From Oscillospiraceae bacterium (GTDB lineage: Bacteria > Bacillota > Clostridia > Monoglobales > WRAG01), in assembly GCA_009780345.1 (NCBI GenBank), contig WRAG01000003.1:1-64000 (forward strand): a stretch of 64,000 bases of DNA, read 5' to 3'. The position numbers were made by a program, and so were the translations under genes. Shown one piece after another: positions 1 to 64,000 of this stretch (its first letter is position 1; each line of letters begins with the position of its first letter). Below the pieces are notes generated by a model. The model saw only the letters and a program-made list of their open reading frames with translations, did no database searches and was not told the origin of the DNA.

Positions 1-1527
1 ACAGTTAACGTTACAATCACAGATGAAGATGGTGATACTGTAACAGGAACTACAACTGTTGATACTGATGGCAACTGGACGTTTACAACGACCAATCCAT
101 TGCCGGATGGCAGTTATACAGCAGGCGCAACTCAAACTACTGCAGGCGGAACAAGCAATGGTTCTAACGAAGTAGACTTTGATGTTGAAAGAGATACAAA
201 TAGGCCTGAACCTCCGACAGTTGATGTTACTGTTGAAGATGATTACAGCGTTACAGCATCAGGAACAGGTGAACCCGGAGCAACAGTTAACGTTGTCATC
301 AGAGATGAAGATGGGGAAGACGTTGCAAATGGTGAAGTAATAGTTGACGAAGACGGAAATTGGACGTTTACAACAACTGGTCCGTTGCCGGATGGCGATT
401 ACACAGCAAGCGTTAACCAAACTGTTGACGGAAGCACAAGTGAAGATGCGGAAGAAGACTTTACTGTTGAAAGAGATCCTGGCAACGGTGGTCAAATTGT
501 TTTCACAATTGCTTCACCAACTAATGGTCAATCTTTTGTTGTAGGAAATTCAGTAGTTGTTCAAGGAACCGGTCACCCGGGCGCAAGCGTTCTTGTTAGA
601 ATTAATCAACAAACAGGCGGCGCGCTGGTAGTACAACACAATATTACTGTAGGTGCTAACGGAAACTGGACTACAACTTTTGGAGGATTGGCAATATCTA
701 ATTATGTGGCGGTTGCTACACAAACTGTTGGCGATGATGAGTTTGGACCTTTGAGCAGAAACTTCTCAATCGTAGCTAGCAACAACAATAATAACAATAA
801 CAACAATAATACTTGGAATCCGAACAGACCTGGCGGCGGTGGCCCGACATTCATCGGCGGTGGAACTACGCCGGCTAATGAAAACTTGTTGTTTGTTGTA
901 GGTTTCCCGGATGGAGATTTCAGACCGGACGCACCTATTACTCGCGCTGAAATCGCTGCAATGGGTTCAAGAATTCATTTCACACAAATCGGACAAAATG
1001 ACGCGAACTTCCCTGATATTGCAGGTTATGAGTGGTTCTCGAATTATGTTGGATTTACGCAACGCCGAGGAATGATGGAAGGTTATCCGACAGGAAACTT
1101 TGAGCCGAACCAAAACATGACGAGAGCTGAATTCGCGACGATGATAGCAAGATTTATCGGATTGAGCCCGTATGGAACGTCTTCAGAGAGACATTCTGAT
1201 GTTAGCGGTCACTGGTCAGAAGGATATATTAATGCTTTGACGATTGCAAGACCGGAATCAATCAATGGATTCCCTGATGGAACGTTCCGCCCTGATGCTA
1301 CAATCACTCGTGCGGAAGCAGTTTCAATTATCAACCGCGTACTTGGTAGACGTGTTGACACAGAAGGACTTACAAATGTTGATCACTTAAGATTCCAAGA
1401 TAGTACAGGGCATTGGGCATACTATTATATAGTTAAAGCGAGTAACTCGCATAGCTATCAAAGAAACTTGAGCGGTAACAGAGCAAATTGGACTAGAGTT
1501 TGGCAAGATATTTGGTGGAGATCGTAA
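1..1527 (+). CDS. SLH-anchored surface protein with Ig-like repeats (5' end outside window)
   Basis: The frame is open from base 1, so the start lies upstream and about 508 residues are visible. The N-terminal part is tandem Ig-like modules of roughly 90 residues; each carries a DGNWTFTTT strand motif followed by LPDG(S/D)YTA, as in bacterial Ig domains of adhesins and biofilm proteins. A further Ig-like module, an Asn-rich linker and a Gly-rich stretch lead to three C-terminal SLH domains (GFPDGDFRPDAPITRAE, GYPTGNFEPNQNMTRAE, GFPDGTFRPDATITRAE). SLH triplets bind pyruvylated secondary cell-wall polymer, so this is an exported, wall-bound protein. The role of the Ig stalk is inferred to be adhesive or structural. 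A terminator-like hairpin follows the stop. Confidence 0.9.
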   Translation, partial: TVNVTITDEDGDTVTGTTTVDTDGNWTFTTTNPLPDGSYTAGATQTTAGGTSNGSNEVDFDVERDTNRPEPPTVDVTVEDDYSVTASGTGEPGATVNVVIRDEDGEDVANGEVIVDEDGNWTFTTTGPLPDGDYTASVNQTVDGSTSEDAEEDFTVERDPGNGGQIVFTIASPTNGQSFVVGNSVVVQGTGHPGASVLVRINQQTGGALVVQHNITVGANGNWTTTFGGLAISNYVAVATQTVGDDEFGPLSRNFSIVASNNNNNNNNNNTWNPNRPGGGGPTFIGGGTTPANENLLFVVGFPDGDFRPDAPITRAEIAAMGSRIHFTQIGQNDANFPDIAGYEWFSNYVGFTQRRGMMEGYPTGNFEPNQNMTRAEFATMIARFIGLSPYGTSSERHSDVSGHWSEGYINALTIARPESINGFPDGTFRPDATITRAEAVSIINRVLGRRVDTEGLTNVDHLRFQDSTGHWAYYYIVKASNSHSYQRNLSGNRANWTRVWQDIWWRS

Positions 1528-1635
1528 TATTTTGTTAGACTTAACGGACTAATTGAATTTTGAATTGGTTCAGATTTAGAAATTAAATCTTATATTGACT
1601 GATTGACTAATGGTTTAGTCTAATGTACTTTGAAG

Positions 1636-1690
1636 ACCTTGGCGGTTTCTGTATTTTTGCGGAAACCGCCAAGGTTGGAATATTTTTATT
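1636..1690 (+). terminator. Terminator-like hairpin after the first SLH gene
   Basis: A perfect 14-bp stem (ACCTTGGCGGTTTC paired with its complement, 1636-1649 and 1662-1675) surrounds a 12-nt loop. A T-rich stretch (TATTTTTATTT) follows after a few bases. It lies about 110 bp beyond the stop codon. Confidence 0.75.
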
Positions 1691-1752
1691 TGAATTCGGG
1701 AATTTTATCGATGAGGTACAATTTACAAAAGTAACCTATAAAGGAGAAAACA

Positions 1753-3291
1753 ATGAAATCGAAAAAAACTTTGATTTTTTTAATTATAATTACGTTATTA
1801 GCTACTACCCTTGTTTTACCTATGAATGTTATGGCGATTCCTGCTTCCTTTGAAGGAGTGTCTATTACTTATCGGACAACGGATATCGAAAATGTGTTTG
1901 CTTTGGATTTTAGGCTTCACAATGTTCCTACAAATGGAGTTCAGGTGTATATGGAATTTGATTATGATGCAGTAGAACTTTCCATGCCGGACGGAGAAGA
2001 ATTAATAGCTTCGGCTTTGGCTGTTGTGTCAATGGTTAACGGCGACGCTGATTTGACAGGGCAGGCGAGAGATGTTTCAAATAGCGATCGTTTGCGTGGT
2101 TGGGCCTTTGAACCGACTTTAGAGGAATTGTCCGATAATAGTTTTTCGGTAATTAAACTTATGCTGCAAGCGGCTACGACTCCGCGTCTTTATGAGCAGT
2201 TTGGCATAAGAACCGGAGTTTTGGGAACGTTTCCCCCGGAAGTTAGAGACTTTTCAATCACACCTCCTGAAAGTGGCCTGAATTTATTCTCTGTTTATTT
2301 TAGAATGAGAGATGGCAGAACTTTGGATGATGTAAACAGATATACTGTTATGGCTCTTCCTGCGCCTGAAGCTTCCACCGGTATTATAATTGCATATCAC
2401 GGGCAGCGTATCGCTAACGGTATTATGTGGGTAGACTTCCCGGGAAAAACAGATGCGGACAATGACCCGGGAGAAAATTTTCCACCGCCTGGATATATAC
2501 CTCAACAACCGGGCCCCGGTGGCGATAACGGTTCCGGCAACAACAATAATAATCAACCGGGCCCCGGCCCTGGACCTGGTCCTGGACCTGGACCCGGCGA
2601 TACTGTAATTATTGATGATGGTCTTCTTGAGACAGAAATACACTTCAGATATATTTTCGGATACGAGGATAACACATTCCGTCCGAATAATAATATATCA
2701 AGAGAAGAAACGGCAACAATATTCTTCAGACTACTAACAATCTATGCTCGCGGAAATTATCGTACCACGGATAATGATTTTCCTGACGTAGAATACTCAA
2801 GATGGTCAGCAATGCCGATAGGAACAATGCAGAATGTTGGCGTAATAATGGGAGACGAAGCAGGGTATTTCCATCCTGCGGGGCAGATTACGCGTGCTGA
2901 ATTCGCGGCGATAATCGTGCGTTTCCATGGAGTTTCAGCGTCGGCAAACCATGGTTTTGACGATGTTGACGAACATTGGGCGGAAAGATATATAGCGACG
3001 GCGTCTCAAAACGGATGGATAACAGGATTCCCGGACAATACGTTTGCGCCTAACCAACCAATCACACGAGCAGAGGCGGTAACGCTTATAAATCGCGCAC
3101 TTGGAAGACGCGTTAACGCGGCAGGATTATTGCAAGAGCTTTTACCGAATTTTACTGACCTTACGCAAAGCCATTGGGCATTCTTTGAGATAATGGAAGC
3201 GAGTGTTTCGCACGAATATACTCGCGGACAGGATGGTCTGACTGAAATTTGGACCGGCCCGGGCATAGATATCGATTTTAATGTTAACTAA
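1753..3291 (+). CDS. Secreted SLH protein with Pro-Gly linker
   Basis: 512 residues. The start ATG follows a TAAAGGAG site. Residues 1-30 are a signal peptide (MKSKK, then a long hydrophobic run ending NVMAIPA). Residues about 32-230 form a beta-rich region beginning FEGVSITYRTTD that recalls cohesin-like or dockerin-binding folds but cannot be assigned by eye. A linker of Asn and repeated Pro-Gly units follows. Three SLH domains end the protein (GYEDNTFRPNNNISREE, YFHPAGQITRAE, GFPDNTFAPNQPITRAE). The last SLH and the C-terminal tail resemble those of the preceding gene, so the two are paralogues in their anchors. Probably a wall-attached surface protein; its ligand is unknown. Confidence 0.88.
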   Translation: MKSKKTLIFLIIITLLATTLVLPMNVMAIPASFEGVSITYRTTDIENVFALDFRLHNVPTNGVQVYMEFDYDAVELSMPDGEELIASALAVVSMVNGDADLTGQARDVSNSDRLRGWAFEPTLEELSDNSFSVIKLMLQAATTPRLYEQFGIRTGVLGTFPPEVRDFSITPPESGLNLFSVYFRMRDGRTLDDVNRYTVMALPAPEASTGIIIAYHGQRIANGIMWVDFPGKTDADNDPGENFPPPGYIPQQPGPGGDNGSGNNNNNQPGPGPGPGPGPGPGDTVIIDDGLLETEIHFRYIFGYEDNTFRPNNNISREETATIFFRLLTIYARGNYRTTDNDFPDVEYSRWSAMPIGTMQNVGVIMGDEAGYFHPAGQITRAEFAAIIVRFHGVSASANHGFDDVDEHWAERYIATASQNGWITGFPDNTFAPNQPITRAEAVTLINRALGRRVNAAGLLQELLPNFTDLTQSHWAFFEIMEASVSHEYTRGQDGLTEIWTGPGIDIDFNVN

Positions 3292-3307
3292 ATTTTAACT
3301 ATACAAT

Positions 3308-3345
3308 AAGGCTATTGACAAATTTGTCAATAGCCTTATTTTTTT
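3308..3345 (+). terminator. Intrinsic terminator of the second SLH gene
   Basis: A perfect 15+15-nt palindrome (AAGGCTATTGACAAA and its complement, 3308-3337) is followed directly by a run of seven T. It lies 16 bp after the stop codon. Confidence 0.92.
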
Positions 3346-3418
3346 ATTCAACGGAAAGTGATTTTAACAGTAATTTTAATTAGTGCCTTGGAATATACAT
3401 ATACCGAGGTGACAAGCT

Positions 3419-3574
3419 ATGAATCAAGTTGAAAACTTGGCGTGGTTGGTATATCAGCAAAAATTAAACGAGTTTGCGTGGGGCGCAAGCGTGATAACAG
3501 AGGATATGTACATATTTGCGAAAGAAATTTTGCAAAAAGAAGCGGAGAAATTAGAAAAATTGTGTTACATCTAA
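3419..3574 (+). CDS. Small hypothetical protein upstream of the recombinase
   Basis: 51 residues, starting MNQVENLAWLVYQQKLNEF and ending LEKLCYI. A GAGGTGA site lies seven bases before the ATG. The composition is amphipathic and helical, with no signal peptide and no domain I recognise. It ends 22 bp before the recombinase start, in the same direction, so the two are probably co-transcribed. Small proteins directly before large serine recombinases sometimes act as accessory or directionality factors; that role is only a guess here. Confidence 0.6.
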   Translation: MNQVENLAWLVYQQKLNEFAWGASVITEDMYIFAKEILQKEAEKLEKLCYI

Positions 3575-3596
3575 ATTCGAAAGGCAGGCACGCGCA

Positions 3597-5471
3597 ATGG
3601 ATTTGTTGAAAACAAGGCGGCAGTTGGATTCGGGCAAGACTATTTTTGACTTGCCGCTTAGAGTGGTGTATTATGCCAGAGTATCGACCGATCGTGACGA
3701 GCAACTGAATTCTCTTGAAAATCAAGTGAATTACTACGATGATTATATCAATTCCAACCCAAATTGGACGTATGTCGGCGGTTATATCGACGAAGGGATG
3801 AGCGGGACAAGCGTTGAGAAGAGAGGAAATTTCTTGAAAATGATTGCCGCCGCGAAAGATAGATTGTTTGATTTAGTTGTAACCAAAGAAATATCTCGTT
3901 TTTCGCGCTCGACCTTAGACAGCATAAAGTATACGCAAGAGCTGCTCGACTGCGGTGTTGGTGTGTTTTTTCAATCGGATAATATCAACACGCTTTACAC
4001 CGATGCGGAACTTCGGCTTACCATTATGTCGTCGATTGCGCAAGACGAAATGCGCCGCCTATCTGAGCGTGTGAAATTCGGAATGAAACGAGCGTATGAG
4101 AGCGGCAAAGTTCTTGGCAGTGACAATATTTACGGATACAACAAGGCAGGCGGTAAACTTGAAATCAACGAAGAAGAGGCGAACTTTGTCCGTGATTTGT
4201 TTCAGATTTACGCTGATAACAAGTATGGCTATCGCACGATTGCGCGAATGCTGACCGAAAAGGGTTATCGCTCAAAAGTGGGAAAGGAGATCAATCCCGC
4301 GACATTGAAAGGGATTATTTCGAACCCGAAATATAAGGGTTATTATCATGGTCGATTGACCGAGAGCAGTGATTATCGTACCAAGAAAAACGTGAAGTTA
4401 TCCCAAGACGAACGATTGTATTATAAGGATGATTCCATTCCCGCGATTGTCAGCGAGGAATTGTGGAACAGAGCGAATCGAATTTTGCAGGCACGCAACG
4501 AGAAACATAAAAAGCAAAGTTCGGCAACGCAAAAACGGTTTGCGTATAGCGGGAAAATTATGTGCGAGGAACACGGAACCTATCACTATCGCAAAGTTTG
4601 GAAGGATCGGAAAGTTCCTGCTGAAAGCTGGTGTTGCCGCGAATATTTGGCGAAAGGCCGCAAGGCTTGCGAAACGCCGCATGTTTACACCAAAAATTTG
4701 GACGCGATTTTGAAGCGTGTCGGGAATGATCTGTTGCGAGATAAGCAAAAACATATGAGCAGGGTGGATGATCTGCTGAAATTATACGCGCAAGCGCAAG
4801 GGAACGTTGATTATGCAAAAGAAATCGCGAAAGCGAACACATTGATTGTTCAACACGAACGGCGAAAGAAAAAATCGCGCGAATTATATTTGGACGGCGA
4901 TTTTTCGAAAGAGGAATATCTCACTTACAACGAGGAAGTTGCTGTCACCATTGGAAATTTAGAAAAGAAAATCGAAAAATTGAAAGCGGAGCAAAATAGC
5001 GCCGGAAATAAAAGTGCCGCGCTAAAACAAGCGAAAGTATTTTTCGATAATTTATCGAAATCCGACCAGAGCTCAATGTTGGTTGCGCAGGAAATGCTGA
5101 ACGAGGTACTTGTTTTAAAGGACAGCACAAAGAAGCATACCAAGCTGCAAATCACGATGAAGTATGGAGAAGTGTTTCCGGCGACAATTGCGAATACCAA
5201 CATTTTGTGTAGGAATACAGAGGTTTCGCCAATTGTCGGAACTGAGAAGCAATCCGAGGAGCTTGTGCATTACCTTCTTAAAGAATTCGAAGTTGAGCCG
5301 CAGAAAATTTGGGAATCCAATATTTTCGGCAAGTCGCTTCACGAGCTTGTAAACGAAGGATTGCACAACAAGCTCTATAAAATGCCGGACGACGCGCAGG
5401 AGAAATTACAAGAAACGCTGCAAAAAATCATAAACGAAGGTAGCGGCGGACTCATTTGTATCATATTATAA
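3597..5471 (+). CDS. Large serine recombinase
   Basis: 624 residues. The N-terminal resolvase domain starts at about residue 20 with VVYYARVSTDRDEQ, where the Ser of RVST is the catalytic nucleophile; EISRFSRSTLD and the SIAQDEMRRLSERVKFGMKR segment complete the active-site fold. A recombinase domain follows (YGYRTIARMLTEKGYRSK; NPKYKGYYHGR). Next come a Cys-containing ribbon region (MCEEHGTYHY to WCCREYL and ACETPH) and a long coiled coil (about residues 385-485). This is the layout of integrases from clostridial integrative elements. No other mobile-element genes lie beside it, so it is either a remnant or an orphan that acts elsewhere. The frame is intact. Confidence 0.93.
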   Translation: MDLLKTRRQLDSGKTIFDLPLRVVYYARVSTDRDEQLNSLENQVNYYDDYINSNPNWTYVGGYIDEGMSGTSVEKRGNFLKMIAAAKDRLFDLVVTKEISRFSRSTLDSIKYTQELLDCGVGVFFQSDNINTLYTDAELRLTIMSSIAQDEMRRLSERVKFGMKRAYESGKVLGSDNIYGYNKAGGKLEINEEEANFVRDLFQIYADNKYGYRTIARMLTEKGYRSKVGKEINPATLKGIISNPKYKGYYHGRLTESSDYRTKKNVKLSQDERLYYKDDSIPAIVSEELWNRANRILQARNEKHKKQSSATQKRFAYSGKIMCEEHGTYHYRKVWKDRKVPAESWCCREYLAKGRKACETPHVYTKNLDAILKRVGNDLLRDKQKHMSRVDDLLKLYAQAQGNVDYAKEIAKANTLIVQHERRKKKSRELYLDGDFSKEEYLTYNEEVAVTIGNLEKKIEKLKAEQNSAGNKSAALKQAKVFFDNLSKSDQSSMLVAQEMLNEVLVLKDSTKKHTKLQITMKYGEVFPATIANTNILCRNTEVSPIVGTEKQSEELVHYLLKEFEVEPQKIWESNIFGKSLHELVNEGLHNKLYKMPDDAQEKLQETLQKIINEGSGGLICIIL

Positions 5472-5492
5472 AACAAAAAATACACAAATATC

Positions 5493-5530
5493 AAAACCGC
5501 GCCCGGCTTTATAAAGCCGGGCGCGGTTTT
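5493..5530. terminator. Bidirectional terminator between recombinase and glycosidase
   Basis: A perfect GC-rich palindrome (AAAACCGCGCCCGGCTTT paired with its complement around a 2-nt loop) sits between two convergent genes. T-rich sequence follows on both strands. It can end both transcripts. Confidence 0.92.
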
Positions 5531-5625
5531 GTTGGTTTTTATTCGAGATTGAAAAAATGCTTGTGCCGGTATGCTGCCGCCGCATGATTGGTCGCAACCT
5601 GCCGTGCCCCGGAGGTAGATACCCG

Positions 5626-7515
5626 TTATTTTGCTTTATCAACAAACACGCCGCAAATAAGCGGCCCTCTTACAAATCTTGCAATATTCTCGTCATACAA
5701 TGTTGTCAGCCGAAGCTGCACATGCCCATCAATATTAAAGCTTACATATTTGCCGAGGTGATAATCGTCCACGATCGTATGCGCCAAAATTTCCTGCGTG
5801 TTCGGGTCTATCGCGTCAACGATAGTTTTGCGGCTGTAACTGCCCCAATCCCACAAATACAGGCTTACTTGCTGTTTTTCGGTGGTTTTAACGTCTATAA
5901 TTTGGTGAAGCGGCGAAATTTTGCCGACAATCGCGCGAGATTCGGAGTTCGGCGCTGTTTGCAGCGCGCCCTCCCACGCTTCAAGCTCAATTTCCTCGCT
6001 TCCGGTGTAATTCACCGAAATATCGTCCAAGTTTGACTCGCCGCCGAATATCTCATAGCCGATATTGCCGTATTTTCCGGTCCAATTCCCGCCCGTCATA
6101 TGGTCAATGCTGACAAGTTCAGCCGTTCCGCCTGTCGGTTTAATATCGTTCGCCGCTAAGTTCGTTCCTGCGGGAACAATACTCAAGCCTTGTCCTGCCG
6201 CAATTTTCAACGGCAGTTCGCGGTTTTTAACCGATACATTGCTCTCCAACAATGCCGCCCCGGTAGTTTTCAGCTCGTAAATATCAACGGCGTCAACATC
6301 CGCCCAATCGGCAGGCAATTTCCACGTTCGTTCGCAGCCGTCTTTGGAATACGCCATAATTTCTTTCTCTTTCCAAATTGCGGGAATGAAAATATCATTG
6401 CCGATTCGCAAAATGCAGTCGCCTTGCGTGATGTTTCGAACGTCATTTTCGTCGATAAAGCTTTTCACACCGTCTGAGAACAGCGCATATGGTTCGTACG
6501 GATTGAATTCCAACCGCAATTTAGAATTCAAGAAAAAATACGGCACCGTATCGGTCATAAACTCGCCAAGTACATGAGTTTGCGGATCTTCGTGATATTG
6601 ATCAAGCTCAAACTGCACGCTTGAACCGAACAGCAATGTATTCATGTTGTGACGCGGATTCACTCTGCCGCCGCAAGCTATATATGGTGGAATTTTCATA
6701 GGATCGATGTTTTTCGCGACACAATGTTCATGCGCCCACGAAAGCCCGAACGGAACAAATCCATACTGGTCGTCGGTGGAAAACTCGCCGCTCACGTCAA
6801 CGTCATACTGCTCGCGCATGTAGTGAATTGCCGCCTTATATGCTTTTTCCATATCAACGCTTGTGTGCCCGTGATACGGGCTTGAACGATACTGACAATT
6901 CGCGTCGGGGTGAATATGCCCGACTTTTACGATTTCGGGCAGCGTTTTGAACAAATGATCGATAATCTGCTTGGTCGCGCCTTTTTCCCACGCGTTTTTC
7001 ATATTAATCGCATAGCCATATCTGCCGTCCATTTGCCACGCGGTCACTAAATCGCCGTTTTTGTGCTTGCAAATCATATCATTTTCAAGATAATAATCCC
7101 ACAATCGGCTGTCTGTGTAAGCGTCAACCAAATTGACGTGAACCGTACACTTCGTATTAAACTTCTCGCGAGCGGTTCGCATAAGATAGTTCATTGCTTC
7201 CTCGGGCGACATTTCCGGATGTTTTTCACTTCGGATTTTTCGGTCAACGGGACCCCATTCAGGGTACTGGAAATCATGCCCGCCCTCTTGGAATCCTACT
7301 AATATCAGCATTTTCGGAATCCCGCGAGTTAAGTTGTCCACCTGCTCGACGTAGTCGAGAATCACGTCAATATTTCGGCGTCCATCTCCAGACGCGCCCG
7401 CCCAACGGTCGAATTTCATCTGCACCTTGTAGGTTAACATGCGCGAATAGTTGTTGCGATACGGATACGCCGGGAACTTGTACATCGACGGTATTTGCAT
7501 AATTTCCAATTCCAT
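5626..7515 (-). CDS. Putative GH101/GH129-like glycoside hydrolase (cytoplasmic)
   Basis: 629 residues from the ATG that follows AAAGGA by ten bases; a GTG three codons upstream sits too close to that site. There is no signal peptide, so the enzyme should act inside the cell. The segment LILVGFQEGGHDFQYPEWGP resembles the strand-loop of endo-alpha-N-acetylgalactosaminidase catalytic barrels (GH101/GH129). The segment VGHIHPDANCQYRSS and the acidic DVSGEFSTDDQYGF are candidate active-site regions. The C-terminal 200 residues look beta-rich. The family call rests on motif resemblance only; substrate (perhaps O-glycan-derived GalNAc sugars) is inferred. It is a single gene with no sugar transporter beside it. 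Confidence 0.5.
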   Translation of the reverse strand: MELEIMQIPSMYKFPAYPYRNNYSRMLTYKVQMKFDRWAGASGDGRRNIDVILDYVEQVDNLTRGIPKMLILVGFQEGGHDFQYPEWGPVDRKIRSEKHPEMSPEEAMNYLMRTAREKFNTKCTVHVNLVDAYTDSRLWDYYLENDMICKHKNGDLVTAWQMDGRYGYAINMKNAWEKGATKQIIDHLFKTLPEIVKVGHIHPDANCQYRSSPYHGHTSVDMEKAYKAAIHYMREQYDVDVSGEFSTDDQYGFVPFGLSWAHEHCVAKNIDPMKIPPYIACGGRVNPRHNMNTLLFGSSVQFELDQYHEDPQTHVLGEFMTDTVPYFFLNSKLRLEFNPYEPYALFSDGVKSFIDENDVRNITQGDCILRIGNDIFIPAIWKEKEIMAYSKDGCERTWKLPADWADVDAVDIYELKTTGAALLESNVSVKNRELPLKIAAGQGLSIVPAGTNLAANDIKPTGGTAELVSIDHMTGGNWTGKYGNIGYEIFGGESNLDDISVNYTGSEEIELEAWEGALQTAPNSESRAIVGKISPLHQIIDVKTTEKQQVSLYLWDWGSYSRKTIVDAIDPNTQEILAHTIVDDYHLGKYVSFNIDGHVQLRLTTLYDENIARFVRGPLICGVFVDKAK

Positions 7516-7540
7516 ATATTTCACATCCTTTGGTAAATTT

Positions 7541-7574
7541 TAAGGGCGGTTTAGCATTTGCTAAACCGCCCTTA
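7541..7574 (-). terminator. Strong hairpin downstream of dnaJ
   Basis: A perfect 16-bp stem (TAAGGGCGGTTTAGCA and its complement) with a 2-nt loop, 42 bp after the dnaJ stop. The tract after the hairpin is only weakly U-rich on the minus strand, and better on the plus strand. It is probably the end of the heat-shock operon. It also lies just ahead of the glycosidase start, so it could act in that gene's leader. Confidence 0.65.
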
Positions 7575-7615
7575 TTATATCTTATTTTAAAAAAATTGTC
7601 TACCCTAAATCTGCT

Positions 7616-8779
7616 TTAAAGCCCTAAAACATCTTTCATTTTATCGAGAAATGATTTTTTAGTCTGATAATTACTGTTATCAACCGTGTCGGAGAACTGT
7701 TTTAGCAGATTTTTTTGGCCATCGTTCAAGTTTTTCGGAATTTCCACAACCAACTTGACAAACTGAGAGCCTCTGGCAGTGCTTCCGATTCGCGGCGCGC
7801 CTTTTCCTTTCAGCTTAATCACCGTATCCGGCTGCGTCCCCTCCGCGATTGAGCATTCAACCGGGCCGTCAATGGTGGGAATTCTAACTTTTCCCCCGAG
7901 AGTCGCCTCCACGAAAGTAATCGGGAAATCGCAGAAAATATCCATGCCTTGGCGGGTGAAAATTTTATGTTTTTTCACTTCAACGGTTACAAGCAGGTTG
8001 CCGTTCGGCGCGCCTTTATCGCCCACGTCACCCTCTCCGCTCACCGACAAAGTTTGCCCGCTTTCAATGCCGGCAGGAACGTTTATCTTGATTTTCTTAG
8101 ATTTCCGAACCTTTCCGCCGCCTTTGCAAGTGTCGCACTTTTCCCTAATAATCGAACCCGTGCCGTGACAAGTTTGACAAGTTCGAACCGACGAAAAATT
8201 GCCGAACATAGTGCGCTGCATTTGCTGCACCTGCCCGCTTCCGCCGCAAGTTTGGCAAGTTTCGGGCTTCGTCCCCGCTTTCGCGCCGCTTCCGCCGCAA
8301 GTGTCGCAATATTCCAAGCGGTTGATTGACATTTCGATGGTTGTTCCGAACACCGCGTTTTCGAAAGAAACCGCGATTTTTGTTCGTATATCACGCCCCC
8401 GCGCGGGTCCGCGCCGCTGCGCGCCTCCGCCGAAGCCGCCTCCGCCCGTGAACATATCGAATATGTCGTCCATATTAATCCCGCCGAAGCCGCCGCCATA
8501 TCCGCCCGCGCCACCGCCGTAACCGCCACCGTAACTGCCACCTGCGGCGGACGGGTTAACGCCCGCATGACCGAATTGGTCATAGCGGGCTTTTTTATCC
8601 GCGTCGCTTAGGACTTCGTAAGCCTCATTGGCTTCTTTGAACTTAGCTTCGGCGTCAGCGTTGTCGGGATTGACATCGGGATGATATTTTTTCGCTTGTT
8701 TTCGGTAAGCTTTTTTAAGTTCGTCGGCGCTCGCGCTTTTCGGAACGCCGAGAACTTCGTAGTAATCTCGTTTAGCCAT
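7616..8779 (-). CDS. dnaJ: Chaperone DnaJ (Hsp40)
   Basis: 387 residues, the usual length. The J domain (residues 1-70) carries the HPD motif ([11 protein letters not shown]) that stimulates DnaK ATP hydrolysis. A Gly/Phe-rich linker follows ([18 protein letters not shown]). Four CxxCxGxG zinc repeats are present ([32 protein letters not shown]). The C-terminal substrate-binding beta domains are complete. A GGAG site precedes the ATG. It is the last gene of the hrcA-grpE-dnaK-dnaJ set but is separated from dnaK by about 510 bp of structured repeat. Confidence 0.97.
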
Positions 8780-8810
8780 TGATGTTTGCTCCTTTTTTTA
8801 GGGTCACGCC

Positions 8811-9246
8811 CCTGTAGCGTTTGCGCGGGCGCGCGCGGCGCGTTAAGGACTAGTCCTTAACAATCCAACAAGTTTTTGCGCGCCAAAAACTTGACTAAAA
8901 GCGCCGCGCTCACGAACACGCTCAAAAACCGAGCGCACGTGGCGCGGAAGCTAGTGCGAACAACTCGCCCCTACCCCAAAATATCTCGCGCTTTTAGGCG
9001 CGGGTCGCTCTCGAACGAGCGCGGCGTTTTATCTCGCTAATCTTTCCGCGAATGCGGTTCGCTAACCTTTGTCACCCTCATGTCTAGCGGGGTACCCGCC
9101 CGACGCTTTTTGTCGGGAAGGGTCGCAGACATAGTGGTGACGGTTTTGTAAAACTTTTGCCGTCAAAAGTTTTTCGGGGATTGACAAGGGCTACGATTAG
9201 CCCTTGTCGCTATGCGGCAGCCGCCGCACGCCCTCGGGACGGTCCC
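8811..9246 (+). repeat. Composite hairpin repeat, copy A (dnaK/dnaJ gap)
   Basis: The core is 8843-9208. It opens with a terminal hairpin (TTAAGGACTAGTCCTTAA) followed by CAATCC. A left arm pairs GCGCCGCG...CGTGGCGCG around CGCTCAAAAACCGAGCG. The conserved centre has CTCGCGCTTTTAGGCGCG, CGCTCTCGAACGAGCG and CTTTCCGCGAATGCGG. The right arm (CATGTCTAGCGGGGTACC to CGCAGACATAG) is framed by GTCACC and GGTGAC. The core closes with GACAAGGGCTA...TAGCCCTTGTC. Flanks hold two more small hairpins (TGCGGCAGCCGCCGCA; TCGGGACGGTCCCGA). No conserved reading frame is present. The full gap between dnaJ and dnaK (8780-9288) is otherwise empty. Confidence 0.85.
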
Positions 9247-9271
9247 GAAAAATTCTGCCGTTGTAACGGCA
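9247..9271 (-). terminator. Possible terminator after dnaK
   Basis: On the minus strand, 17 bp beyond the dnaK stop, TGCCGTTACAACGGCA forms a 7-bp stem and is followed by GAATTTTTC. If used, it would reduce read-through into dnaJ. Confidence 0.5.
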
Positions 9272-9288
9272 AAAAATATGTCAATTGT

Positions 9289-11124
9289 TTACTCCTCATC
9301 CACCACTTTATAATCCGCGTCAACGACGGTTTCACCGTTTTCGTTTACTGTCGGCTCTGCTTGTGCTTCGCCGCCTTGCGCAGCCTGTGCTTCTTTATAT
9401 AATTTCTCCGAAATTTCGTAAAACTTCTTCGAAACCGCCTCGGTTTGCGCTTTAACCGCCTCAACGTCGATGGTTTCGGTTTCCAACATAGCTTTCAGCT
9501 TGTCATTCTCCGCGATAACGCCCGCTTTTTCGTCTTCGCTCACCTTATCGCCAAGCTCGTCAAGCGTTTTTTGCGTTTGATAAACCATGCTGTCCGCAGA
9601 GTTACGAACGTCGATTTCCTCTTTGCGCTGCTTATCTTCCGCCGCGAATTTTTCAGCGTCGGCAACAGCCGCATTGATGTCGGCGTCAGAGAGGTTACTG
9701 CTCGCCGTGATTGTGATTTTTTGCTCTTTCCCGGTTCCTAAATCCTTCGCCGCAACGTTAACAATACCGTTTGCGTCGATGTCGAAGCTAACTTCGATTT
9801 GCGGAACACCGCGCGGCGCCGGCGGAATATCGGTAAGGCTGAATCGCCCTAACGTTTTATTACCTGCCGCCATTTCGCGCTCGCCTTGAAGAACGTGAAT
9901 CTCAACGCTGGTCTGTCCGTCCGCCGCGGTGGAGAATACATTGCTTTTCTTGGTCGGAATTGTGGTGTTTCGATCAATCAAGCGCGTGCAAACACCGCCG
10001 AGAGTTTCGATTCCGAGCGATAGAGGCGTTACGTCAAGAAGAACCAAATCTTCAACGTCCCCGCTCAAAACGCCCGCTTGAATTGCCGCGCCCATAGCGA
10101 CGCACTCGTCAGGGTTGATGCCTTTGTGCGGCTCTTTTCCCGTCAATTTCGCAACCGCTTCCTGCACCGCGGGAATTCGCGTAGAACCTCCGACCAATAT
10201 CACTTTATCAATTTTATCGGCGGTCAATCCCGAGTCTGACAACGCCTGCTTCACGCAATCAACGGTTTTCGCAACCAAATCAGCGGTCAATTCGTCAAAC
10301 TTCGCACGTGAAATGGTAATATCCAAATGTTTCGGACCGCTGCTGTCCGCCGTAATAAACGGCAGATTTACGTTTGCGGAAGTGATTCCCGAAAGTTCGA
10401 TTTTCGCCTTTTCCGCCGCCTCTTTCAGGCGTTGTGCCGCCATTTTGTCAGCCATTAAGTCGATTCCTGTTTCCTTTTTAAACTCGTCGGCAAGATATTT
10501 CATAACACGATCGTCAAAATCGTCGCCGCCAAGGCGATTGTTACCGCTTGTCGCGAGAACTTCGAACACGCCGTCGCCGATTTCCAAAATCGAAACGTCA
10601 AAAGTTCCGCCGCCAAGGTCGTAAACCATAATTTTTTGGTCATGATCCTTTTCAAGCCCATACGCAAGCGCCGCCGCCGTCGGCTCGTTGATAATACGCA
10701 AAACTTCTAAGCCCGCGATTTTGCCCGCGTCTTTTGTCGCTTGTCTTTGCGAATCGCTAAAATACGCCGGAACGGTAATAACTGCCTGCGTAACCTTTCC
10801 GCCGAGATAGCTTTCCGCGTCCGCTTTAAGCTTGCCCAAAATCATCGCCGAAATTTCCTGCGGCGTATATTGTTTACCGTCAATGTCAACTTTTCTGTCG
10901 GTTCCCATATCACGTTTGATGGAACTTACGGTTCCGTCAGGATTTGTGATTGCCTGCCGTTTCGCAACTTGCCCGACAAGTCTTTCTCCCGTTTTACTGA
11001 ACGCGACAACCGATGAAGTGGTGCGCGCTCCTTCCGCGTTGGCGATAACGGTGGGCTCGCCGCCCTCCATAACCGCAACGCATGAATTGGTGGTTCCTAA
11101 GTCGATTCCTATCACTTTACTCAT
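9289..11124 (-). CDS. dnaK: Chaperone DnaK (Hsp70)
   Basis: 611 residues from the ATG of [19 protein letters not shown]; an AAAGGAA site lies eight bases upstream, whereas an earlier in-frame start has none. The nucleotide-binding domain shows [49 protein letters not shown] and [11 protein letters not shown]. The interdomain linker reads [17 protein letters not shown]. The substrate-binding domain and lid follow. The C-terminal tail is short and acidic (ADYKVVDEE). It works with GrpE and DnaJ in protein folding. Gaps of about 500 bp filled with composite repeats lie on both sides. Confidence 0.98.
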
Positions 11125-11179
11125 GTATATCATTCCTTTCAATTGTTTTTAAAAATTTAATTTTCAGTTTAAAACCTTT

Positions 11180-11612
11180 TTCGGGTCAGACCCGAGGGAA
11201 TGTGTCCTGCCGGACGGGCGACAAGGGCTCTGCCCTTGCCAATCCCGGTCGCCTATGGACGCAAACGCCACAAACCGGCGATTTGCGCCAAAGCCGGCGA
11301 CAGAAAAACTGGGTTAGCAAACCGCATTCGCGGAAAGACTAGTGAGATAAACCGCCGCTTCCGTTCGCGCATGCGGCTTTTGCCGCCGTAGATACTAAAC
11401 TTAGAGGATATTGTTTGCAGTCCTCATATAGCGGCGCGCTTTTAATAGCGCCATAGCGCGTTTGCGCCGCAAGGTTTTGTTAAAACTTTTTTAAAAGTTT
11501 TTCGGGGTTTGTTAAGGGTATTCGACAACACCCTTGACGACCTTATGCCCTCAGGGCATACCCTAAAAGGTTTTAAGCCCGCGCCCGCAGGCGTAAAAAA
11601 GGGTTTAAGGGC
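11180..11612 (-). repeat. Composite hairpin repeat, copy B (grpE/dnaK gap), inverted
   Basis: The core is 11219-11538, with its centre on the minus strand (GCAAACCGCATTCGCGGAAAG at 11317-11337). One terminal hairpin is ACAAGGGCTCTGCCCTTG. Beside it lies an arm (GTCGCC...GGCGAC, 11248-11302) almost identical to the right arm of copy D. The other arm (GCGGCGCGCTTTTAATAGCG to GCGTTTGCGCCGC, 11431-11470) matches the right arm of copy C. The second end is AAGGGTATTCGACAACACCCTT. The flank TTATGCCCTCAGGGCATACC recurs beside copies D, E and F. It fills the whole grpE-dnaK gap. Confidence 0.85.
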
Positions 11613-11618
11613 ATCGCC

Positions 11619-12125
11619 CTAATTAGCCGATTTCACCATAGAATGCCTTATAACCCTACCTTTATAGCTGTACCCCTTCATAAACTCCTCAACGATCGTG
11701 TTCGCGCCGACAGTGTCATCCTCCACGTGCATTACCGCGTTGTGCAACTCGGGATTAAATTCCTCGCCGACGGTTTTGATTTCCTCGACGCCCAACGCTG
11801 TCAACGCGTCCACAAACTGTTTTTGCACCAACTTCACGCCGTCAAGCAGAGATTTATCTTCGCTTTCAGCACCCGCCGCAACTGCTCGATTCAAATTATC
11901 AAGCACCGGCAAGAACCCCGCAACCACGTCACACACAACGATCACAAACAAATCTTCCTTTTCTTTCTGGCTTCGCTTTTTGAAATTATCAAACTCCGCC
12001 ATAACGCGCAATAGTTTGTCTGTTGCCTCTGCCGCTTGTTGCTCAAAATTGTTTTCGGCTTGTTCGGTTTCTTCTACATTTTCCTCCGTAATTTCCTCGG
12101 AAATTTGATTTTCTGATTTATCCAT
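11619..12125 (-). CDS. grpE: Nucleotide exchange factor GrpE
   Basis: 168 residues from the ATG of MDKSENQISEEITEEN, eight to nine bases after AAGGAGGAG. The start overlaps the end of hrcA by 8 nt, which favours coupled translation. An acidic N-terminal tail leads into the long dimerising helix (LLRVMAEFDNFKKRSQKEKED) and the C-terminal beta domain (GEEFNPELHNAVMHVED; VIRHSMVKSAN). GrpE releases ADP from DnaK. Confidence 0.96.
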   Translation of the reverse strand: MDKSENQISEEITEENVEETEQAENNFEQQAAEATDKLLRVMAEFDNFKKRSQKEKEDLFVIVVCDVVAGFLPVLDNLNRAVAAGAESEDKSLLDGVKLVQKQFVDALTALGVEEIKTVGEEFNPELHNAVMHVEDDTVGANTIVEEFMKGYSYKGRVIRHSMVKSAN

Positions 12126-12882
12126 CGTCAATTTCTCCTCCTTCTTCAAAATCGTCCGCCAATCGGCGGCTTAACTCATTTGTAAGATATTCAAGTTTTG
12201 ACACGATTTTCGAATAATCCATTCGCGTCGGACCGATAATTCCGATGGTTCCCGCGATATTTTTCCCCGCGTTGTACCGCGCAACTACCAACGAGCAATC
12301 CCGCAATTCGGGAATATTGTTCTCGTTGCCGATAATGATACTGACGTTATCGCTTTGCGGGATAACTTTCAACGCTTCGTCAAAATTTTGCTCGTCGTCG
12401 AAAACATGAAGTATGTTTTTCGCCTTTTCAATATCATTATATTCGGGAAATCCGAGAATATTAGCCCGTCCTTCAAGGTACTTGCGGTTTTCGTCCGATT
12501 CAAGCGACGCGATTATCGGCATGCTGGTAAGTTGCGAAAACATTTTGGATATATGCCGAATCAGCCCGTCTTGCTCTTGAAGTTTCATTTCCAGCGTTGC
12601 GCGGAACTGATTGATTTCCTGCGCCGTCATTCGATATTTTTGCATTAAACTGTCAACGTAATACCGATAACCAAGCTGCGACGGAACTCGTCCGGCGGAA
12701 GTGTGCGGCTGCTCAAGCAGTCCCATTTCCTCCAAGTCGCCCATCTCGTTTCGTATAGTCGCGGCGGACAATCCAAGCGGCGAAAGTTTCGCGATACTTC
12801 GTGAACCAACAGGTTCGGCGGTGTTGATATAACCCTCTACAACTGCCTGCAATATTAACTTTTTACGTTCATCTAACTCCAA
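12118..12882 (-). CDS. hrcA: Heat-shock repressor HrcA, compact form
   Basis: 254 residues from a TTG placed eight bases after AAGGTGG, giving the usual start (M)ELDERKKLILQAVVEGYI; two GTG codons 9 and 12 bp upstream are alternatives. The winged-helix DNA-binding domain is normal (TAEPVGSRSIAK, SAATIRNEMGDLEEMGLLEQPHTSAGRVPS as two adjoining parts). The C-terminal end is normal too (VSIIIGNEN, GPTRMDYSKIVSKLEYL). The family is normally about 340 residues. Here the region between FSQLTSM and LEGRANILGFPEY is only about 17 residues, so close to 100 residues of the inserted dimerisation domain and part of the GAF-like domain are missing. It represses through the CIRCE site just upstream. Confidence 0.94.
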   Translation of the reverse strand: MELDERKKLILQAVVEGYINTAEPVGSRSIAKLSPLGLSAATIRNEMGDLEEMGLLEQPHTSAGRVPSQLGYRYYVDSLMQKYRMTAQEINQFRATLEMKLQEQDGLIRHISKMFSQLTSMPIIASLESDENRKYLEGRANILGFPEYNDIEKAKNILHVFDDEQNFDEALKVIPQSDNVSIIIGNENNIPELRDCSLVVARYNAGKNIAGTIGIIGPTRMDYSKIVSKLEYLTNELSRRLADDFEEGGEIDDG

Positions 12883-12908
12883 TCGTCTCACCACCTTTTA
12901 ACATTATA

Positions 12909-12935
12909 TTAGCACTCTATCTAATTGAGTGCTAA
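12909..12935. promoter_or_regulatory. CIRCE operator (perfect)
   Basis: TTAGCACTC, nine bases, then GAGTGCTAA: an exact match to the CIRCE consensus bound by HrcA. It lies just downstream of the -10 box and 26 bp before the hrcA start. It shows that the compact HrcA still has its cognate site and that the operon is autoregulated. Confidence 0.97.
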
Positions 12936-12939
12936 TACT

Positions 12940-12968
12940 ATAATAACATGAAAGGATAAATTTGTCAA
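12940..12968 (-). promoter_or_regulatory. Sigma-A promoter of the hrcA operon
   Basis: On the minus strand, TTGACA and TATTAT are separated by 17 bp. The start point falls at the edge of CIRCE, so bound HrcA would block initiation. Confidence 0.9.
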
Positions 12969-12994
12969 GTGTTTTTTGAAAATTTATTTTTTAA

Positions 12995-13395
12995 TTTGTC
13001 AAGGACCAGCCCTTGACAATCCCGCAAGTTTTTGCGCGGGAAAAACTTGACTAAAACCGTCGCCCTCCCCGACCACAACAAAAACCGTTGTGGCGGAACC
13101 GCGGGCGAAAGTTACTGCAAACATAGCATATTAGGCAGATTAGATCTCGCGCTTTTAGGCGCGGATCGCTCTCGAACGGGCGCAGTGCTATATCTCGCTA
13201 GTCTTTCCGCGAATGCGGTTCGCTAACCCAAATAGCGGCGCGCTTTTAATAGCGCGAAAGCGCGTTTGCGCCGCAAATTTTGGTAAAACTTTTTTAAAAG
13301 TTTTTCGTGGATTGACAAGGACTTCGATAAGTCCTTGTCGCTCTGCGGCAGCAGCCGCACATATGCGCTTGTCAGCGCAAAAATCCCGCACCGCA
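12995..13395 (+). repeat. Composite hairpin repeat, copy C (hrcA/spoIIP gap)
   Basis: The core is 12998-13339. Left end: GTCAAGGACCAGCCCTTGAC, then CAATCC. Left arm: CCGTCGCCCTCCCC, hairpin CCACAACAAAAACCGTTGTGG, then CGGAACCGCGGGCG. Centre: CTCGCGCTTTTAGGCGCG and CTTTCCGCGAATGCGG. Right arm: GCGGCGCGCTTTTAATAGCG to GCGTTTGCGCCGC, as in copy B. Right end: GACAAGGACTTCGATAAGTCCTTGTC split around its loop. A further hairpin, TGCGCTTGTCAGCGCA, follows at 13364-13379. The rest of the gap holds the hrcA promoter on one side and the spoIIP ribosome site on the other. Confidence 0.85.
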
Positions 13396-13467
13396 GGTCA
13401 CAAAATAAAATTTTTTCATAAATTTGTACAAGCGATAATATGATATAACAAGGAGTTGATTCTACAT

Positions 13468-14601
13468 ATGAAAACGGTTTCAAGACGCAGGAATACGCTA
13501 TTTGTGCTAAATATGAGAAAAATGAAACGCACGGGAGTGATCCTATGCGTTATTTTGATTATATTCGGCATGCTTACATTGGGGCTAAGCGCGGCGGACG
13601 CTGCGCCGACTCACTTGTGGCAAAACTTATCCTCGTTTTTCTTTGGCTTCGACATATCAGACATCGGAAGCATTGTTCGCGCCGAAATTCCTATTATCGG
13701 CGTGGTGAATTCAAGCAATATGGTTCTCGCGGCGCGCGGTGAAGCGATTCCCGCCGCGGCGTTTGCAATTGCCACAACTTTTGAGGGCGATGGTTACGCC
13801 CAGGATATTAACATCTATCCTCGCGAGCTTGGCGAGGACGAATTTCCGATCATGGAGCTAAACGCCGCCCCGGCAGGCGGCATATTTATTAATAATGAAA
13901 CAAATTTTGATATTATTATCGATGATTTCCTAAATCGGCCGCTAAGTTTCGATTTTTCAGTGTCGGAGCCGAAAATTTTAATTATTCACACGCATACTAC
14001 CGAGGCGTTTACGCCGCCCGACGTTATGTGGTACCATATTTCGAACAACAAGCGAAGTCACGACCCGACGCAAAATGTTGTACGCGTCGGCGAGGAATTC
14101 TTGCGAGTTTTCCGCGAAAATGGCATCCAAGCCGTCCACGCTACGGCTGTGCACGATTATCCGTCGTTTAGCGGATCTTACCAAGCCGCGTTGGCGACCA
14201 TTCAGCAATACAAGCAACGCTATCCGTCAATTCAGCTTGTGCTTGACGTTCACCGCGACGCGATTATCCGGGAATGCGGGACTAAAATTAAGCTTGTCAA
14301 CGAAATCGAGGGGCAAACCGCGGCACAAATTATGTTCGTGGTCGGAACAAACGCCGGCGGGCTACAACATGAGTATTGGCGGGATAATTTGGCGTTAGTG
14401 ATACAAATGCAGGATCGGATTTTAAGCAACCATCCAAGTTTGGCGCGTCCGATAAACCTGCGCCGCGAACGATTTAACCAGCACGCGACGCCCGGCAGTA
14501 TGCTAATCGAAATCGGAACAAGCGGAAATACGTTGGACGAGGCACTTTTAGCCGCGCGCTACACCGCGCTAAGTATGGTAGAGTTGTTTAAGGATATGTA
14601 A
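13468..14601 (+). CDS. spoIIP: Stage II sporulation protein P
   Basis: 377 residues from the ATG that follows AAGGAG by about ten bases; earlier in-frame codons lack a site. One N-terminal membrane anchor (about residues 23-42) precedes an extracytoplasmic region. The catalytic domain carries KILIIHTHTTEAF (metal-binding His174 and His176), NVVRVGEEF, HDYPSFSGSYQAA, and LDVHRDAI. SpoIIP is an amidase and endopeptidase that thins septal peptidoglycan during engulfment, with SpoIID and SpoIIM. Its presence points to an endospore-forming lineage. It is a single-gene unit with its own terminator. Confident call. Confidence 0.93.
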   Translation: MKTVSRRRNTLFVLNMRKMKRTGVILCVILIIFGMLTLGLSAADAAPTHLWQNLSSFFFGFDISDIGSIVRAEIPIIGVVNSSNMVLAARGEAIPAAAFAIATTFEGDGYAQDINIYPRELGEDEFPIMELNAAPAGGIFINNETNFDIIIDDFLNRPLSFDFSVSEPKILIIHTHTTEAFTPPDVMWYHISNNKRSHDPTQNVVRVGEEFLRVFRENGIQAVHATAVHDYPSFSGSYQAALATIQQYKQRYPSIQLVLDVHRDAIIRECGTKIKLVNEIEGQTAAQIMFVVGTNAGGLQHEYWRDNLALVIQMQDRILSNHPSLARPINLRRERFNQHATPGSMLIEIGTSGNTLDEALLAARYTALSMVELFKDM

Positions 14602-14602
14602 C

Positions 14603-14630
14603 AAAAAAAGAGCCTTGCGGCTCTTTTTTT
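14603..14630. terminator. Bidirectional terminator, spoIIP / SLH gene
   Basis: AAAAAAAGAGCC, loop TTGC, GGCTCTTTTTTT: a classic palindromic terminator with U-tracts on both strands between two convergent genes. Confidence 0.93.
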
Positions 14631-14646
14631 AATTGTAAGTTATTTG

Positions 14647-16548
14647 CTAATCTCCTGTAATTATCAATATCGTATTTGCTCTGAAGTTTCCTGTGACGTT
14701 CGAGCCGAACGCCGATATCTCTTGCCCAACTTGTATATGGTTTATATTCCTTGCTCCGGTAACGCCGACTTGCGTGATATTCGCGTTTTGTTCAACCAAA
14801 ACTTCTTGTGTCGTTGTTTGTCCCGTCACAGGATTTACAACATCTAAACTTATAAATCTGAAGCTTGTATCAATCGATCGAACAATTCCATCAACTCTGT
14901 CAATTGCCGCGGCGGCAGTAGATTCTATCCACACAATAGTTTGGCTTTCCAATCTATATCTGATTCTCGAACCTATACGAAGATCGTATATCGTCGCGTT
15001 GGTAGTTGTATGATCCAAAGTTATGGTCACTTCCGAAGCGATATGATATGTTCTGAGATTTTCGCCCACTCTTATCACGATAGTCGGATTTCTTGCGATA
15101 TTAATTTCTTCAATGATTCCTTCGCCTTGCCCATCGGTGCTTCTTGCTTCAACCCGAACAATTCGGTTATGCTCAAGCGTCAAAGTCAGATTATCTCCAA
15201 CCAAAACGCTTCTCAAATCTGAATTTACTCCGTTTCGAACTACCACAACATTGCGGGTTGGTGAAGTTCTGAAAGTTCGATTCTGATTGTTGTTCGTCAC
15301 TCTTACTGTTAATTCAACATTTTGACCTGTTCCGGTAATAGTTTGTAAAGTTCCTTGTACAATGGCGTTTCTGCTATACGCTCGCATGTGTGTGATGGCA
15401 TTGTTGTTGTTTAACGTCAAGTAAACCAAATATCCGTTGCGGATATCCTGCCGAATCGCGTTTGTGCCATTTAAAGTAAATGTTGCGCCTGGAGCAAGCG
15501 CGTATTGATGTCTTCCGGCAACGGAAGAATCATCAACATCCTGCACAACAACTTGAATTGTGCCATCTTGGGTTACAACGTTTGAAAGGATAAATTCAAG
15601 TTCGTCATTGTCATTGCTCGGTTGATTATTATTGTTATTATTGTTACCAGGAACATCGTCGGTGGTGGAAATATCAATAATTCGCGCAACTCCGTGGATA
15701 TAAGTAATTCTTACGGCGTTGCCGACCAAATTTTGATTTAAAGTTCCGGCTTGACCGTCAACATACAGAACCGAGTTTGATTCGATTTCGGTAAATCGAG
15801 TCGCGCCGCCGGGCGTTATAACAGCGATTGTACCCAAAACAGTGTCAATGGCAGAGATAGAGCCTGTGATATGCTGTCGATCCATTATATCCAAAAGGTT
15901 CGCGAGCATTGTCGCCATTTGCGCGCGGGTAACCATTGTTTGCGGCGAGAAGATTGGAACGCCCGCCGCTGTGGTTCCCGTGCCTTGCATAATTCCGTGG
16001 GTTCTTACATATTCAGCGAACATTCTTGCCGCCATTGGCATTTGTGCCGCGTCGCTGAAAGATGATTGCATAACCGGCGAGTCAAGCACTTCACGCTCGC
16101 CGCCCATAAGCTTTGTCAAAAGAATTGCCGCTCGGTATCTTGGCAAAGGCTGATTTGATATGTACAGCTCAAGTTCGTCAAGATGTATCACATCATTATA
16201 AATAAGGAAAGCAACCTCGCGCGCGAAATCGGTTTGGAAAGGCGCCAAAACGCTTGCATGTCTTTGCGAAGCGGCTTGAACAACCGCCGAATTGCCCGCC
16301 TCGTCAACGCCAAGCACCCTTGCGAGAAGGATTAAACTTTGAATATGAGTGACCGAAAGGTCGGGACCGAAGGTTCCGTCGGGGAATCCTAAAATATACC
16401 CTTCATTCGCCATTGATATAATGTTTCCGTGCGCCCAATGCGTGCTTGGCACGTCGGGAAAGCTTGAAATCGGCGCCGCAAATGCGCTCGCCGCGCCAAG
16501 GCTTAATAAAACAGCGAAAACCAATAGCAGTGTTAAAATTTTTCTCAT
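14647..16548 (-). CDS. Secreted SLH protein with N-terminal SLH domains
   Basis: 633 residues from the ATG of MRKILTLLLVFAVLL, preceded by AGAGGTG. A signal peptide ends at SAFA-AP. Three SLH domains come first (FPDVPSTHWAHGNI with GFPDGTFGPDLSVTHIQS; a weaker middle domain near LPRYRAAILLTKLMGG; GIMQGTGTTAAG with SPQTMVTRAQMATMLANLL). An Asn-rich linker at about residues 310-320 separates them from a long beta-rich C-terminal region. That region has recurring 70-90-residue units with I(D/E)...VLG or IIE patterns and no recognised catalytic motif. The layout resembles S-layer proteins. It has its own consensus promoter and may be abundant. Confidence 0.88.
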   Translation of the reverse strand: MRKILTLLLVFAVLLSLGAASAFAAPISSFPDVPSTHWAHGNIISMANEGYILGFPDGTFGPDLSVTHIQSLILLARVLGVDEAGNSAVVQAASQRHASVLAPFQTDFAREVAFLIYNDVIHLDELELYISNQPLPRYRAAILLTKLMGGEREVLDSPVMQSSFSDAAQMPMAARMFAEYVRTHGIMQGTGTTAAGVPIFSPQTMVTRAQMATMLANLLDIMDRQHITGSISAIDTVLGTIAVITPGGATRFTEIESNSVLYVDGQAGTLNQNLVGNAVRITYIHGVARIIDISTTDDVPGNNNNNNNQPSNDNDELEFILSNVVTQDGTIQVVVQDVDDSSVAGRHQYALAPGATFTLNGTNAIRQDIRNGYLVYLTLNNNNAITHMRAYSRNAIVQGTLQTITGTGQNVELTVRVTNNNQNRTFRTSPTRNVVVVRNGVNSDLRSVLVGDNLTLTLEHNRIVRVEARSTDGQGEGIIEEINIARNPTIVIRVGENLRTYHIASEVTITLDHTTTNATIYDLRIGSRIRYRLESQTIVWIESTAAAAIDRVDGIVRSIDTSFRFISLDVVNPVTGQTTTQEVLVEQNANITQVGVTGARNINHIQVGQEISAFGSNVTGNFRANTILIITGD

Positions 16549-16599
16549 AAAACACACCTCTTTTTTTATAGTATTGCTCAAATTTATAATAATATTTTC

Positions 16600-16628
16600 A
16601 TTGTACCACAATATATTGTAGATTTCAA
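16600..16628 (-). promoter_or_regulatory. Sigma-A promoter of the minus-strand SLH gene
   Basis: TTGAAA and TACAAT with a 17-bp spacer on the minus strand, about 50 bp ahead of the start codon. Confidence 0.75.
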
Positions 16629-16926
16629 CATATTTTTCAAGATTGTAACACAACTGTAACACAAAACCGATGTTGAAACGAGCAGAGGTAAGAAATTTTT
16701 CTTACAGTCGGAAAAATTTCAACTTATTTCGTTATAACACAAACTACGTGTTGAAATGACATAATGTAATTGTTGGCGTTTCGCCAACCGTCATTATAAC
16801 AATTCTTGGCAATCGGAAAACTTTTCCAATATTTCCAAAATGTGAATGTTTACTTTATAAAAGTCTGCGTACAATATGTGATGTAAATAAAATGTAAAAT
16901 TGTAAAACATTAAAAAGGGACTACAA

Positions 16927-17056
16927 GACTGTTTCAAAAGTGGTTAGACCACAAAAATATGAAAAATATTTTTGCTTTTTGCGAAAATGTCGACTACCGT
17001 ACACTTGTACGCCTACGCTCCGTTTTCACAAAATCTAACCTACTTTTGATACAGTC
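16927..17056. repeat. Palindromic intergenic element, copy P1
   Basis: Imperfect inverted ends: GACTGTTTCAAAAGTGGTTAGA (16927-16948, split here only for description) and, on the other side, TCTAACCTACTTTTGATACAGTC (17034-17056). Inside is a central hairpin CGTACACTTGTACG (16998-17011). The core ACTTGTACGCCT is shared with copy P5. It lies between the divergent SLH genes, just ahead of the ribosome site of the plus-strand one. The rest of the 16549-17087 gap contains the promoter above, a small hairpin (GTTGGCGTTTCGCCAAC near 16776) and AT-rich sequence. Confidence 0.7.
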
Positions 17057-17087
17057 TAGCCCCCTAAAATCAAGGAGGAATATAGTT

Positions 17088-20000
17088 ATGTCAAGAAAAG
17101 TAGTATCCCTATGCCTAAGCATTGCAATAGTCATAGGACTTTTCCAAATGGCTTCTGCGAACATTTCGGCGAACAACGCTGCCGGAGGCACAAGCGGTAT
17201 ATTAAATAATGAAACGAATACCAACCGCGCCGAGGAAAATGTTCAAGAAACGTTTGGAATGAATCCATACGAAACAATTCCGGGAAGCATGGCAAACATG
17301 AATGCCGGAAGAGCAACAACCGATCAATTCGGCACGGTTCCGGGAAGAACTTCCGCAATAACGCCGTATAGTACGGCAGTTCCGGGGCATATGACGAATA
17401 TAACCGGAAGAACAACGGCGATGCCGTACAACAACACAATGCCGGGCAATATTGCGCCAATGACCGGCAGGATAACGTCGCAAGGAACGACAAGTCGGTA
17501 CAATGATTATACTTGGGACAGCAGAAATGTTGCGGGAACAGGCCGATACAACGACTACACTTTGGATGGAAGAAACTATCCGTTGACAGGTACGCATAAC
17601 GCAACGTTGCACGGCAGAAATTATGCCGGCGCGGGAATGCACGGAACAGGTGTGACTACTATCGGTTCGCCGACTGACGGCATGAACGCGTTTAACGCTC
17701 CAATCAGAGGGCGTGCGGCTGGCGGTGACTTGGACAGATATGGAAATCAATACAACAACAACGCAAATGGCGCGACAAACATCAACGACGGAACAACGCC
17801 AAATGTTACAGATCCGGGAAGCGGAATTCAGAATATCTCCGCTGATTTAGACGGTAACGTTTTGGGACACATTCCGGGACAAGTTCCGCACCACGGATTT
17901 GTGGTTCGCCCTGACGTTCGAGGCACGCGATTCGAAGAAGCGGCGGAAGTTTTGGGCGCGCTTGGAATCATGGTCGGCGACGAAGGCGGATTCCGCCCGA
18001 ATGACACAATCATTAGATCAGAAGTTTCAAAAGTCGCGGTTTATATGCTTGGACTGACCGACATCGCGGGCGGAACAACCACGCGATTCCCTGACGTTCA
18101 AGCGGGACACTGGGCGTCGGGCGTAATCAACGTCGCCGACACGCAAAGAATGGTAATCGGATACGAAGACGGAACTTTCCGTCCGAATAATTATATCACG
18201 TTCGCGGAAGCGGTAACCATCGTCGTTCGCGCGCTTGGATTCGAACCTGCGGCTGAAGCGGCGGGCGGATTTCCGACAGGATATTTGGTTGTCGCGTCGC
18301 AGCAAGGGTTATTACGAAACGTGCAAGGCGCGTCTAACGAGCCCGCGCGCCGTGGAGATGTCGCGCAAATCGTTTATAACGGATTGAACGCGAACATGAT
18401 GGAACAAGTAGGCTTTGGTACGAACGTTACGTTTGAAGTGGTTGACCGCACGATATTGGAAAGCAGACTTGACATTATACGCGAAACCGGGCAAATCACG
18501 GCGAACGTTGAGACGAGGCTTACAGGGAACAGCACGCTGCGAGAAGACGAAGTTGAAATTAACGAGCGGCTTTACAGAGTTGGAGGCACATACGCGAGAA
18601 ACCTTTTAGGCTTCAGCGTTGTATACTATTCACGATTAGACAGGAACACAAACGAGAGAACGCTGATTATCGTTCGTCCGGAAGCGAACAGAAACCGCAC
18701 AATTTCTATAAACGCGAGAGATATTCAAACGGTTACCGGAACGGCGGGCGAAAGATTGACATTATTCCATTGGTTAAACAGGGCGACCGATCGAGACCCG
18801 AGACGCGCGACAATCGCGGCAGACGCGACGCTGATTTGGAACGGCAAATACGAACCGATGGATACCACGCTTTTACACCCGGATTCGGGTAGTGTTACAC
18901 TTCTTGACACGGAAGGAACAGACGTATTCAACGTTGTGTTTGTAAATGAATTCAGAAATGTCGTCGTGGAAGATGTTTCGCTTACAACCGGGCGCGTTAC
19001 GGATAAATATGGAAATCAAGGTTTGTTTTTAGACCCTGAAGATCCGAACCTTACTTTCTCTATTATAAGAAACGGACAATCAATTCGTTTGCAAGACTTG
19101 CGGGAATGGGACGTTCTTTCGGTTACGACAAGCCGCGACCGTGAGTTGGTTCGAGTATTCGTATCCAACGCGAGAGTTGAGGGAACGGTTACCGAAATAT
19201 TTGAAGCAGGCGCCGAGGGAAGAAGATATGTTATAAACGGCAGAGAATATCAACGAGCGGCAAACTTTGATTATGATATCAGACTTCTTATGGAAGGAAT
19301 ATTCTTCCTTGATATAGAAGGCAAAATCGCGGCGGTTGACACAAGTGTCGTGGCGAGAGAGAACTACGCTTACCTTGTTAACATGGGCGAGGTCGGAACT
19401 TTCGAAATGCGCGCGCAGTTCTTGGTGTTTACAAGAGAAGGCGAGACCCGAACACTCACCGGCGCGCCGAGAATAAGAGTAAATGACGAATACACAATGA
19501 CGTACAACGAAATTCTTACAAGCACACTGTTTATGTCAGGCGGAAACACAATAAGGCAGCTTATAACGTTCAACGTTAACGCCCGCGGCGAAATTACCGC
19601 AATCCGAACGGCGTATGATAATACAGCGTCAAGAACGCCGATCAGAGATAGGTTTACGCTGAACATTCGAGACACTCTAACATTTACGTCGGCGAACAAC
19701 AGGTTAGGACCGGTAAGAATTGACGCCAACACTATTGTGTTTGATGTTCCGGCGCACGCGGGCAACGACACATCGTTATTCTCTGTTCGAACGGCGAGTA
19801 TGTTCTCGAATCAAACAAGCTATGATGTTTTAGTTTACGACATGACCGAAGATTTTGTGGCAAGAGCGATTGTTGTGACGAGCACAACGGGCGTTACCGC
19901 CGCAGACGCGCCAATTGCGGTTGTTGACAGGGTTACAAGCACTCATAATCCTGACCTGATTGTGACCGACAGATTGCATGCGGTTCAAAACGGACAAAGA

Positions 20001-20474
20001 ATCGAAATTCTTGCGGCGGACACAACCGTTTTAAGGAAATCAGGCAACAGAGCGATTCAACAAGGTGATATTATCCAATTCCGCACGAATGCGCGCGGCG
20101 AAATTGATAGAATAACCGTATTGTTTGATGTTGGAAGCCAAGATCCGGACGCGCTTCACCGAGATACCGAAGCAATTAAAAATATAGGCGAATTAACCAT
20201 TGCGTTCGGCAGAGTTACTCGGCGTTTCGCGGGTTCTGTGAACGTTACAATCGATGACGCGGTTCACAACTTCTCGACGAACAACGTACACGTTTACGAA
20301 TTCGATTCACGAAGACACACGAACCAAGTAAGAGTTGTAACCGCGGGTGATATTCAGATTTACGAAGCGCCGGTATACAACGACGACGGCGTATTGTTAT
20401 CACCGGGCAACCAGTGGTATCTGTTTGTGAAACAATACAGAGGCGTAGTTGAAGAAATGGTAATTATAAGGTAG
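17088..20474 (+). CDS. Large SLH surface (S-layer-like) protein
   Basis: 1128 residues from the ATG of MSRKVVSLCLSIAIVIG, nine bases after AAGGAGG. A signal peptide ends near SANISA. Residues 25-240 are low complexity, with repeats of Gly-Arg, Thr, Asn and Tyr (for example TSRYNDYTWDSRN and TGRYNDYTLDGRN). Three SLH domains follow (FEEAAEVLGALGIMVGDEGG; MVIGYEDGTFRPNNYITFAE; a degenerate third with ARRGDVAQIVYNGL). The remaining 650 residues are beta-rich and similar in style to the divergent SLH gene. The anchor is therefore internal, between a disordered N-terminus and the outward domain. Probably a main surface-layer component. Confidence 0.88.
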   Translation: MSRKVVSLCLSIAIVIGLFQMASANISANNAAGGTSGILNNETNTNRAEENVQETFGMNPYETIPGSMANMNAGRATTDQFGTVPGRTSAITPYSTAVPGHMTNITGRTTAMPYNNTMPGNIAPMTGRITSQGTTSRYNDYTWDSRNVAGTGRYNDYTLDGRNYPLTGTHNATLHGRNYAGAGMHGTGVTTIGSPTDGMNAFNAPIRGRAAGGDLDRYGNQYNNNANGATNINDGTTPNVTDPGSGIQNISADLDGNVLGHIPGQVPHHGFVVRPDVRGTRFEEAAEVLGALGIMVGDEGGFRPNDTIIRSEVSKVAVYMLGLTDIAGGTTTRFPDVQAGHWASGVINVADTQRMVIGYEDGTFRPNNYITFAEAVTIVVRALGFEPAAEAAGGFPTGYLVVASQQGLLRNVQGASNEPARRGDVAQIVYNGLNANMMEQVGFGTNVTFEVVDRTILESRLDIIRETGQITANVETRLTGNSTLREDEVEINERLYRVGGTYARNLLGFSVVYYSRLDRNTNERTLIIVRPEANRNRTISINARDIQTVTGTAGERLTLFHWLNRATDRDPRRATIAADATLIWNGKYEPMDTTLLHPDSGSVTLLDTEGTDVFNVVFVNEFRNVVVEDVSLTTGRVTDKYGNQGLFLDPEDPNLTFSIIRNGQSIRLQDLREWDVLSVTTSRDRELVRVFVSNARVEGTVTEIFEAGAEGRRYVINGREYQRAANFDYDIRLLMEGIFFLDIEGKIAAVDTSVVARENYAYLVNMGEVGTFEMRAQFLVFTREGETRTLTGAPRIRVNDEYTMTYNEILTSTLFMSGGNTIRQLITFNVNARGEITAIRTAYDNTASRTPIRDRFTLNIRDTLTFTSANNRLGPVRIDANTIVFDVPAHAGNDTSLFSVRTASMFSNQTSYDVLVYDMTEDFVARAIVVTSTTGVTAADAPIAVVDRVTSTHNPDLIVTDRLHAVQNGQRIEILAADTTVLRKSGNRAIQQGDIIQFRTNARGEIDRITVLFDVGSQDPDALHRDTEAIKNIGELTIAFGRVTRRFAGSVNVTIDDAVHNFSTNNVHVYEFDSRRHTNQVRVVTAGDIQIYEAPVYNDDGVLLSPGNQWYLFVKQYRGVVEEMVIIR

Positions 20475-20487
20475 TTTTATCGATATA

Positions 20488-20525
20488 AAAAAATACCCGG
20501 CTTCCCCGCCGGGTATTTTCTTTTA
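20488..20525 (+). terminator. Terminator of the large SLH gene
   Basis: AAAATACCCGGC, short loop, GCCGGGTATTTT followed by CTTTT. It lies 15 bp beyond the stop. Confidence 0.9.
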
Positions 20526-20532
20526 GAATAAT

Positions 20533-20561
20533 TTGACAATTGTCAAATTTTGCTGTATAAT
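20533..20561 (+). promoter_or_regulatory. Consensus promoter of the small toxin-like gene
   Basis: TTGACA, 17 bp, TATAAT: a perfect sigma-A promoter. Its -35 lies within the palindrome TTTGACAATTGTCAAA. The transcript would run to the right through the 26-residue reading frame. Confidence 0.9.
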
Positions 20562-20620
20562 GTTAACAAGCGAGTAAAGTGACGGCATGGTTGCTTCCTC
20601 TTGACGGGAGGTGGTGACTA

Positions 20621-20701
20621 ATGGTTACATATAGCGATTTATTTGCGTTTATGTTGCTAATCGTTAGCATAATCCACTTATGCCTTAAAGATAAGAAATA
20701 G
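20621..20701 (+). CDS. Holin-like small toxin (type I TA candidate)
   Basis: 26 residues, MVTYSDLFAFMLLIVSIIHL then CLKDKK. A strong GGGAGGTGG site lies five bases before the ATG. The protein is one hydrophobic helix with a short N-terminal MVTYSDLF motif and a Lys-rich tail, the plan of the putative holin-like toxins common in Firmicutes and related to Fst/TxpA-type type I toxins. A consensus promoter drives it. A second consensus promoter on the opposite strand, 90 bp past the stop, fires back toward it. That arrangement is expected for a toxin mRNA controlled by antisense RNA. Toxicity itself is inferred. Confidence 0.7.
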   Translation: MVTYSDLFAFMLLIVSIIHLCLKDKK

Positions 20702-20782
20702 CCGCACCTAGCGGTACGGCGTTTCTCCTAAGCATTTTATGATTTTGGGAAACGACCGCACCCCACGTGTAGTCGTCCTTTG
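20702..20782 (-). ncRNA. Putative antisense antitoxin RNA
   Basis: The start is inferred from the minus-strand promoter; the far end is uncertain. The region holds the hairpin GCCGCACCTAGCGGTACGGC (20701-20720) and paired segments CGTTTCTCC / GGGAAACG. Both convergent transcripts would cross it, so it can serve as shared terminator and as the first pairing site, as in the par (fst) locus of pAD1. Confidence 0.5.
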
Positions 20783-20788
20783 CTTGCT

Positions 20789-20817
20789 ATTATATAACAA
20801 TATTTCAAAATTGTCAA
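20789..20817 (-). promoter_or_regulatory. Consensus promoter of the antisense RNA
   Basis: On the minus strand, TTGACA and TATAAT are exactly 17 bp apart. No protein gene lies in its path other than the toxin on the opposite strand. Confidence 0.88.
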
Positions 20818-20851
20818 GTGGTTCCGGCAATTTTTTCATTTTAATTATCAA

Positions 20852-21400
20852 TTAATTATATTCCGCTACATCGCCGGTTGCGTCGCCAACGCGCCTTATT
20901 GCTATAATCTCTCCCGAAGTCGCCGCATATTTCGAATGGAACCTTGAACTTGACCCCATTGTTAATCCTCTATTTTGGAAAGTATAAAATCCGGTCTCGC
21001 TCACTCGTCCGTCAATGCGAACGGTAACATGAACATCATATCTTCCCGGAACCGGAAACGCCCCGAAAGATCCGTCAGCCATCGCTTCTTCCTGATACGC
21101 AGGGCGAGGGTCAACATCTACAATAACGCCCAACTCTTCGCCCGTTCTGGCGTCAGAGATATATCCTCCTCGTTGCAATCCCTCATCGCGTATAGATTGC
21201 CGCAACGCGTCGCTCGTCGCGGGACGAATCGCGCGAACCAGCATAATATATTCTATCTCACTCGGCTCGGTAACAACCCTTTGCGCGGGCGATATCACTT
21301 GCAAATAAACCCCAATCGCCAAAATAATAATGGCGATAATAACAAAGACATCAATAATGCTGACTTTCCCGAAAAGCTTACCCTCTTTAGTCATAAACAT
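20852..21400 (-). CDS. DUF4330-like membrane-anchored protein
   Basis: 182 residues, starting MFMTKEGKLFGKVSIIDVFV nine bases after GGAGG. One N-terminal membrane helix (IIDVFVIIAIIILAIGVYLQ) is followed by an extracytoplasmic beta-rich domain of about 150 residues. The start (EGKLFGK.(N/S)IID) matches the DUF4330 family, which is often found beside capsule or polysaccharide genes. Its ATG overlaps the stop of the upstream paralogue (TAATG). Function unknown; a scaffold or polysaccharide-export accessory is a guess from context. It is the last gene of the cluster. Confidence 0.75.
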   Translation of the reverse strand: MFMTKEGKLFGKVSIIDVFVIIAIIILAIGVYLQVISPAQRVVTEPSEIEYIMLVRAIRPATSDALRQSIRDEGLQRGGYISDARTGEELGVIVDVDPRPAYQEEAMADGSFGAFPVPGRYDVHVTVRIDGRVSETGFYTFQNRGLTMGSSSRFHSKYAATSGEIIAIRRVGDATGDVAEYN

Positions 21401-21984
21401 TATTCATCGCCTCCTTCCCCATTGTACGCTTCGCCATATCCGTTATAGTCCGGATATTCAGGATACTCATACCCCGGATATTCTTCCGTTACTTCCGCGC
21501 CAAACCATTCTTCGCCGTATAGCCGCATATTAATAATAAATCCTTCCGCGGCGTATCCTTGCCCGCGCATTACACACTCTGCGCCAACGCGAATCGCGGT
21601 TCCGCCGTTTCGGAATTCGCGGTCGTTTTCCACCGCGTCAACTCGAACGGTTACGATAACGTCATAATGCCTCGGAATCTCGGCAATAATATATTCGCCG
21701 GTAAGTCGGTTAAGCTCGATGGTTCTTGCCGGCAAAGCAAGCACGTCAACAACTTCCGCCTCATCCCGCTCACGCGCGCTGGTATAAACACGGTCGCCGA
21801 TTGAAATCGCGCTCGCAAATTCCGGCGTCATTCGCCGAAACTCCATTTGATATTCCACCGTTGTAATGGTCGGCTGTTCAAATATGCCGCCGGTGCTGAA
21901 ACACGCTTGGTATCCCACAAACAGCAGCGCCAACACCAAAACGCCTATAATTATCCAGTCTAAGATATTTATCTTAATTTTCAC
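21400..21984 (-). CDS. DUF4330-like protein, second copy
   Basis: 194 residues from a GTG nine bases after AGGAG. It starts with MKIKINILDWIIIGVLVLAL, a single membrane helix. The following domain is the same kind as in the next gene (EYQMEFRRMTPEFASAI compared with EYIMLVRAIRPATSDAL; both contain YDV.VTVR(V/I)D). The tail is rich in Tyr, Pro, Glu and Gly. The two are tandem duplicates that have drifted. It overlaps the upstream glycosyltransferase by 11 nt. Confidence 0.75.
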   Translation of the reverse strand: MKIKINILDWIIIGVLVLALLFVGYQACFSTGGIFEQPTITTVEYQMEFRRMTPEFASAISIGDRVYTSARERDEAEVVDVLALPARTIELNRLTGEYIIAEIPRHYDVIVTVRVDAVENDREFRNGGTAIRVGAECVMRGQGYAAEGFIINMRLYGEEWFGAEVTEEYPGYEYPEYPDYNGYGEAYNGEGGDE

Positions 21985-23065
21985 GTTCTCTCACTCCTTG
22001 ATATATGTATTCCAACTGCTTCGTCATAACTTCGGCAGTAAATTTTTCTTGATAATATTTGATTGCCATTTCTGACATTCGGTTGTATAAATCCTTATCC
22101 TGCATAATCTTCTCCATCGCCGCCGCGGTTGCGCGTGAATCTCGAATCGGAACAATCAATCCGTTCTCACCATCCGTCACCATATACGGATTTCCGCCGC
22201 CGTTCGTCGCAATCGCCGGTTTCCCAACGCTAAACGCCTCGGAAAGCGCAAGGCACGACGTTTCGGAGTCGGAACAGTTCACAATTACATCCATAATGTT
22301 CGTGACATCGGTAATATCGCTGACAAACCCTGTAAATATTACCTTGTCGGCAATGCAAAGCTCGTTCGCCTGTTGTTTCAGTACTTCCTCGTCGCCGCCC
22401 GTGCCGACGATCAAAAATTTACAATCATCATATTTATCGCACACAATTTTCGCCGCGTCGATAAAATATTTTTGCCCTTTAATCGGTTCCAATCGCCCGG
22501 TAATCCCGAAAACGAAATCATTTTCCGCGATGCCGAACTCTTTCCGCGCGGCAAGTTTCTCGCTATCACTCAATTCTCGTAGCGGGTCAACGCCGTTGAT
22601 AATTACCGTAATTTTCTTCGGCTTAATTCCCGACGAAGCCAAAGCCTCTTTCGATGCGTAATCGGTCGCGATCACGTGGGTTGAAAGCGAGTTCCCCAAA
22701 ACCCCATGCAATCGCCCCGAACCCTCCACACAATGCTTGGTGAAAACGCGCGCTTTCACTCTTTGTAGCCTTGCCGCGATTCTGGCAGATAGTGACGAGT
22801 GCGCATGTACGATATTCGGGCGTTCCGCCTTGAAAATTCGCATAAACTCGGGAATCGCCTTAAAATCCAGCGATTTATCCGCGCCGTGCGCCGTTTCAAT
22901 CACTTCATATCCCAAACTTTCAACTTCCGGTTTTAGCAAACTGCCTTTCGGCAGAACTACCTTTATCAAAAATTGATCTCTATCGAAATGTTTAAGTTGG
23001 TTAAGCAACAGCCGCCCCGCCCCGCCGATATTTGTATCGCTTAAAACGTGCAAAACCCTAATCAA
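21974..23065 (-). CDS. GT4-type glycosyltransferase
   Basis: About 363 residues. The start is taken as TTG, nine bases after AAAGGAG; an ATG three codons upstream abuts that site. The protein begins IRVLHVLSDTNIGGAGRLL, the typical GT-B start with a Gly-rich acceptor loop. The C-terminal donor domain has FGITGRLEPIKGQKYFIDAA, FLIVGTGGDEEVLK and the E-x7-E motif in SCLALSEAFSVGKPAIATNGGG. It transfers a nucleotide-activated sugar, probably to an envelope polysaccharide or lipid carrier. It overlaps the O-antigen-ligase-like gene by 8 nt. Confidence 0.9.
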   Translation of the reverse strand: MIRVLHVLSDTNIGGAGRLLLNQLKHFDRDQFLIKVVLPKGSLLKPEVESLGYEVIETAHGADKSLDFKAIPEFMRIFKAERPNIVHAHSSLSARIAARLQRVKARVFTKHCVEGSGRLHGVLGNSLSTHVIATDYASKEALASSGIKPKKITVIINGVDPLRELSDSEKLAARKEFGIAENDFVFGITGRLEPIKGQKYFIDAAKIVCDKYDDCKFLIVGTGGDEEVLKQQANELCIADKVIFTGFVSDITDVTNIMDVIVNCSDSETSCLALSEAFSVGKPAIATNGGGNPYMVTDGENGLIVPIRDSRATAAAMEKIMQDKDLYNRMSEMAIKYYQEKFTAEVMTKQLEYIYQGVREREN

Positions 23066-25007
23066 CCGCAACATCTCCTTTTGCCGCCGATTCTTCCTTC
23101 GCGACAAATTTACACAACGACGCGAAAGCAATTACCATCCAAAACATAAGGAAAACTCGGTAATTGTAAAGCGCGTGATCGAAAATACCCTGCACCATAA
23201 ATCCGACAATCGCCGCGCTAAGCGCGATTGGAATGGTGGACAGCTTATCCGAGTGCGCCTTTTTACGTGCGTGCCACTGCGGATGCGCAAGCGACCTATC
23301 CCACGAAAACGCAAGCGACTTAAACGCGAACACGATAACCAGTATAAACAACGTAAATCCGATAATTCCGTTTTCAATCATAATTTGCATATACAAATTG
23401 TGCGAATGTGACGCGAACGCGCCGCTAAACGCGTAAAACGGATAAACCTGCATAAACGCGTCGGTTCCGAGCCCAATTCCGCTGACCCACCAATCGCGCA
23501 ACATATTAAGCGAACCGAGCCAAATATTTAGTCGATAATTCGACGACGTATCTTCCAAATTCCCGATACTGGTGATACGCTCGATAACATTTTGCGGAAT
23601 CAAATTCAAAATAATCGGAATAAACGGTATGGCAAGCAACGCAAGCCCCCATAATTTGCCCTTAACGAAAGTAATATACATCGCCGCTGCAACCATAATC
23701 GCAATCCAACACCCGCGCGAATATGTGAACAATAAGGTTACGAACATTATTCCTACAATTCCCGCGAACATAATTTTGGTAAGCGGCTTTTTGTTGCTCC
23801 ACATAAGCGCGATTGAAACAGGGATAACCAAAAGCAGATAAGTTCCCAAAACATTCGGGTTTTCAAGAGTTGAGTACACTCTTGTACTCAACGTCGCGAA
23901 CATTTCCTCATCCACCCAAGAGGCGGTGGTTCCGATACCGAAAAAGTATTGCATAAGTCCGTAAAGCGACACCAACAGGCCGGAAATTACGAATACAGTC
24001 AGAAGTGCATACAACTGCTTGCGGCTTGTAATCAAATTTGTCAAAACGAAATAAAACGAGATAAATATCGCGTAAATCGCGAAAATTTGCAAACTTGTCA
24101 CGCGGACAAACGAAGTCGCGGCGGAAATAAGCAATACCAACATCAAATTCATAACTAAGAATCCGAGAAAATCGAACTTCCATTTAAAATGACGCGTTGT
24201 AATGGAATTTATAATCAGTGATATTAATGTAAGCAGGCACAGTCCCGCAATTGCCATGGTCGGAATAATCGGCGCGAGAAACACCGCGAAAAACGCGCCC
24301 GCGATAGGTTTGTAAAACACCATAAACATAAACGCAAGTCCTAAAATAAACGCAACTCCGAAAAGCGGCGACAGGACAGATATAAATCCCGCGAAAACGC
24401 CGAAAATAATGGCACACATGATGCGGCTGTTGCCCTTAGTTTTAGTTTTATAGAAAAATTCGAAATTAAATTTAATATCCAAGGTATACTCAAAAAACCT
24501 TACAATCGCGGAATCTTGCAGATACGCCATAACATTTATATCCAACCGCGTAAATATAAAACTGACAATAGCGATAGCGCCTGCCGGAATGCCCGGCCAA
24601 CTGCCGCCTATCGCCGTTATTATAATATTAATCAAAACCGCGGTTCCCGCCAAATATCCGATAAATTTGAGATTCAACGCAAGTAAGTTATGCAAAAGAT
24701 AATTCGCGGATTTAATAAACATACTTCCCTCTATGGTCGAGTCAACCGCCGCACCCAAGCGTTTACTGTCCGAAAACGCGAAAACTTTTCGCGTGCCTCG
24801 GTACCACAGGCTGTTTTCGGTTAGCCTCCCCGTATCTTCCGCGCGGAACTTGCCTAAAATTCGGCTGCTCTGCAATTGCGCCGATATTGAGGAATAAAAT
24901 TTGGTCAGCACTTTGTAGACTATGCTTTGCTGCACAATCCACCATAGATACGAAAGTATAGTTTGAAACAAGCCGTGCGTTTCGGTAGGGTTATTTTTAT
25001 TTGTCAT
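23058..25007 (-). CDS. O-antigen ligase / polymerase-like membrane protein (Wzy_C)
   Basis: 649 residues from the ATG of MTNKNNPTETHG, eight bases after GAGGTG. About 12 membrane helices are visible. The Wzy_C-type segment reads YSRGCWIAIMVAAAMYI, and the large extracytoplasmic loop carries WWVSGIGLGTDAFM and FASHSHNLYMQIMIENGIIG, where the SHN-LYL-type motif is typical of ligases. An unusual cytoplasmic N-terminus of about 100 residues precedes the first helix. It probably polymerises or ligates the glycan made by the neighbouring glycosyltransferase and flipped by MurJ-type proteins. Confidence 0.85.
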   Translation of the reverse strand: MTNKNNPTETHGLFQTILSYLWWIVQQSIVYKVLTKFYSSISAQLQSSRILGKFRAEDTGRLTENSLWYRGTRKVFAFSDSKRLGAAVDSTIEGSMFIKSANYLLHNLLALNLKFIGYLAGTAVLINIIITAIGGSWPGIPAGAIAIVSFIFTRLDINVMAYLQDSAIVRFFEYTLDIKFNFEFFYKTKTKGNSRIMCAIIFGVFAGFISVLSPLFGVAFILGLAFMFMVFYKPIAGAFFAVFLAPIIPTMAIAGLCLLTLISLIINSITTRHFKWKFDFLGFLVMNLMLVLLISAATSFVRVTSLQIFAIYAIFISFYFVLTNLITSRKQLYALLTVFVISGLLVSLYGLMQYFFGIGTTASWVDEEMFATLSTRVYSTLENPNVLGTYLLLVIPVSIALMWSNKKPLTKIMFAGIVGIMFVTLLFTYSRGCWIAIMVAAAMYITFVKGKLWGLALLAIPFIPIILNLIPQNVIERITSIGNLEDTSSNYRLNIWLGSLNMLRDWWVSGIGLGTDAFMQVYPFYAFSGAFASHSHNLYMQIMIENGIIGFTLFILVIVFAFKSLAFSWDRSLAHPQWHARKKAHSDKLSTIPIALSAAIVGFMVQGIFDHALYNYRVFLMFWMVIAFASLCKFVAKEESAAKGDVAVD

Positions 25008-25067
25008 ACGAATTTCACCTCGCATAATTGAATATCAAATTTTGTTAGGGTTGTGTCCTGAAAAATC

Positions 25068-25160
25068 ACAATCCCCCGCCGTTTCACGGCACCCCCTTTG
25101 CCTAAGGGGGCTTTTTGGCTCCTTTGGCAAAGGAGCTGTCACGAAGTGACTGAGGATTGT
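25068..25160. repeat. Clostridial REP-like multi-hairpin element
   Basis: Inverted ends ACAATCC (25068) and GGATTGT (25154) enclose four hairpins in a row: GCCGTTTCACGGC, CCCCCTTTGCCTAAGGGGG, GGCTCCTTTGGCAAAGGAGCT and GTCACGAAGTGAC. From general knowledge, the string GGAGCTGTCACGAAGTGACT occurs in many clostridial intergenic regions. It begins five bases past the stop of the lipoprotein gene and may act as its terminator. Confidence 0.75.
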
Positions 25161-25164
25161 TCTC

Positions 25165-25767
25165 TCACCGCACCCGTCGGAAAACGGGCGTTTCGCCTGT
25201 TGCGAATCGAGCGGGGAGAGATAGCAATCCATCGTGCGATATAAAATAATTATAGGCATAGAAACTTCCGGTATGCATAGGCAAAGGTTCTCCGTCCTCG
25301 TCCCACAACAACAATATGCCGTAAGCGGTAAAATCTTCCGCGCCGTAAGGCTCATAACCCAATGGTCCGGTAGTCCAGTAGAAAGTCTGCTCACCCGGCG
25401 TCCATGTGCGGTCATCGGCATTGAAGAAATAATGCGGGCGCCAACCACTACCGTCGGAATTAAAGATGTAAGCTATACTTGTATCAATCGCGGGGAAAAA
25501 TTCACTACACCCATATGTTCCGGAATGCGCCCATTCGCCAATTAAAAGCGGACTTAACTCGTCAGACCCCTCTAACAAATGCCAGTCGCCGTCCCAAATA
25601 AGCTGGGCGTTGTTAACAATTTCGTCTTCCTCGCCATTGCTATCGTTTATGTAATTGTTATCGCTATCGCTTATGTGATATTCGCAATCATACTCATTGC
25701 CGCCAAAGCACGCGGTCAGCGAAAATATCATCGCTAAAACCAATAAAATCACCATAAGTTTCTTCAT
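25165..25767 (-). CDS. Putative lipoprotein, function unknown
   Basis: 200 residues. The signal peptide has a lipobox (MIFSLTAC, Cys20), so the mature protein should be lipid-anchored outside the membrane. An acidic Asn/Asp-rich spacer follows, then a compact aromatic-rich domain (Trp and Tyr rich, for example WDGDWHLLEG and WTPGEQTFYWTTG). I recognise no family. The ATG overlaps the murJ stop by 4 nt (ATGA), so it is translated with murJ. The C-terminus runs up to a REP-like element. Confidence 0.72.
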   Translation of the reverse strand: MKKLMVILLVLAMIFSLTACFGGNEYDCEYHISDSDNNYINDSNGEEDEIVNNAQLIWDGDWHLLEGSDELSPLLIGEWAHSGTYGCSEFFPAIDTSIAYIFNSDGSGWRPHYFFNADDRTWTPGEQTFYWTTGPLGYEPYGAEDFTAYGILLLWDEDGEPLPMHTGSFYAYNYFISHDGLLSLPARFATGETPVFRRVR

Positions 25768-27329
25768 TTCGCCGACTCCTTTTTCCCAAGAACCTTCGCC
25801 ACCAACCCTTGCTGTTCCTTAACTTGGAAAATCCAACACAATATCAAGTATACCACAACCGCGCCCGCCGACGCAAGAAAAAGTTTTGCGATTTGCGAGA
25901 AAATCCCTGCCCCGCCTAAGTTTGCGGCTACAAATGAATATATATGAGCGGCAGTTACAGCCGCTCCTGCGCCGCAGAATATGGTTTTCAAAAGATTCGC
26001 CACAAACGCGCGGTTTAACATGCCTTTTCGACGTTTTGCGATTACGCTCATAAGAATTACCGCCGTCACTGTCATTCCGACCGCGGCGGAAAGCGCCAAC
26101 GCCCAAACGCCGAACCCTTGCACGAATATAAGGTAAGCGGATAGTGCGACGTTGCACGCGATTCCGATAATTGACGCGATCATCGGCGTTTTGCCGTCCT
26201 GCGTCGCGAAGAATGTTCGATTTAATATTTCGGTAATCGAAAACGACACCATTCCGAGCGAATAAAACATAAGTGGCGCGGATACAAGCGCGATTGAATA
26301 GTAGTCGAACGCTCCGCCGCCGTATAAAAGCCGGATTATCGGCGTAGAAAGCGCAATAAACAAAGCCATTATCGGCATTATTACATATGTAGTGTAGGAA
26401 ACCGATGTTCTTACAGTTTGCTTAAATTCCTCGTCATCGCCCGCCGCATTTAGGCGAGATAATTTTGGAAATATAAAGTTCGTCACCGCAAATGTAAGAA
26501 CCGCAACGCCCGAGATATACAAAGTATTTGCGTAATCAAGTCCCGCAACCGCGCCGCGGGCGAATCCGGAAGCAAACATCATGCCAATTATCGCGCCAAG
26601 CGGCTGCCCCCACGAACTTATAAGCACAGGAATTGCGAGTTTTACAACCTCACGCATTGCCGAATCCTTAAAGTTTAGTATCAATTTATAGCGGAAACCT
26701 TTTTTAATCAGCGCCGGAATTTGTATCAAAAACTGCATACTCCAACCGAAAAGCATCGCCATCGCGACTCCGAAAATCCCGAACCGCCGCCCGAATATAA
26801 GGAAATAAAGTATCATAATTCCGTTGGATACAAGGCTAATCATCGCGGGGATATTAAATTCGCCGAGCGATTGTAAAATTCCGACCGAAGTAAACGCCAA
26901 CGCGGTGAAAATGATAATCGGGAAAAGAAGTTGCAGCATTTCGGCAGTCGCCGCCGCCTTTTCGGCGTCAAATCCCGGAACCATTACGCCGACGATTTGG
27001 CGTGAAAATATTACGCCGAGCAAGCAAAGTACAAACGTGATAAACGTAACAATGTTCATAAAATTATTGGCGAAAAGGTTCGCGTCTTTTTCGCCGAACA
27101 ATGTTAGTTTTTTGTTAAACACCGGAATAAATGTCGCCATAATCGCCGCGCCAAGGGTTAAATCGAAAAACATAATCGGCACTCTTGACGCAGCAAGAAA
27201 AACGTCCGCCTCAAATCCCGTACCGAAAAGCCGGGCGAACAAAATTACGCGCAAAAGACCGCAAACTCTGGCGAACAGAGTGATTACGGTCATTCCGCCT
27301 ATGATTTTAAATGTTTTGTTAATTTTCAT
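25764..27329 (-). CDS. murJ: Lipid II flippase MurJ (MviN family)
   Basis: 521 residues from the ATG of MKINKTFKIIGGMTVITLFA. About 14 membrane helices; the family marks are FARVCGLLRVILFARLFGTG near the N-terminus, TLGAAIMATFIPVFNK, and LNRTFFATQDGKTPM in the second half. MurJ flips lipid-linked peptidoglycan precursor across the membrane; in this polysaccharide cluster it could instead carry another undecaprenyl-linked glycan. The start codon has no ribosome site but lies seven bases past a good -10 box, so the mRNA may be leaderless. Confidence 0.9.
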   Translation of the reverse strand: MKINKTFKIIGGMTVITLFARVCGLLRVILFARLFGTGFEADVFLAASRVPIMFFDLTLGAAIMATFIPVFNKKLTLFGEKDANLFANNFMNIVTFITFVLCLLGVIFSRQIVGVMVPGFDAEKAAATAEMLQLLFPIIIFTALAFTSVGILQSLGEFNIPAMISLVSNGIMILYFLIFGRRFGIFGVAMAMLFGWSMQFLIQIPALIKKGFRYKLILNFKDSAMREVVKLAIPVLISSWGQPLGAIIGMMFASGFARGAVAGLDYANTLYISGVAVLTFAVTNFIFPKLSRLNAAGDDEEFKQTVRTSVSYTTYVIMPIMALFIALSTPIIRLLYGGGAFDYYSIALVSAPLMFYSLGMVSFSITEILNRTFFATQDGKTPMIASIIGIACNVALSAYLIFVQGFGVWALALSAAVGMTVTAVILMSVIAKRRKGMLNRAFVANLLKTIFCGAGAAVTAAHIYSFVAANLGGAGIFSQIAKLFLASAGAVVVYLILCWIFQVKEQQGLVAKVLGKKESAK

Positions 27330-27336
27330 ATGAGGT

Positions 27337-27365
27337 ATTGTAACATTAAAGTTTGTAATTTTCAA
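27337..27365 (-). promoter_or_regulatory. Promoter of murJ
   Basis: On the minus strand, TTGAAA and TACAAT are 17 bp apart. The -10 ends seven bases before the murJ ATG, so transcription should begin at or next to the start codon. Confidence 0.75.
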
Positions 27366-27374
27366 CAATTTTAA

Positions 27375-27403
27375 TTGATTTTTAATGAAAAGTGCGGTAT
27401 ACT
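27375..27403 (+). promoter_or_regulatory. Promoter of the 4-TM gene (and fhs)
   Basis: TTGATT, 17 bp, TATACT, 34 bp before the start codon. It is back to back with the murJ promoter. Confidence 0.75.
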
Positions 27404-27436
27404 TAACGCAAATGTAACAAAAGGGAGATGAAAAGT

Positions 27437-27802
27437 ATGAATTATAAAAAATACATTACTGATTTTGTTTGTTATGGCATCTCGCTTATTATTTACTTGC
27501 TAATATTTTTATATGGTATATCTATCACGGATAGTGCTAATTATTTTGGATTCGTACTTCTGATTTTTTATCCCGTAACGACTATTACCTCATTTGTATG
27601 TTCGCTTATTTTACAATTATTCAACGCACGCTTAAAATGGATATATCCGTTTCTATTCGCAATATTCGGTTTTGTAATAGCTATATCCATACTGCCTGTG
27701 AGGCATTCCGAGGTTTGGCTTCCTGCTGTTGTGGCGCCTTTCTTGGGAACCGTAATTGGATTTTTGATTCGAAAAATAAAGGAAAAAATCAAAAAAGATT
27801 AA
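27437..27802 (+). CDS. Small four-helix membrane protein, unknown
   Basis: 121 residues from the ATG of MNYKKYITDFVCYG; another ATG three codons earlier sits directly on the GGGAG site. Four membrane helices are predicted by hydrophobicity (about residues 9-28, 37-60, 68-86 and 92-110), and the tail is strongly basic (RKIKEKIKKD). No family recognised. It ends 46 bp before fhs and is probably co-transcribed with it. Confidence 0.7.
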   Translation: MNYKKYITDFVCYGISLIIYLLIFLYGISITDSANYFGFVLLIFYPVTTITSFVCSLILQLFNARLKWIYPFLFAIFGFVIAISILPVRHSEVWLPAVVAPFLGTVIGFLIRKIKEKIKKD

Positions 27803-27848
27803 GCAAATCAACTATCATTAATTATAAACAATAAAGGAGATGAAAACC

Positions 27849-29489
27849 ATGAAAACCGATATCCAAATCGCGCAAGAGTGCGTGATGAAACCAATCGAAG
27901 AAGTTGCCGCAAAATTTGGCATAACACGTGACAATCTCGAACTTTACGGCGATTACAAAGCGAAAATCAACTACAATATCCTAAAAAATTACGAAAACAA
28001 GCCGGACGGCAAGCTGATTCTTGTTACAGCAATGACTCCAACTCCTGCGGGCGAGGGCAAAACCACCGTAACCGTCGGACTTGGCGACGCATTATCTAAA
28101 CTCGGCAAAAAAACGGCAATCGCGCTGCGCGAGCCGTCGCTCGGACCCGTATTCGGCGTTAAAGGCGGCGCGGCGGGCGGCGGATACGCGCAGGTGGTTC
28201 CGATGGAGGACATTAATCTCCACTTCACCGGCGACATTCATGCAATCGGCGCGGCGAACAACTTGCTTGCCGCGATGATTGATAATCATATTCAGCAAGG
28301 TAACGCGCTGGGTATTGACGTGCGCAAAATCACATGGAAGCGTTGCGTGGACATGAACGACCGGCAACTGCGCAATATCACTTGCGGGCTTGGCGGTGTC
28401 GCGCACGGAGTGCCGCGACAGGACGGCTTCGACATCACCGTTGCGTCGGAGGTTATGGCGACCTTGTGCCTCTCGCGTGATATTTTGGATTTGAAGGAAA
28501 AGTTAGGCAAAATCATAATCGGCTACACCCGCGACGACACGCCCGTAACCGCCGCCGAACTTGGCGCGAACGGTGCGATGGCTGCGCTGTTAAAGGACGC
28601 GCTAAAACCAAATTTGGTTCAAACGTTGGAACACACGCCCGCCTTCGTTCACGGCGGCCCGTTCGCGAATATCGCCCATGGCTGCAATAGCCTGATGGCA
28701 ACGCGAATGGCGCTTAAATTCGGCGATTACGCGGTTACAGAATCGGGCTTCGGCGCGGACTTGGGCGCGGAGAAGTTTATCGACATAAAATGCCGAATTG
28801 GCGGATTGATTCCCGCGGCGGCAGTGATTGTGGCAACCGTTCGCGCGTTGAAACATCACGGCGGTGGAAATCTTGCCGACGGAATGCCGAACTTACTGCG
28901 GCATATCGAAAACATCCGAAACTTTGATATTCCCGCCGTTGTGGCGATTAACCGCTTCCCGACCGATACCGATGACGAGCATAAACTGATCATTGCGCAA
29001 TGCGCGAAACTTGGCGTAAAAGCGGTGGTTTGCGAAGTTCACGCCCGCGGCGGAGCGGGCGGCGAAGAGTTGGCAAAAACGGTTGTTGAACTTGCCAACA
29101 ACAATGCTAATCCAAATATTGAATTCGCGTATGACGTACGAATGCCGATACACGACAAAATCGAAGCGATTGTTCAAAAAATTTACCGCGGAATCGACGT
29201 GGCATTCACAACTGCGGCGGAAAAAGACATCGCGCGGCTTGAAAAATTAGGATTCGGCGAACTTCCGATATGTATGGCGAAAACGCAGTACTCGTTTTCG
29301 GACGACGCATCAAAATTGTGCGCGCCAACAGGGTTTACGGTGACAGTTCGGAATGTTCGAATCTCCGCCGGCGCGGGATTTGTCGTCGCGCTGACGGGCG
29401 ATATAATGACAATCCCCGGATTGCCGAAATCCCCGTCAGCCGAGCGGATTGACGTTGACGAAAGTGGCAGAATCAGCGGACTGTTTTAA
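27849..29489 (+). CDS. fhs: Formate-tetrahydrofolate ligase
   Basis: 546 residues. The ATG chosen lies nine bases after AAAGGAG; one three codons upstream abuts that site. The ATP-binding loop is [20 protein letters not shown]. Other family segments are [22 protein letters not shown] (seen in two adjoining parts), [13 protein letters not shown] and [16 protein letters not shown]. The enzyme makes 10-formyl-THF from formate, THF and ATP; in anaerobes it feeds purine synthesis and C1 or acetogenic metabolism. purF at the window end fits a purine link, but the genes are far apart. Confidence 0.97.
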
Positions 29490-29523
29490 GCAACTTTAGT
29501 TTTAATTGAAATCAAAACCTTTA

Positions 29524-29564
29524 TACCTTCGGGAGCGGGCTTTTTTAGGTTCGCACCCGAAGGT
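29524..29564 (+). terminator. Terminator-like hairpin after fhs
   Basis: ACCTTCGGG (29524-29532) pairs with CCCGAAGGT (29556-29564) around a 23-nt loop that itself contains a T run. Moderately convincing. Confidence 0.6.
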
Positions 29565-29607
29565 TTCAAAATTTATTCAAAAAATCTTCAAAAATTTCCA
29601 AAAAAAA

Positions 29608-29636
29608 GTTGACAACCGATAATTAGTGTGATACAA
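29608..29636 (+). promoter_or_regulatory. Promoter of rpoB
   Basis: TTGACA, 17 bp, TACAAT, about 150 bp before rpoB. rpoB therefore has its own promoter rather than following rplJ-rplL. Confidence 0.88.
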
Positions 29637-29724
29637 TTACTGTCTGCATGTATGTCCAGGAGCATGTCCAAAAATCGACAAACACTTGTGATTAAAGGAG
29701 TTTGAGCGGTTTGGATTAAACTGG

Positions 29725-29753
29725 AATTTTGCCCGGTTCGGGCAAAATTTTTC
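29725..29753 (+). terminator. Attenuator-like terminator in the rpoB leader
   Basis: AATTTTGCCCG, loop GTT, CGGGCAAAATT, followed by TTTCT. This complete intrinsic terminator lies between the rpoB promoter and the rpoB start. Transcripts would stop after about 110 nt unless it is bypassed. Confidence 0.75.
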
Positions 29754-29787
29754 TGCAATTGTTAATTATTTTAATGAGGTGATATAT

Positions 29788-32700
29788 TTGGTAAATCCTG
29801 TGCAATTGGGTAAAAACACTCGGATGAGTTACGCGAAAATTGACGAAGTGCTGGAAATGCCCAATCTGATTGAGGTTCAGAAGAATTCATATCAGTGGTT
29901 TTTGGACGAAGGGATAAGAGAAGTTTTTCGCGATGTGTCACCTATTATGGATTATACGGGGAATTTGGCGCTTGAATTTATTGACTATTCTCTTGACGCT
30001 GAGCCGAAATATTCGGTTGAAAAGAGCCGCGAACGTGATACGACTTACTCTAAGCCGTTGCGCGTTAAGGTTCGCTTGATCAATAAGGAAACCGGCGAAG
30101 TGAAAGAGCAAAGCATCTTCATGGGCGATTTCCCACTTATGACCGAGGAGGGAACATTTATTATCAACGGCGCGGAACGCGTTGTGGTAAGTCAGCTTGT
30201 TCGCTCGCCGTCGGTTTATTTTTCGTTTGCTTTCGATAAAGTAGGTAAAAAACTGTTTACGGCGCAGTTGATTCCAAATCGAGGCGCGTGGCTTGAATAT
30301 GAAACGGACAGCAACGACATTTGCTATGTTCGCGTGGATAGAACGCGGAAAATTCCTGTTACTGTCCTTGTTCGCGCGCTTGGAGTCGGTTCTGACGCGG
30401 AAATTGTAGAATTGTTCGGTGAAACCCCGCAAATTCTTGCGACGCTTGAAAAAGACACGACAAAAACGCGGGAAGAGGGGCTTGTTGAGATTTACAGAAA
30501 GCTTCGTCCCGGCGAGCCGCCTGCGGTTGAGTCGGCGCAGTCGCTTTTGACAAGTTTATTCTTCGATCCGAAAAGATATGACTTGGCGAAAGTCGGACGC
30601 TATAAATTTAATAAGAAACTCGGACTTCTATCTCGCCTTTTGGGGCAGAAGGCTTTCGAGAATGTTGTAAATCCCGAAACCGGCGAGATTTTGGTGAAAA
30701 AAGGCGAAGTGTTCAATCATGATTCGGTGAAAAAGCTTGAATCGGCGGCGGTTAACGTTGTTTATGTCGATGTTGACGGCAAGTCGATTAAGGTAATTTC
30801 AAACAACATGGTGCACATGAAAGATTTCGTTGACTTTGATCCGAAAAAAGAGCTTGGTATTATCGAAAAAGTTAGATACAGCGTGCTTTCCGAGATTATG
30901 GATAAACATAAAAAGATGGACGATGACTTCAAAGCCGAAATAAAAGAGCGAATTGATGAGCTTATTCCGCGTCACGTTTTGATTGACGACATTATCGCAA
31001 GTATCAGTTATATAGGAAATCTTGCATACGGCGTCGGCGACGTTGACGATATCGACCATTTGGGAAATCGCCGCTTGCGCAGTGTGGGCGAGCTTTTGCA
31101 AAACCAATTCCGAATCGGACTTTCGCGCATGGAACGTGTTGTTCGTGAGAGAATGACAATCCAGGGCGCGGAAGATATTACGCCGCAAGCGCTTATCAAC
31201 ATTCGCCCCGTAACTTCGGCGATTAAAGAGTTTTTCGGAAGCTCGCAGTTGTCGCAGTTTATGGACCAAACCAATCCTTTGACGGCGCTTACGCATAGAC
31301 GACGTCTATCCGCGCTTGGGCCGGGCGGACTTTCGCGTGATCGCGCGGGATACGAAGTTCGTGACGTTCATCATACGCATTACGGGCGAATTTGTCCTAT
31401 CGAAACGCCTGAGGGTCCGAATATCGGACTTATCAACTCGCTGAGTACGTATGCGCGCGTGAACGAGTACGGATTTATCGAAGCGCCGTACCAAAAAGTG
31501 AATAAGAAGAAGCAAATCGTTACTGACGAAATCGAATATATGACAGCCGACGTTGAGGATGAATATTTCGTCGCGCAGGCGAATGAAATTTTGAACGAGA
31601 AGCGCGAGTTCGTGAATAATCGTGTTGTTACGCGTTATCGTGACGAATTTTTGGAAGTTGAAAAAGAAAAAGTTGACTATATGGACGTTTCGCCGAAGCA
31701 GGTTGTGTCGGTCGCGACCGCGATGATTCCGTTCCTTGAGAACGACGACGCAAATCGCGCACTTATGGGATCAAACATGCAACGGCAAGCCGTTCCGCTT
31801 CTTATCCCCGAATCTCCAATTATCGGAACGGGAATGGAATACAAAGCGGCGCGCGACTCGGGTGTTGTAATCCTTGCCGAGGACGACGGTGTTGTTGAAA
31901 AGGTTACGGCGAACGAAATTTTGGTGAAATACGGTAAAGGCAAGGTCAGCGAATATAAATTACGCAAATTTATGCGTTCGAACCAAGGAACTTGCATAAA
32001 TCAGCGTCCGATCGTTTCACAGGGCGATAAAGTGAAAAAGGGAGAAATTATCGCGGACGGCCCATCTACCGACAATGGCGAGATCGCGCTTGGACGCAAT
32101 ATGCTAATCGGATTTATGACTTGGGAAGGTTATAACTACGAGGACGCGATACTTATTAATGAAAAATTGGTGAAAGAAGATATTTTCACCTCTATCCATA
32201 TCGAAGAGTACGAACTTGACGCGCGTGACACTAAAATCGGGCCGGAAGAAATTACACGCGACATTCCGAATGTCGGCGAGGACGCGTTGCGCGATCTCGA
32301 CGAGCGCGGAATTATCCGTATCGGTGCGGAAGTTCGCGCGGGCGATATATTGGTTGGAAAAGTTACGCCGAAAGGGGAAACCGAACTTACTGCGGAAGAG
32401 AGATTGCTTCGCGCGATATTCGGCGAAAAAGCCCGGGAGGTTCGCGATACTTCTATGCGAGTTCCTCATGGTGAATCGGGAATTATCGTTGACGTTAAAG
32501 TGTTTAATCGCCTGAACGGCGACGAGTTGGCGCCGGGCGTGAATCAGCTTGTGCGGGTTTACATCGCGCAGAAGCGTAAAATATCGGTTGGAGATAAAAT
32601 GGCGGGACGGCACGGAAACAAAGGTGTTATTTCTCGCATACTTCCGGAAGAGGACATGCCGTTCTTGCCGGACGGAACTCCGCTTGAAATTGTGCTTAAT

Positions 32701-33558
32701 CCGCTGGGGGTTCCCTCTCGTATGAATATCGGTCAGGTGCTTGAAGTTCACTTAGGTTACGCGGCGAAAGCGCTTGGCTGGAAAATCGCAACTCCCGTAT
32801 TTGACGGGGCGAACGAGGACGCGGTTATGGACACACTTGAAGAGGCGGGCTATGACCGTGACGGTAAGACCGTGCTTTACGACGGACGAACGGGCGAACC
32901 GTTTAACAACCGCGTTACGGTTGGATATATGTACTATTTGAAACTTGCTCACTTGGTTGATGACAAAATTCATGCTCGTTCAACGGGGCCATACTCACTG
33001 GTTACGCAACAGCCGCTCGGCGGTAAAGCCCAGTTCGGAGGGCAGCGTTTCGGAGAGATGGAAGTTTGGGCGCTTGAGGCTTACGGCGCGGCATATACGT
33101 TGCAGGAAATTTTGACGGTTAAGTCGGACGATATTGTCGGTCGTGTGAAAACTTACGAGGCTATCGTAAAAGGCGAAAATATTCCGACGCCGGGAATTCC
33201 CGAATCGTTTAAAGTTTTGATTAAGGAATTGCAAAGTTTGTCGTTGGACGTTAAGGTCCTTGACGGCGACGGACAGGAAATTGCGATTCGAGAATCTACC
33301 GATGAAGATCCGGAACCGTTGGCTGTTAACATCGCGGGTCGCGAGGGAGATGTCGCGAAGAGAGAACTTGAAGACTGGAGCCGCGACGATGACGACGATG
33401 ATGACGACGAGGCATTAGCTGACGGTGGTGACGAAACGTATGACAGCGACGCGATGGATGACGAAATTTCCACCGGATTTGAAGTTGTTGACGGAGAAGA
33501 TTTGGACGAGGATTTAGACGACGAATTTGACAGCGACGATGACGACGATTTGATTTAG
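29788..33558 (+). CDS. rpoB: RNA polymerase subunit beta
   Basis: 1256 residues from a TTG six bases after GAGGTG; the earlier in-frame GTG overlaps that site. Strong marks: [37 protein letters not shown], the rifampicin-region segment [20 protein letters not shown] with [12 protein letters not shown] (no common resistance change visible), and [14 protein letters not shown]. The C-terminal tail of about 70 residues is extremely acidic (runs of Asp). Downstream, rpoC is separated by 585 bp of composite repeat instead of the usual short gap. Confidence 0.98.
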
Positions 33559-33576
33559 CACCCTGCGGCGCAGGGC

Positions 33577-34110
33577 TGTCTTGCGCTGACAAGCGCGTAT
33601 TTGCCGCCAACGGCGGCGGGCTTTTAGGGCTTTGCCCTAAAAACTCAATTTCAGAGCGAGGCTCTGTGGCATTGCGCGGGCGCGCGCAGCGCGGCAAGGA
33701 CCAGTCCTTGCCAATCCAGCAAGTTTTTGCGCGGGAAAAACTTGACAAAAACCGTCGCCCTCCCCGCCGCGACCCACGCAAAAAACGCGCGGGTGCCCCG
33801 CTGGCGGAACCGCGGGCGAAAGCTAGTGCAAACAAAGCACTCTATTCAACCAACATCTCGCGCTTTTAGGCGCGGGTCGCTTTCGAACGATAGCGGCACT
33901 ATATCTCGTTAATCTTTCCGCGAATGCGGTTAGCTAACCCAGTTTTTCTGTCGCCGGCTTTGGCGCAAATCGCTGTTTTTTGGCGTTTGTGTCCATAGGC
34001 GACCGGGATTGGTAAGGGCAGAGCCCTTACCGCCCGTCCGGCAGGACATAAGCCCTCAGGGCATCCCCTAAAAAGGTTTTAAACGGGCGCTGTAAGCGCA
34101 AAGAAGAAGT
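33577..34110 (+). repeat. Composite hairpin repeat, copy D (rpoB/rpoC gap)
   Basis: The core is 33693-34031. Left end: GGCAAGGACCAGTCCTTGCC, then AATCC. Left arm: CCGTCGCCCTCCCC, hairpin CCCACGC...GCGCGGGTG, then CGGAACCGCGGGCG. Centre: CTCGCGCTTTTAGGCGCG, GTCGCTTTCGAACGATAGCG, CTTTCCGCGAATGCGG. Right arm: GTCGCCGGCTTTGGCGC to ATAGGCGACC, nearly the same as in copy B. Right end: GGTAAGGGCAGAGCCCTTACC. The left flank has TTAGGGCTTTGCCCTAA and CAGAGCGAGGCTCTG, shared with copy E; the right flank has GCCCTCAGGGC. Nothing else is in this gap. Confidence 0.87.
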
Positions 34111-34143
34111 TTTACCCTACAACGAAAAGAAAGGGTGTATAAT

Positions 34144-37100
34144 TTGAGCGAATTTACTAATTTTGAGGCGATGCGAATCGGTCTCGCGTCTCCGGAGAAA
34201 ATAAGAGAATGGTCTCGCGGTGAGGTGAAAAAGCCGGAGACGATTAATTACCGAACGCTGAAACCCGAACAGAACGGTTTATTCTGCGAGCGGATTTTCG
34301 GGCCTCAAAAGGACTGGGAATGCCACTGCGGAAAGTATAAGCGCGTGCGCTACAAGGGCGTTGTGTGCGATAAGTGCGGGGTTGAAGTTACCCGTTCAAA
34401 AGTGCGCCGTGAACGAATGGGGCATATCGAGCTTGCCGTTCCGGTATCACATATTTGGTATTTCAAAGGAATCCCAAGCCGAATGGGCTTGATTCTTGAC
34501 ATGTCGCCGCGTTCGCTCGAAAAAGTGTTATATTTTGCCGCATATGTGGTAATCGACCCGGGCAAAACCGGACTTGTGAAGTATCAAATTTTAAGCGAGA
34601 AAGAATATCGCGAAGAGCAAGAGAAATACGGCGACCGTTTCCGCGCGGGAATGGGAGCAGAGGCGGTTCTCGAATTGTTACAGGAAATCGACCTGGAAGC
34701 GCAAGTTGAGGAACTTAAATCTACGCTTCAAAGCGCGAAAGGGCAAAAGAAAATCAGAACTACTCGCCGCCTTGAAGTTATGGAATCATTCCGCCAGTCG
34801 GGGAATCTGCCCGAATGGATGGTTATGAGCGTCGTTCCCGTCATTCCCCCGGAAATACGTCCGATGGTTCAGCTTGACGGCGGACGTTTCGCGACAAGCG
34901 ACCTAAACGACCTTTATCGTCGCGTAATCAACAGAAATAACCGTTTGAAGCGGCTTTTAGACCTTGGCGCACCCGAAATTATCGTGCGTAACGAGAAACG
35001 TATGTTGCAAGAAGCGGTTGACGCCTTGATTGACAATGGACGTCGCGGTCGCCCTGTTACCGGGCCCGGAAATCGGCCGCTTAAATCGCTTTCAGACATG
35101 CTTAAAGGAAAGCAAGGGCGATTCCGTCAAAACTTGCTTGGAAAACGTGTTGACTATTCGGGTCGTTCGGTTATCGTTGTCGGTCCGGAATTGAAAATTT
35201 ATCAATGCGGATTGCCGAAAGAGATGGCGCTTGAATTGTTCAAACCGTTCGTGATGAAAAAGTTGGTTAACGACGGATTGGCGCACAATATAAAATCCGC
35301 AAAACGCATGGTTGAGCGCGTTCGCAGCGAAGTTTGGGACGTTTTGGAAGAAGTTATCAACGAACACCCAGTTCTGCTTAACCGCGCGCCGACGTTGCAT
35401 AGACTTGGAATCCAGGCGTTTGAGCCTGTATTGGTTGAAGGACGCGCGCTGAAACTTCATCCGCTTGTTTGTACGGCGTATAACGCCGACTTCGACGGCG
35501 ACCAAATGGCGGTTCACGTTCCTCTGTCCGCCGAAGCGCAAGCGGAAGCGAGATTCTTGATGTTATCGGCGAACAACCTGCTAAAACCGCAGGACGGAAA
35601 ACCTGTCGCGGTTCCGACGCAGGATATGGTGCTTGGCGCGTATTATCTTACCATCGAAATCCCGGGCGAAATCGGTGACGGCAAAATTTTCGCGTCAATC
35701 GAAGAGGCGATTTTGGCATATGACAATAATACCGTCGGGCTTCACGCGCCAATCAAAATTCGGATTGAAAAAGAAATCGACGGCGAGATCAAGACAAAAT
35801 TGATCTCCACAACCGTCGGACGTGCGATATTTAACGAACATATTCCGCAGGATTTAGGATTTGTTGACAGAAATGATCCCGAATTTTTGTTTGACTTGGA
35901 AGTTGACTTCCTTGTCGATAAAAATATGCTCGGCGTTATCGTGGACAAGAACATTAAAACCCACGGAACGACAAACACCGCAATTTTGCTTGACAAAATC
36001 AAGGCGCTTGGCTTTAAATATTCGACGCAAGGCGCGATTACAATCGGGATTGCGGATATGGTTATCCCCGAGGCGAAAACGAAACATCTTGAAGCCGCCG
36101 AGGAGAAAATCGAAACCATTATCAAACAATTCCGCCGCGGTATGCTGACCGACGAAGAGCGGTATCACGCGGTTATCAATACTTGGACCGAAACGAACAA
36201 CAATATTACCAAAGCGTTGATGGATAACCTTGATCGCTTGAATCCGATATACATGATGGCTCATTCGGGCGCGAGGGGAAGTATCAATCAGATTCGTCAG
36301 CTTGCGGGAATGCGCGGACTTATGGCGGATACGTCGGGTAGAACAATTGAAATCCCGATTCGCGCGAACTTCCGTGAGGGACTGAACGTACTTGAGTACT
36401 TTATCTCGACGCATGGAGCGCGTAAAGGTCTTGCCGACACCGCCCTTAGAACAGCGGACTCGGGATATCTGACCCGTCGTTTGGTTGACGTTTCGCAAGA
36501 TGTTATCGTTCGCGAAATTGACTGCGGAACGGTTGAGGGAATTACTGTTATGGACATCAAAGACGGAAACGAGATGTTAGAGCCGCTTATCGACCGTTTG
36601 CCGGGAAGATGCGTGATTGAAGATGTTGTCGTTCCGGGCAAGAAGAAAGTAATCGTAGCGGCGGGAGAATATATTTCTGATTTACAGGCGCAAGAAATTG
36701 TTGACGCAGGGGTTACCGAAGTTAAAATTCGCTCTGTGTTGAAGTGTCATAGCGAAATCGGCGTGTGCGCGAAGTGTTACGGCTATGACTTGGCAAGCGC
36801 ACAACCTGTTAACGTTGGCGAAGCTGTCGGAATCATTGCCGCGCAATCCATCGGCGAGCCGGGAACGCAGCTTACGATGAGAACCTTCCACACCGGCGGT
36901 GTCGCGGGCGCGGACATCACGCAAGGTCTTCCGCGTGTTGAGGAACTTTTTGAGGCGCGAAAACCGAAAGGGCTTGCAATCGTTACCGAAATCGACGGAA
37001 AAGTTAAGTTCAGCGATAACAAGAAAAAGCGCGAAATTATCGTTATGAACGACAAAACCGGCGATATGGAAACGTATCTTATCCCTTACGGTTCAAGGAT

Positions 37101-37656
37101 TAAGGTAAAAGAGGATGACGAGCTTTTGGCGGGCGACGAGCTTACCGAAGGTTCAATCAATCCTCATGACATATTGAAAATCAAGGGCGAGACCGCGGTG
37201 CAAAACTACTTGATTCAAGAAGTTCAGCGTGTTTACCGTATGCAGGGTGTTGATATTAACGATAAGCATATCGAAGTTATCGTTCGTCAGATGTTACGCA
37301 AACTGAAAATTGACGACGCGGGCGATACCGGGCTGCTATCCGGCGGATATGTCGAGCGGCTCGAGCTTGCGCGTGAAAACGCGGCGGCGGAAGCAAGCGG
37401 CGGTATGCCGGCGCAATGCACGGTTACACTTTTGGGGATTACGAAAGCATCGCTTGCAACGGATTCATTCCTATCTGCGGCGGCGTTCCAGGAAACTACA
37501 AAAGTGTTGACAGACGCGGCGATTAAAGGTAAAATTGATCCGTTGATGGGGCTGAAAGAGAACGTAATCATCGGAAAACTTGTCCCTGCCGGAACAGGAA
37601 TGCCGCAGTATCGTGATATAGATGTCTACACCACATCAGGCTATACGGATGAATAA
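34144..37656 (+). CDS. rpoC: RNA polymerase subunit beta'
   Basis: 1170 residues from a TTG eight bases after AAAGGG; a GTG three codons upstream abuts the site. The N-terminal zinc site reads [20 protein letters not shown]. The catalytic Mg-binding loop NADFDGDQM is intact. Later marks are [18 protein letters not shown], the trigger-loop region [11 protein letters not shown] and the second zinc cluster with [13 protein letters not shown]. Length is normal for Firmicutes. It is part of the rpoB-rpoC-L7Ae-rpsL-rpsG-fusA run, but a repeat parts it from rpoB. Confidence 0.98.
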
Positions 37657-37766
37657 AATTTCGGCACATTTTGGATTTTTCGCTCCCTTGCGTACCAATG
37701 TACGCGGCGGGACACAGCGCGCAAAAGCGTCGCGGCTCCAAAATCCAAACTGCACTCGAAATTTTA
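37655..37766. repeat. Palindromic intergenic element, copy P2
   Basis: Ends AAAATTTCGGCACATTTTGG and the near-complement CCAAACTGCACTCGAAATTTT enclose a GC-rich middle with the hairpin GCGTACCAATGTACGC (37690-37705). The left arm overlaps the rpoC stop codon. Confidence 0.7.
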
Positions 37767-37808
37767 TCCATACTGAATTAACGTTTGGTTTTGAGGAAGG
37801 AAAAATGT

Positions 37809-38024
37809 ATGGTTGCAGGACTTAAACAATCGAAAAAAGCAGTAGAGGCGGGCAACGTAAGCCTTGCTTATGTCGCGAAAGACGCTGATGCTGACGTTGT
37901 AAAATCGTTTTTGCGATTGTGCGAGAAAAAAGGTGTAACGGTCGAGCGAGCCCATGATATGAAAGAGCTTGCGAAACTGTGTAAGATCGAAGTTCCGACG
38001 GCAGTTGCCGTTGTAACGATATAG
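37809..38024 (+). CDS. rplGB: L7Ae-family K-turn-binding protein
   Basis: 71 residues from the ATG eight bases after GAGGAAGG. The sequence (AGLKQSKKAVEAGNVSLAYVAKDAD, described in parts; VPTAVAVVTI at the end) is the L7Ae/L30e fold in its short bacterial form. The equivalent gene in Bacillus (ybxF/rplGB) sits in the same place between rpoC and rpsL and binds kink-turn RNA. Palindromic elements flank it on both sides. Confidence 0.85.
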   Translation: MVAGLKQSKKAVEAGNVSLAYVAKDADADVVKSFLRLCEKKGVTVERAHDMKELAKLCKIEVPTAVAVVTI

Positions 38025-38040
38025 CTATAAAAATTTTAAA

Positions 38041-38143
38041 TTTGCGTCAAATTGCGTAAGGTTTCGTAGAAAACGTGAGGGAGAGTGTATATTAGATACC
38101 CGACCGAGCGTTTTCGACGAAAGATTGCGTAATTTCACGCAAA
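38041..38143. repeat. Palindromic intergenic element, copy P3
   Basis: Arms TTTGCGTCAAATTGCGTAAG and GCGTAATTTCACGCAAA, with inner pairs TTTCGTAGAAAACG / CGTTTTCGACGAAA. The middle GTGTATATTAGATACCCGAC is the reverse of the centre of copy P4. It fills the gap ahead of the rpsL ribosome site. Confidence 0.72.
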
Positions 38144-38164
38144 TGCTAAGAAAGGAGGATAAAT

Positions 38165-38584
38165 TTGCCAACTTTTAATCAACTAGTACGTCACGGTCGA
38201 CAAACAAGTGTGAAAAAGTCTACCGCTCCGGCACTTCAAAAAGGTATGAATTCCTTGAAGAAACGAGCGACAGACCAAAGCTCACCGCAAAAACGCGGAG
38301 TTTGTACGGCAGTTAGAACAATGACGCCGAAAAAACCGAATTCAGCGCTTCGAAAAGTTGCAAGGGTTCGTTTGACGAACGGAATCGAAGTTTCTGCTTA
38401 CATTCCGGGAATCGGACATAACTTGCAAGAACATAGCGTTGTGCTTATTCGCGGCGGTAGGGTGAAAGACCTTCCCGGTGTGCGTTATCACATTGTTCGC
38501 GGAACGCTTGACACCGCGGGAACTGCTAACCGTAATCAAAGCCGCTCTAAGTACGGCGCAAAACGCCCGAAAAAAGGCGCATAG
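38165..38584 (+). CDS. rpsL: 30S ribosomal protein S12
   Basis: 139 residues from a TTG after AAAGGAGGATAAA. The sequence is typical: [24 protein letters not shown] (the Lys positions tied to streptomycin resistance look wild type), [14 protein letters not shown], and the basic tail [13 protein letters not shown]12 sits at the decoding centre. Confidence 0.98.
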
Positions 38585-38611
38585 TTTGTGTTAATCGCGC
38601 AAACTAAATTT

Positions 38612-38702
38612 TAATGAAGAAATTAGTGCTTTTATATTGCTTAATATATAGCACTAACAGCGTGTAACCAATCACGCTGAGTACCTGCGGTGAATACCGC
38701 AT
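38612..38702 (+). promoter_or_regulatory. Three tandem hairpins ahead of rpsG
   Basis: In order: TTAGTGCT...AGCACTAA (about 38620-38656), CAGCGTG...CACGCTG (about 38659-38680) and TGCGGTGAATACCGCA (about 38687-38702), ending just before the AGGAGG site of rpsG. In E. coli, S7 represses its own operon through the rpsL-rpsG spacer; a similar role here is inferred from position only. Confidence 0.5.
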
Positions 38703-38723
38703 AATTAATAGGAGGGAAGCTAA

Positions 38724-39194
38724 GTGCCAAGAAGAGGTTTTGTACCGAAGCGTGACGTTTTACCCGATCCGTTGTACAATGATAAAATTGTAACTCGTCT
38801 TATCAACAGTATAATGCTTGACGGTAAAAAGGGCGTTGCGCAAGGTATCGTATATGATGCATTTGACATCATAAAAGAAAAAACAGGAAAAAATCCGCTT
38901 GAAGTGTTTGAAGAAGCTATGAATGCGATCATGCCTGTATTAGAAGTTAAGGCTAGACGTGTTGGTGGAGCAAACTATCAAGTTCCGATTGAAGTGCGTG
39001 CCGATCGCCGTCAAACGTTAGGTTTGCGTTGGATTACGTTATTCTCAAGAAAGCGTAACGAGAAAACAATGGCGCAAAGACTTGCGGGCGAGCTTATGGA
39101 CGCTGTAAACGGAACGGGCGGAGCAGTAAAAAGAAGAGAAGACACTCATAAGATGGCGGAAGCTAATAAGGCATTCGCGCATTATAGATGGTAG
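38724..39194 (+). CDS. rpsG: 30S ribosomal protein S7
   Basis: 156 residues from a GTG eight bases after AGGAGGG. Family marks: [40 protein letters not shown], and [13 protein letters not shown] at the end. S7 nucleates assembly of the 30S head. It ends 8 bp before fusA. Confidence 0.98.
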
Positions 39195-39202
39195 GAGGCA
39201 AT

Positions 39203-41287
39203 ATGGCTAGACAATTTAGTTTGGAAAAAACGAGAAATATAGGTATAATGGCGCATATTGACGCGGGAAAAACGACTACAACCGAGCGTATTTTGTTCTA
39301 CACCGGTCGAGTGCATAAAATCGGGGAAACCCATGAGGGTTCCGCGACCATGGACTGGATGGAGCAAGAGCAAGAACGCGGCATAACCATTACGTCGGCG
39401 GCAACAACGGCACAATGGGAAGGTCACCGCATCAATATTATCGACACACCGGGACACGTTGACTTCACAGTTGAGGTTGAGCGTTCACTTCGTGTGTTGG
39501 ACGGTAGTGTTACCGTATTTTGCGCTAAAGGCGGCGTTGAGCCGCAGTCCGAAACCGTTTGGCGGCAGGCGGACAAGTACCAAGTTCCGCGTATGGCATA
39601 CGTTAATAAAATGGACATCATGGGCGCGGATTTTTACAACGTTGTGGAAATGATGAAAGACCGCTTGAAGTGTAACGCGGTTCCGATTCAGTTACCAATC
39701 GGCGCGGAGGATGAGTTCAAGGGAATTATCGACCTTGTAACTATGAAAGCGTTCATCTATTACGACGATAAGGGCAACGACATCCGTGAGGAAGAAATTC
39801 CGGCGGATATGCAAGCGAAAGCGGAAGAATTCCGCGCTGCAATGATTGAAGCGGTCGCGTCAATCGACGAAGACTTGATGATGAAATACCTTGAAGGCGA
39901 AGAGATAACCGAAGCTGAAATCAAAGCGGGAATTCGTGCAGCGACAATCGCGGTTGAAATGATTCCGGTAATTTGCGGAACATCTTACCGTAACAAAGGC
40001 GTGCAAAAACTGCTTGACGCGGTTATCGCGTATATGCCGTCGCCGCTTGATATTCCGGCGATTAAAGGGATTAACCCGAAAACCGGCGAAGAGGACGAAC
40101 GTCCGGCAAGCGACGACGCTCCGTTTAGCGCATTGGCGTTTAAAATCGCGACCGACCCGTTTGTTGGAAAGCTTTGCTTCTTCCGTGTTTATTCAGGGGT
40201 TATCAACAAAGGTTCGGGCGTTTACAACTCGACTAAAGACAATAATAAGGAAAGAATCGGACGTATCCTTCAAATGCACGCGAATCACCGTGAGGATATA
40301 GAAATCGTTTACTCGGGCGACATCGCCGCGGCGGTTGGATTGAAAAATACAACTACGGGCGACACGCTTTGCGACGATAAATCTCCGATTATCCTTGAGT
40401 CTATGGAATTCCCCGAGCCGGTTATCCGTGTTGCGATTGAGCCGAAAACCAAAGCGGGACAAGAGAAAATGGGTATCGCGCTTGCGAAATTGGCAGAGGA
40501 AGATCCGACTTTCAGAACGTATAGTGACGAAGATACGGGGCAAACCATCATCGCGGGAATGGGCGAACTTCACTTGGAAATCATCGTTGATCGTTTGCTT
40601 CGCGAATTCAAAGTTGAGGCGGACGTTGGTAAGCCGCAAGTTTCTTACAAAGAGACAATCCGCAACAAAACTGACGTCGAGCATAAATACGCGCGTCAGT
40701 CGGGCGGTAAAGGTCAATATGGTCACGTTAAAATGACCATTGAACCGCAAGAACCCGGCGTTGGCTACGAATTTATCAACAAAATCGTGGGTGGAGCCAT
40801 TCCGAAAGAGTATATTCCGGCGGTTGATGCGGGAATTCAAGGCGCGATGGAAGCGGGCGTTCTTGCCGGCTACAACGTTGTCGATGTAAAAGTTACTCTT
40901 TATGACGGTTCGTACCATGAAGTTGACTCATCTGAAATGGCGTTTAAAATTGCCGGTTCTATGGCGTTTAAAGAGGGTTGCCGCAAGGCGAATCCGGTAA
41001 TCCTAGAGCCGATCATGAAAGTTGTTGTTAACGTTCCTGAGGAGTATATGGGCGACGTTATGGGCGACTTAAACTCACGCCGCGGACAAATTCAAGGGAT
41101 GGAAGCACGCTCAGGCGCGCAAGAAATCACCGCGAACGTTCCGCTTTCAGAAATGTTCGGCTACGCGACCGACTTGCGCTCGAAAACGCAAGGTCGCGGT
41201 CAGTATATTATGGAACCGAGCCACTTTATCGAAGTTCCGAAGAGCATTATGGAGAAGATCGTTACCGAACGCACCAAGAAAGACTAG
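39203..41287 (+). CDS. fusA: Elongation factor G
   Basis: 694 residues from the ATG of [12 protein letters not shown], after GGAGGCAAT. GTPase motifs: [15 protein letters not shown] (G1), [11 protein letters not shown] (G2), [16 protein letters not shown] (G3), NKMD (G4). Domains II-V are complete, with [15 protein letters not shown] and the [17 protein letters not shown] end. EF-G drives translocation. The gap to rpsG is 8 bp, so they are co-transcribed. Confidence 0.98.
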
Positions 41288-41376
41288 AAAATCGCGCAAT
41301 CTTCCGCCGAAAGCCCAAAGTCGGGTATATTTATACACGCTCCTTTGGTCTTTCGGCGAAATCTCACGTAATTTTC
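41287..41376. repeat. Palindromic intergenic element, copy P4
   Basis: Arms GAAAATCGCGCAATCTTCCG and TCTCACGTAATTTTC, inner pair CCGCCGAAAG / CTTTCGGCG, centre GTCGGGTATATTTATACACG. It overlaps the last base of fusA and lies ahead of the tuf promoter. Confidence 0.68.
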
Positions 41377-41414
41377 GTTGTCTTTTAGAAAAATTCAAAA
41401 GATTAAAAAAACAC

Positions 41415-41443
41415 TTGATTTTTTGCACAATTAGTGGTAAAAT
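41415..41443 (+). promoter_or_regulatory. Promoter of tuf
   Basis: TTGATT, 17 bp, TAAAAT, 44 bp before the tuf start. It allows tuf to be expressed apart from fusA. Confidence 0.8.
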
Positions 41444-41487
41444 ATTGAAAACTAATAATTTTTATTAAAGGAAGGATGAAAACCATC

Positions 41488-42687
41488 ATGGCAAAAGCTA
41501 AATTTGAAAGAAATAAGCCGCACGTTAACATCGGCACAATCGGTCACGTTGACCACGGTAAAACATCGCTTACTGCTGCTATCACTAAAGTTTTAGGTAT
41601 GAAAGGCGGCGCTGAATTCACATCTTACGACAACATCGACAAAGCTCCGGAAGAAAGAGAAAGAGGTATAACAATCTCTACTTCTCACGTTGAGTACGAA
41701 ACTGACAATCGTCACTACGCGCACGTTGACTGCCCCGGGCATGCCGACTATGTTAAAAACATGATCACAGGCGCGGCGCAAATGGACGGCGCAATCTTGG
41801 TTGTATCAGCTGCTGACGGCCCTATGCCTCAAACAAGAGAGCATATCTTGCTATCTCGTCAGGTTGGAGTTCCACACATCGTGGTATTCCTTAACAAAGT
41901 TGACCAAGTTGACGACCCTGAACTTCTTGAACTTGTTGAAATGGAAGTTCGTGAACTTCTAAACGAGTACGATTTCCCGGGCGACGACACTCCGATTATC
42001 AAAGGTTCTGCGCTTAAAATCCTAGAGGGCGGCGCAACTGCTGACGCTCCTGAGTGCGCTTGTGTTCTTGAACTTATGGATGCTGTTGACAGCTATATTC
42101 CTACTCCTGAGCGTAAGTCTGACCTTCCGTTCCTAATGCCTGTCGAGGACGTGTTCTCAATCTCAGGTCGTGGAACAGTTGCAACAGGTAGAGTTGAGCG
42201 TGGACAACTTAACGTTTCTGAAGAAGTTGAAATCGTTGGATTCTCTGAAGAGTCTCGTAAAGTTGTTGTTACAGGTATCGAGATGTTCAGAAAACTTCTT
42301 GATTACGCTGAAGCGGGCGACAACATCGGCGCACTTCTTCGTGGTGTTGCAAGAGACGAAATCGAGCGTGGCCAAGTTTTGGCTAAACCCGGTTCAATCA
42401 AACCGCACACAGCTTTTAAAGGCGAAGTTTACGTTTTGACTAAAGATGAGGGCGGACGTCATACTCCGTTCTTCACTAACTATCGTCCGCAGTTCTATTT
42501 TAGAACGACTGACGTTACAGGCGTTGTTCATCTTCCTGACGGCGTTGAAATGTGTATGCCTGGAGATAACATCACTATGAGCGTTGAGCTTACTACTAAT
42601 ATCGCTATCGAAACCGGATTGCGTTTCGCGATTCGTGAGGGTGGCAGAACAGTAGGTTCGGGCGTTGTTACTGAAATCGTGAAGTAA
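41488..42687 (+). CDS. tuf: Elongation factor Tu
   Basis: 399 residues from the ATG of [20 protein letters not shown]; an ATG four codons upstream abuts AAGGAAGG. GTPase motifs: [11 protein letters not shown] (G1), [13 protein letters not shown] (G2), [12 protein letters not shown] (G3), NKVDQVDD (G4). Domains II and III are complete. EF-Tu carries aminoacyl-tRNA to the ribosome. Codon choice is more biased than in most neighbours (many GTT, ATC, CTT codons), as expected for an abundant protein. Confidence 0.98.
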
Positions 42688-42713
42688 ATTTAAGGTAGGG
42701 CTTAAGCCCATAT

Positions 42714-42751
42714 AAAATGCGCTTTAGGCTTATGCTTAAAGCGCATTTTTT
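42714..42751 (+). terminator. Terminator of tuf
   Basis: AAAATGCGCTTTA, loop, TAAAGCGCATTTTTT. Perfect 13-bp stem with a T run, 26 bp after the stop. Confidence 0.92.
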
Positions 42752-43325
42752 AGGGCTTTGCCCTAAAAACCCATTTTCAGAGCGAGGCTCTGCGGGCATC
42801 ACGGCTGCGCCGTGGCATTAAGGGTGTTATCGAACACCCTTAATAATCCCCGAAAAACTTTTGACGGCAAAAGTTTTACCAAAACCGTCGCCACTATGTC
42901 CGCGACCCACAAGTCAAAAAGCGACTTGCGAGTGCCCCGCTGGACATGAGGGCGACACAAGTTAGCGAACCGCATTCGCGGAAAGATTAACGAGATATAG
43001 CACTGCGCTCCGCTCGAAAGCGACACGCGCCTAAAAGCGCGAGATATTGTTTGGTTAGGGTGCGTTGATTGCAGCAACTTTCGCCCGCGGTTCCGCCACA
43101 ACGGTTTTTGTTGTGGTCGGGGAGGGCGACGGTTTTTGTCAAGTTTTTGACGCGCAAAAACTTGCTGGATTGGCAAGGACTGGTCCTTGCCGCGCCGCGC
43201 GCGCCCGCGCAATGCCCTAGGGCATACCCTAAAAGGTTTTAAGCCTGCCGCCGCAGCGGCAAAAATGGTCTAAGGCGCAACGCGCCTTGACCCCGCGTCC
43301 GCAGGCGCAAAAAAGGCATAGGACT
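42751..43325 (-). repeat. Composite hairpin repeat, copy E (tuf/pth gap), inverted
   Basis: The core is 42817-43191, with the centre on the minus strand (ACCGCATTCGCGGAAAG near 42969; GCGCCTAAAAGCGCGAG near 43027). Plus-strand left end: ATTAAGGGTGTT...AACACCCTTAAT. First arm: CTATGTCCGCGACCCAC, AAGTC...GACTT, GTGCCCCGCTGGACATGAG, framed by GTCGCC and GGCGAC, as in copies A and F. Second arm: CCGCCACAACGGTTTTTGTT..., as in copy C. Right end: GGCAAGGACTGGTCCTTGCC. Flanks: TAGGGCTTTGCCCTA, CAGAGCGAGGCTCTG, TGCCCTAGGGCA. The last 90 bp before pth hold smaller GC-rich hairpins. Confidence 0.86.
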
Positions 43326-43351
43326 TCGCCCTAACGAAAGGAACACCAACC

Positions 43352-43942
43352 ATGCACCTAATCATCGGCCTCGGCAATCCGGGAACTAAATACGTAAACA
43401 CTCGGCACAACATCGGCTTCGATATTGTGGATTTTCTCGCACAATCAGAAGCCGCACCAAAAAAATCCGGCATATTTTCGCGCAACAAGTCTGATTTCAA
43501 ATCGAAACATCGCGCGCAAGTTTGCGAGTCAAGAATCGCAGGTAAAAAAGTCATTCTCGCGAAACCGCAAACATTTATGAACCTTAGCGGCGAAAGTGTT
43601 GCCGCCCTTGCGAAATTTTATAAAATTGAAAACGAAAATATCATTGTGATATATGACGATATAGATTTGCCGCTCGGCAAGCTTCGCCTGCGCCCCGGCG
43701 GCGGAAGCGGCGGGCACAACGGAATCAAAAGCATTATCTCCCACATCGGCGAAGATTTTTCCCGCGTTCGAATCGGAATCGGCGCGGATAAGCACGAAAA
43801 TTTCGACACAGCCGACTACGTTCTTGGCAAATTTACGAAAAAAGAAACAGAAATCCTTATCCAAACGGCAAAAACCGCCACCGAGGCAATCGAAGCGATA
43901 GTAAAAAGTGGGATTAACGCCGCAATGAACGCGTACAATTAA
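43352..43942 (+). CDS. pth: Peptidyl-tRNA hydrolase
   Basis: 196 residues. Marks: IIGLGNPGTKYVNTRHNIGF (catalytic His in TRHN), KPQTFMNLSGESV, DDIDLPLGKLRLRPGGGSGGHNG (seen in adjoining parts). It recycles peptidyl-tRNA dropped from ribosomes. The AAAGGAA site lies about ten bases before the ATG. It is followed by mfd, a frequent clostridial pairing. Confidence 0.96.
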   Translation: MHLIIGLGNPGTKYVNTRHNIGFDIVDFLAQSEAAPKKSGIFSRNKSDFKSKHRAQVCESRIAGKKVILAKPQTFMNLSGESVAALAKFYKIENENIIVIYDDIDLPLGKLRLRPGGGSGGHNGIKSIISHIGEDFSRVRIGIGADKHENFDTADYVLGKFTKKETEILIQTAKTATEAIEAIVKSGINAAMNAYN

Positions 43943-43946
43943 CCAG

Positions 43947-44068
43947 TTTGCGTCAAATCGCGTGAGATTTCGTCGAAACAAGAGGCAGAAAACCGCAGGC
44001 GTACAAGTGGTACGTTGAGGATTTTCCGTCTTGCAGTTTCGGCGGAAGGTCGCGTGATTTCACGCAAA
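43947..44068. repeat. Palindromic intergenic element, copy P5
   Basis: Arms TTTGCGTCAAATCGCGTGAG and CGCGTGATTTCACGCAAA; inner GATTTCGTCGAAAC / GTTTCGGCGGAAGGTC; central GCGTACAAGTGGTACG. Its arms match P3 and its centre matches P1. It fills the pth-mfd gap. Confidence 0.72.
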
Positions 44069-44084
44069 TCAATAGAGGTATAAA

Positions 44085-47000
44085 ATGAACGAAGTATTTT
44101 CTGAACTTATACAATCTATCGCTGACGGAATTTCTCCAATCAGCGTCACAGGTGTGTCGGACAGCAGTCGCGCGCACCTTATTTCGTGTATGCCGCAAAC
44201 TGTGCACAAACTTGTAATCTCTCACTCCCACGTCGCCGCCCGCAAACTTTTTGAGGACTTAAAATTCTTCAGCGGCGAGGAAAATGTGCTGTTTTTCCCA
44301 AATTCCGAGTTGCTATTCTACGACGTCGAAGCGGTGGGACGGGATATTATCACCGAACGCTTATCCGCGCTCGACAAACTGCAAACTTCCAAAAAGCCGC
44401 TGACAATCGTAGCGACAATCGATGCCGTACTGTCGGCAACTTTCCCGCGCGAACTTTACGAAACTTTCACCACCGAAATCAAAGTCGGCGGCACGGTCGA
44501 TCTGAACGAACTTTGCGAAACGCTGGTAACAATCGGCTACACCCGCGAGGATATGGTGGAGGGAAAGGGGCAATTCTCCCTCCGCGGCGGGATTTTGGAC
44601 TTCTTTCCCCACTATTCGTCCATGCCATACCGCATAGAATTCTTCGACACCGACGTAGATTCGATAAGATTATTCGATGTCGACAGTCAGCTAACCGTTC
44701 AAAAGGTCGATTCCGCGCGCATATCCCCGGCGGAAGAAATCATACTGCTCCCTTCACTACGGCAAGAGTTTGAGGAAAAAGGCTACATCTTATCCCGCTC
44801 GCTAATGAAATATATCCCGCTGATATACCCCGAGGCTACTCGCTCTAGGTCCCTGCGGGACAAGAGCGAGTATGCTCCCGATAATTCGACTACAATTTGC
44901 GAAAAATCACGCAAATCCAGTCTCATTTATCCCGACAAACTACCGAATTTACTGGATTACATCGACAGTCCAACCGTATTTTTCGACGAACCCGCGCGCG
45001 TTGCCGAATCCGCCGAAAAACTGGAACGAAACGTATCCGAAACCGTCGCCGAAATGTTGCTCCGCGGCGTTATTCCGCAGTTCGACGGTGAGAAGCATTA
45101 CATCTGCGACTATAATGAAACTATGGAACGTCTACTCGGCAACCAAGTCGTCGGCATATCTGGGCTTTCCCACCCAACGAGCGATTTTCCGCCCAAAAAG
45201 CTAATCAGCATCACCTCAAAATCAATCGGCACGTTCCACGGCAAGATGGAATTCGCCGTGCAAGCGATAAAATCCTACCAAAAGCAAGATTACCAAGTGA
45301 TTATCCTCGTCAACGGCGAATCTCGCGCCAAAAATTTTGCGCAATCCCTGCAAGACGAGGGAATTTCGATGACTTGTTCGCCTGACCTCGACGAACCGCC
45401 CAAGCCGGGCGGCGTAATGGTTACCAACGGCGTAATCGACGGCGGATTCGAATATCCAACCGCGAAATTAGCGGTAATCTGCGACAAAGAAATCTTCGGC
45501 GCGGATCATTTCGGCGACGGCAGGAAAAAAGGTGTTCGCCGCCCGGGCCGCAACAAAGGCAACAAAATCGACAGCTTCACCGATCTTTCCATCGGCGATT
45601 TCGTGGTTCACCAAAACCATGGAATCGGTGAATACTTGGGAATCGAAACTAAAACGATACTTGGAATTACCCGCGATTATATTCGAATTAAATACAAGGG
45701 CGACGACCTTCTATATGTGCCAAGCGAGCAGCTCGACCACGTTTACAAATATATCGGCAAAGACGGCGCGTCCGTTCGGGTAAATAAACTCGGCGGCGCC
45801 GAGTGGAACCGCGCAAAACAGCGTGTTCGCGCCGCGTGCGTTGATATGGCGAAAGAGCTTGTTGAACTTTACGCCGCACGCGAAAATATCCAAGGAATCG
45901 CCTACTCTCCCGATAACGAATTCCAACGGCAATTCGACGACAGTTTCCCCTACGAAGAAACCGACGATCAACTTATAAGCATCGACGAAGTGAAAAAGGA
46001 CATGCAGCGCCGCCGACCAATGGACAGGCTTCTGTGCGGCGATGTGGGTTACGGAAAAACCGAGGTTGCGCTCCGCGCGGCGTTTAAGGCGGTGCTTGAC
46101 GGTTATCAAGTCGCCTACCTCGCGCCCACCACAATTTTGGTGAATCAGCATTTTAACACATTCCGCAAACGCATGAAAGAATTCGCGATTTCGGTCGAAA
46201 TGCTATCTCGCTTCCGCACGCCTGCCGAACAAAAGGAAATTATCCGCAAACTCAAATCCGGCGAAATCGACATAATCATCGGCACGCACCGACTTTTACA
46301 AAAAGATATTGAGTTCAAAAAATTAGGATTCCTAATCGTGGACGAAGAACAGCGATTCGGCGTCGCGCACAAAGAGCGAATCAAAGAAATCCGCAAAGAA
46401 ATCGACGTTCTAACCCTCACAGCCACACCAATTCCGCGCACACTTCATATGTCGATGGTCGGAATCCGTGACATGAGCGTGATTCATCAACCGCCGAAAG
46501 ACCGTTACCCTGTCGGGACATATGTTCTCGAATACGACGAGCAGGTAATAAAGGACGCGATTAAACGTGAACTCGACCGCGGCGGACAGGTGTTTTACCT
46601 CTCGAATCGCGTCAACGGCATATTCCGCGTCGCGACGAAAATCGTCGAACTGGTTCCCGAAGCCCGCGTCGGCGTCGGACACGGAAAAATGTCCGAGCGC
46701 GAGCTCGAAAACGTCATGCACGACTTACACGAGGGAAATATCGACGTTTTAGTATGCACAACCATCATCGAAACCGGGCTCGACGTCCCGAATGTCAACA
46801 CAATCATCATCGAAGACGCCGACCGAATGGGATTATCGCAGTTGTACCAACTTCGCGGACGCGTCGGGCGAAGCAATCGTCTGGCATACGCTTATCTAAC
46901 GTTCCGCCGCGACAAAATCCTAACCGAAGTTGCCGAAAAACGCCTCCGCGCGATTCGCGAATTTACCGAATTCGGAAGCGGGTTCAAAATTGCCCTGCGC

Positions 47001-47609
47001 GACCTTGAAATCCGCGGCGCGGGCAATCTTATCGGCGCGCAGCAGCATGGACACATGGACGCCGTCGGCTACGATTTGTATTGCAAACTACTAGCCGAAG
47101 CGACGCAGGAAGCGCGCGGGCAAGCACCCGAAAAAAACGCCGATACGTTGGTGGACATCACTGTAAACGCTTACATTCCTGAAAATTACATCGCCGCGCA
47201 CCATTTGCGAATTTCGGCGTACAAACGAATCGCCGCAATCGAAACCGAGCAAGATTTATCCGACACTTACGCGGAATTGGAGGACAGATTCGGCGACGTT
47301 CCGAATTCGGTCAAAAATTTGATGGAAGTCGCGCTTATAAAAAATATCGCGTCGAAACTTAAAATCACCGAAGTGCTTTGCAAGAGTGATGAGGTAATTT
47401 TCAAGTTTTTGCCCGAAAATCCGCCTAACATGCAGAGAATAGTAGATTTTATCGACAAATTCCCGCTTCAGCTAGAGCTGAACTTAAAAGCCAAAACTCC
47501 GAATTTCCGCTACAAACTCGCGCATAAAAAAGGTGATGAGGCGGAATATATTAACAAAATAAAAATATTTCTAAAAAAAGCTTTCCTTTTGGAAGATTAT
47601 AGTGTATAA
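44085..47609 (+). CDS. mfd: Transcription-repair coupling factor Mfd
   Basis: 1174 residues, normal length. The N-terminal UvrB-like module is followed by the RNA-polymerase-interacting domain (DLSIGDFVVHQNHGIGEYLG, YKGDDLLYVPSEQLDHVYKY). The RecG-like motor has GDVGYGKTEVALRAAF (Walker A), DEEQRFG (Walker B), TATPIPRTLHMS and QLRGRVGRS. It removes stalled RNA polymerase and recruits UvrA. Residues about 252-270 (ATRSRSLRDKSEY) are encoded by a palindromic insertion. Confidence 0.97.
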   Translation: MNEVFSELIQSIADGISPISVTGVSDSSRAHLISCMPQTVHKLVISHSHVAARKLFEDLKFFSGEENVLFFPNSELLFYDVEAVGRDIITERLSALDKLQTSKKPLTIVATIDAVLSATFPRELYETFTTEIKVGGTVDLNELCETLVTIGYTREDMVEGKGQFSLRGGILDFFPHYSSMPYRIEFFDTDVDSIRLFDVDSQLTVQKVDSARISPAEEIILLPSLRQEFEEKGYILSRSLMKYIPLIYPEATRSRSLRDKSEYAPDNSTTICEKSRKSSLIYPDKLPNLLDYIDSPTVFFDEPARVAESAEKLERNVSETVAEMLLRGVIPQFDGEKHYICDYNETMERLLGNQVVGISGLSHPTSDFPPKKLISITSKSIGTFHGKMEFAVQAIKSYQKQDYQVIILVNGESRAKNFAQSLQDEGISMTCSPDLDEPPKPGGVMVTNGVIDGGFEYPTAKLAVICDKEIFGADHFGDGRKKGVRRPGRNKGNKIDSFTDLSIGDFVVHQNHGIGEYLGIETKTILGITRDYIRIKYKGDDLLYVPSEQLDHVYKYIGKDGASVRVNKLGGAEWNRAKQRVRAACVDMAKELVELYAARENIQGIAYSPDNEFQRQFDDSFPYEETDDQLISIDEVKKDMQRRRPMDRLLCGDVGYGKTEVALRAAFKAVLDGYQVAYLAPTTILVNQHFNTFRKRMKEFAISVEMLSRFRTPAEQKEIIRKLKSGEIDIIIGTHRLLQKDIEFKKLGFLIVDEEQRFGVAHKERIKEIRKEIDVLTLTATPIPRTLHMSMVGIRDMSVIHQPPKDRYPVGTYVLEYDEQVIKDAIKRELDRGGQVFYLSNRVNGIFRVATKIVELVPEARVGVGHGKMSERELENVMHDLHEGNIDVLVCTTIIETGLDVPNVNTIIIEDADRMGLSQLYQLRGRVGRSNRLAYAYLTFRRDKILTEVAEKRLRAIREFTEFGSGFKIALRDLEIRGAGNLIGAQQHGHMDAVGYDLYCKLLAEATQEARGQAPEKNADTLVDITVNAYIPENYIAAHHLRISAYKRIAAIETEQDLSDTYAELEDRFGDVPNSVKNLMEVALIKNIASKLKITEVLCKSDEVIFKFLPENPPNMQRIVDFIDKFPLQLELNLKAKTPNFRYKLAHKKGDEAEYINKIKIFLKKAFLLEDYSV
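44839..44870. repeat. Palindromic insert inside mfd
   Basis: CTCGCTCT and AGAGCGAG enclose GTCCCTGCGGGAC. The palindrome is read in frame within mfd and codes for a Arg/Ser-rich stretch in a region that is variable in the family. Confidence 0.6.
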
Positions 47610-47669
47610 TGCTCCTTGTATAATAAAATTTGAAAAAACAGCAAGATAAAAACGGAGGTAACGATTAAT

Positions 47670-48686
47670 ATGAAAAAGTGGATTATTTTAGTGGTGGCAT
47701 TAATTTTGGCGGCGGCGCTGGTTTGGTTCTTCTTTTTTAGAACCGGTGGCGCGACGGTTGCAACGGTAGACGGCGTAAACATTACCGAGGACGATGTAAG
47801 TTTTAGAATGAGAGACGCCGAAAGCGCATTGTGGCCGGAATACAACGAAATGTTCCCCGACCACATGGATTTTGACTATGACGTAGAGTTCAGAGACGGA
47901 TTAACGTTCGGCGAAGCTGTTCGCCAGGAAGCGGTTAGAATGGCGGCGACTGAAGCGCTTATCTTGCGTGAAGCGCGAAGATTGAACACAAATTCATTAA
48001 GCAGAGAAGAAATAGAACATGTAAACGAGCATATCTCAAGCACTCGTGAACATTTTGACGCAATGGAGCCGGGCGGATTTAACTCGGCGCTGCGCGATGC
48101 CGGATTCCGCGGCGAATCTCAATGGAGAGATGTTCTTGATAATCAGCGTATAATACAAAATACTATCGAGGCGATAATGGAAAATCCTGACGAATTAGCA
48201 AGGCTTGCGCCATACATGAATGGCGACGATGACGACGAAAGTCCGACAAGCAGAGCAGACGCTATTTACGCAAGAATTCAAGCGGGCGAAGATTTCGACA
48301 CTTTAATGCACTTATACAGCGAAGATCCCGGTTTGGCAAGCTATCCCGACGGTTACACTTTCGGACCTATGGAAATGGTTCCCGAGTTCGAGCAAGGCAC
48401 TCGTGAACTTGCAATAGGCGAAGTAAGCCGCCCAATTCGAACTACTCACGGATACCATATTATAATGCGTATCGCACCTTTTGAAGATGGCATGTTGCGT
48501 CCGCTTGGCGAAGACGAAAGTTTGTCAGATTTATACGCGGCTAAACATATCCTAATCAGCGCCGGCGCTCCGGGCAATGATCAAATGCAAGCTATTTTCG
48601 AGGCGTTTGAAGCTATGGCTCGACAAGCTAATATCGTTTTCTTACCTGCGCTTAACAACATTCGGGTTGCGCCTCAAGAAGACTAA
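47670..48686 (+). CDS. Parvulin-type peptidyl-prolyl isomerase (PrsA/SurA-like foldase)
   Basis: 338 residues; the ATG follows CGGAGGTAACGATTAAT. One N-terminal membrane anchor without a lipobox (residues 4-24). A SurA-type helical region begins ATVDGVNITEDDV. The parvulin core is GEDFDTLMHLYSEDP, GPMEMVPEFEQGTRELAIGE and VSRPIRTTHGYHIIMR. The A-x-HIL strand that normally opens the domain appears after it instead (AAKHILISAG at about residue 290). It probably folds secreted proteins at the outer face of the membrane; the many SLH proteins would be natural clients. It follows mfd by 60 bp. Confidence 0.85.
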   Translation: MKKWIILVVALILAAALVWFFFFRTGGATVATVDGVNITEDDVSFRMRDAESALWPEYNEMFPDHMDFDYDVEFRDGLTFGEAVRQEAVRMAATEALILREARRLNTNSLSREEIEHVNEHISSTREHFDAMEPGGFNSALRDAGFRGESQWRDVLDNQRIIQNTIEAIMENPDELARLAPYMNGDDDDESPTSRADAIYARIQAGEDFDTLMHLYSEDPGLASYPDGYTFGPMEMVPEFEQGTRELAIGEVSRPIRTTHGYHIIMRIAPFEDGMLRPLGEDESLSDLYAAKHILISAGAPGNDQMQAIFEAFEAMARQANIVFLPALNNIRVAPQED

Positions 48687-48700
48687 TTAATGAGAATATT

Positions 48701-48730
48701 AAAAAAGAGTGCGAAAGCACTCTTTTTTTT
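48701..48730 (+). terminator. Terminator of the foldase gene
   Basis: AAAAAAGAGTGC, loop GAAA, GCACTCTTTTTTTT. Confidence 0.95.
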
Positions 48731-49232
48731 AGGGCTTCGCCCTAAAACCCGATTTTCAGATCAAGTCGTTGCCGCCTTTTGCCCTTGTCAGGGCAGGATG
48801 ACAAGGATTTATCGAAATCCTTGTCAATCCACGAAAAACTTTAAAAAGTTTTATCAAACATGCGTCGCACACGCGCTATGGCGCTATTGTGACCGCGCCG
48901 CTATAAAGATGTGCAAACATCTACGTATTAGTCAAGTGCCTACGGCGGCAAAAGCCGCAATGCTCAACTGAAAGCGGCAGTATATCTCGCTAGTCTTTCC
49001 GTGAACGCGGTTAGCTAACTTCTGTCGCCCTCATGTCCAGCGGGGTACCTGCGCGCTTTTTGCGTGAGTCGCGGACATAGTAGGCGACGGTTTTGATAAA
49101 ACTTTTGCCGTCAAAAGTTTTTCGGGGTTTGTCAAGGGTATTCGACAATACCCTTGACGGTCTTATGCCCTAGGGCATACCCTAAAAAGGTTTTAAGCTA
49201 GCCCCAGCAGCCACAAAAAGATTCGCCCTAAA
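48731..49232 (+). repeat. Composite hairpin repeat, copy F (foldase/ABC permease gap)
   Basis: The core is 48800-49158. Left end: GACAAGGATTTATCGAAATCCTTGTC in two halves, then AATCC. The left arm is diverged (GCGTCGCACACGCGCTATGG, AGATGTGCAAACATCT). The centre keeps ATCTCGCTAGTCTTTCCG but changes to CCGTGAACGCGG; the first centre hairpin is lost. Right arm: CATGTCCAGCGGGGTACC to GCGGACATAG framed by GTCGCC and GGCGAC. Right end: GTCAAGGGTATTCGACAATACCCTTGAC in two halves. Flanks: AGGGCTTCGCCCT and TGCCCTAGGGCA. The gap (48687-49252) holds nothing else besides the terminator. Confidence 0.82.
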
Positions 49233-49252
49233 ACCCCACGGCGCGTTGCGCA

Positions 49253-50002
49253 TTAACCCCGTTTTTTCGCCAACCGCTCGCCGTCAAGCCCGTTTCTCAA
49301 ATTCGTCACAATAAACAGAACAAGCAAAACCGCAACGTTAATCGCCATGATTTGCAACATGCCTTCAGGAATCGCTGCAACCCCCTCGATGACTTGAACC
49401 GTGCCATCAGGCATTTCAAGAATTGTCCCGCCCGTCTGCCGAATAAAAATATTCATCTGCTGAACAAAAGTGAAACGGAACATATTCGCTAAAGCTTCGT
49501 TCGCGACGGCAAAGATAGGGCCAATCCCCAAAACTAATGCGATAATCATAGTAAACGGCGCAAATTTCGAAAGCCCAAGTGTCGTTCCAAGCAATATCGA
49601 ACATACTATGCCAAGCATACAAAGAATTAGGAAATTGATCATAACCTCGCCCGAAAATCCTGCCATAAGCCCGAATAAATACAAAACTCCGAGTGATACC
49701 ATTAAGAACACTCCGCTTGTCGCAATCAAATATTGCCACGGTTTAACTCCCGCCATTCCCATAAACCGCAAATTCATGGTCGAACGATCTTCGGTGATAA
49801 TATAAGATGCGTTTCCTATCATCGAAATACCCGCAAACATAAGAACGAACTGCGAAACAATAATCGCTCTGGCATCTCCCGCGTCTGTAAGCATAAGCAT
49901 CAAAAAAGGTATAAGCAAAAACGACGCAGGCGTGCCGAATAGTGAAGGATTTTTGAAAAAACTTTTCAATTGTTTAGTAAATATGGCTTTTATGTTTCTC
50001 AT
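49253..50002 (-). CDS. ABC-2 type transporter permease
   Basis: 249 residues. Six membrane helices: a cytoplasmic start (MRNIKAIFTKQLKSFFKNP), a pair, then a group ending LQIMAINVAVLLVLFIVTNL. The pattern is that of ABC-2 permeases that export drugs, lipids or peptides. The start overlaps the stop of the ATPase gene by 4 nt. Last gene of the PadR-headed operon. Confidence 0.85.
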   Translation of the reverse strand: MRNIKAIFTKQLKSFFKNPSLFGTPASFLLIPFLMLMLTDAGDARAIIVSQFVLMFAGISMIGNASYIITEDRSTMNLRFMGMAGVKPWQYLIATSGVFLMVSLGVLYLFGLMAGFSGEVMINFLILCMLGIVCSILLGTTLGLSKFAPFTMIIALVLGIGPIFAVANEALANMFRFTFVQQMNIFIRQTGGTILEMPDGTVQVIEGVAAIPEGMLQIMAINVAVLLVLFIVTNLRNGLDGERLAKKRG

Positions 50003-50694
50003 AATTCCACCCCCGTAAGTTGTAAGAATACCGATTCTAAATCCGGCACGGTTTTTATCGAGTTATACCGCTCGCAAATTTCGTTCGGATTGCCCTGCTC
50101 AACAATCTTCCCATCATGCAAAAGAGCGATACGATCGCAAAGTTTTAACGCCTCATCCATGTTGTGCGTGGTCAAAAATATCGTCGCGCCCTGCTCTCGA
50201 AGCTCCTGCAAGAGTTTACAAACCCCTTTAGACGTTCCCGGGTCAAGCGCGGACGTCGGCTCGTCTAAAAACAAAAGTTTCGGCGAATACAATATCGCGC
50301 GTGCAAGCGCAAGCCTCTGCGTCATTCCGCGAGAGAGCTTTGACACCGTCTTTTTCGCCGAATCTTCTAATCCAACGGTTTTCAAAACTTCCATCGGCTT
50401 ATTTTTCGGCAGTCCGTAAATTTGCGCGTACAAATTCAGGTTTTCCAAGCAATTCAAGTGCGGATACAGCCCGCCGATGTCCAGCATAATCCCGATTTCA
50501 TGCGGATTCGCAATCACTTCTTTATTTCCGCCGTCCTCTTTAAGCATACCGGTAAGTATGTTGATAATCGTCGTCTTTCCCGCACCCGAAGGGCCAAGCA
50601 AGCCGAAAATCTCACCCTTTTTTACGTTGAAACTGACATCAGACAAAACAGTCTGCCCGCCAAACGTCTTTTCAATGTTTTCCATTTTAATCAA
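49999..50694 (-). CDS. ABC transporter ATP-binding protein
   Basis: 231 residues from a TTG eight bases after AGGAGG; the first ATG is three codons later. Walker A GPSGAGKT, Q-loop LDIGGLYPHLNC, signature LSRGMTQRLALARAIL, Walker B LLFLDEPTSALD, H-loop TTHN. This is the CcmA/DrrA type that pairs with ABC-2 permeases. The start overlaps the acetyltransferase stop (TTGA). Confidence 0.95.
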   Translation of the reverse strand: MIKMENIEKTFGGQTVLSDVSFNVKKGEIFGLLGPSGAGKTTIINILTGMLKEDGGNKEVIANPHEIGIMLDIGGLYPHLNCLENLNLYAQIYGLPKNKPMEVLKTVGLEDSAKKTVSKLSRGMTQRLALARAILYSPKLLFLDEPTSALDPGTSKGVCKLLQELREQGATIFLTTHNMDEALKLCDRIALLHDGKIVEQGNPNEICERYNSIKTVPDLESVFLQLTGVEL

Positions 50695-51278
50695 TTTGAA
50701 ATCCTCCTCATATATACAAGATATTTAAGTCCGCTCCCCTTTGGTGCGGGAACGCGTTTAACCTCACGGAATCCTAATTTTTCATACAGTCGAATCGCAG
50801 GCGCGTTGATGTCGATAACCTCCAATGCGTATTCTGAAAACGGCGAATCGTTCATAACGTGAGACAGAAGCGAAGTCATTACTCCCTTGCCCATATATTC
50901 CGGCGCGGTCGCGACGAAATCAATCGAGCCCGTCTGCGGCGTAAGCGCAAACGGATATTTGTTGTTCACCATATACTTATTCACTATTTTAAACCCAATA
51001 TTCCCACGCAAAAATCCGAAATGTTCAACAAATACCTTCTTATCCGGCTTAATCGGCGACGGATTTTTATCGCTGCAACCAACAAACCCCATGATCACAT
51101 CATCTTCAACCGTGACATAAAATTTGTCTAAATCAAAAATATGTTCAAACGCCTTTGAAAGCACAGCTTTGTCTTTAGAAAGACCATGTAATCCGTGGTC
51201 GTAAAACCCGTGCGCGAAAATACGTCCCATTTGCTCACGCGGGTCAAAAGCCAGCTCGCTCGCTCTTCTAACAGTCAT
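50691..51278 (-). CDS. GNAT-family N-acetyltransferase
   Basis: 195 residues. The acetyl-CoA loop is seen in IDFVATAPEYMGKGVMTSLL, followed by YALEVIDINAPAIRLYEKLGF, the usual GNAT C-terminal signature. The substrate is unknown. Beside an exporter, it could acetylate the exported or toxic compound, but that is inference. Confidence 0.88.
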   Translation of the reverse strand: MTVRRASELAFDPREQMGRIFAHGFYDHGLHGLSKDKAVLSKAFEHIFDLDKFYVTVEDDVIMGFVGCSDKNPSPIKPDKKVFVEHFGFLRGNIGFKIVNKYMVNNKYPFALTPQTGSIDFVATAPEYMGKGVMTSLLSHVMNDSPFSEYALEVIDINAPAIRLYEKLGFREVKRVPAPKGSGLKYLVYMRRISN

Positions 51279-51297
51279 TTTCTAATCCTCCCTCAAC

Positions 51298-52383
51298 TCA
51301 ACCGAACAACTTATCCCATTTCATCATAATCGCCATATCGCCCAATACCTTATACTTTCTTTTAAGTAGTGCCATCGTCCCCGAAACCTCGCCGCGCCCG
51401 ATTGCCTGCCAAAGCGAATAGGGCGTTTCAATTCTCGTGGTATATTCCTTGAAATTATCCGTTATAACCTCCGCGCCTTGCTCGGTTAGCAATATTTGAT
51501 AGGTTTTGTCAATGTCGGTATAGCACATTTCCAAAACCCGCTCCTTACCGTCATGTTTATAAGTCGCCGCCATCTCTTTTGTGGCAATTAAACTGTCCTC
51601 CTCGTCGCTTGCGGCGGCTTGAACGTCCGTGCTTTTTTCGCATTCCTGAGAAGCGGTCGCTTTTTCGTCTTCTTCATTAACCTCCCACGACGAATCCGCC
51701 GCCGCCTCGTAAATCTCGCGCGGAATCATAGGCTCGGCAAGTAACTTTTGCGTTTCCGCCTCAATTTTCCCCGCCGCGAACTCTTTCCCCGCGCGGCGAA
51801 CGATATCTAAGTATTCGTCAATTATTTCTTTTAACTCGGGTTCGTCAGCTATGTTCATTTCATCAAACAACCCGCCCTGCCCGACAAATACGCAAAACTC
51901 TTTGTAGTTAACTTCTCTTCCGTTACGCGCGAACAGCTTTTCGAAAAGGTCATAATTCCCCTCCGCCGTCCAAAATCCGCAGGTTGAAATATATGCCGCC
52001 CGAAGTTTTGACAAATCAAATCTCGTTGGGTGCCCGCCCGCCTCGGCGTCTTTGTCCATATACGGCATAGCTAGCGGCAACATTCGGTCATTGAAACACT
52101 TCAACTGTCCCGGAAAATAGCAACCGTACAATGGAAACGTCGTTATCATCACATCCGCCTCAACAATTTTCGGCAAAATCTCTGCCATATCATCTTTGAT
52201 TACGCATTTCCCCGGCGTTTTCTCCCAGCAGGAGTAGCAACCTGTACAACCGCTTACGTTGACTTTCGAAACGTCGATAATTTCCGCGTTTTCCCAGCCC
52301 GCGCCCTCTAAAAATGCGCGCGTTACTTTCATACTCGAACTTCGCTCGCTCCTCGGCGAACCGTTTATTACTAAAACGTTCAT
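51298..52383 (-). CDS. Flavodoxin-like NAD(P)H reductase fused to SCP2-like domain
   Basis: 361 residues from the ATG of MNVLVINGSPRSERSSS, after GGAGAG. Residues 1-210 are an FMN-binding flavodoxin fold with the iron-sulfur-flavoprotein-type Cys set CTGCYSCWEKTPGKC and TTFPLYGCYFPGQLKCF. An acidic linker (about 215-255) leads to a C-terminal SCP2-type sterol/lipid-carrier domain (TYQILLTEQGAEV, GEVSGTMALLKRKYKVLGD). The pairing suggests reduction of a bound hydrophobic substrate. It lies 19 bp upstream of the acetyltransferase. Confidence 0.82.
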   Translation of the reverse strand: MNVLVINGSPRSERSSSMKVTRAFLEGAGWENAEIIDVSKVNVSGCTGCYSCWEKTPGKCVIKDDMAEILPKIVEADVMITTFPLYGCYFPGQLKCFNDRMLPLAMPYMDKDAEAGGHPTRFDLSKLRAAYISTCGFWTAEGNYDLFEKLFARNGREVNYKEFCVFVGQGGLFDEMNIADEPELKEIIDEYLDIVRRAGKEFAAGKIEAETQKLLAEPMIPREIYEAAADSSWEVNEEDEKATASQECEKSTDVQAAASDEEDSLIATKEMAATYKHDGKERVLEMCYTDIDKTYQILLTEQGAEVITDNFKEYTTRIETPYSLWQAIGRGEVSGTMALLKRKYKVLGDMAIMMKWDKLFG

Positions 52384-52446
52384 GGTTTTCTCTCCTTTTT
52401 TCAAAATTTTCTTATAATTCATCAATAGCATTGCATATCACCTTCT

Positions 52447-53442
52447 CTAAATTTCGAATTTGACTAAGCTATCCTTTTTGCGATGGGCGAAAATTACGCC
52501 CTCCCGCGTCGTAAGGTTATACACCGCAGACCATTGCAGAATATCGAATTTTTCACCTGTTTCGGCGTTTCTGTTATATCCGCCGACTTCCGCAAGCAAC
52601 TCAACCGCCTGCATGTCTGTTAAAACTCCGCCGTTATTTTCGATGGCTGCCTTAACTTTGTTATATCTGTCTAACTCGCAAGCTCCCTCGCAATTTTCGG
52701 GGTTATTTGCTGCAAAGTTTGAGCAGATTTGATACTCTTCCTCAACTTCGGTAACTTTCAGTTCACCGTCCTCAAAATTCACGATTACCGAACGCCCGCT
52801 TGCGTCCGCAATAAGATACTGGCAAGTAATGCCGTAAGGAAAGTGGACATTGTATTGCCCCATCAACTCAATCGCCTGCGCAACGCTTTCCGCCTTATCC
52901 AAAACCAGTCTGACAAGGTCTAAAGAATTTAGCGTAACTTTGTTTTGGTCAGACGGACCTTCGGCTTGCGGCACCGCGACAATCCCGATTGCAACCCCCT
53001 TCTCGTTCATGCCGTCCATTGGCATAAAGGGCGCGGCAAGCGTGTTAACGCTGTTAAGATCAAGTCCGCTCGGCAGATTGTCTTTACTGTATCCGGCGAA
53101 TATCAAATTAATCATTGAAACCGACGAATATCCGTTGTCGGGAGTGGTTTTCACCTGCAAAGACGGCGAAACACTATGTCCGGTGTGAAAAAAATCCATG
53201 TTTCGTCCCACCAAAACCTCGCCTTTATCGTTTCGAACGGCAAACATGGTGCAACCGCTTCCCGGAACATAAGTCGTGTCAATTTCCTCGTCAAACTCCG
53301 TTCCGACTTTTAAATATTCGTCAAATCCGTAATCTCCGAAGTAGGTCATTTGAAACATGCCGTAATCGTCAACCTTTTTGATTGAATCCAAACTTTTAAG
53401 CACGTTTGTTGTTTCTTCCAACATTCTTTCGATCTTATCCAT
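52447..53442 (-). CDS. Ntn-hydrolase, choloylglycine hydrolase / linear amide hydrolase family
   Basis: 331 residues from the ATG seven bases after GGAGG. The family signature GSGCTMFAVRNDKGEVLVGR, then NMDF, places the nucleophile at Cys64. Active enzyme would need removal of residues 1-63 to expose that Cys. Asn in GMNEKGVAIGIV and the DLVRLVLDKAESVAQA segment also fit. Substrates in the family are bile salts, penicillins and acyl-homoserine lactones; the one here is unknown. The start overlaps the padR stop by 1 nt (TGATG). Confidence 0.82.
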   Translation of the reverse strand: MDKIERMLEETTNVLKSLDSIKKVDDYGMFQMTYFGDYGFDEYLKVGTEFDEEIDTTYVPGSGCTMFAVRNDKGEVLVGRNMDFFHTGHSVSPSLQVKTTPDNGYSSVSMINLIFAGYSKDNLPSGLDLNSVNTLAAPFMPMDGMNEKGVAIGIVAVPQAEGPSDQNKVTLNSLDLVRLVLDKAESVAQAIELMGQYNVHFPYGITCQYLIADASGRSVIVNFEDGELKVTEVEEEYQICSNFAANNPENCEGACELDRYNKVKAAIENNGGVLTDMQAVELLAEVGGYNRNAETGEKFDILQWSAVYNLTTREGVIFAHRKKDSLVKFEI

Positions 53443-53999
53443 CAATCTTCCTCCTCTAATATTTCAATCGCCTTATCCGCCCATTCAAGCGCGGCTTTAT
53501 TCATTATCTCGCCGAATAGCGCAGTAAGCTTCCAATACTTTGCGCTGTTGGCAAGTTCCGGTTGTTTAACCACTTCTTCATTCACCTCGTCAATAATTCC
53601 CTCTAATGTCTTTATGCCTTTTAGCGAATATTCTTTAGACGTTCGCAATAACTTCAAAGTATAATCAGCGTCAAGTTCGCCGCCAAAGAATATACGCATC
53701 AACAAAGCATTCCCCTTTCCGGTATGAGGTTTAAACGGGTCAAAGTTTGAAAGCCAATCCGTAAACTCTGCTTTGCCCTGTTCGGTAACCGAATAAACGC
53801 GCTTGTTCGGCTTGTCTTCTTGTATTACCCGCTCGCTGGTGAGCCAACCGCTTTGCTCCATCGCGTCGAGCTCGCGGTAAATTTGACTTGCCTTTGCCTG
53901 CCAAAAATGCCCAAGCGATTCGTTGAAAAACTTTGTAAGCTCATATCCTGTCATAGGTTCATAATTCAAAAGACCAATCAATCCGTGTTTTAGTGACAT
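53442..53999 (-). CDS. PadR-family transcriptional regulator
   Basis: 185 residues from the ATG of MSLKHGLIGLLNYEPMTGYE, after AAAGGAG. The winged helix is HFWQAKASQIYRELDAMEQSGWL with RVYSVTEQGKAEF; the C-terminal helical domain is the Vir_act_alpha_C type. PadR proteins usually repress efflux or detoxification genes and respond to small molecules. It heads the operon and probably controls it. Confidence 0.93.
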   Translation of the reverse strand: MSLKHGLIGLLNYEPMTGYELTKFFNESLGHFWQAKASQIYRELDAMEQSGWLTSERVIQEDKPNKRVYSVTEQGKAEFTDWLSNFDPFKPHTGKGNALLMRIFFGGELDADYTLKLLRTSKEYSLKGIKTLEGIIDEVNEEVVKQPELANSAKYWKLTALFGEIMNKAALEWADKAIEILEEED

Positions 54000-54050
54000 G
54001 TCAATATTCTCCTTTCGATATATTCGTGTTTTGTTATATTCAACAAGTTG

Positions 54051-54079
54051 ATTATACAATGCGTTTTATATTCTGTCAA
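54051..54079 (-). promoter_or_regulatory. Promoter of the padR operon
   Basis: On the minus strand, TTGACA, 17 bp, TATAAT. The palindrome CAACTTGTTG lies directly after the -10 (54041-54050) and is a candidate operator. Confidence 0.88.
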
Positions 54080-54125
54080 GAGTTTTTTTGAAATTTTTTC
54101 AAAAAATTTTTTTCGACACGAAAAA

Positions 54126-54166
54126 ATCCCCCGCAAACTACCATGTATCGGTAATTTGTGGGGGAT
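54126..54166 (-). terminator. Terminator of the MntP/YtaF-like gene
   Basis: On the minus strand, GATCCCCCACAAATTACC and GGTAGTTTGCGGGGGAT pair as a long stem and are followed by TTTTTTC. It lies 15 bp after the stop. Confidence 0.9.
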
Positions 54167-54180
54167 CTCTTGATTCTGAA

Positions 54181-54750
54181 CTATATCCCAATTTCTACAA
54201 AAAGTGCCATAAGTCCGTATGTAATAAGCGCAAGCCCCGAAATAACGTGGCTTATAACCGCCGGAATCCGCTTCACATATTTCGTTCTCGCCAAAAAGAA
54301 CGACAACGCCGAATACCCGAAATGCGCAAGCGCGACGGTAATCGGAATTGCGAAAGTCGCCTCCGCGCCGAAAATAAACGTAATTCCCATAGTTATCAAC
54401 ATCGCCTCGCCGCTCATAACCAATCCAATGGGGATAAGTGTTTTAAGAGATGTGATTTCTTCCTCACCTGTGATTCCTTTGCGACGTTTGATATACTTGG
54501 ATATAAAATAGTGCAAAATATACCAAAGCCCAAGCCCGATAAACGCGAATCCCACAATCAAATCAGGATCAAACGGTATTATTTCATAAACCCGCTCGGC
54601 AATCATAAACCCAAGCACGCAAAGTCCCGCAAGAAATACGTTAATTAAGCATAAATATAAAAATTTGCATCTCTTTTGCAACCCAAGTGAAAGTCCGATA
54701 AAAAACGCATCCACCGACACAATAAGTCCGGATAAAACTGACATAAACAT
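54181..54750 (-). CDS. MntP/YtaF-like membrane protein
   Basis: 189 residues; ATG seven bases after GGAGG. Six membrane helices in two repeats, each with an acidic turn: SVDAFFIGLSLGLQKR in the first helix pair and VMSGEAMLITMGITFIFG in the second. This is the layout of manganese exporter MntP and the related sporulation protein YtaF. SVDAF fits YtaF. It may move Mn or another metal. The leader ahead of it is highly structured. Confidence 0.78.
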   Translation of the reverse strand: MFMSVLSGLIVSVDAFFIGLSLGLQKRCKFLYLCLINVFLAGLCVLGFMIAERVYEIIPFDPDLIVGFAFIGLGLWYILHYFISKYIKRRKGITGEEEITSLKTLIPIGLVMSGEAMLITMGITFIFGAEATFAIPITVALAHFGYSALSFFLARTKYVKRIPAVISHVISGLALITYGLMALFVEIGI

Positions 54751-54872
54751 AATAAATCCTCCTTTTGAGACTTGACTTTGCTGATTTGTGCAAAGTCATA
54801 GCCGAAAAGTGCAGGGGTGTAAGATTCTTGCGCTTTTTTGCAAGAATCCACAGTCATCTGCCTTTTGAGACT
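54751..54872 (-). promoter_or_regulatory. Structured leader of the MntP/YtaF-like gene
   Basis: On the minus strand, two strong hairpins: GATTCTTGC/GCAAGAATC (54824-54849) and GACTTTGC/GCAAAGTC (54773-54796). The first is enclosed by weaker pairing GGCAG...CTGC. A 12-base direct repeat AGTCTCAAAAGG brackets the region (54861-54872 and 54761-54772), the second copy ending on the ribosome site. A -10-like TACAAT lies just upstream. I could not match it to a known riboswitch. Confidence 0.5.
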
Positions 54873-54884
54873 ATTGTATGCGAT

Positions 54885-55451
54885 TTATCGCTTACGTGTT
54901 ACGAGCCGCTTAAACTTCTTCTTACTCACCATCATAATGGAAAGCAAAAGAATAAACAGAACGGTAATCGCAACGCAAATCTCACTCGGCAAGTGCTCGC
55001 ACCACTTGGGATATACCGCGCAATATATCGCCAGTATAATTCCCGCGGCGGTAATCGGCAATCCTACAAAATGATCGCGGAAATCGCCTAAATTGTACCG
55101 AACAAGCCGATACGCGCCCGCGCCGACAAATATCAAAGACGATATTGTCACAATTCCGAAATACTCACACGGCGCGATGTAGTTTACAAACGCGATCGGC
55201 GCGACACCGAATGTAATGATGTCCGCAAACGAGTCCAACTGCTTCCCCATATTGGTTACAACGTTGAATTTTCGCGCGACATATCCGTCGAAGAAGTCGG
55301 CAATGCCGCCGAGCAGTATCAACGCGGTTATTATCAACGGTTTATGCGCATGTTCCAATTGGATGATAAACAAAATCGCAGTCAATCCCAAAAGCATATT
55401 TATCATCGTTAGAACGTTCGGGATATGTTGAATTAACTTGTTTTGACCCAT
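54885..55451 (-). CDS. pssA: CDP-diacylglycerol-serine O-phosphatidyltransferase
   Basis: 188 residues; ATG after GAGGTG. The CDP-alcohol phosphotransferase motif is complete: GIADFFDGYVARKF, then G in NMGKQLD and DSFAD, giving D-x2-DG-x2-AR-x8-G-x3-D-x3-D. About six helices. It makes phosphatidylserine, precursor of phosphatidylethanolamine. It overlaps the UPF0104 gene by 19 nt. The serine specificity is inferred from the PssA-like sequence FGVAP. Confidence 0.88.
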   Translation of the reverse strand: MGQNKLIQHIPNVLTMINMLLGLTAILFIIQLEHAHKPLIITALILLGGIADFFDGYVARKFNVVTNMGKQLDSFADIITFGVAPIAFVNYIAPCEYFGIVTISSLIFVGAGAYRLVRYNLGDFRDHFVGLPITAAGIILAIYCAVYPKWCEHLPSEICVAITVLFILLLSIMMVSKKKFKRLVTRKR

Positions 55452-56251
55452 CGCCGCGCACCTCGATTTCTAATCTTACAAAAAGCAATAAATCCGAAAC
55501 TCAATATCATCACAAGCCAAAACGTAATAAATCGAAATAATACCGCAACCAGCGCGGCGCCCGACACACTAAATCCTAACGTTAAAAGCAAGCCCGTCAT
55601 GGTTCCCTCAAATCCGCCCAATCCGCCGGGAAAAATCGGAATCATGCCAACCATATATGAAACAAAAGTTATCCCCGCAATGTAAATTATATTTACATCC
55701 GGCAAAAATTGCGCCGCCAATATATACATTTTTACGGGATAAATCAGCCAAATCAATAGCGATAATCCGAAAAACATTAGCGACGTTTTCGGATTTTGCC
55801 GCAAGAATTTCGCCTGCTCCGCAAAAATATTTCTCCATCTTTTCGGCATAAACAGTGCGGCTAAAAGTATCAAAACCACTAGCGCCAATATGCCGTACAC
55901 CACATACTGCGTATATTGCGCTTGCAAAAATCCGACGGTAAGCAGGCAAAGCAGCAAAAACGCACTAATGCTGAACAATTTCTGCGTCGCGACAATGGCG
56001 GCAGATTGCCCTTTTTCGATGCCGCATTTTCGGCTCATCTGCACTGCGCGCGTAATTTCGCCGCCGATTTTGACGCCGGGCGTGATTGAATCCATAACCG
56101 AACCCTGCGCGTTGATATAAAGCATATCGCGAAAGGAAATCGGCACATTCGCGAATTTCGCAATTTTGCACCATTGAAGATTCACCAAAATCTGCGATAT
56201 AATCTGTAAACCGACCAATAATATGATCACTTGCATTGAAACCATGCCCAT
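55433..56251 (-). CDS. UPF0104 / lysylphosphatidylglycerol-synthase-like membrane protein
   Basis: 272 residues with about seven helices. It has SITPGVKIGGEITRAVQM, then GMIPIFPGGLGGFEGTMTGLL, the marks of the YbhN/AglD/MprF flippase-like family. It is somewhat short at the N-terminus compared with 300-plus-residue relatives. A lipid flippase or related role is inferred. The ATG overlaps the upstream stop (TAATG). Confidence 0.8.
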   Translation of the reverse strand: MGMVSMQVIILLVGLQIISQILVNLQWCKIAKFANVPISFRDMLYINAQGSVMDSITPGVKIGGEITRAVQMSRKCGIEKGQSAAIVATQKLFSISAFLLLCLLTVGFLQAQYTQYVVYGILALVVLILLAALFMPKRWRNIFAEQAKFLRQNPKTSLMFFGLSLLIWLIYPVKMYILAAQFLPDVNIIYIAGITFVSYMVGMIPIFPGGLGGFEGTMTGLLLTLGFSVSGAALVAVLFRFITFWLVMILSFGFIAFCKIRNRGARRWVKTS

Positions 56252-56736
56252 TATGCCGCACCGCCTTTAACGTACAACAATGTATTCCCGATACGTTTTT
56301 TCGGCTCACGAATCAGCAACCGAGTCATCGCTGACGCACGGTTTTTCACCTCCGACAATACAGTTTCGGCGGGCGAGATTTGCTTCGCCAAATGAACCAC
56401 CGAATATTCCGAAACATCCATATCCGCGCCGTCGCGGCATTGCACCCGAATTTTCTCGCTTAACCCCAACTGCTCGACAACACTCCGCGCCAATCGCGCG
56501 CAAGTTTCGCAATTGTCAACAACCGTAACTCTTGCGCCGGTCGTTTGATGAAACATAATCGCGCTAAACGGACAAACTCCGCCGCCGATACAAAGCATAT
56601 TGTCGCCCGCGCGAATTTTCGCAAGCTGAATTTCCTTGCGGATAACCGCGTGGTAATATAACTTCGCAAACCAAAACGCAAGTTTTGATTTCGCAGCGCA
56701 ACTTTCAATTTTACGTGTAATTCCAACGATACTCAT
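56251..56736 (-). CDS. SAM-binding enzyme, nicotianamine-synthase-like
   Basis: 161 residues. A Rossmann-type nucleotide loop (NMLCIGGGVCPFSAIMFHQT, ARVTVVDNCETCARLARSVV) is the class I SAM fold. The second half (YSVVHLAKQISPAETVLSEV, MTRLLIREPKKRIG) recalls nicotianamine synthases and their bacterial relatives, though the protein is much shorter. It starts 3 bp after the feoB stop, so it is in the iron operon. A metal-linked role is inferred from context; an ordinary methyltransferase is the alternative. Confidence 0.6.
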   Translation of the reverse strand: MSIVGITRKIESCAAKSKLAFWFAKLYYHAVIRKEIQLAKIRAGDNMLCIGGGVCPFSAIMFHQTTGARVTVVDNCETCARLARSVVEQLGLSEKIRVQCRDGADMDVSEYSVVHLAKQISPAETVLSEVKNRASAMTRLLIREPKKRIGNTLLYVKGGAA

Positions 56737-56739
56737 AAC

Positions 56740-58599
56740 TTAACCTCCGAAAAATACTCCGATATGATTGATCAATCCGCCGACAAAGAGCGCTGATGCA
56801 ATCGTTCCAAGCGATATAATAATCGCGATTTTCGCCTTAAACTCTTTCGCCAAAATCGCGAAAACCGAAATACACGGTATATACATAAGCGACACCACGC
56901 CGCCCACGAACGCTTGAAGCGTAGTCAATTCCAACGCCAACAGCGGCGCGACCGACATCTCCCGCCGAACAATCCCTAAAATCAGCGCCGTAACCGCCTC
57001 AGACGGCAACCCCAGCCAACCGCTTACCAACGGCTCGGCGTGTGTTGCAATTATCGCCAAAAGTCCCGATTCCGCAAGAACTGCGGCGATTATAATCGCG
57101 ATTAACATCGGTTTTTCGGCGTCTTTTAGGAAATGTCTCATGCGTGTCGCCAATTTCCGTCCAAACGCTTTGCCGTTAGGCATAAGCAGGTTCGGAACTT
57201 CGATAATCAGCGGATCAACCTTCCCTTTTACAAACTTTCCCGCGATCAAAGTTACCAATATAAACAACAATATTGAAAATCCGAATATCGCGGGCAACAT
57301 CCACCAAGCAAATTCCCCGAACAAGCTAATCAGCGCGCCTGTTTGAGATATACACGGTATGGCGAAACATATGGCGACGGCAATAACAATGCGTTCCTTG
57401 CGACTCGTTGCCGCGCGGCTTCCGATAATCGCCGGAACGGCGCAGCCGTAGCCCATAATGGTATGTATTAAACTTCCGCCCTGAACGCCGAGCTTGCGCA
57501 TAATATTATCGAATAACACGCTAATCCGCGGCAAGTATCCGGTGTCTTCCAAAAATGTGAACACAACGTAAAACAGCAGCACATAAGGGAAAATTAACGC
57601 CAAAATCCACTCGAAACTGATGACGAAAATCCCGAATTCCCCAATTAGGATGTTAAGCAACATACCTTCGGGGATGATTGCGGTAAAAATCCACTGGAAC
57701 AGCGGAACAATACCGTAATACACGCCGTTTATGTTTAGGCCTTGTACAAGCGGTAGCAGAAACCCTGCGCGCAACCCGCGTCCGCCAAACACAACCGCGG
57801 CGATTGCGAGCGCCATCACCAAAAGCGCAATCGGTATGCCGGGAAAGGGTTTCACCATACTTGCTCCAAGTTTGTCGATAAACTTCAAATTCGACTTCGT
57901 TTTACGGCTAACCCGGCGGGAAATTTCTTTCGCCGATGTGAAAACATCATTCCCATGTTTACCAAATCGGTTAAACGGACAAGAGGTGCAATTCGCGTTC
58001 TCACAAGCGTGGTCGGCAGATTTGGTGTTCGATAACATATTCTCCAATTGTTTCAGTAATTCATTAAGCCCTTGCTTCTTCACCGCGACGGTAGGAACGA
58101 CAGGCGCGCCCAACTCTTGTTCCAGCAATTTAGCGTTTATCTCAATTCCGTGCCGCTCGGCAATATCCCACAAATTCAGCGCGTAAACAATCGGAATATT
58201 ATATTGCTGCAATTCCAGCGCAAGCCGCAGATTACGCTCCAAATTTGACGCGTCCAACACGCAAATAATTGCCGCCGCGCCGCTTTTGACGAATTCGGTC
58301 GCGACCGTTTCCGCCTCCGAAGTCGGGTCAAGCGAATATGTACCCGGCACGTCAACCAACGTGTACTCTTTCTCGCCAAGTTTGAAACGTCCCTCCATAA
58401 AGGTTACGGTTGTTCCGGCGTAGTTTGAACTCATCGCGTGAATTCCCGTCAACTCGGTGAAAAATATGCTTTTTCCTACGTTGGGATTCCCCATAAGCAG
58501 GATTTTTGTTTTAGAAGGCTCCCTTCGGTCGCTGTGACGTCCGTCATTAGGGTACGCCGAGCCGGCGATGCCCATTCGGGCTGAATTCGTATTTAACAT
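56740..58599 (-). CDS. feoB: Ferrous iron transporter FeoB
   Basis: 619 residues. The G domain has GNPNVGKS (37-44), DVPG (83-86) and NLWD as the G4 motif. The helical linker contains a Cys cluster (HACENANCTSCPFNRF). The membrane part has the two Gate regions (GYGCAVPAIIGSRA; GIVRREMSVAPLL). FeoB imports Fe(II). The first 30 residues before the G domain (SAYPNDGRHSDRREPSK) are unusual and look derived from a repeat. It overlaps feoA by 7 nt. Confidence 0.96.
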   Translation of the reverse strand: MLNTNSARMGIAGSAYPNDGRHSDRREPSKTKILLMGNPNVGKSIFFTELTGIHAMSSNYAGTTVTFMEGRFKLGEKEYTLVDVPGTYSLDPTSEAETVATEFVKSGAAAIICVLDASNLERNLRLALELQQYNIPIVYALNLWDIAERHGIEINAKLLEQELGAPVVPTVAVKKQGLNELLKQLENMLSNTKSADHACENANCTSCPFNRFGKHGNDVFTSAKEISRRVSRKTKSNLKFIDKLGASMVKPFPGIPIALLVMALAIAAVVFGGRGLRAGFLLPLVQGLNINGVYYGIVPLFQWIFTAIIPEGMLLNILIGEFGIFVISFEWILALIFPYVLLFYVVFTFLEDTGYLPRISVLFDNIMRKLGVQGGSLIHTIMGYGCAVPAIIGSRAATSRKERIVIAVAICFAIPCISQTGALISLFGEFAWWMLPAIFGFSILLFILVTLIAGKFVKGKVDPLIIEVPNLLMPNGKAFGRKLATRMRHFLKDAEKPMLIAIIIAAVLAESGLLAIIATHAEPLVSGWLGLPSEAVTALILGIVRREMSVAPLLALELTTLQAFVGGVVSLMYIPCISVFAILAKEFKAKIAIIISLGTIASALFVGGLINHIGVFFGG

Positions 58600-58817
58600 G
58601 CTGTAACTCCTATCTGTTTCGCGATATCTTTTCCGATTGCGACCGAATATGCGTCCTCGACTCGCAAAAGCACCGGCCCGCCGAGCGCATAACGGTTTTG
58701 CACCGTCACTTTCGTCCCCGCGCGAAGCCCCAAACTATTTAATAATCCGACATCAGGCACGTCAACCACCATATATTTCGTGTTTTTCGGTGCCGTGTAC
58801 AGGCTTAATATGTCCAT
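58593..58817 (-). CDS. feoA: FeoA-type SH3-like protein
   Basis: 74 residues, starting MDILSLYTAPKNTKYMVVDV. The SH3-like core (LLNSLGLRAGTKVTVQNRYA, GGPVLLRVEDAYSVAIGKDI) is typical of FeoA, which assists FeoB. Its ATG follows GGGAGC. First gene of the operon, under the DtxR-type operators. Confidence 0.92.
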   Translation of the reverse strand: MDILSLYTAPKNTKYMVVDVPDVGLLNSLGLRAGTKVTVQNRYALGGPVLLRVEDAYSVAIGKDIAKQIGVTAC

Positions 58818-58840
58818 ATTTCTGCTCCCATCTACATATA

Positions 58841-58856
58841 GTTAGTATATGCTAAC
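58841..58856. promoter_or_regulatory. Iron-regulator operator 1
   Basis: GTTAGTATATGCTAAC, a 16-bp inverted repeat just downstream of the feoA promoter. It matches operator 2 at 15 of 16 bases. Confidence 0.8.
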
Positions 58857-58862
58857 TACAAT

Positions 58863-58891
58863 AGTTTACCATGGCTAACTCAATTTGTCAA
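58863..58891 (-). promoter_or_regulatory. feoA promoter with embedded operator 3
   Basis: On the minus strand, TTGACA, 17 bp, TAAACT. A third operator-like sequence, GTTTACCATGGCTAAC (58864-58879), covers the -10 and spacer, so a bound regulator would block transcription. Confidence 0.75.
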
Positions 58892-58897
58892 TAGGTA

Positions 58898-58926
58898 TTG
58901 CAAAAAAAGTTAGTTTATGCTAACAT
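58898..58926 (+). promoter_or_regulatory. Promoter of the DtxR-family gene with operator 2
   Basis: TTGCAA, 17 bp, TAACAT. Operator 2, GTTAGTTTATGCTAAC (58909-58924), covers spacer and -10, which predicts autoregulation. Confidence 0.72.
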
Positions 58927-59064
58927 GTACCTAAGAGGGGTACAGGGCTCCCATAACGTCCCAACGAAGTGGACGTTGTGGTAAAGAGGAGCAACCCCGA
59001 AGCAGATGAGCTTTTGGCGCGAATTTTGCGACAAAACGAATATAGCGAAGGAGGTTGGGACGAC

Positions 59065-59442
59065 ATGGCTATTTATGAATCGGGTGAAAATTATTTGGAA
59101 ACTATTTTTATATTGCAAGAGAAAAACGGAACGGTGCGTTCTATCGACGTTGCGAACGAGCTGGGATACACAAAGGCAAGCGTCAGTCGAGCCATGAGCA
59201 TACTCAAAAAAGCGGAATATATAAAAATCGCGGAAAGCGGCAACATTTTACTGACCGAATCGGGCAGGCAAAAAGCAACCCAAATTTTCAACCGCCATAA
59301 AATTATTACCGAATTTTTGATGAACACGTTGCAGGTTGACGAGGCTTTGGCCGACAAAGACGCCTGCCGAATAGAACATATTATCAGCGAAGAAGTGTTC
59401 GAAAAAATGAAAAAATACGTTGAGAACGGAGAAACGCTATGA
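59065..59442 (+). CDS. DtxR-family iron-dependent regulator
   Basis: 125 residues from the ATG of MAIYESGENYLETIFILQEK, after AAGGAGG; upstream in-frame codons lack a site. Winged helix: VANELGYTKASVSRAMSILK. The metal-binding helix reads DACRIEH (Cys101, Glu104, His105), as in iron-sensing DtxR, not the ExxEH of manganese-sensing MntR; His78 in NRHKIITEF also fits. There is no SH3 domain. It is divergent from feoAB and shares operators with it, so it probably represses iron uptake when Fe(II) is plentiful. Confidence 0.92.
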   Translation: MAIYESGENYLETIFILQEKNGTVRSIDVANELGYTKASVSRAMSILKKAEYIKIAESGNILLTESGRQKATQIFNRHKIITEFLMNTLQVDEALADKDACRIEHIISEEVFEKMKKYVENGETL

Positions 59443-60650
59443 AAAAGTCGCATAGCAGGTTATTTTATATAGGTGTTTTGGCATTCGCGGCGCTTTTCCT
59501 TTTTGTCGGAAACAGAATCGCGTCCGGCGTTTTAGATTTTTCAGAGCAAATCGACGATTTTACGGTGTTTTCGGCGGTTGTAACCTCGGTTACCGGCAGA
59601 ACGGAAGATGCGATCGATATGGGGTATTTTACTTCCACAGATATTACGATAACCTTCAACGCCCGAATCACAAACGGCGCGCGGCGCGGCGAAACGGTGC
59701 AGGCGCAGCATACTATTTCCGGCTTTCTTGACTTGCCGGAAGCCGAAGTCGAGGCAGGAGACAGAGTTGTTTTAGGCTATGACGATTTTAGCGGAACATT
59801 CTTTTTTATGACGCATCAAAGGATAAATTCCGTGTTGATTTTAGGATTTATCTTCCTATTGCTCATGATATTATTCGGCAGAAAAAAAGGATTCAACTCC
59901 ATAGTCGCGCTGGGCTTTATCTGTATGGCGATTTTCATGGTGTTTGTTCCCGCGATTCTATCGGGCAGAAATATTTATATCGCCACGTTTGTTACCGTTA
60001 TTTATTCAATTGTCACGACATTGCTGATTGTAATCGGGCCGAACAAAAAGGCGATTTCCGCCATGCTCGGATGTTTAGGCGGCGTGCTTTTCGCCGCAAT
60101 ACTCATGGCGGCAATGAACGGCATTGTGCAACTTACAGGATTTATCGACCACGAAACTCGCTCGCTTATTATGCTAAATCCCGAAAATCCTATAAATTTG
60201 CAAGCGATTATATTTGCCGGAGTTATCATTGGTTCCGCCGGCGCGATTATGGACGTTGCAATGTCCATCGCCTCGTCTTTGTGGGAGGTTAAACTTGCGG
60301 GCGTCAAATCGGATTTTCGCAGCATATTCAAATCGGGAATCGAGATAGGCAAAGATATATTGGGAACCATGCTGAACACTTTGATACTCGCGTATATCGG
60401 AAGTTCAATTACCGTTATTTTGCTTATTACCGCACATTCGGCGTCGTTTGCGGGACTGTTTAACACCGAAATGATTATTGTTGAACTTTTGCGGGCGTTG
60501 GTCGGAAGTTTCGGAATGTTCCTGACCCTACCGTTGACAGCGGCAATTTGCGGCGCGCTATATACTCGGAAACCAAAAGATACCCCGCAAGACACCCCGC
60601 TGCCAGAGCTACAGAGCGATATTTTGAATCTCCGCGCCGAGCAATCGTAA
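59439..60650 (+). CDS. YibE/F-family membrane protein
   Basis: 403 residues; the ATG overlaps the regulator's stop by 4 nt. An N-terminal helix is followed by an extracytoplasmic beta domain (residues 35-125). About seven helices follow, with GPNKKAISAMLGCLGGVLFA, FAGVIIGSAGAIMDVAMSIA and GTMLNTLILAYIGSS, all characteristic of YibE/F. The family's substrate is not established. Translational coupling to an iron regulator suggests a metal-related role. Confidence 0.88.
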   Translation: MKKSHSRLFYIGVLAFAALFLFVGNRIASGVLDFSEQIDDFTVFSAVVTSVTGRTEDAIDMGYFTSTDITITFNARITNGARRGETVQAQHTISGFLDLPEAEVEAGDRVVLGYDDFSGTFFFMTHQRINSVLILGFIFLLLMILFGRKKGFNSIVALGFICMAIFMVFVPAILSGRNIYIATFVTVIYSIVTTLLIVIGPNKKAISAMLGCLGGVLFAAILMAAMNGIVQLTGFIDHETRSLIMLNPENPINLQAIIFAGVIIGSAGAIMDVAMSIASSLWEVKLAGVKSDFRSIFKSGIEIGKDILGTMLNTLILAYIGSSITVILLITAHSASFAGLFNTEMIIVELLRALVGSFGMFLTLPLTAAICGALYTRKPKDTPQDTPLPELQSDILNLRAEQS

Positions 60651-60724
60651 AATTTTTGTCATATTTCACTGCCTGTCCTCGTATAATTTAGTAATTCACA
60701 CAAATGAGAGGACGGGAACTGCTA

Positions 60725-63421
60725 ATGAAAACCTTTGAGGGGCTATCCCTTATGGAAGTAGAAAATTCGCGCAAAAATTTCGGGACAAACTCTCTCCCAC
60801 AGCCTAAAAGCGCAACATTTTGGGAGAAATATTGGAAGAACTTAGACGACCCTATTATTACGGTGTTGCTTATCACTCTTGGAATCAATATCCTTTTCGT
60901 ATTCTTAGGAAAAGTTGATTGGTACGAGGCGGGCGGGATACTTCTTGCCGTTTTGATTTCAACCTTCGTATCCACTTTTTCGGAATACAAAAACGAGGGA
61001 ATTTTCGAGAAGATACAGGAAAAAGCGGGGCAAAAAGTCTGCAAAGTCTATCGCGGCGGTGAATTGCTGGAAATTCCTATTGAAGATATCGTTGTCGGCG
61101 ACTTGGTATGGCTTTGCGCGGGAGATATTGTTCCCGCCGACGGAATGGTGGTTGACGGTTCGATCATGGTTGACCAATCCTCGCTAAACGGTGAAAATGA
61201 CGAAATCGAAAAATCCAATATTTTCGTAGGGGGCGGCGTCCGCAACGTCCCGCAACTTCCGCCGTCCGATTTCCTCGACAAATTCAGCGTGTTCCGCGGA
61301 AGCGTGGTGCAGTCGGGCGAATGTGTCGCCCAAATCAAAGCGGTCGGCGCGCAAACGGTATACGGCTCAATGACCCACGAGCTTGGACATGACGAGCGCA
61401 AAAGCCCGCTGATTGTCAAGCTTACCAACCTTGCGAAGGGAATCAGCCGATTCGGCTATATCGTGGGAATATCCATCATCGTCCTTTATATGTTCCGCGC
61501 GGCGGTGATTTACAACAACTTTGACCCCTATTACATGAGCCAGTACTTTTTGAATCTGCCGCAGGTGCTGTCTGACTTGGTCGAGGCGGTGATTTTGGGG
61601 ATTATCATTATCGTAGTTGCCGTCCCCGAGGGCTTGCCGCTTATGATCGCGATTGTGTGTTCGCTGAATATGAACAAGATGTTCAAGGATAACGTTCTCG
61701 TTCGCAAGCTTGTTGGGATTGAGACGGCGGGCAGTTTAAATATGCTGTTCACCGACAAGACGGGGACGCTTACGCATGGGAAGTTGGAGGTAATTTCGTT
61801 TACGACCGGAGCGGGGCGATGTTTTTCGAAATTTTCCGATTTGTCGGGTGAGTTGAAAAACATACTTCACATATCTATTTTACATAATAACGAGGCGAAA
61901 CTAAGCGGCGGAATTATGTCTACTCCGCGGAAAAATTATGTCAACAAACCAAAAATAATCGGCGGAAATTCGACCGACAAATCGCTTATGGAATACATTT
62001 CGGGCAAGAGGTGCGAAATTGAGGTTGAAAAGGTCAGTCAGACGCTGTTTGACAGCGATAAAAAATTTTCGTCTTGCCGTGTGACGGGGGATTACAATTT
62101 AAGTCTGATCAAGGGCGCGCCTGAGGTTGTCTTGTCGCGGTGTAAGTATTATTACGACGTCAACGGCGCGAAGGTCAAGATTTCGGATATGTATACGTTG
62201 AATAATGAGGTGGATAAACTTGCGAAGCGGGCGGTGCGGGTGATTGCGCTTGCCGCGTCGGAGGAGCCACTTGACGGCGATATTATGCCGAACAACCTTA
62301 CCTTGGTAGGGCTTATCGGGATACGCGATGAGATTCGGCGGGAAGTGCCCGCCGCGATTGCGGAGGTGCAAAGCGCGGGGATTACGGTGGTTATGATTAC
62401 CGGCGACCGCGCGGAAACGGCGGCGGCAATCGCGAAAGAGACCGGAATTTTGGGGGATAGCGATGATTTGGTGCTGACTTCAAGTCAGCTTGCGCAAATG
62501 AGGGACGATAAGGTTAAGGAAATCTTGCCTAGGATACGGGTGATCGCGCGTGCGTTGCCCAGCGATAAGAGCAGGTTGGTTCGGTTGGCGCAAGAGTTGA
62601 ATTTGGTGGTTGGCATGACCGGCGACGGCGTGAATGACTCGCCTGCGTTGAAACGCGCGGATGTCGGGTTCGCGATGGGGAGCGGGACCGACGTCGCAAT
62701 CGGCGCGGGAGATATTGTGATTTTAGACGATAATTTCCTGTCCATCAAGCGGGCGATTTTGTATGGGCGTACGATTTATAACAATATCAAGAAGTTTATC
62801 ACGTTCCAGCTTACCATTAACGTCGCGGCGGTGACTGTGTCACTTTTCGCGCCTATGGTTGGGATTGCGCGCCCGCTTAGTATTACGCAAATGCTGTGGA
62901 TTAACCTGGTTATGGACGCGCTTGCGGCGATTGCGTTTGGCAGCGAGCCGTCGCTTGCAAAATATATGAAAGAAAAGCCGAAAAGTCGGGATGAAAGCAT
63001 TATCGACCGTAAAATGTGGAGCGCGATTCTGTGGAACGGCGCGTTTATATTTATCGTAAGTATGATAATGTTTACGGTTCCGGGAATGCTGAACCTGTTC
63101 CGTGTAAGCGTTGGGGATATTTATTTTTACACCGGATATTTCACGTTTTTCATCTTCGCTTGTATTTTCAATGCGTTTAACGCGCGCGCGACGGGGACCG
63201 ACTTCTTTGAGCATATCGCGGCGAATAAGAATTTTATCTATGTTATGCTGCTGATCGCTGTGGTGCAGGTGTTTATGACGTATTACGGCGGGGTGATTTT
63301 GCGGACGCAGGGATTGATTATGCCCGAGTGGATCGTTGTGATAAGCCTTGCGGTATTGATTATTCCGTTTGATATGGTGAGGAAGATGGTGTTTAAAAGA
63401 AGTGCGGTGTTGAGGGTTTGA
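60725..63421 (+). CDS. Calcium-type P-type ATPase
   Basis: 898 residues from the ATG of MKTFEGLSLMEVENSRKNFG. P2-type layout: VAVPEGLPLM in M4, phosphorylation motif FTDKTGTLTHGK, KGAPEVVLSRC in the N domain, MTGDGVNDSPALKRADVG in the P domain. The actuator loop reads SLNGEND in place of the usual TGES, keeping the Glu. Length and PEGLP fit plasma-membrane Ca-ATPases; it probably exports Ca2+ or Mn2+. Codon use shifts toward GGG and GCG in the second half. Confidence 0.93.
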   Translation: MKTFEGLSLMEVENSRKNFGTNSLPQPKSATFWEKYWKNLDDPIITVLLITLGINILFVFLGKVDWYEAGGILLAVLISTFVSTFSEYKNEGIFEKIQEKAGQKVCKVYRGGELLEIPIEDIVVGDLVWLCAGDIVPADGMVVDGSIMVDQSSLNGENDEIEKSNIFVGGGVRNVPQLPPSDFLDKFSVFRGSVVQSGECVAQIKAVGAQTVYGSMTHELGHDERKSPLIVKLTNLAKGISRFGYIVGISIIVLYMFRAAVIYNNFDPYYMSQYFLNLPQVLSDLVEAVILGIIIIVVAVPEGLPLMIAIVCSLNMNKMFKDNVLVRKLVGIETAGSLNMLFTDKTGTLTHGKLEVISFTTGAGRCFSKFSDLSGELKNILHISILHNNEAKLSGGIMSTPRKNYVNKPKIIGGNSTDKSLMEYISGKRCEIEVEKVSQTLFDSDKKFSSCRVTGDYNLSLIKGAPEVVLSRCKYYYDVNGAKVKISDMYTLNNEVDKLAKRAVRVIALAASEEPLDGDIMPNNLTLVGLIGIRDEIRREVPAAIAEVQSAGITVVMITGDRAETAAAIAKETGILGDSDDLVLTSSQLAQMRDDKVKEILPRIRVIARALPSDKSRLVRLAQELNLVVGMTGDGVNDSPALKRADVGFAMGSGTDVAIGAGDIVILDDNFLSIKRAILYGRTIYNNIKKFITFQLTINVAAVTVSLFAPMVGIARPLSITQMLWINLVMDALAAIAFGSEPSLAKYMKEKPKSRDESIIDRKMWSAILWNGAFIFIVSMIMFTVPGMLNLFRVSVGDIYFYTGYFTFFIFACIFNAFNARATGTDFFEHIAANKNFIYVMLLIAVVQVFMTYYGGVILRTQGLIMPEWIVVISLAVLIIPFDMVRKMVFKRSAVLRV

Positions 63422-63444
63422 TTTTTCAATAGAGACAACATTTC

Positions 63445-63473
63445 AAAAAAGAGCAATATTTTTGCTCTTTTTT
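63445..63473 (+). terminator. Terminator of the P-ATPase gene
   Basis: AAAAAAGAGCAA, loop TATTT, TTGCTCTTTTTT; 23 bp after the stop. Confidence 0.93.
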
Positions 63474-63485
63474 GCATTTTTGCCC

Positions 63486-63514
63486 TTGTAAAAAATTATC
63501 GGGTGTGGTAGAAT
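63486..63514 (+). promoter_or_regulatory. Promoter of the small membrane protein
   Basis: TTGTAA, 17 bp, TAGAAT, about 84 bp before the start codon. Confidence 0.7.
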
Positions 63515-63597
63515 GACTATAAGATCAAAAATTGTTGCATAAATTTCCGAAATGTTGGAAATTATATTGCAATAAAAATAAAAAGGAGGAAATCACT

Positions 63598-63732
63598 ATG
63601 TTTAGCGGCAAAAAAAAGTATTTTATCATTATCGGAGGTTTGATTGCGATTGCGGTTGGCGCGCTGTTTTTAATTAACAATTTGAACGAGAATTTCTTGC
63701 TGGAGCGTTTTAAAAAGAACGACGATTTCTAG
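63598..63732 (+). CDS. 44-residue membrane protein, unknown
   Basis: The ATG lies seven bases after AGGAGG. MFSGKKKYFIIIGGLIAIAV begins a single membrane helix; the tail is charged (LLERFKKNDDF). It has its own promoter and a following hairpin, so it is likely expressed on its own. No family recognised. Confidence 0.7.
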   Translation: MFSGKKKYFIIIGGLIAIAVGALFLINNLNENFLLERFKKNDDF

Positions 63733-63775
63733 AGACGTTTTAGGTCAAAGCGTTATCTTTGAATGAATTTTGCGT

Positions 63776-63798
63776 GAGCGGCGTGTGCTCGCCCGCTC
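63776..63798 (+). terminator. Terminator-like hairpin ahead of purF
   Basis: GAGCGG and CCGCTC pair around an 11-nt loop, followed by GTTTATTT. Confidence 0.55.
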
Positions 63799-63840
63799 GT
63801 TTATTTGCTATGTAATAAATTTCGAAAGGTTGTGGCGGCG

Positions 63841-64000
63841 TTGCATTTTGACAAATTACATGAGGAGTGCGCGGTTTTTGGGATTAGCGTGAAAACCGAT
63901 GAGGCGGCGGGGATTACCTATAACGGCTTAATGGCGCTTCAACACCGCGGTCAGGAAGCGGCGGGGATTGCCGTTTTGGCGAAGAATTCCATCCTTTATC
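63841..64000 (+). CDS. purF: Amidophosphoribosyltransferase PurF (3' end outside window)
   Basis: The first 53 codons are visible, from a TTG ten bases after AAAGGT; a GTG nine bases upstream abuts that site. The sequence LHFDKLHEECAVFGIS includes the catalytic N-terminal nucleophile Cys10, which would be exposed by propeptide removal. YNGLMALQHRGQEAAGIAVL is the family's next signature. PurF catalyses the first step of purine synthesis. Confidence 0.92.
   Translation, partial: MHFDKLHEECAVFGISVKTDEAAGITYNGLMALQHRGQEAAGIAVLAKNSILY

Follow-up and report, generated by a model that had tools for sequence, protein, structure and literature searches.

The rpoB-rpoC locus

The window, i.e., the whole stretch of 64,000 nucleotides that was analysed, carries rpoB and rpoC as adjacent genes on the + strand, with a promoter ahead of rpoB.

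29609..29637, + strand: rpoB promoter of the sigma-70 type, TTGACA-17-TACAAT (11/12 consensus matches, extended -10)
29779..33558, + strand: rpoB (TIGR02013, 1777 bits)
34144..37656, + strand: rpoC with a TTG start (TIGR02386, 1855 bits; the alignments of relatives begin at the TTG codon)

Between the end of rpoB at 33558 and the TTG codon of rpoC at 34144 lies a spacer of 585 bp (33559-34143). A preliminary description of this DNA, made from the sequence alone, had reported 585 bp of repeat with many strong hairpins at a place where a short spacer is usual, and our results agree with it on each of these points. The spacer consists of repeat sequence, and on either strand its predicted folding is far stronger than that of shuffled sequences (z = -5.2 and -5.7). 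At the 29 rpoC loci compared within the order (28 genomes), rpoC follows rpoB after 32-121 bp, apart from one gap of 300 bp. Among 76 further rpoB loci, mostly from Bacillota and Actinomycetota, gaps have a median of 60.5 bp and reach 461 bp at most, and 585 bp exceeds them all. The long gap is not shared by relatives, a point that the preliminary description had raised against itself; since the gaps within the order are this short, the insertion is a lineage-specific one. In a tree of rpoB the genome falls within Clostridia, close to the named Oscillospiraceae but not among them.

Architecture of the element

The spacer contains one copy of a repeated element, which is divided as follows.

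33559..33671, + strand: outer left flank of interchangeable hairpin modules, which are also seen, differently ordered, at the ends of other genes
33561-33575, 33603-33617, 33622-33642 and 33652-33666, + strand: hairpin modules of the left flank
33672..33766, + strand: left arm (covariance model R1, 88.5 bits; covarying stems)
33693-33712, + strand: hairpin c of the left arm
33713-33719, + strand: linker AATCCAG of the left arm
33720-33744, + strand: hairpin d of the left arm, followed by the tail ACAAAAACCGTCGCC
33767..33943, + strand: conserved dyad centre (consensus of 44 copies; core pattern)
33859-33874, + strand: central hairpin CGCGC-TTTTAG-GCGCG
33914-33931, + strand: core CTTTCCGCGAATGCGGTT
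33944..34060, + strand: right arm, the inverted counterpart of the left arm (opposite-strand profile match 34035-33818, 52 bits; module list)
34011-34031, + strand: right-arm hairpin GGTAAGGGCAGAGCCCTTACC
34061..34143, + strand: degenerate right flank and Shine-Dalgarno region of rpoC, AAAGAAAGG (read from the sequence)

The element is a mosaic of ~0.4-0.6 kb in which two inverted copies of a two-hairpin unit surround a conserved centre. The profile of the core also matches the opposite strand in 47/60 copies, and the element therefore has dyad symmetry. Read inwards, each arm carries hairpin c (type CAAGGA-CCAG-TCCTTG), the linker AATCC(A/C)GCAA, hairpin d (type CAAGTTTTT...AAAAACTTG) and the tail ACNAAAACCGTCGCC. 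The centre includes CTCGCGC-TTTTAG-GCGCGGG and the core, which is the best conserved part of the element. Outside the arms are strings of short hairpins from a small vocabulary (TTTTAGGGCnnnGCCCTAAAA, GCGCCCnnnGGGCGC, TAAGGCGCAACGCGCCTTA, CAGAGCGAGGCTCTG and others), whose order varies and which are usually mirrored at the opposite end. Copies are on average 517 bp long (sample of 59), with about eight hairpins each.

The element typically extends from close to the stop codon of the preceding gene, within a few bases of it, to a point shortly ahead of the next Shine-Dalgarno sequence, and starts a few nt to ~30 nt from the neighbouring gene ends; in the rpoB-rpoC spacer, the module string begins 3 nt past the stop codon of rpoB. 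Neither sharp ends nor a target-site duplication were seen when the flanks were read by eye. The dyad is clear, but its limits are blurred and made of modules. Occasionally, a repeat module supplies the stop codon itself (GCGCCTTAG, followed by ACC). Called genes end in this way at two loci (L131, ~2876; L137, ~2536), where modules may have replaced the 3' ends of genes or the gene call may run into a module.

Pairwise identity among 44 copies has a median of 71% and no pair reaches 95%, although near-identical recent copies could be absent, as the draft often breaks at copies. Variation of the left arm across copies follows that of the centre (Mantel r = 0.68), while the right arm correlates with neither the left arm nor the centre (r = -0.17 and 0.00, values that its loose alignment could have lowered). 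This independence of the right arm suggests that copies have exchanged arms with one another.

Copies across the genome

Searching with the 18 nt core and allowing up to two mismatches gave 136 sites genome-wide, 68 on each strand, and none with the reversed pattern as control. The arm model R1 has at least 136 matches, and with the spacer itself as query, blastn gave 71 or more matches in the genome (2.05 Mb). The closest other copy among the matches listed is 84% identical over 508 nt, and copies within the window align at 66-98% identity over stretches of 40-200 nt. We estimate the number of elements at ~130, which is below 136 because a few copies have the core on both strands. Together with the mean length, this estimate corresponds to ~3% of the genome. 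The draft consists of 59 contigs and copies are found at many contig ends (e.g., C6, C17, C22, C26, C30, C31, C33, C42 and C49), so the assembly breaks there and near-identical copies may be missing from it.

The genomic context was analysed in a sample of ~274 kb chosen around copies. Both neighbours could be placed for 50 of the 60 sampled copies, and these genes are tandem in 42 cases, convergent in 5 and divergent in 3; the remaining copies lie at contig or stretch ends. Between tandem genes, 23 copies point in the same direction as the genes and 19 in the opposite direction, i.e., orientation relative to genes is random. Five further copies lie in the window.

8808..9233, + strand: copy between dnaK and dnaJ, oriented against the genes (alignment, profile, gene context)
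11170..11621, - strand: copy between grpE and dnaK, oriented like the genes (alignment, profile, gene context)
12983..13406, + strand: copy between divergent genes, upstream of the hrcA promoter and a CIRCE-like operator (profile, gene context)
42741..43333, - strand: copy after tuf (alignment, profile, gene context)
48726..49219, + strand: more divergent copy between convergent genes (alignment, profile, gene context)

The implication of the preliminary description that the split between rpoB and rpoC is special finds no support in this comparison, as grpE and dnaK as well as dnaK and dnaJ are separated in the same way. The hrcA-grpE-dnaK-dnaJ operon is interrupted twice, with the third copy just ahead of the hrcA promoter (8808-13406 in all). 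This promoter (TTGACA-17-TATTAT) is followed by TTAGCACTC-N9-GAGTGCTAA, which we take to be the CIRCE-like operator. Elsewhere in the genome, copies lie between two ECF-transporter ATPase genes and between a RodA/FtsW-type gene and a PBP2-type gene. A 137 aa open reading frame at 42799-43212 lies wholly within a repeat copy and is probably spurious.

Probable read-through of the spacer

The preliminary description had suggested that either transcription reads through the folded spacer or rpoC has a separate start within it, and had seen no clear consensus promoter just ahead of rpoC. The latter observation was confirmed by a scan of 33300-34300, which gave no promoter-like site scoring 9/12 or more. 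On the gene-sense strand of 41 tandem copies, there are fewer promoter-like sites than in shuffles (1 vs 4.6) and few strict terminator-like sites (2 vs 0.7 expected), in simple scans that are blind to Rho-type and non-consensus signals. A looser scan flagged three sites in the rpoB-rpoC spacer (+ strand) as weakly terminator-like.

Of the two suggestions, read-through is the one we clearly favour. Since promoter-like sites are depleted, and terminators are rare despite about eight hairpins per copy, the best reading is that rpoC is most likely transcribed by read-through from the strong rpoB promoter rather than from a promoter of its own, and the site at 29609-29637 is the likely source of the rpoB-rpoC transcript. 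The simplest reading of the depletion is that selection would have kept start and stop signals out of the element. A highly folded insert of half a kilobase thus seems tolerable between two genes that must yield equal amounts of product, and the same tolerance is seen between successive genes of the dnaK operon. With such inserts tolerated in the rpoBC and dnaK operons, the cost of long structured operon spacers becomes directly testable.

Related hairpin pairs in other Clostridia

By blastn, the element has no match in 50 other genomes of the same order and was found in its own genome only, which is the sole member of its family in the comparison set. A covariance model of the c-d unit gave three matches in a genome from another family (G200), where the unit lies within a multi-copy repeat of ~190 bp. 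A second model, built from these matches and one more genome, matches 17 of 391 genomes of the class, including our own, in ten families; chance would give an estimated ~0.4 genomes at this threshold, with E-values being rough. Five of the 17 carriers have at least 12 scored matches, with no more than 14 scored per genome. The 37 matches that were aligned share the order stem 1 - ANCC(C)NGCAA - stem 2 - AAAACTTT, a pattern that weaker matches, notably those in family f81, fit less well. Outside the present genome, 11 units are in sense and 10 in antisense orientation. As a multi-copy repeat of intergenic regions, the two-hairpin unit with its conserved linker occurs in about ten clostridial families, to which it appears to be common without having been named.

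The c-d unit of our genome fits the class-wide pattern, and from the shared order, linker and tail we infer common descent. In 15 other genomes bearing related hairpins, the rpoB-rpoC gap is 8-91 bp, and a long gap as a general trait of carriers was therefore rejected. Because of these short gaps, the large mosaic would be a local elaboration in this lineage.

In Rfam 15 there was no gathering match for the element in the window, and within the spacer no match had E ≤ 1, by which a structured RNA of known family was rejected. A phage or plasmid origin was likewise rejected, as no match was found. Searches of open-licence PMC papers by words and by sequence strings gave no prior description of the motif; the account of tagged palindromes in prokaryotes in PMC3733652 does not mention Firmicutes or Clostridia. 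On the basis of the open-licence literature, we provisionally regard the hairpin-pair repeat as undescribed.

Covariation of the stems

RNA under selection should tolerate G-U pairs on its own strand, and the pattern of compensatory changes in the hairpin pair can separate the upkeep of a DNA palindrome from selection for RNA structure. Among the 34 distinct c-d units taken from our genome there are 44 double-changed cells vs 15.3 in shuffles, and a single cell is changed on one side to G-U only. The 37 aligned class-wide units have 135 double changes vs 33.8 in shuffles, with 7 G-U and 6 A-C cells. Both sets of counts come from structure-fitted alignments and pool inherited with independent changes. 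In an unbiased count of stem mismatches on the gene-sense strand, G-U and A-C do not differ significantly (22 vs 15, p = 0.32). A strand-specific RNA role was rejected, as there is no bias between G-U and A-C on the gene-sense strand or class-wide. The near absence of G-U, the missing strand bias and the random orientation point to complementarity being kept at the DNA level, i.e., to a palindrome rather than an RNA. The avoidance of G-U could in part be due to GC-rich stems and few independent events.

In E. coli, the template-switch correction of quasipalindromes, as outlined in PMC7202029, can bring the arms of a palindrome into agreement by changing one of them, and gives compensatory pairs without selection for RNA structure. 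This is a mutational process and not a repeat family, and we propose it here as a possible means of stem upkeep; since the arms are matched in a single event, it would explain the missing intermediates. Alternatively, DNA hairpins could be recognised by a protein, which would also explain the conserved linker. Conservation of ANCC-GCAA across families seems to go beyond neutral palindrome upkeep, and a binding function is possible.

Interpretation and alternative explanations

Collectively, we favour, at a probability of about two in three, a spacer that is a lineage-specific, non-coding, interspersed mosaic DNA element which is read through and whose stems are kept at the DNA level. Two inverted units of the Clostridia-wide type flank the conserved centre, and interchangeable small modules fill the remaining space as far as the stop codon of the gene before and the Shine-Dalgarno sequence of the gene after. 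The short gaps of relatives suggest that the element entered the spacer after the split from the other families of the order. RNA polymerase would pass through it from the rpoB promoter, and the element would be a tolerated, roughly transcription-neutral passenger, because strict terminators and promoters are few, both orientations occur and several normally co-transcribed operons hold copies. Perfect stems would be upheld by template-switch repair or by protein recognition of the DNA hairpin, and recombination would swap arms and modules between copies, as supported for right versus left arms. More tentatively, and short of even odds, the paired palindromes may represent an undescribed class-wide repeat with stems that covary strictly as DNA, recognised and dispersed or maintained by a non-Y1 system acting on DNA hairpins; in this lineage the repeat would have grown into half-kilobase mosaics that colonise core operons such as rpoBC and dnaKJ.

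A mobile origin could be proposed in two forms. The high copy number and the palindromic, intergenic, mosaic layout with inverted units would suit a REP/BIME-type element moved by a Y1 (HUH) TnpA-REP transposase, as this arrangement is outlined for REPs and BIMEs in PMC2817692 and PMC3116915. Such mobilisation is largely ruled out by the sole Y1_Tnp match in the genome, which has an in-frame TAA stop and no element nearby, and by the other carriers of the unit, as Y1_Tnp was undetected in 10 of 16, including those richest in copies. It is highly improbable as an account of the spacer, and a REP-type Y1 transposase is unlikely to have been the original spreader. The single Y1 transposase gene (C31:6324-6680) is presumably IS200-like. 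The other form assumes degenerate, non-autonomous MITE-like elements, once moved by a classical IS that is now lost or went undetected in a genome-wide transposase search covering the Y1 family. Interspersed non-coding copies with an inverted-repeat layout, in both orientations and tolerated between genes, are in line with this. Against it stand the absence of visible sharp ends and target duplications, the size of 0.5 kb compared to 100-200 bp for typical bacterial MITEs (PMC2229807), and the 44 copies without a pair at 95% identity or more, although a short-read assembly may lose identical copies. We consider a MITE-like past unlikely, while giving it clearly more weight than a Y1 transposase.

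REP hairpins stabilise upstream mRNA in E. coli, and a structured cis-regulatory RNA, acting as attenuator, mRNA stabiliser or processing site to tune rpoB and rpoC separately, would account for the strong folding on both strands, the covarying stems and the position of most copies between co-directional genes. Sense and antisense copies are about equally frequent here (23:19) and elsewhere (11:10); with G-U no commoner than A-C and no match in Rfam, a regulatory RNA is about as doubtful as a MITE. A promoter for rpoC within or at the edge of the element would have room enough in 585 bp, and TATAAT is found at 34138-34143. However, this hexamer abuts the TTG start, so that a transcript would begin inside rpoC, and it has no -35 box upstream; with promoter-like sites depleted across the family and none found in the spacer scan, a separate promoter was rejected as very unlikely. 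The least probable explanation is an assembly artefact, which the preliminary description had also raised and which the fragmented draft with copies at contig ends could suggest. The flanks of the spacer are true neighbours in all relatives examined, and its sequence is divergent, being at most ~84% identical to any other copy among the matches listed, so reads should place uniquely and the insertion stands.

Relation to known repeats

The element fits best among the bacterial interspersed palindromic repeats, as a large mosaic variant of them. With the BIMEs and REPs of enterobacteria it shares high copy number, intergenic position, palindromic and mosaic structure, both orientations and some copies within operons. 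It differs from them in its size of ~0.5 kb, many hairpin types, dyad centre, occurrence in Clostridia and lack of a Y1 TnpA-REP partner. While REPs are palindromes of 20-40 nt with a GTAG or CGTC tag, the present units are palindromes of 20-25 nt whose conserved neighbour is the linker ANCC-GCAA. CGTC is present in the unit tail of our genome (ACCGTCGCC) and absent from the class-wide pattern. Like bacterial MITEs (Correia/NEMIS, ERIC and RUP), the element is a non-coding, interspersed inverted repeat with strongly folding predicted transcripts and intact neighbours, but it is 0.4-0.6 kb long, consists of a string of local hairpins instead of one terminal stem, and no discrete terminal repeats or target duplication were seen. 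The neisserial dRS3/RS arrays and pneumococcal BOX elements are, like the present element, intergenic and modular, with subunits that can be interchanged and whose order varies. To our knowledge the element is unrelated to them, and it differs in its fixed centre with mirror-symmetric arms.

Inverted sequences of other kinds were observed next to rpoC in two places. In the window, the stretch from rpoC to the small gene before rpsL (37657-37790) holds a different long inverted repeat of the type AAAATTTCGGCAC...GTGC..GAAATTTTAT, which lies outside the family of the rpoB-rpoC spacer element. In Enterococcus alcedinis, the rpoB-rpoC gap of 461 bp (~9580-10040 of its locus) is made up of three hairpins, long and unrelated, with a ATCCCGTAGA..AAAGGTGAT linker that is repeated between them.
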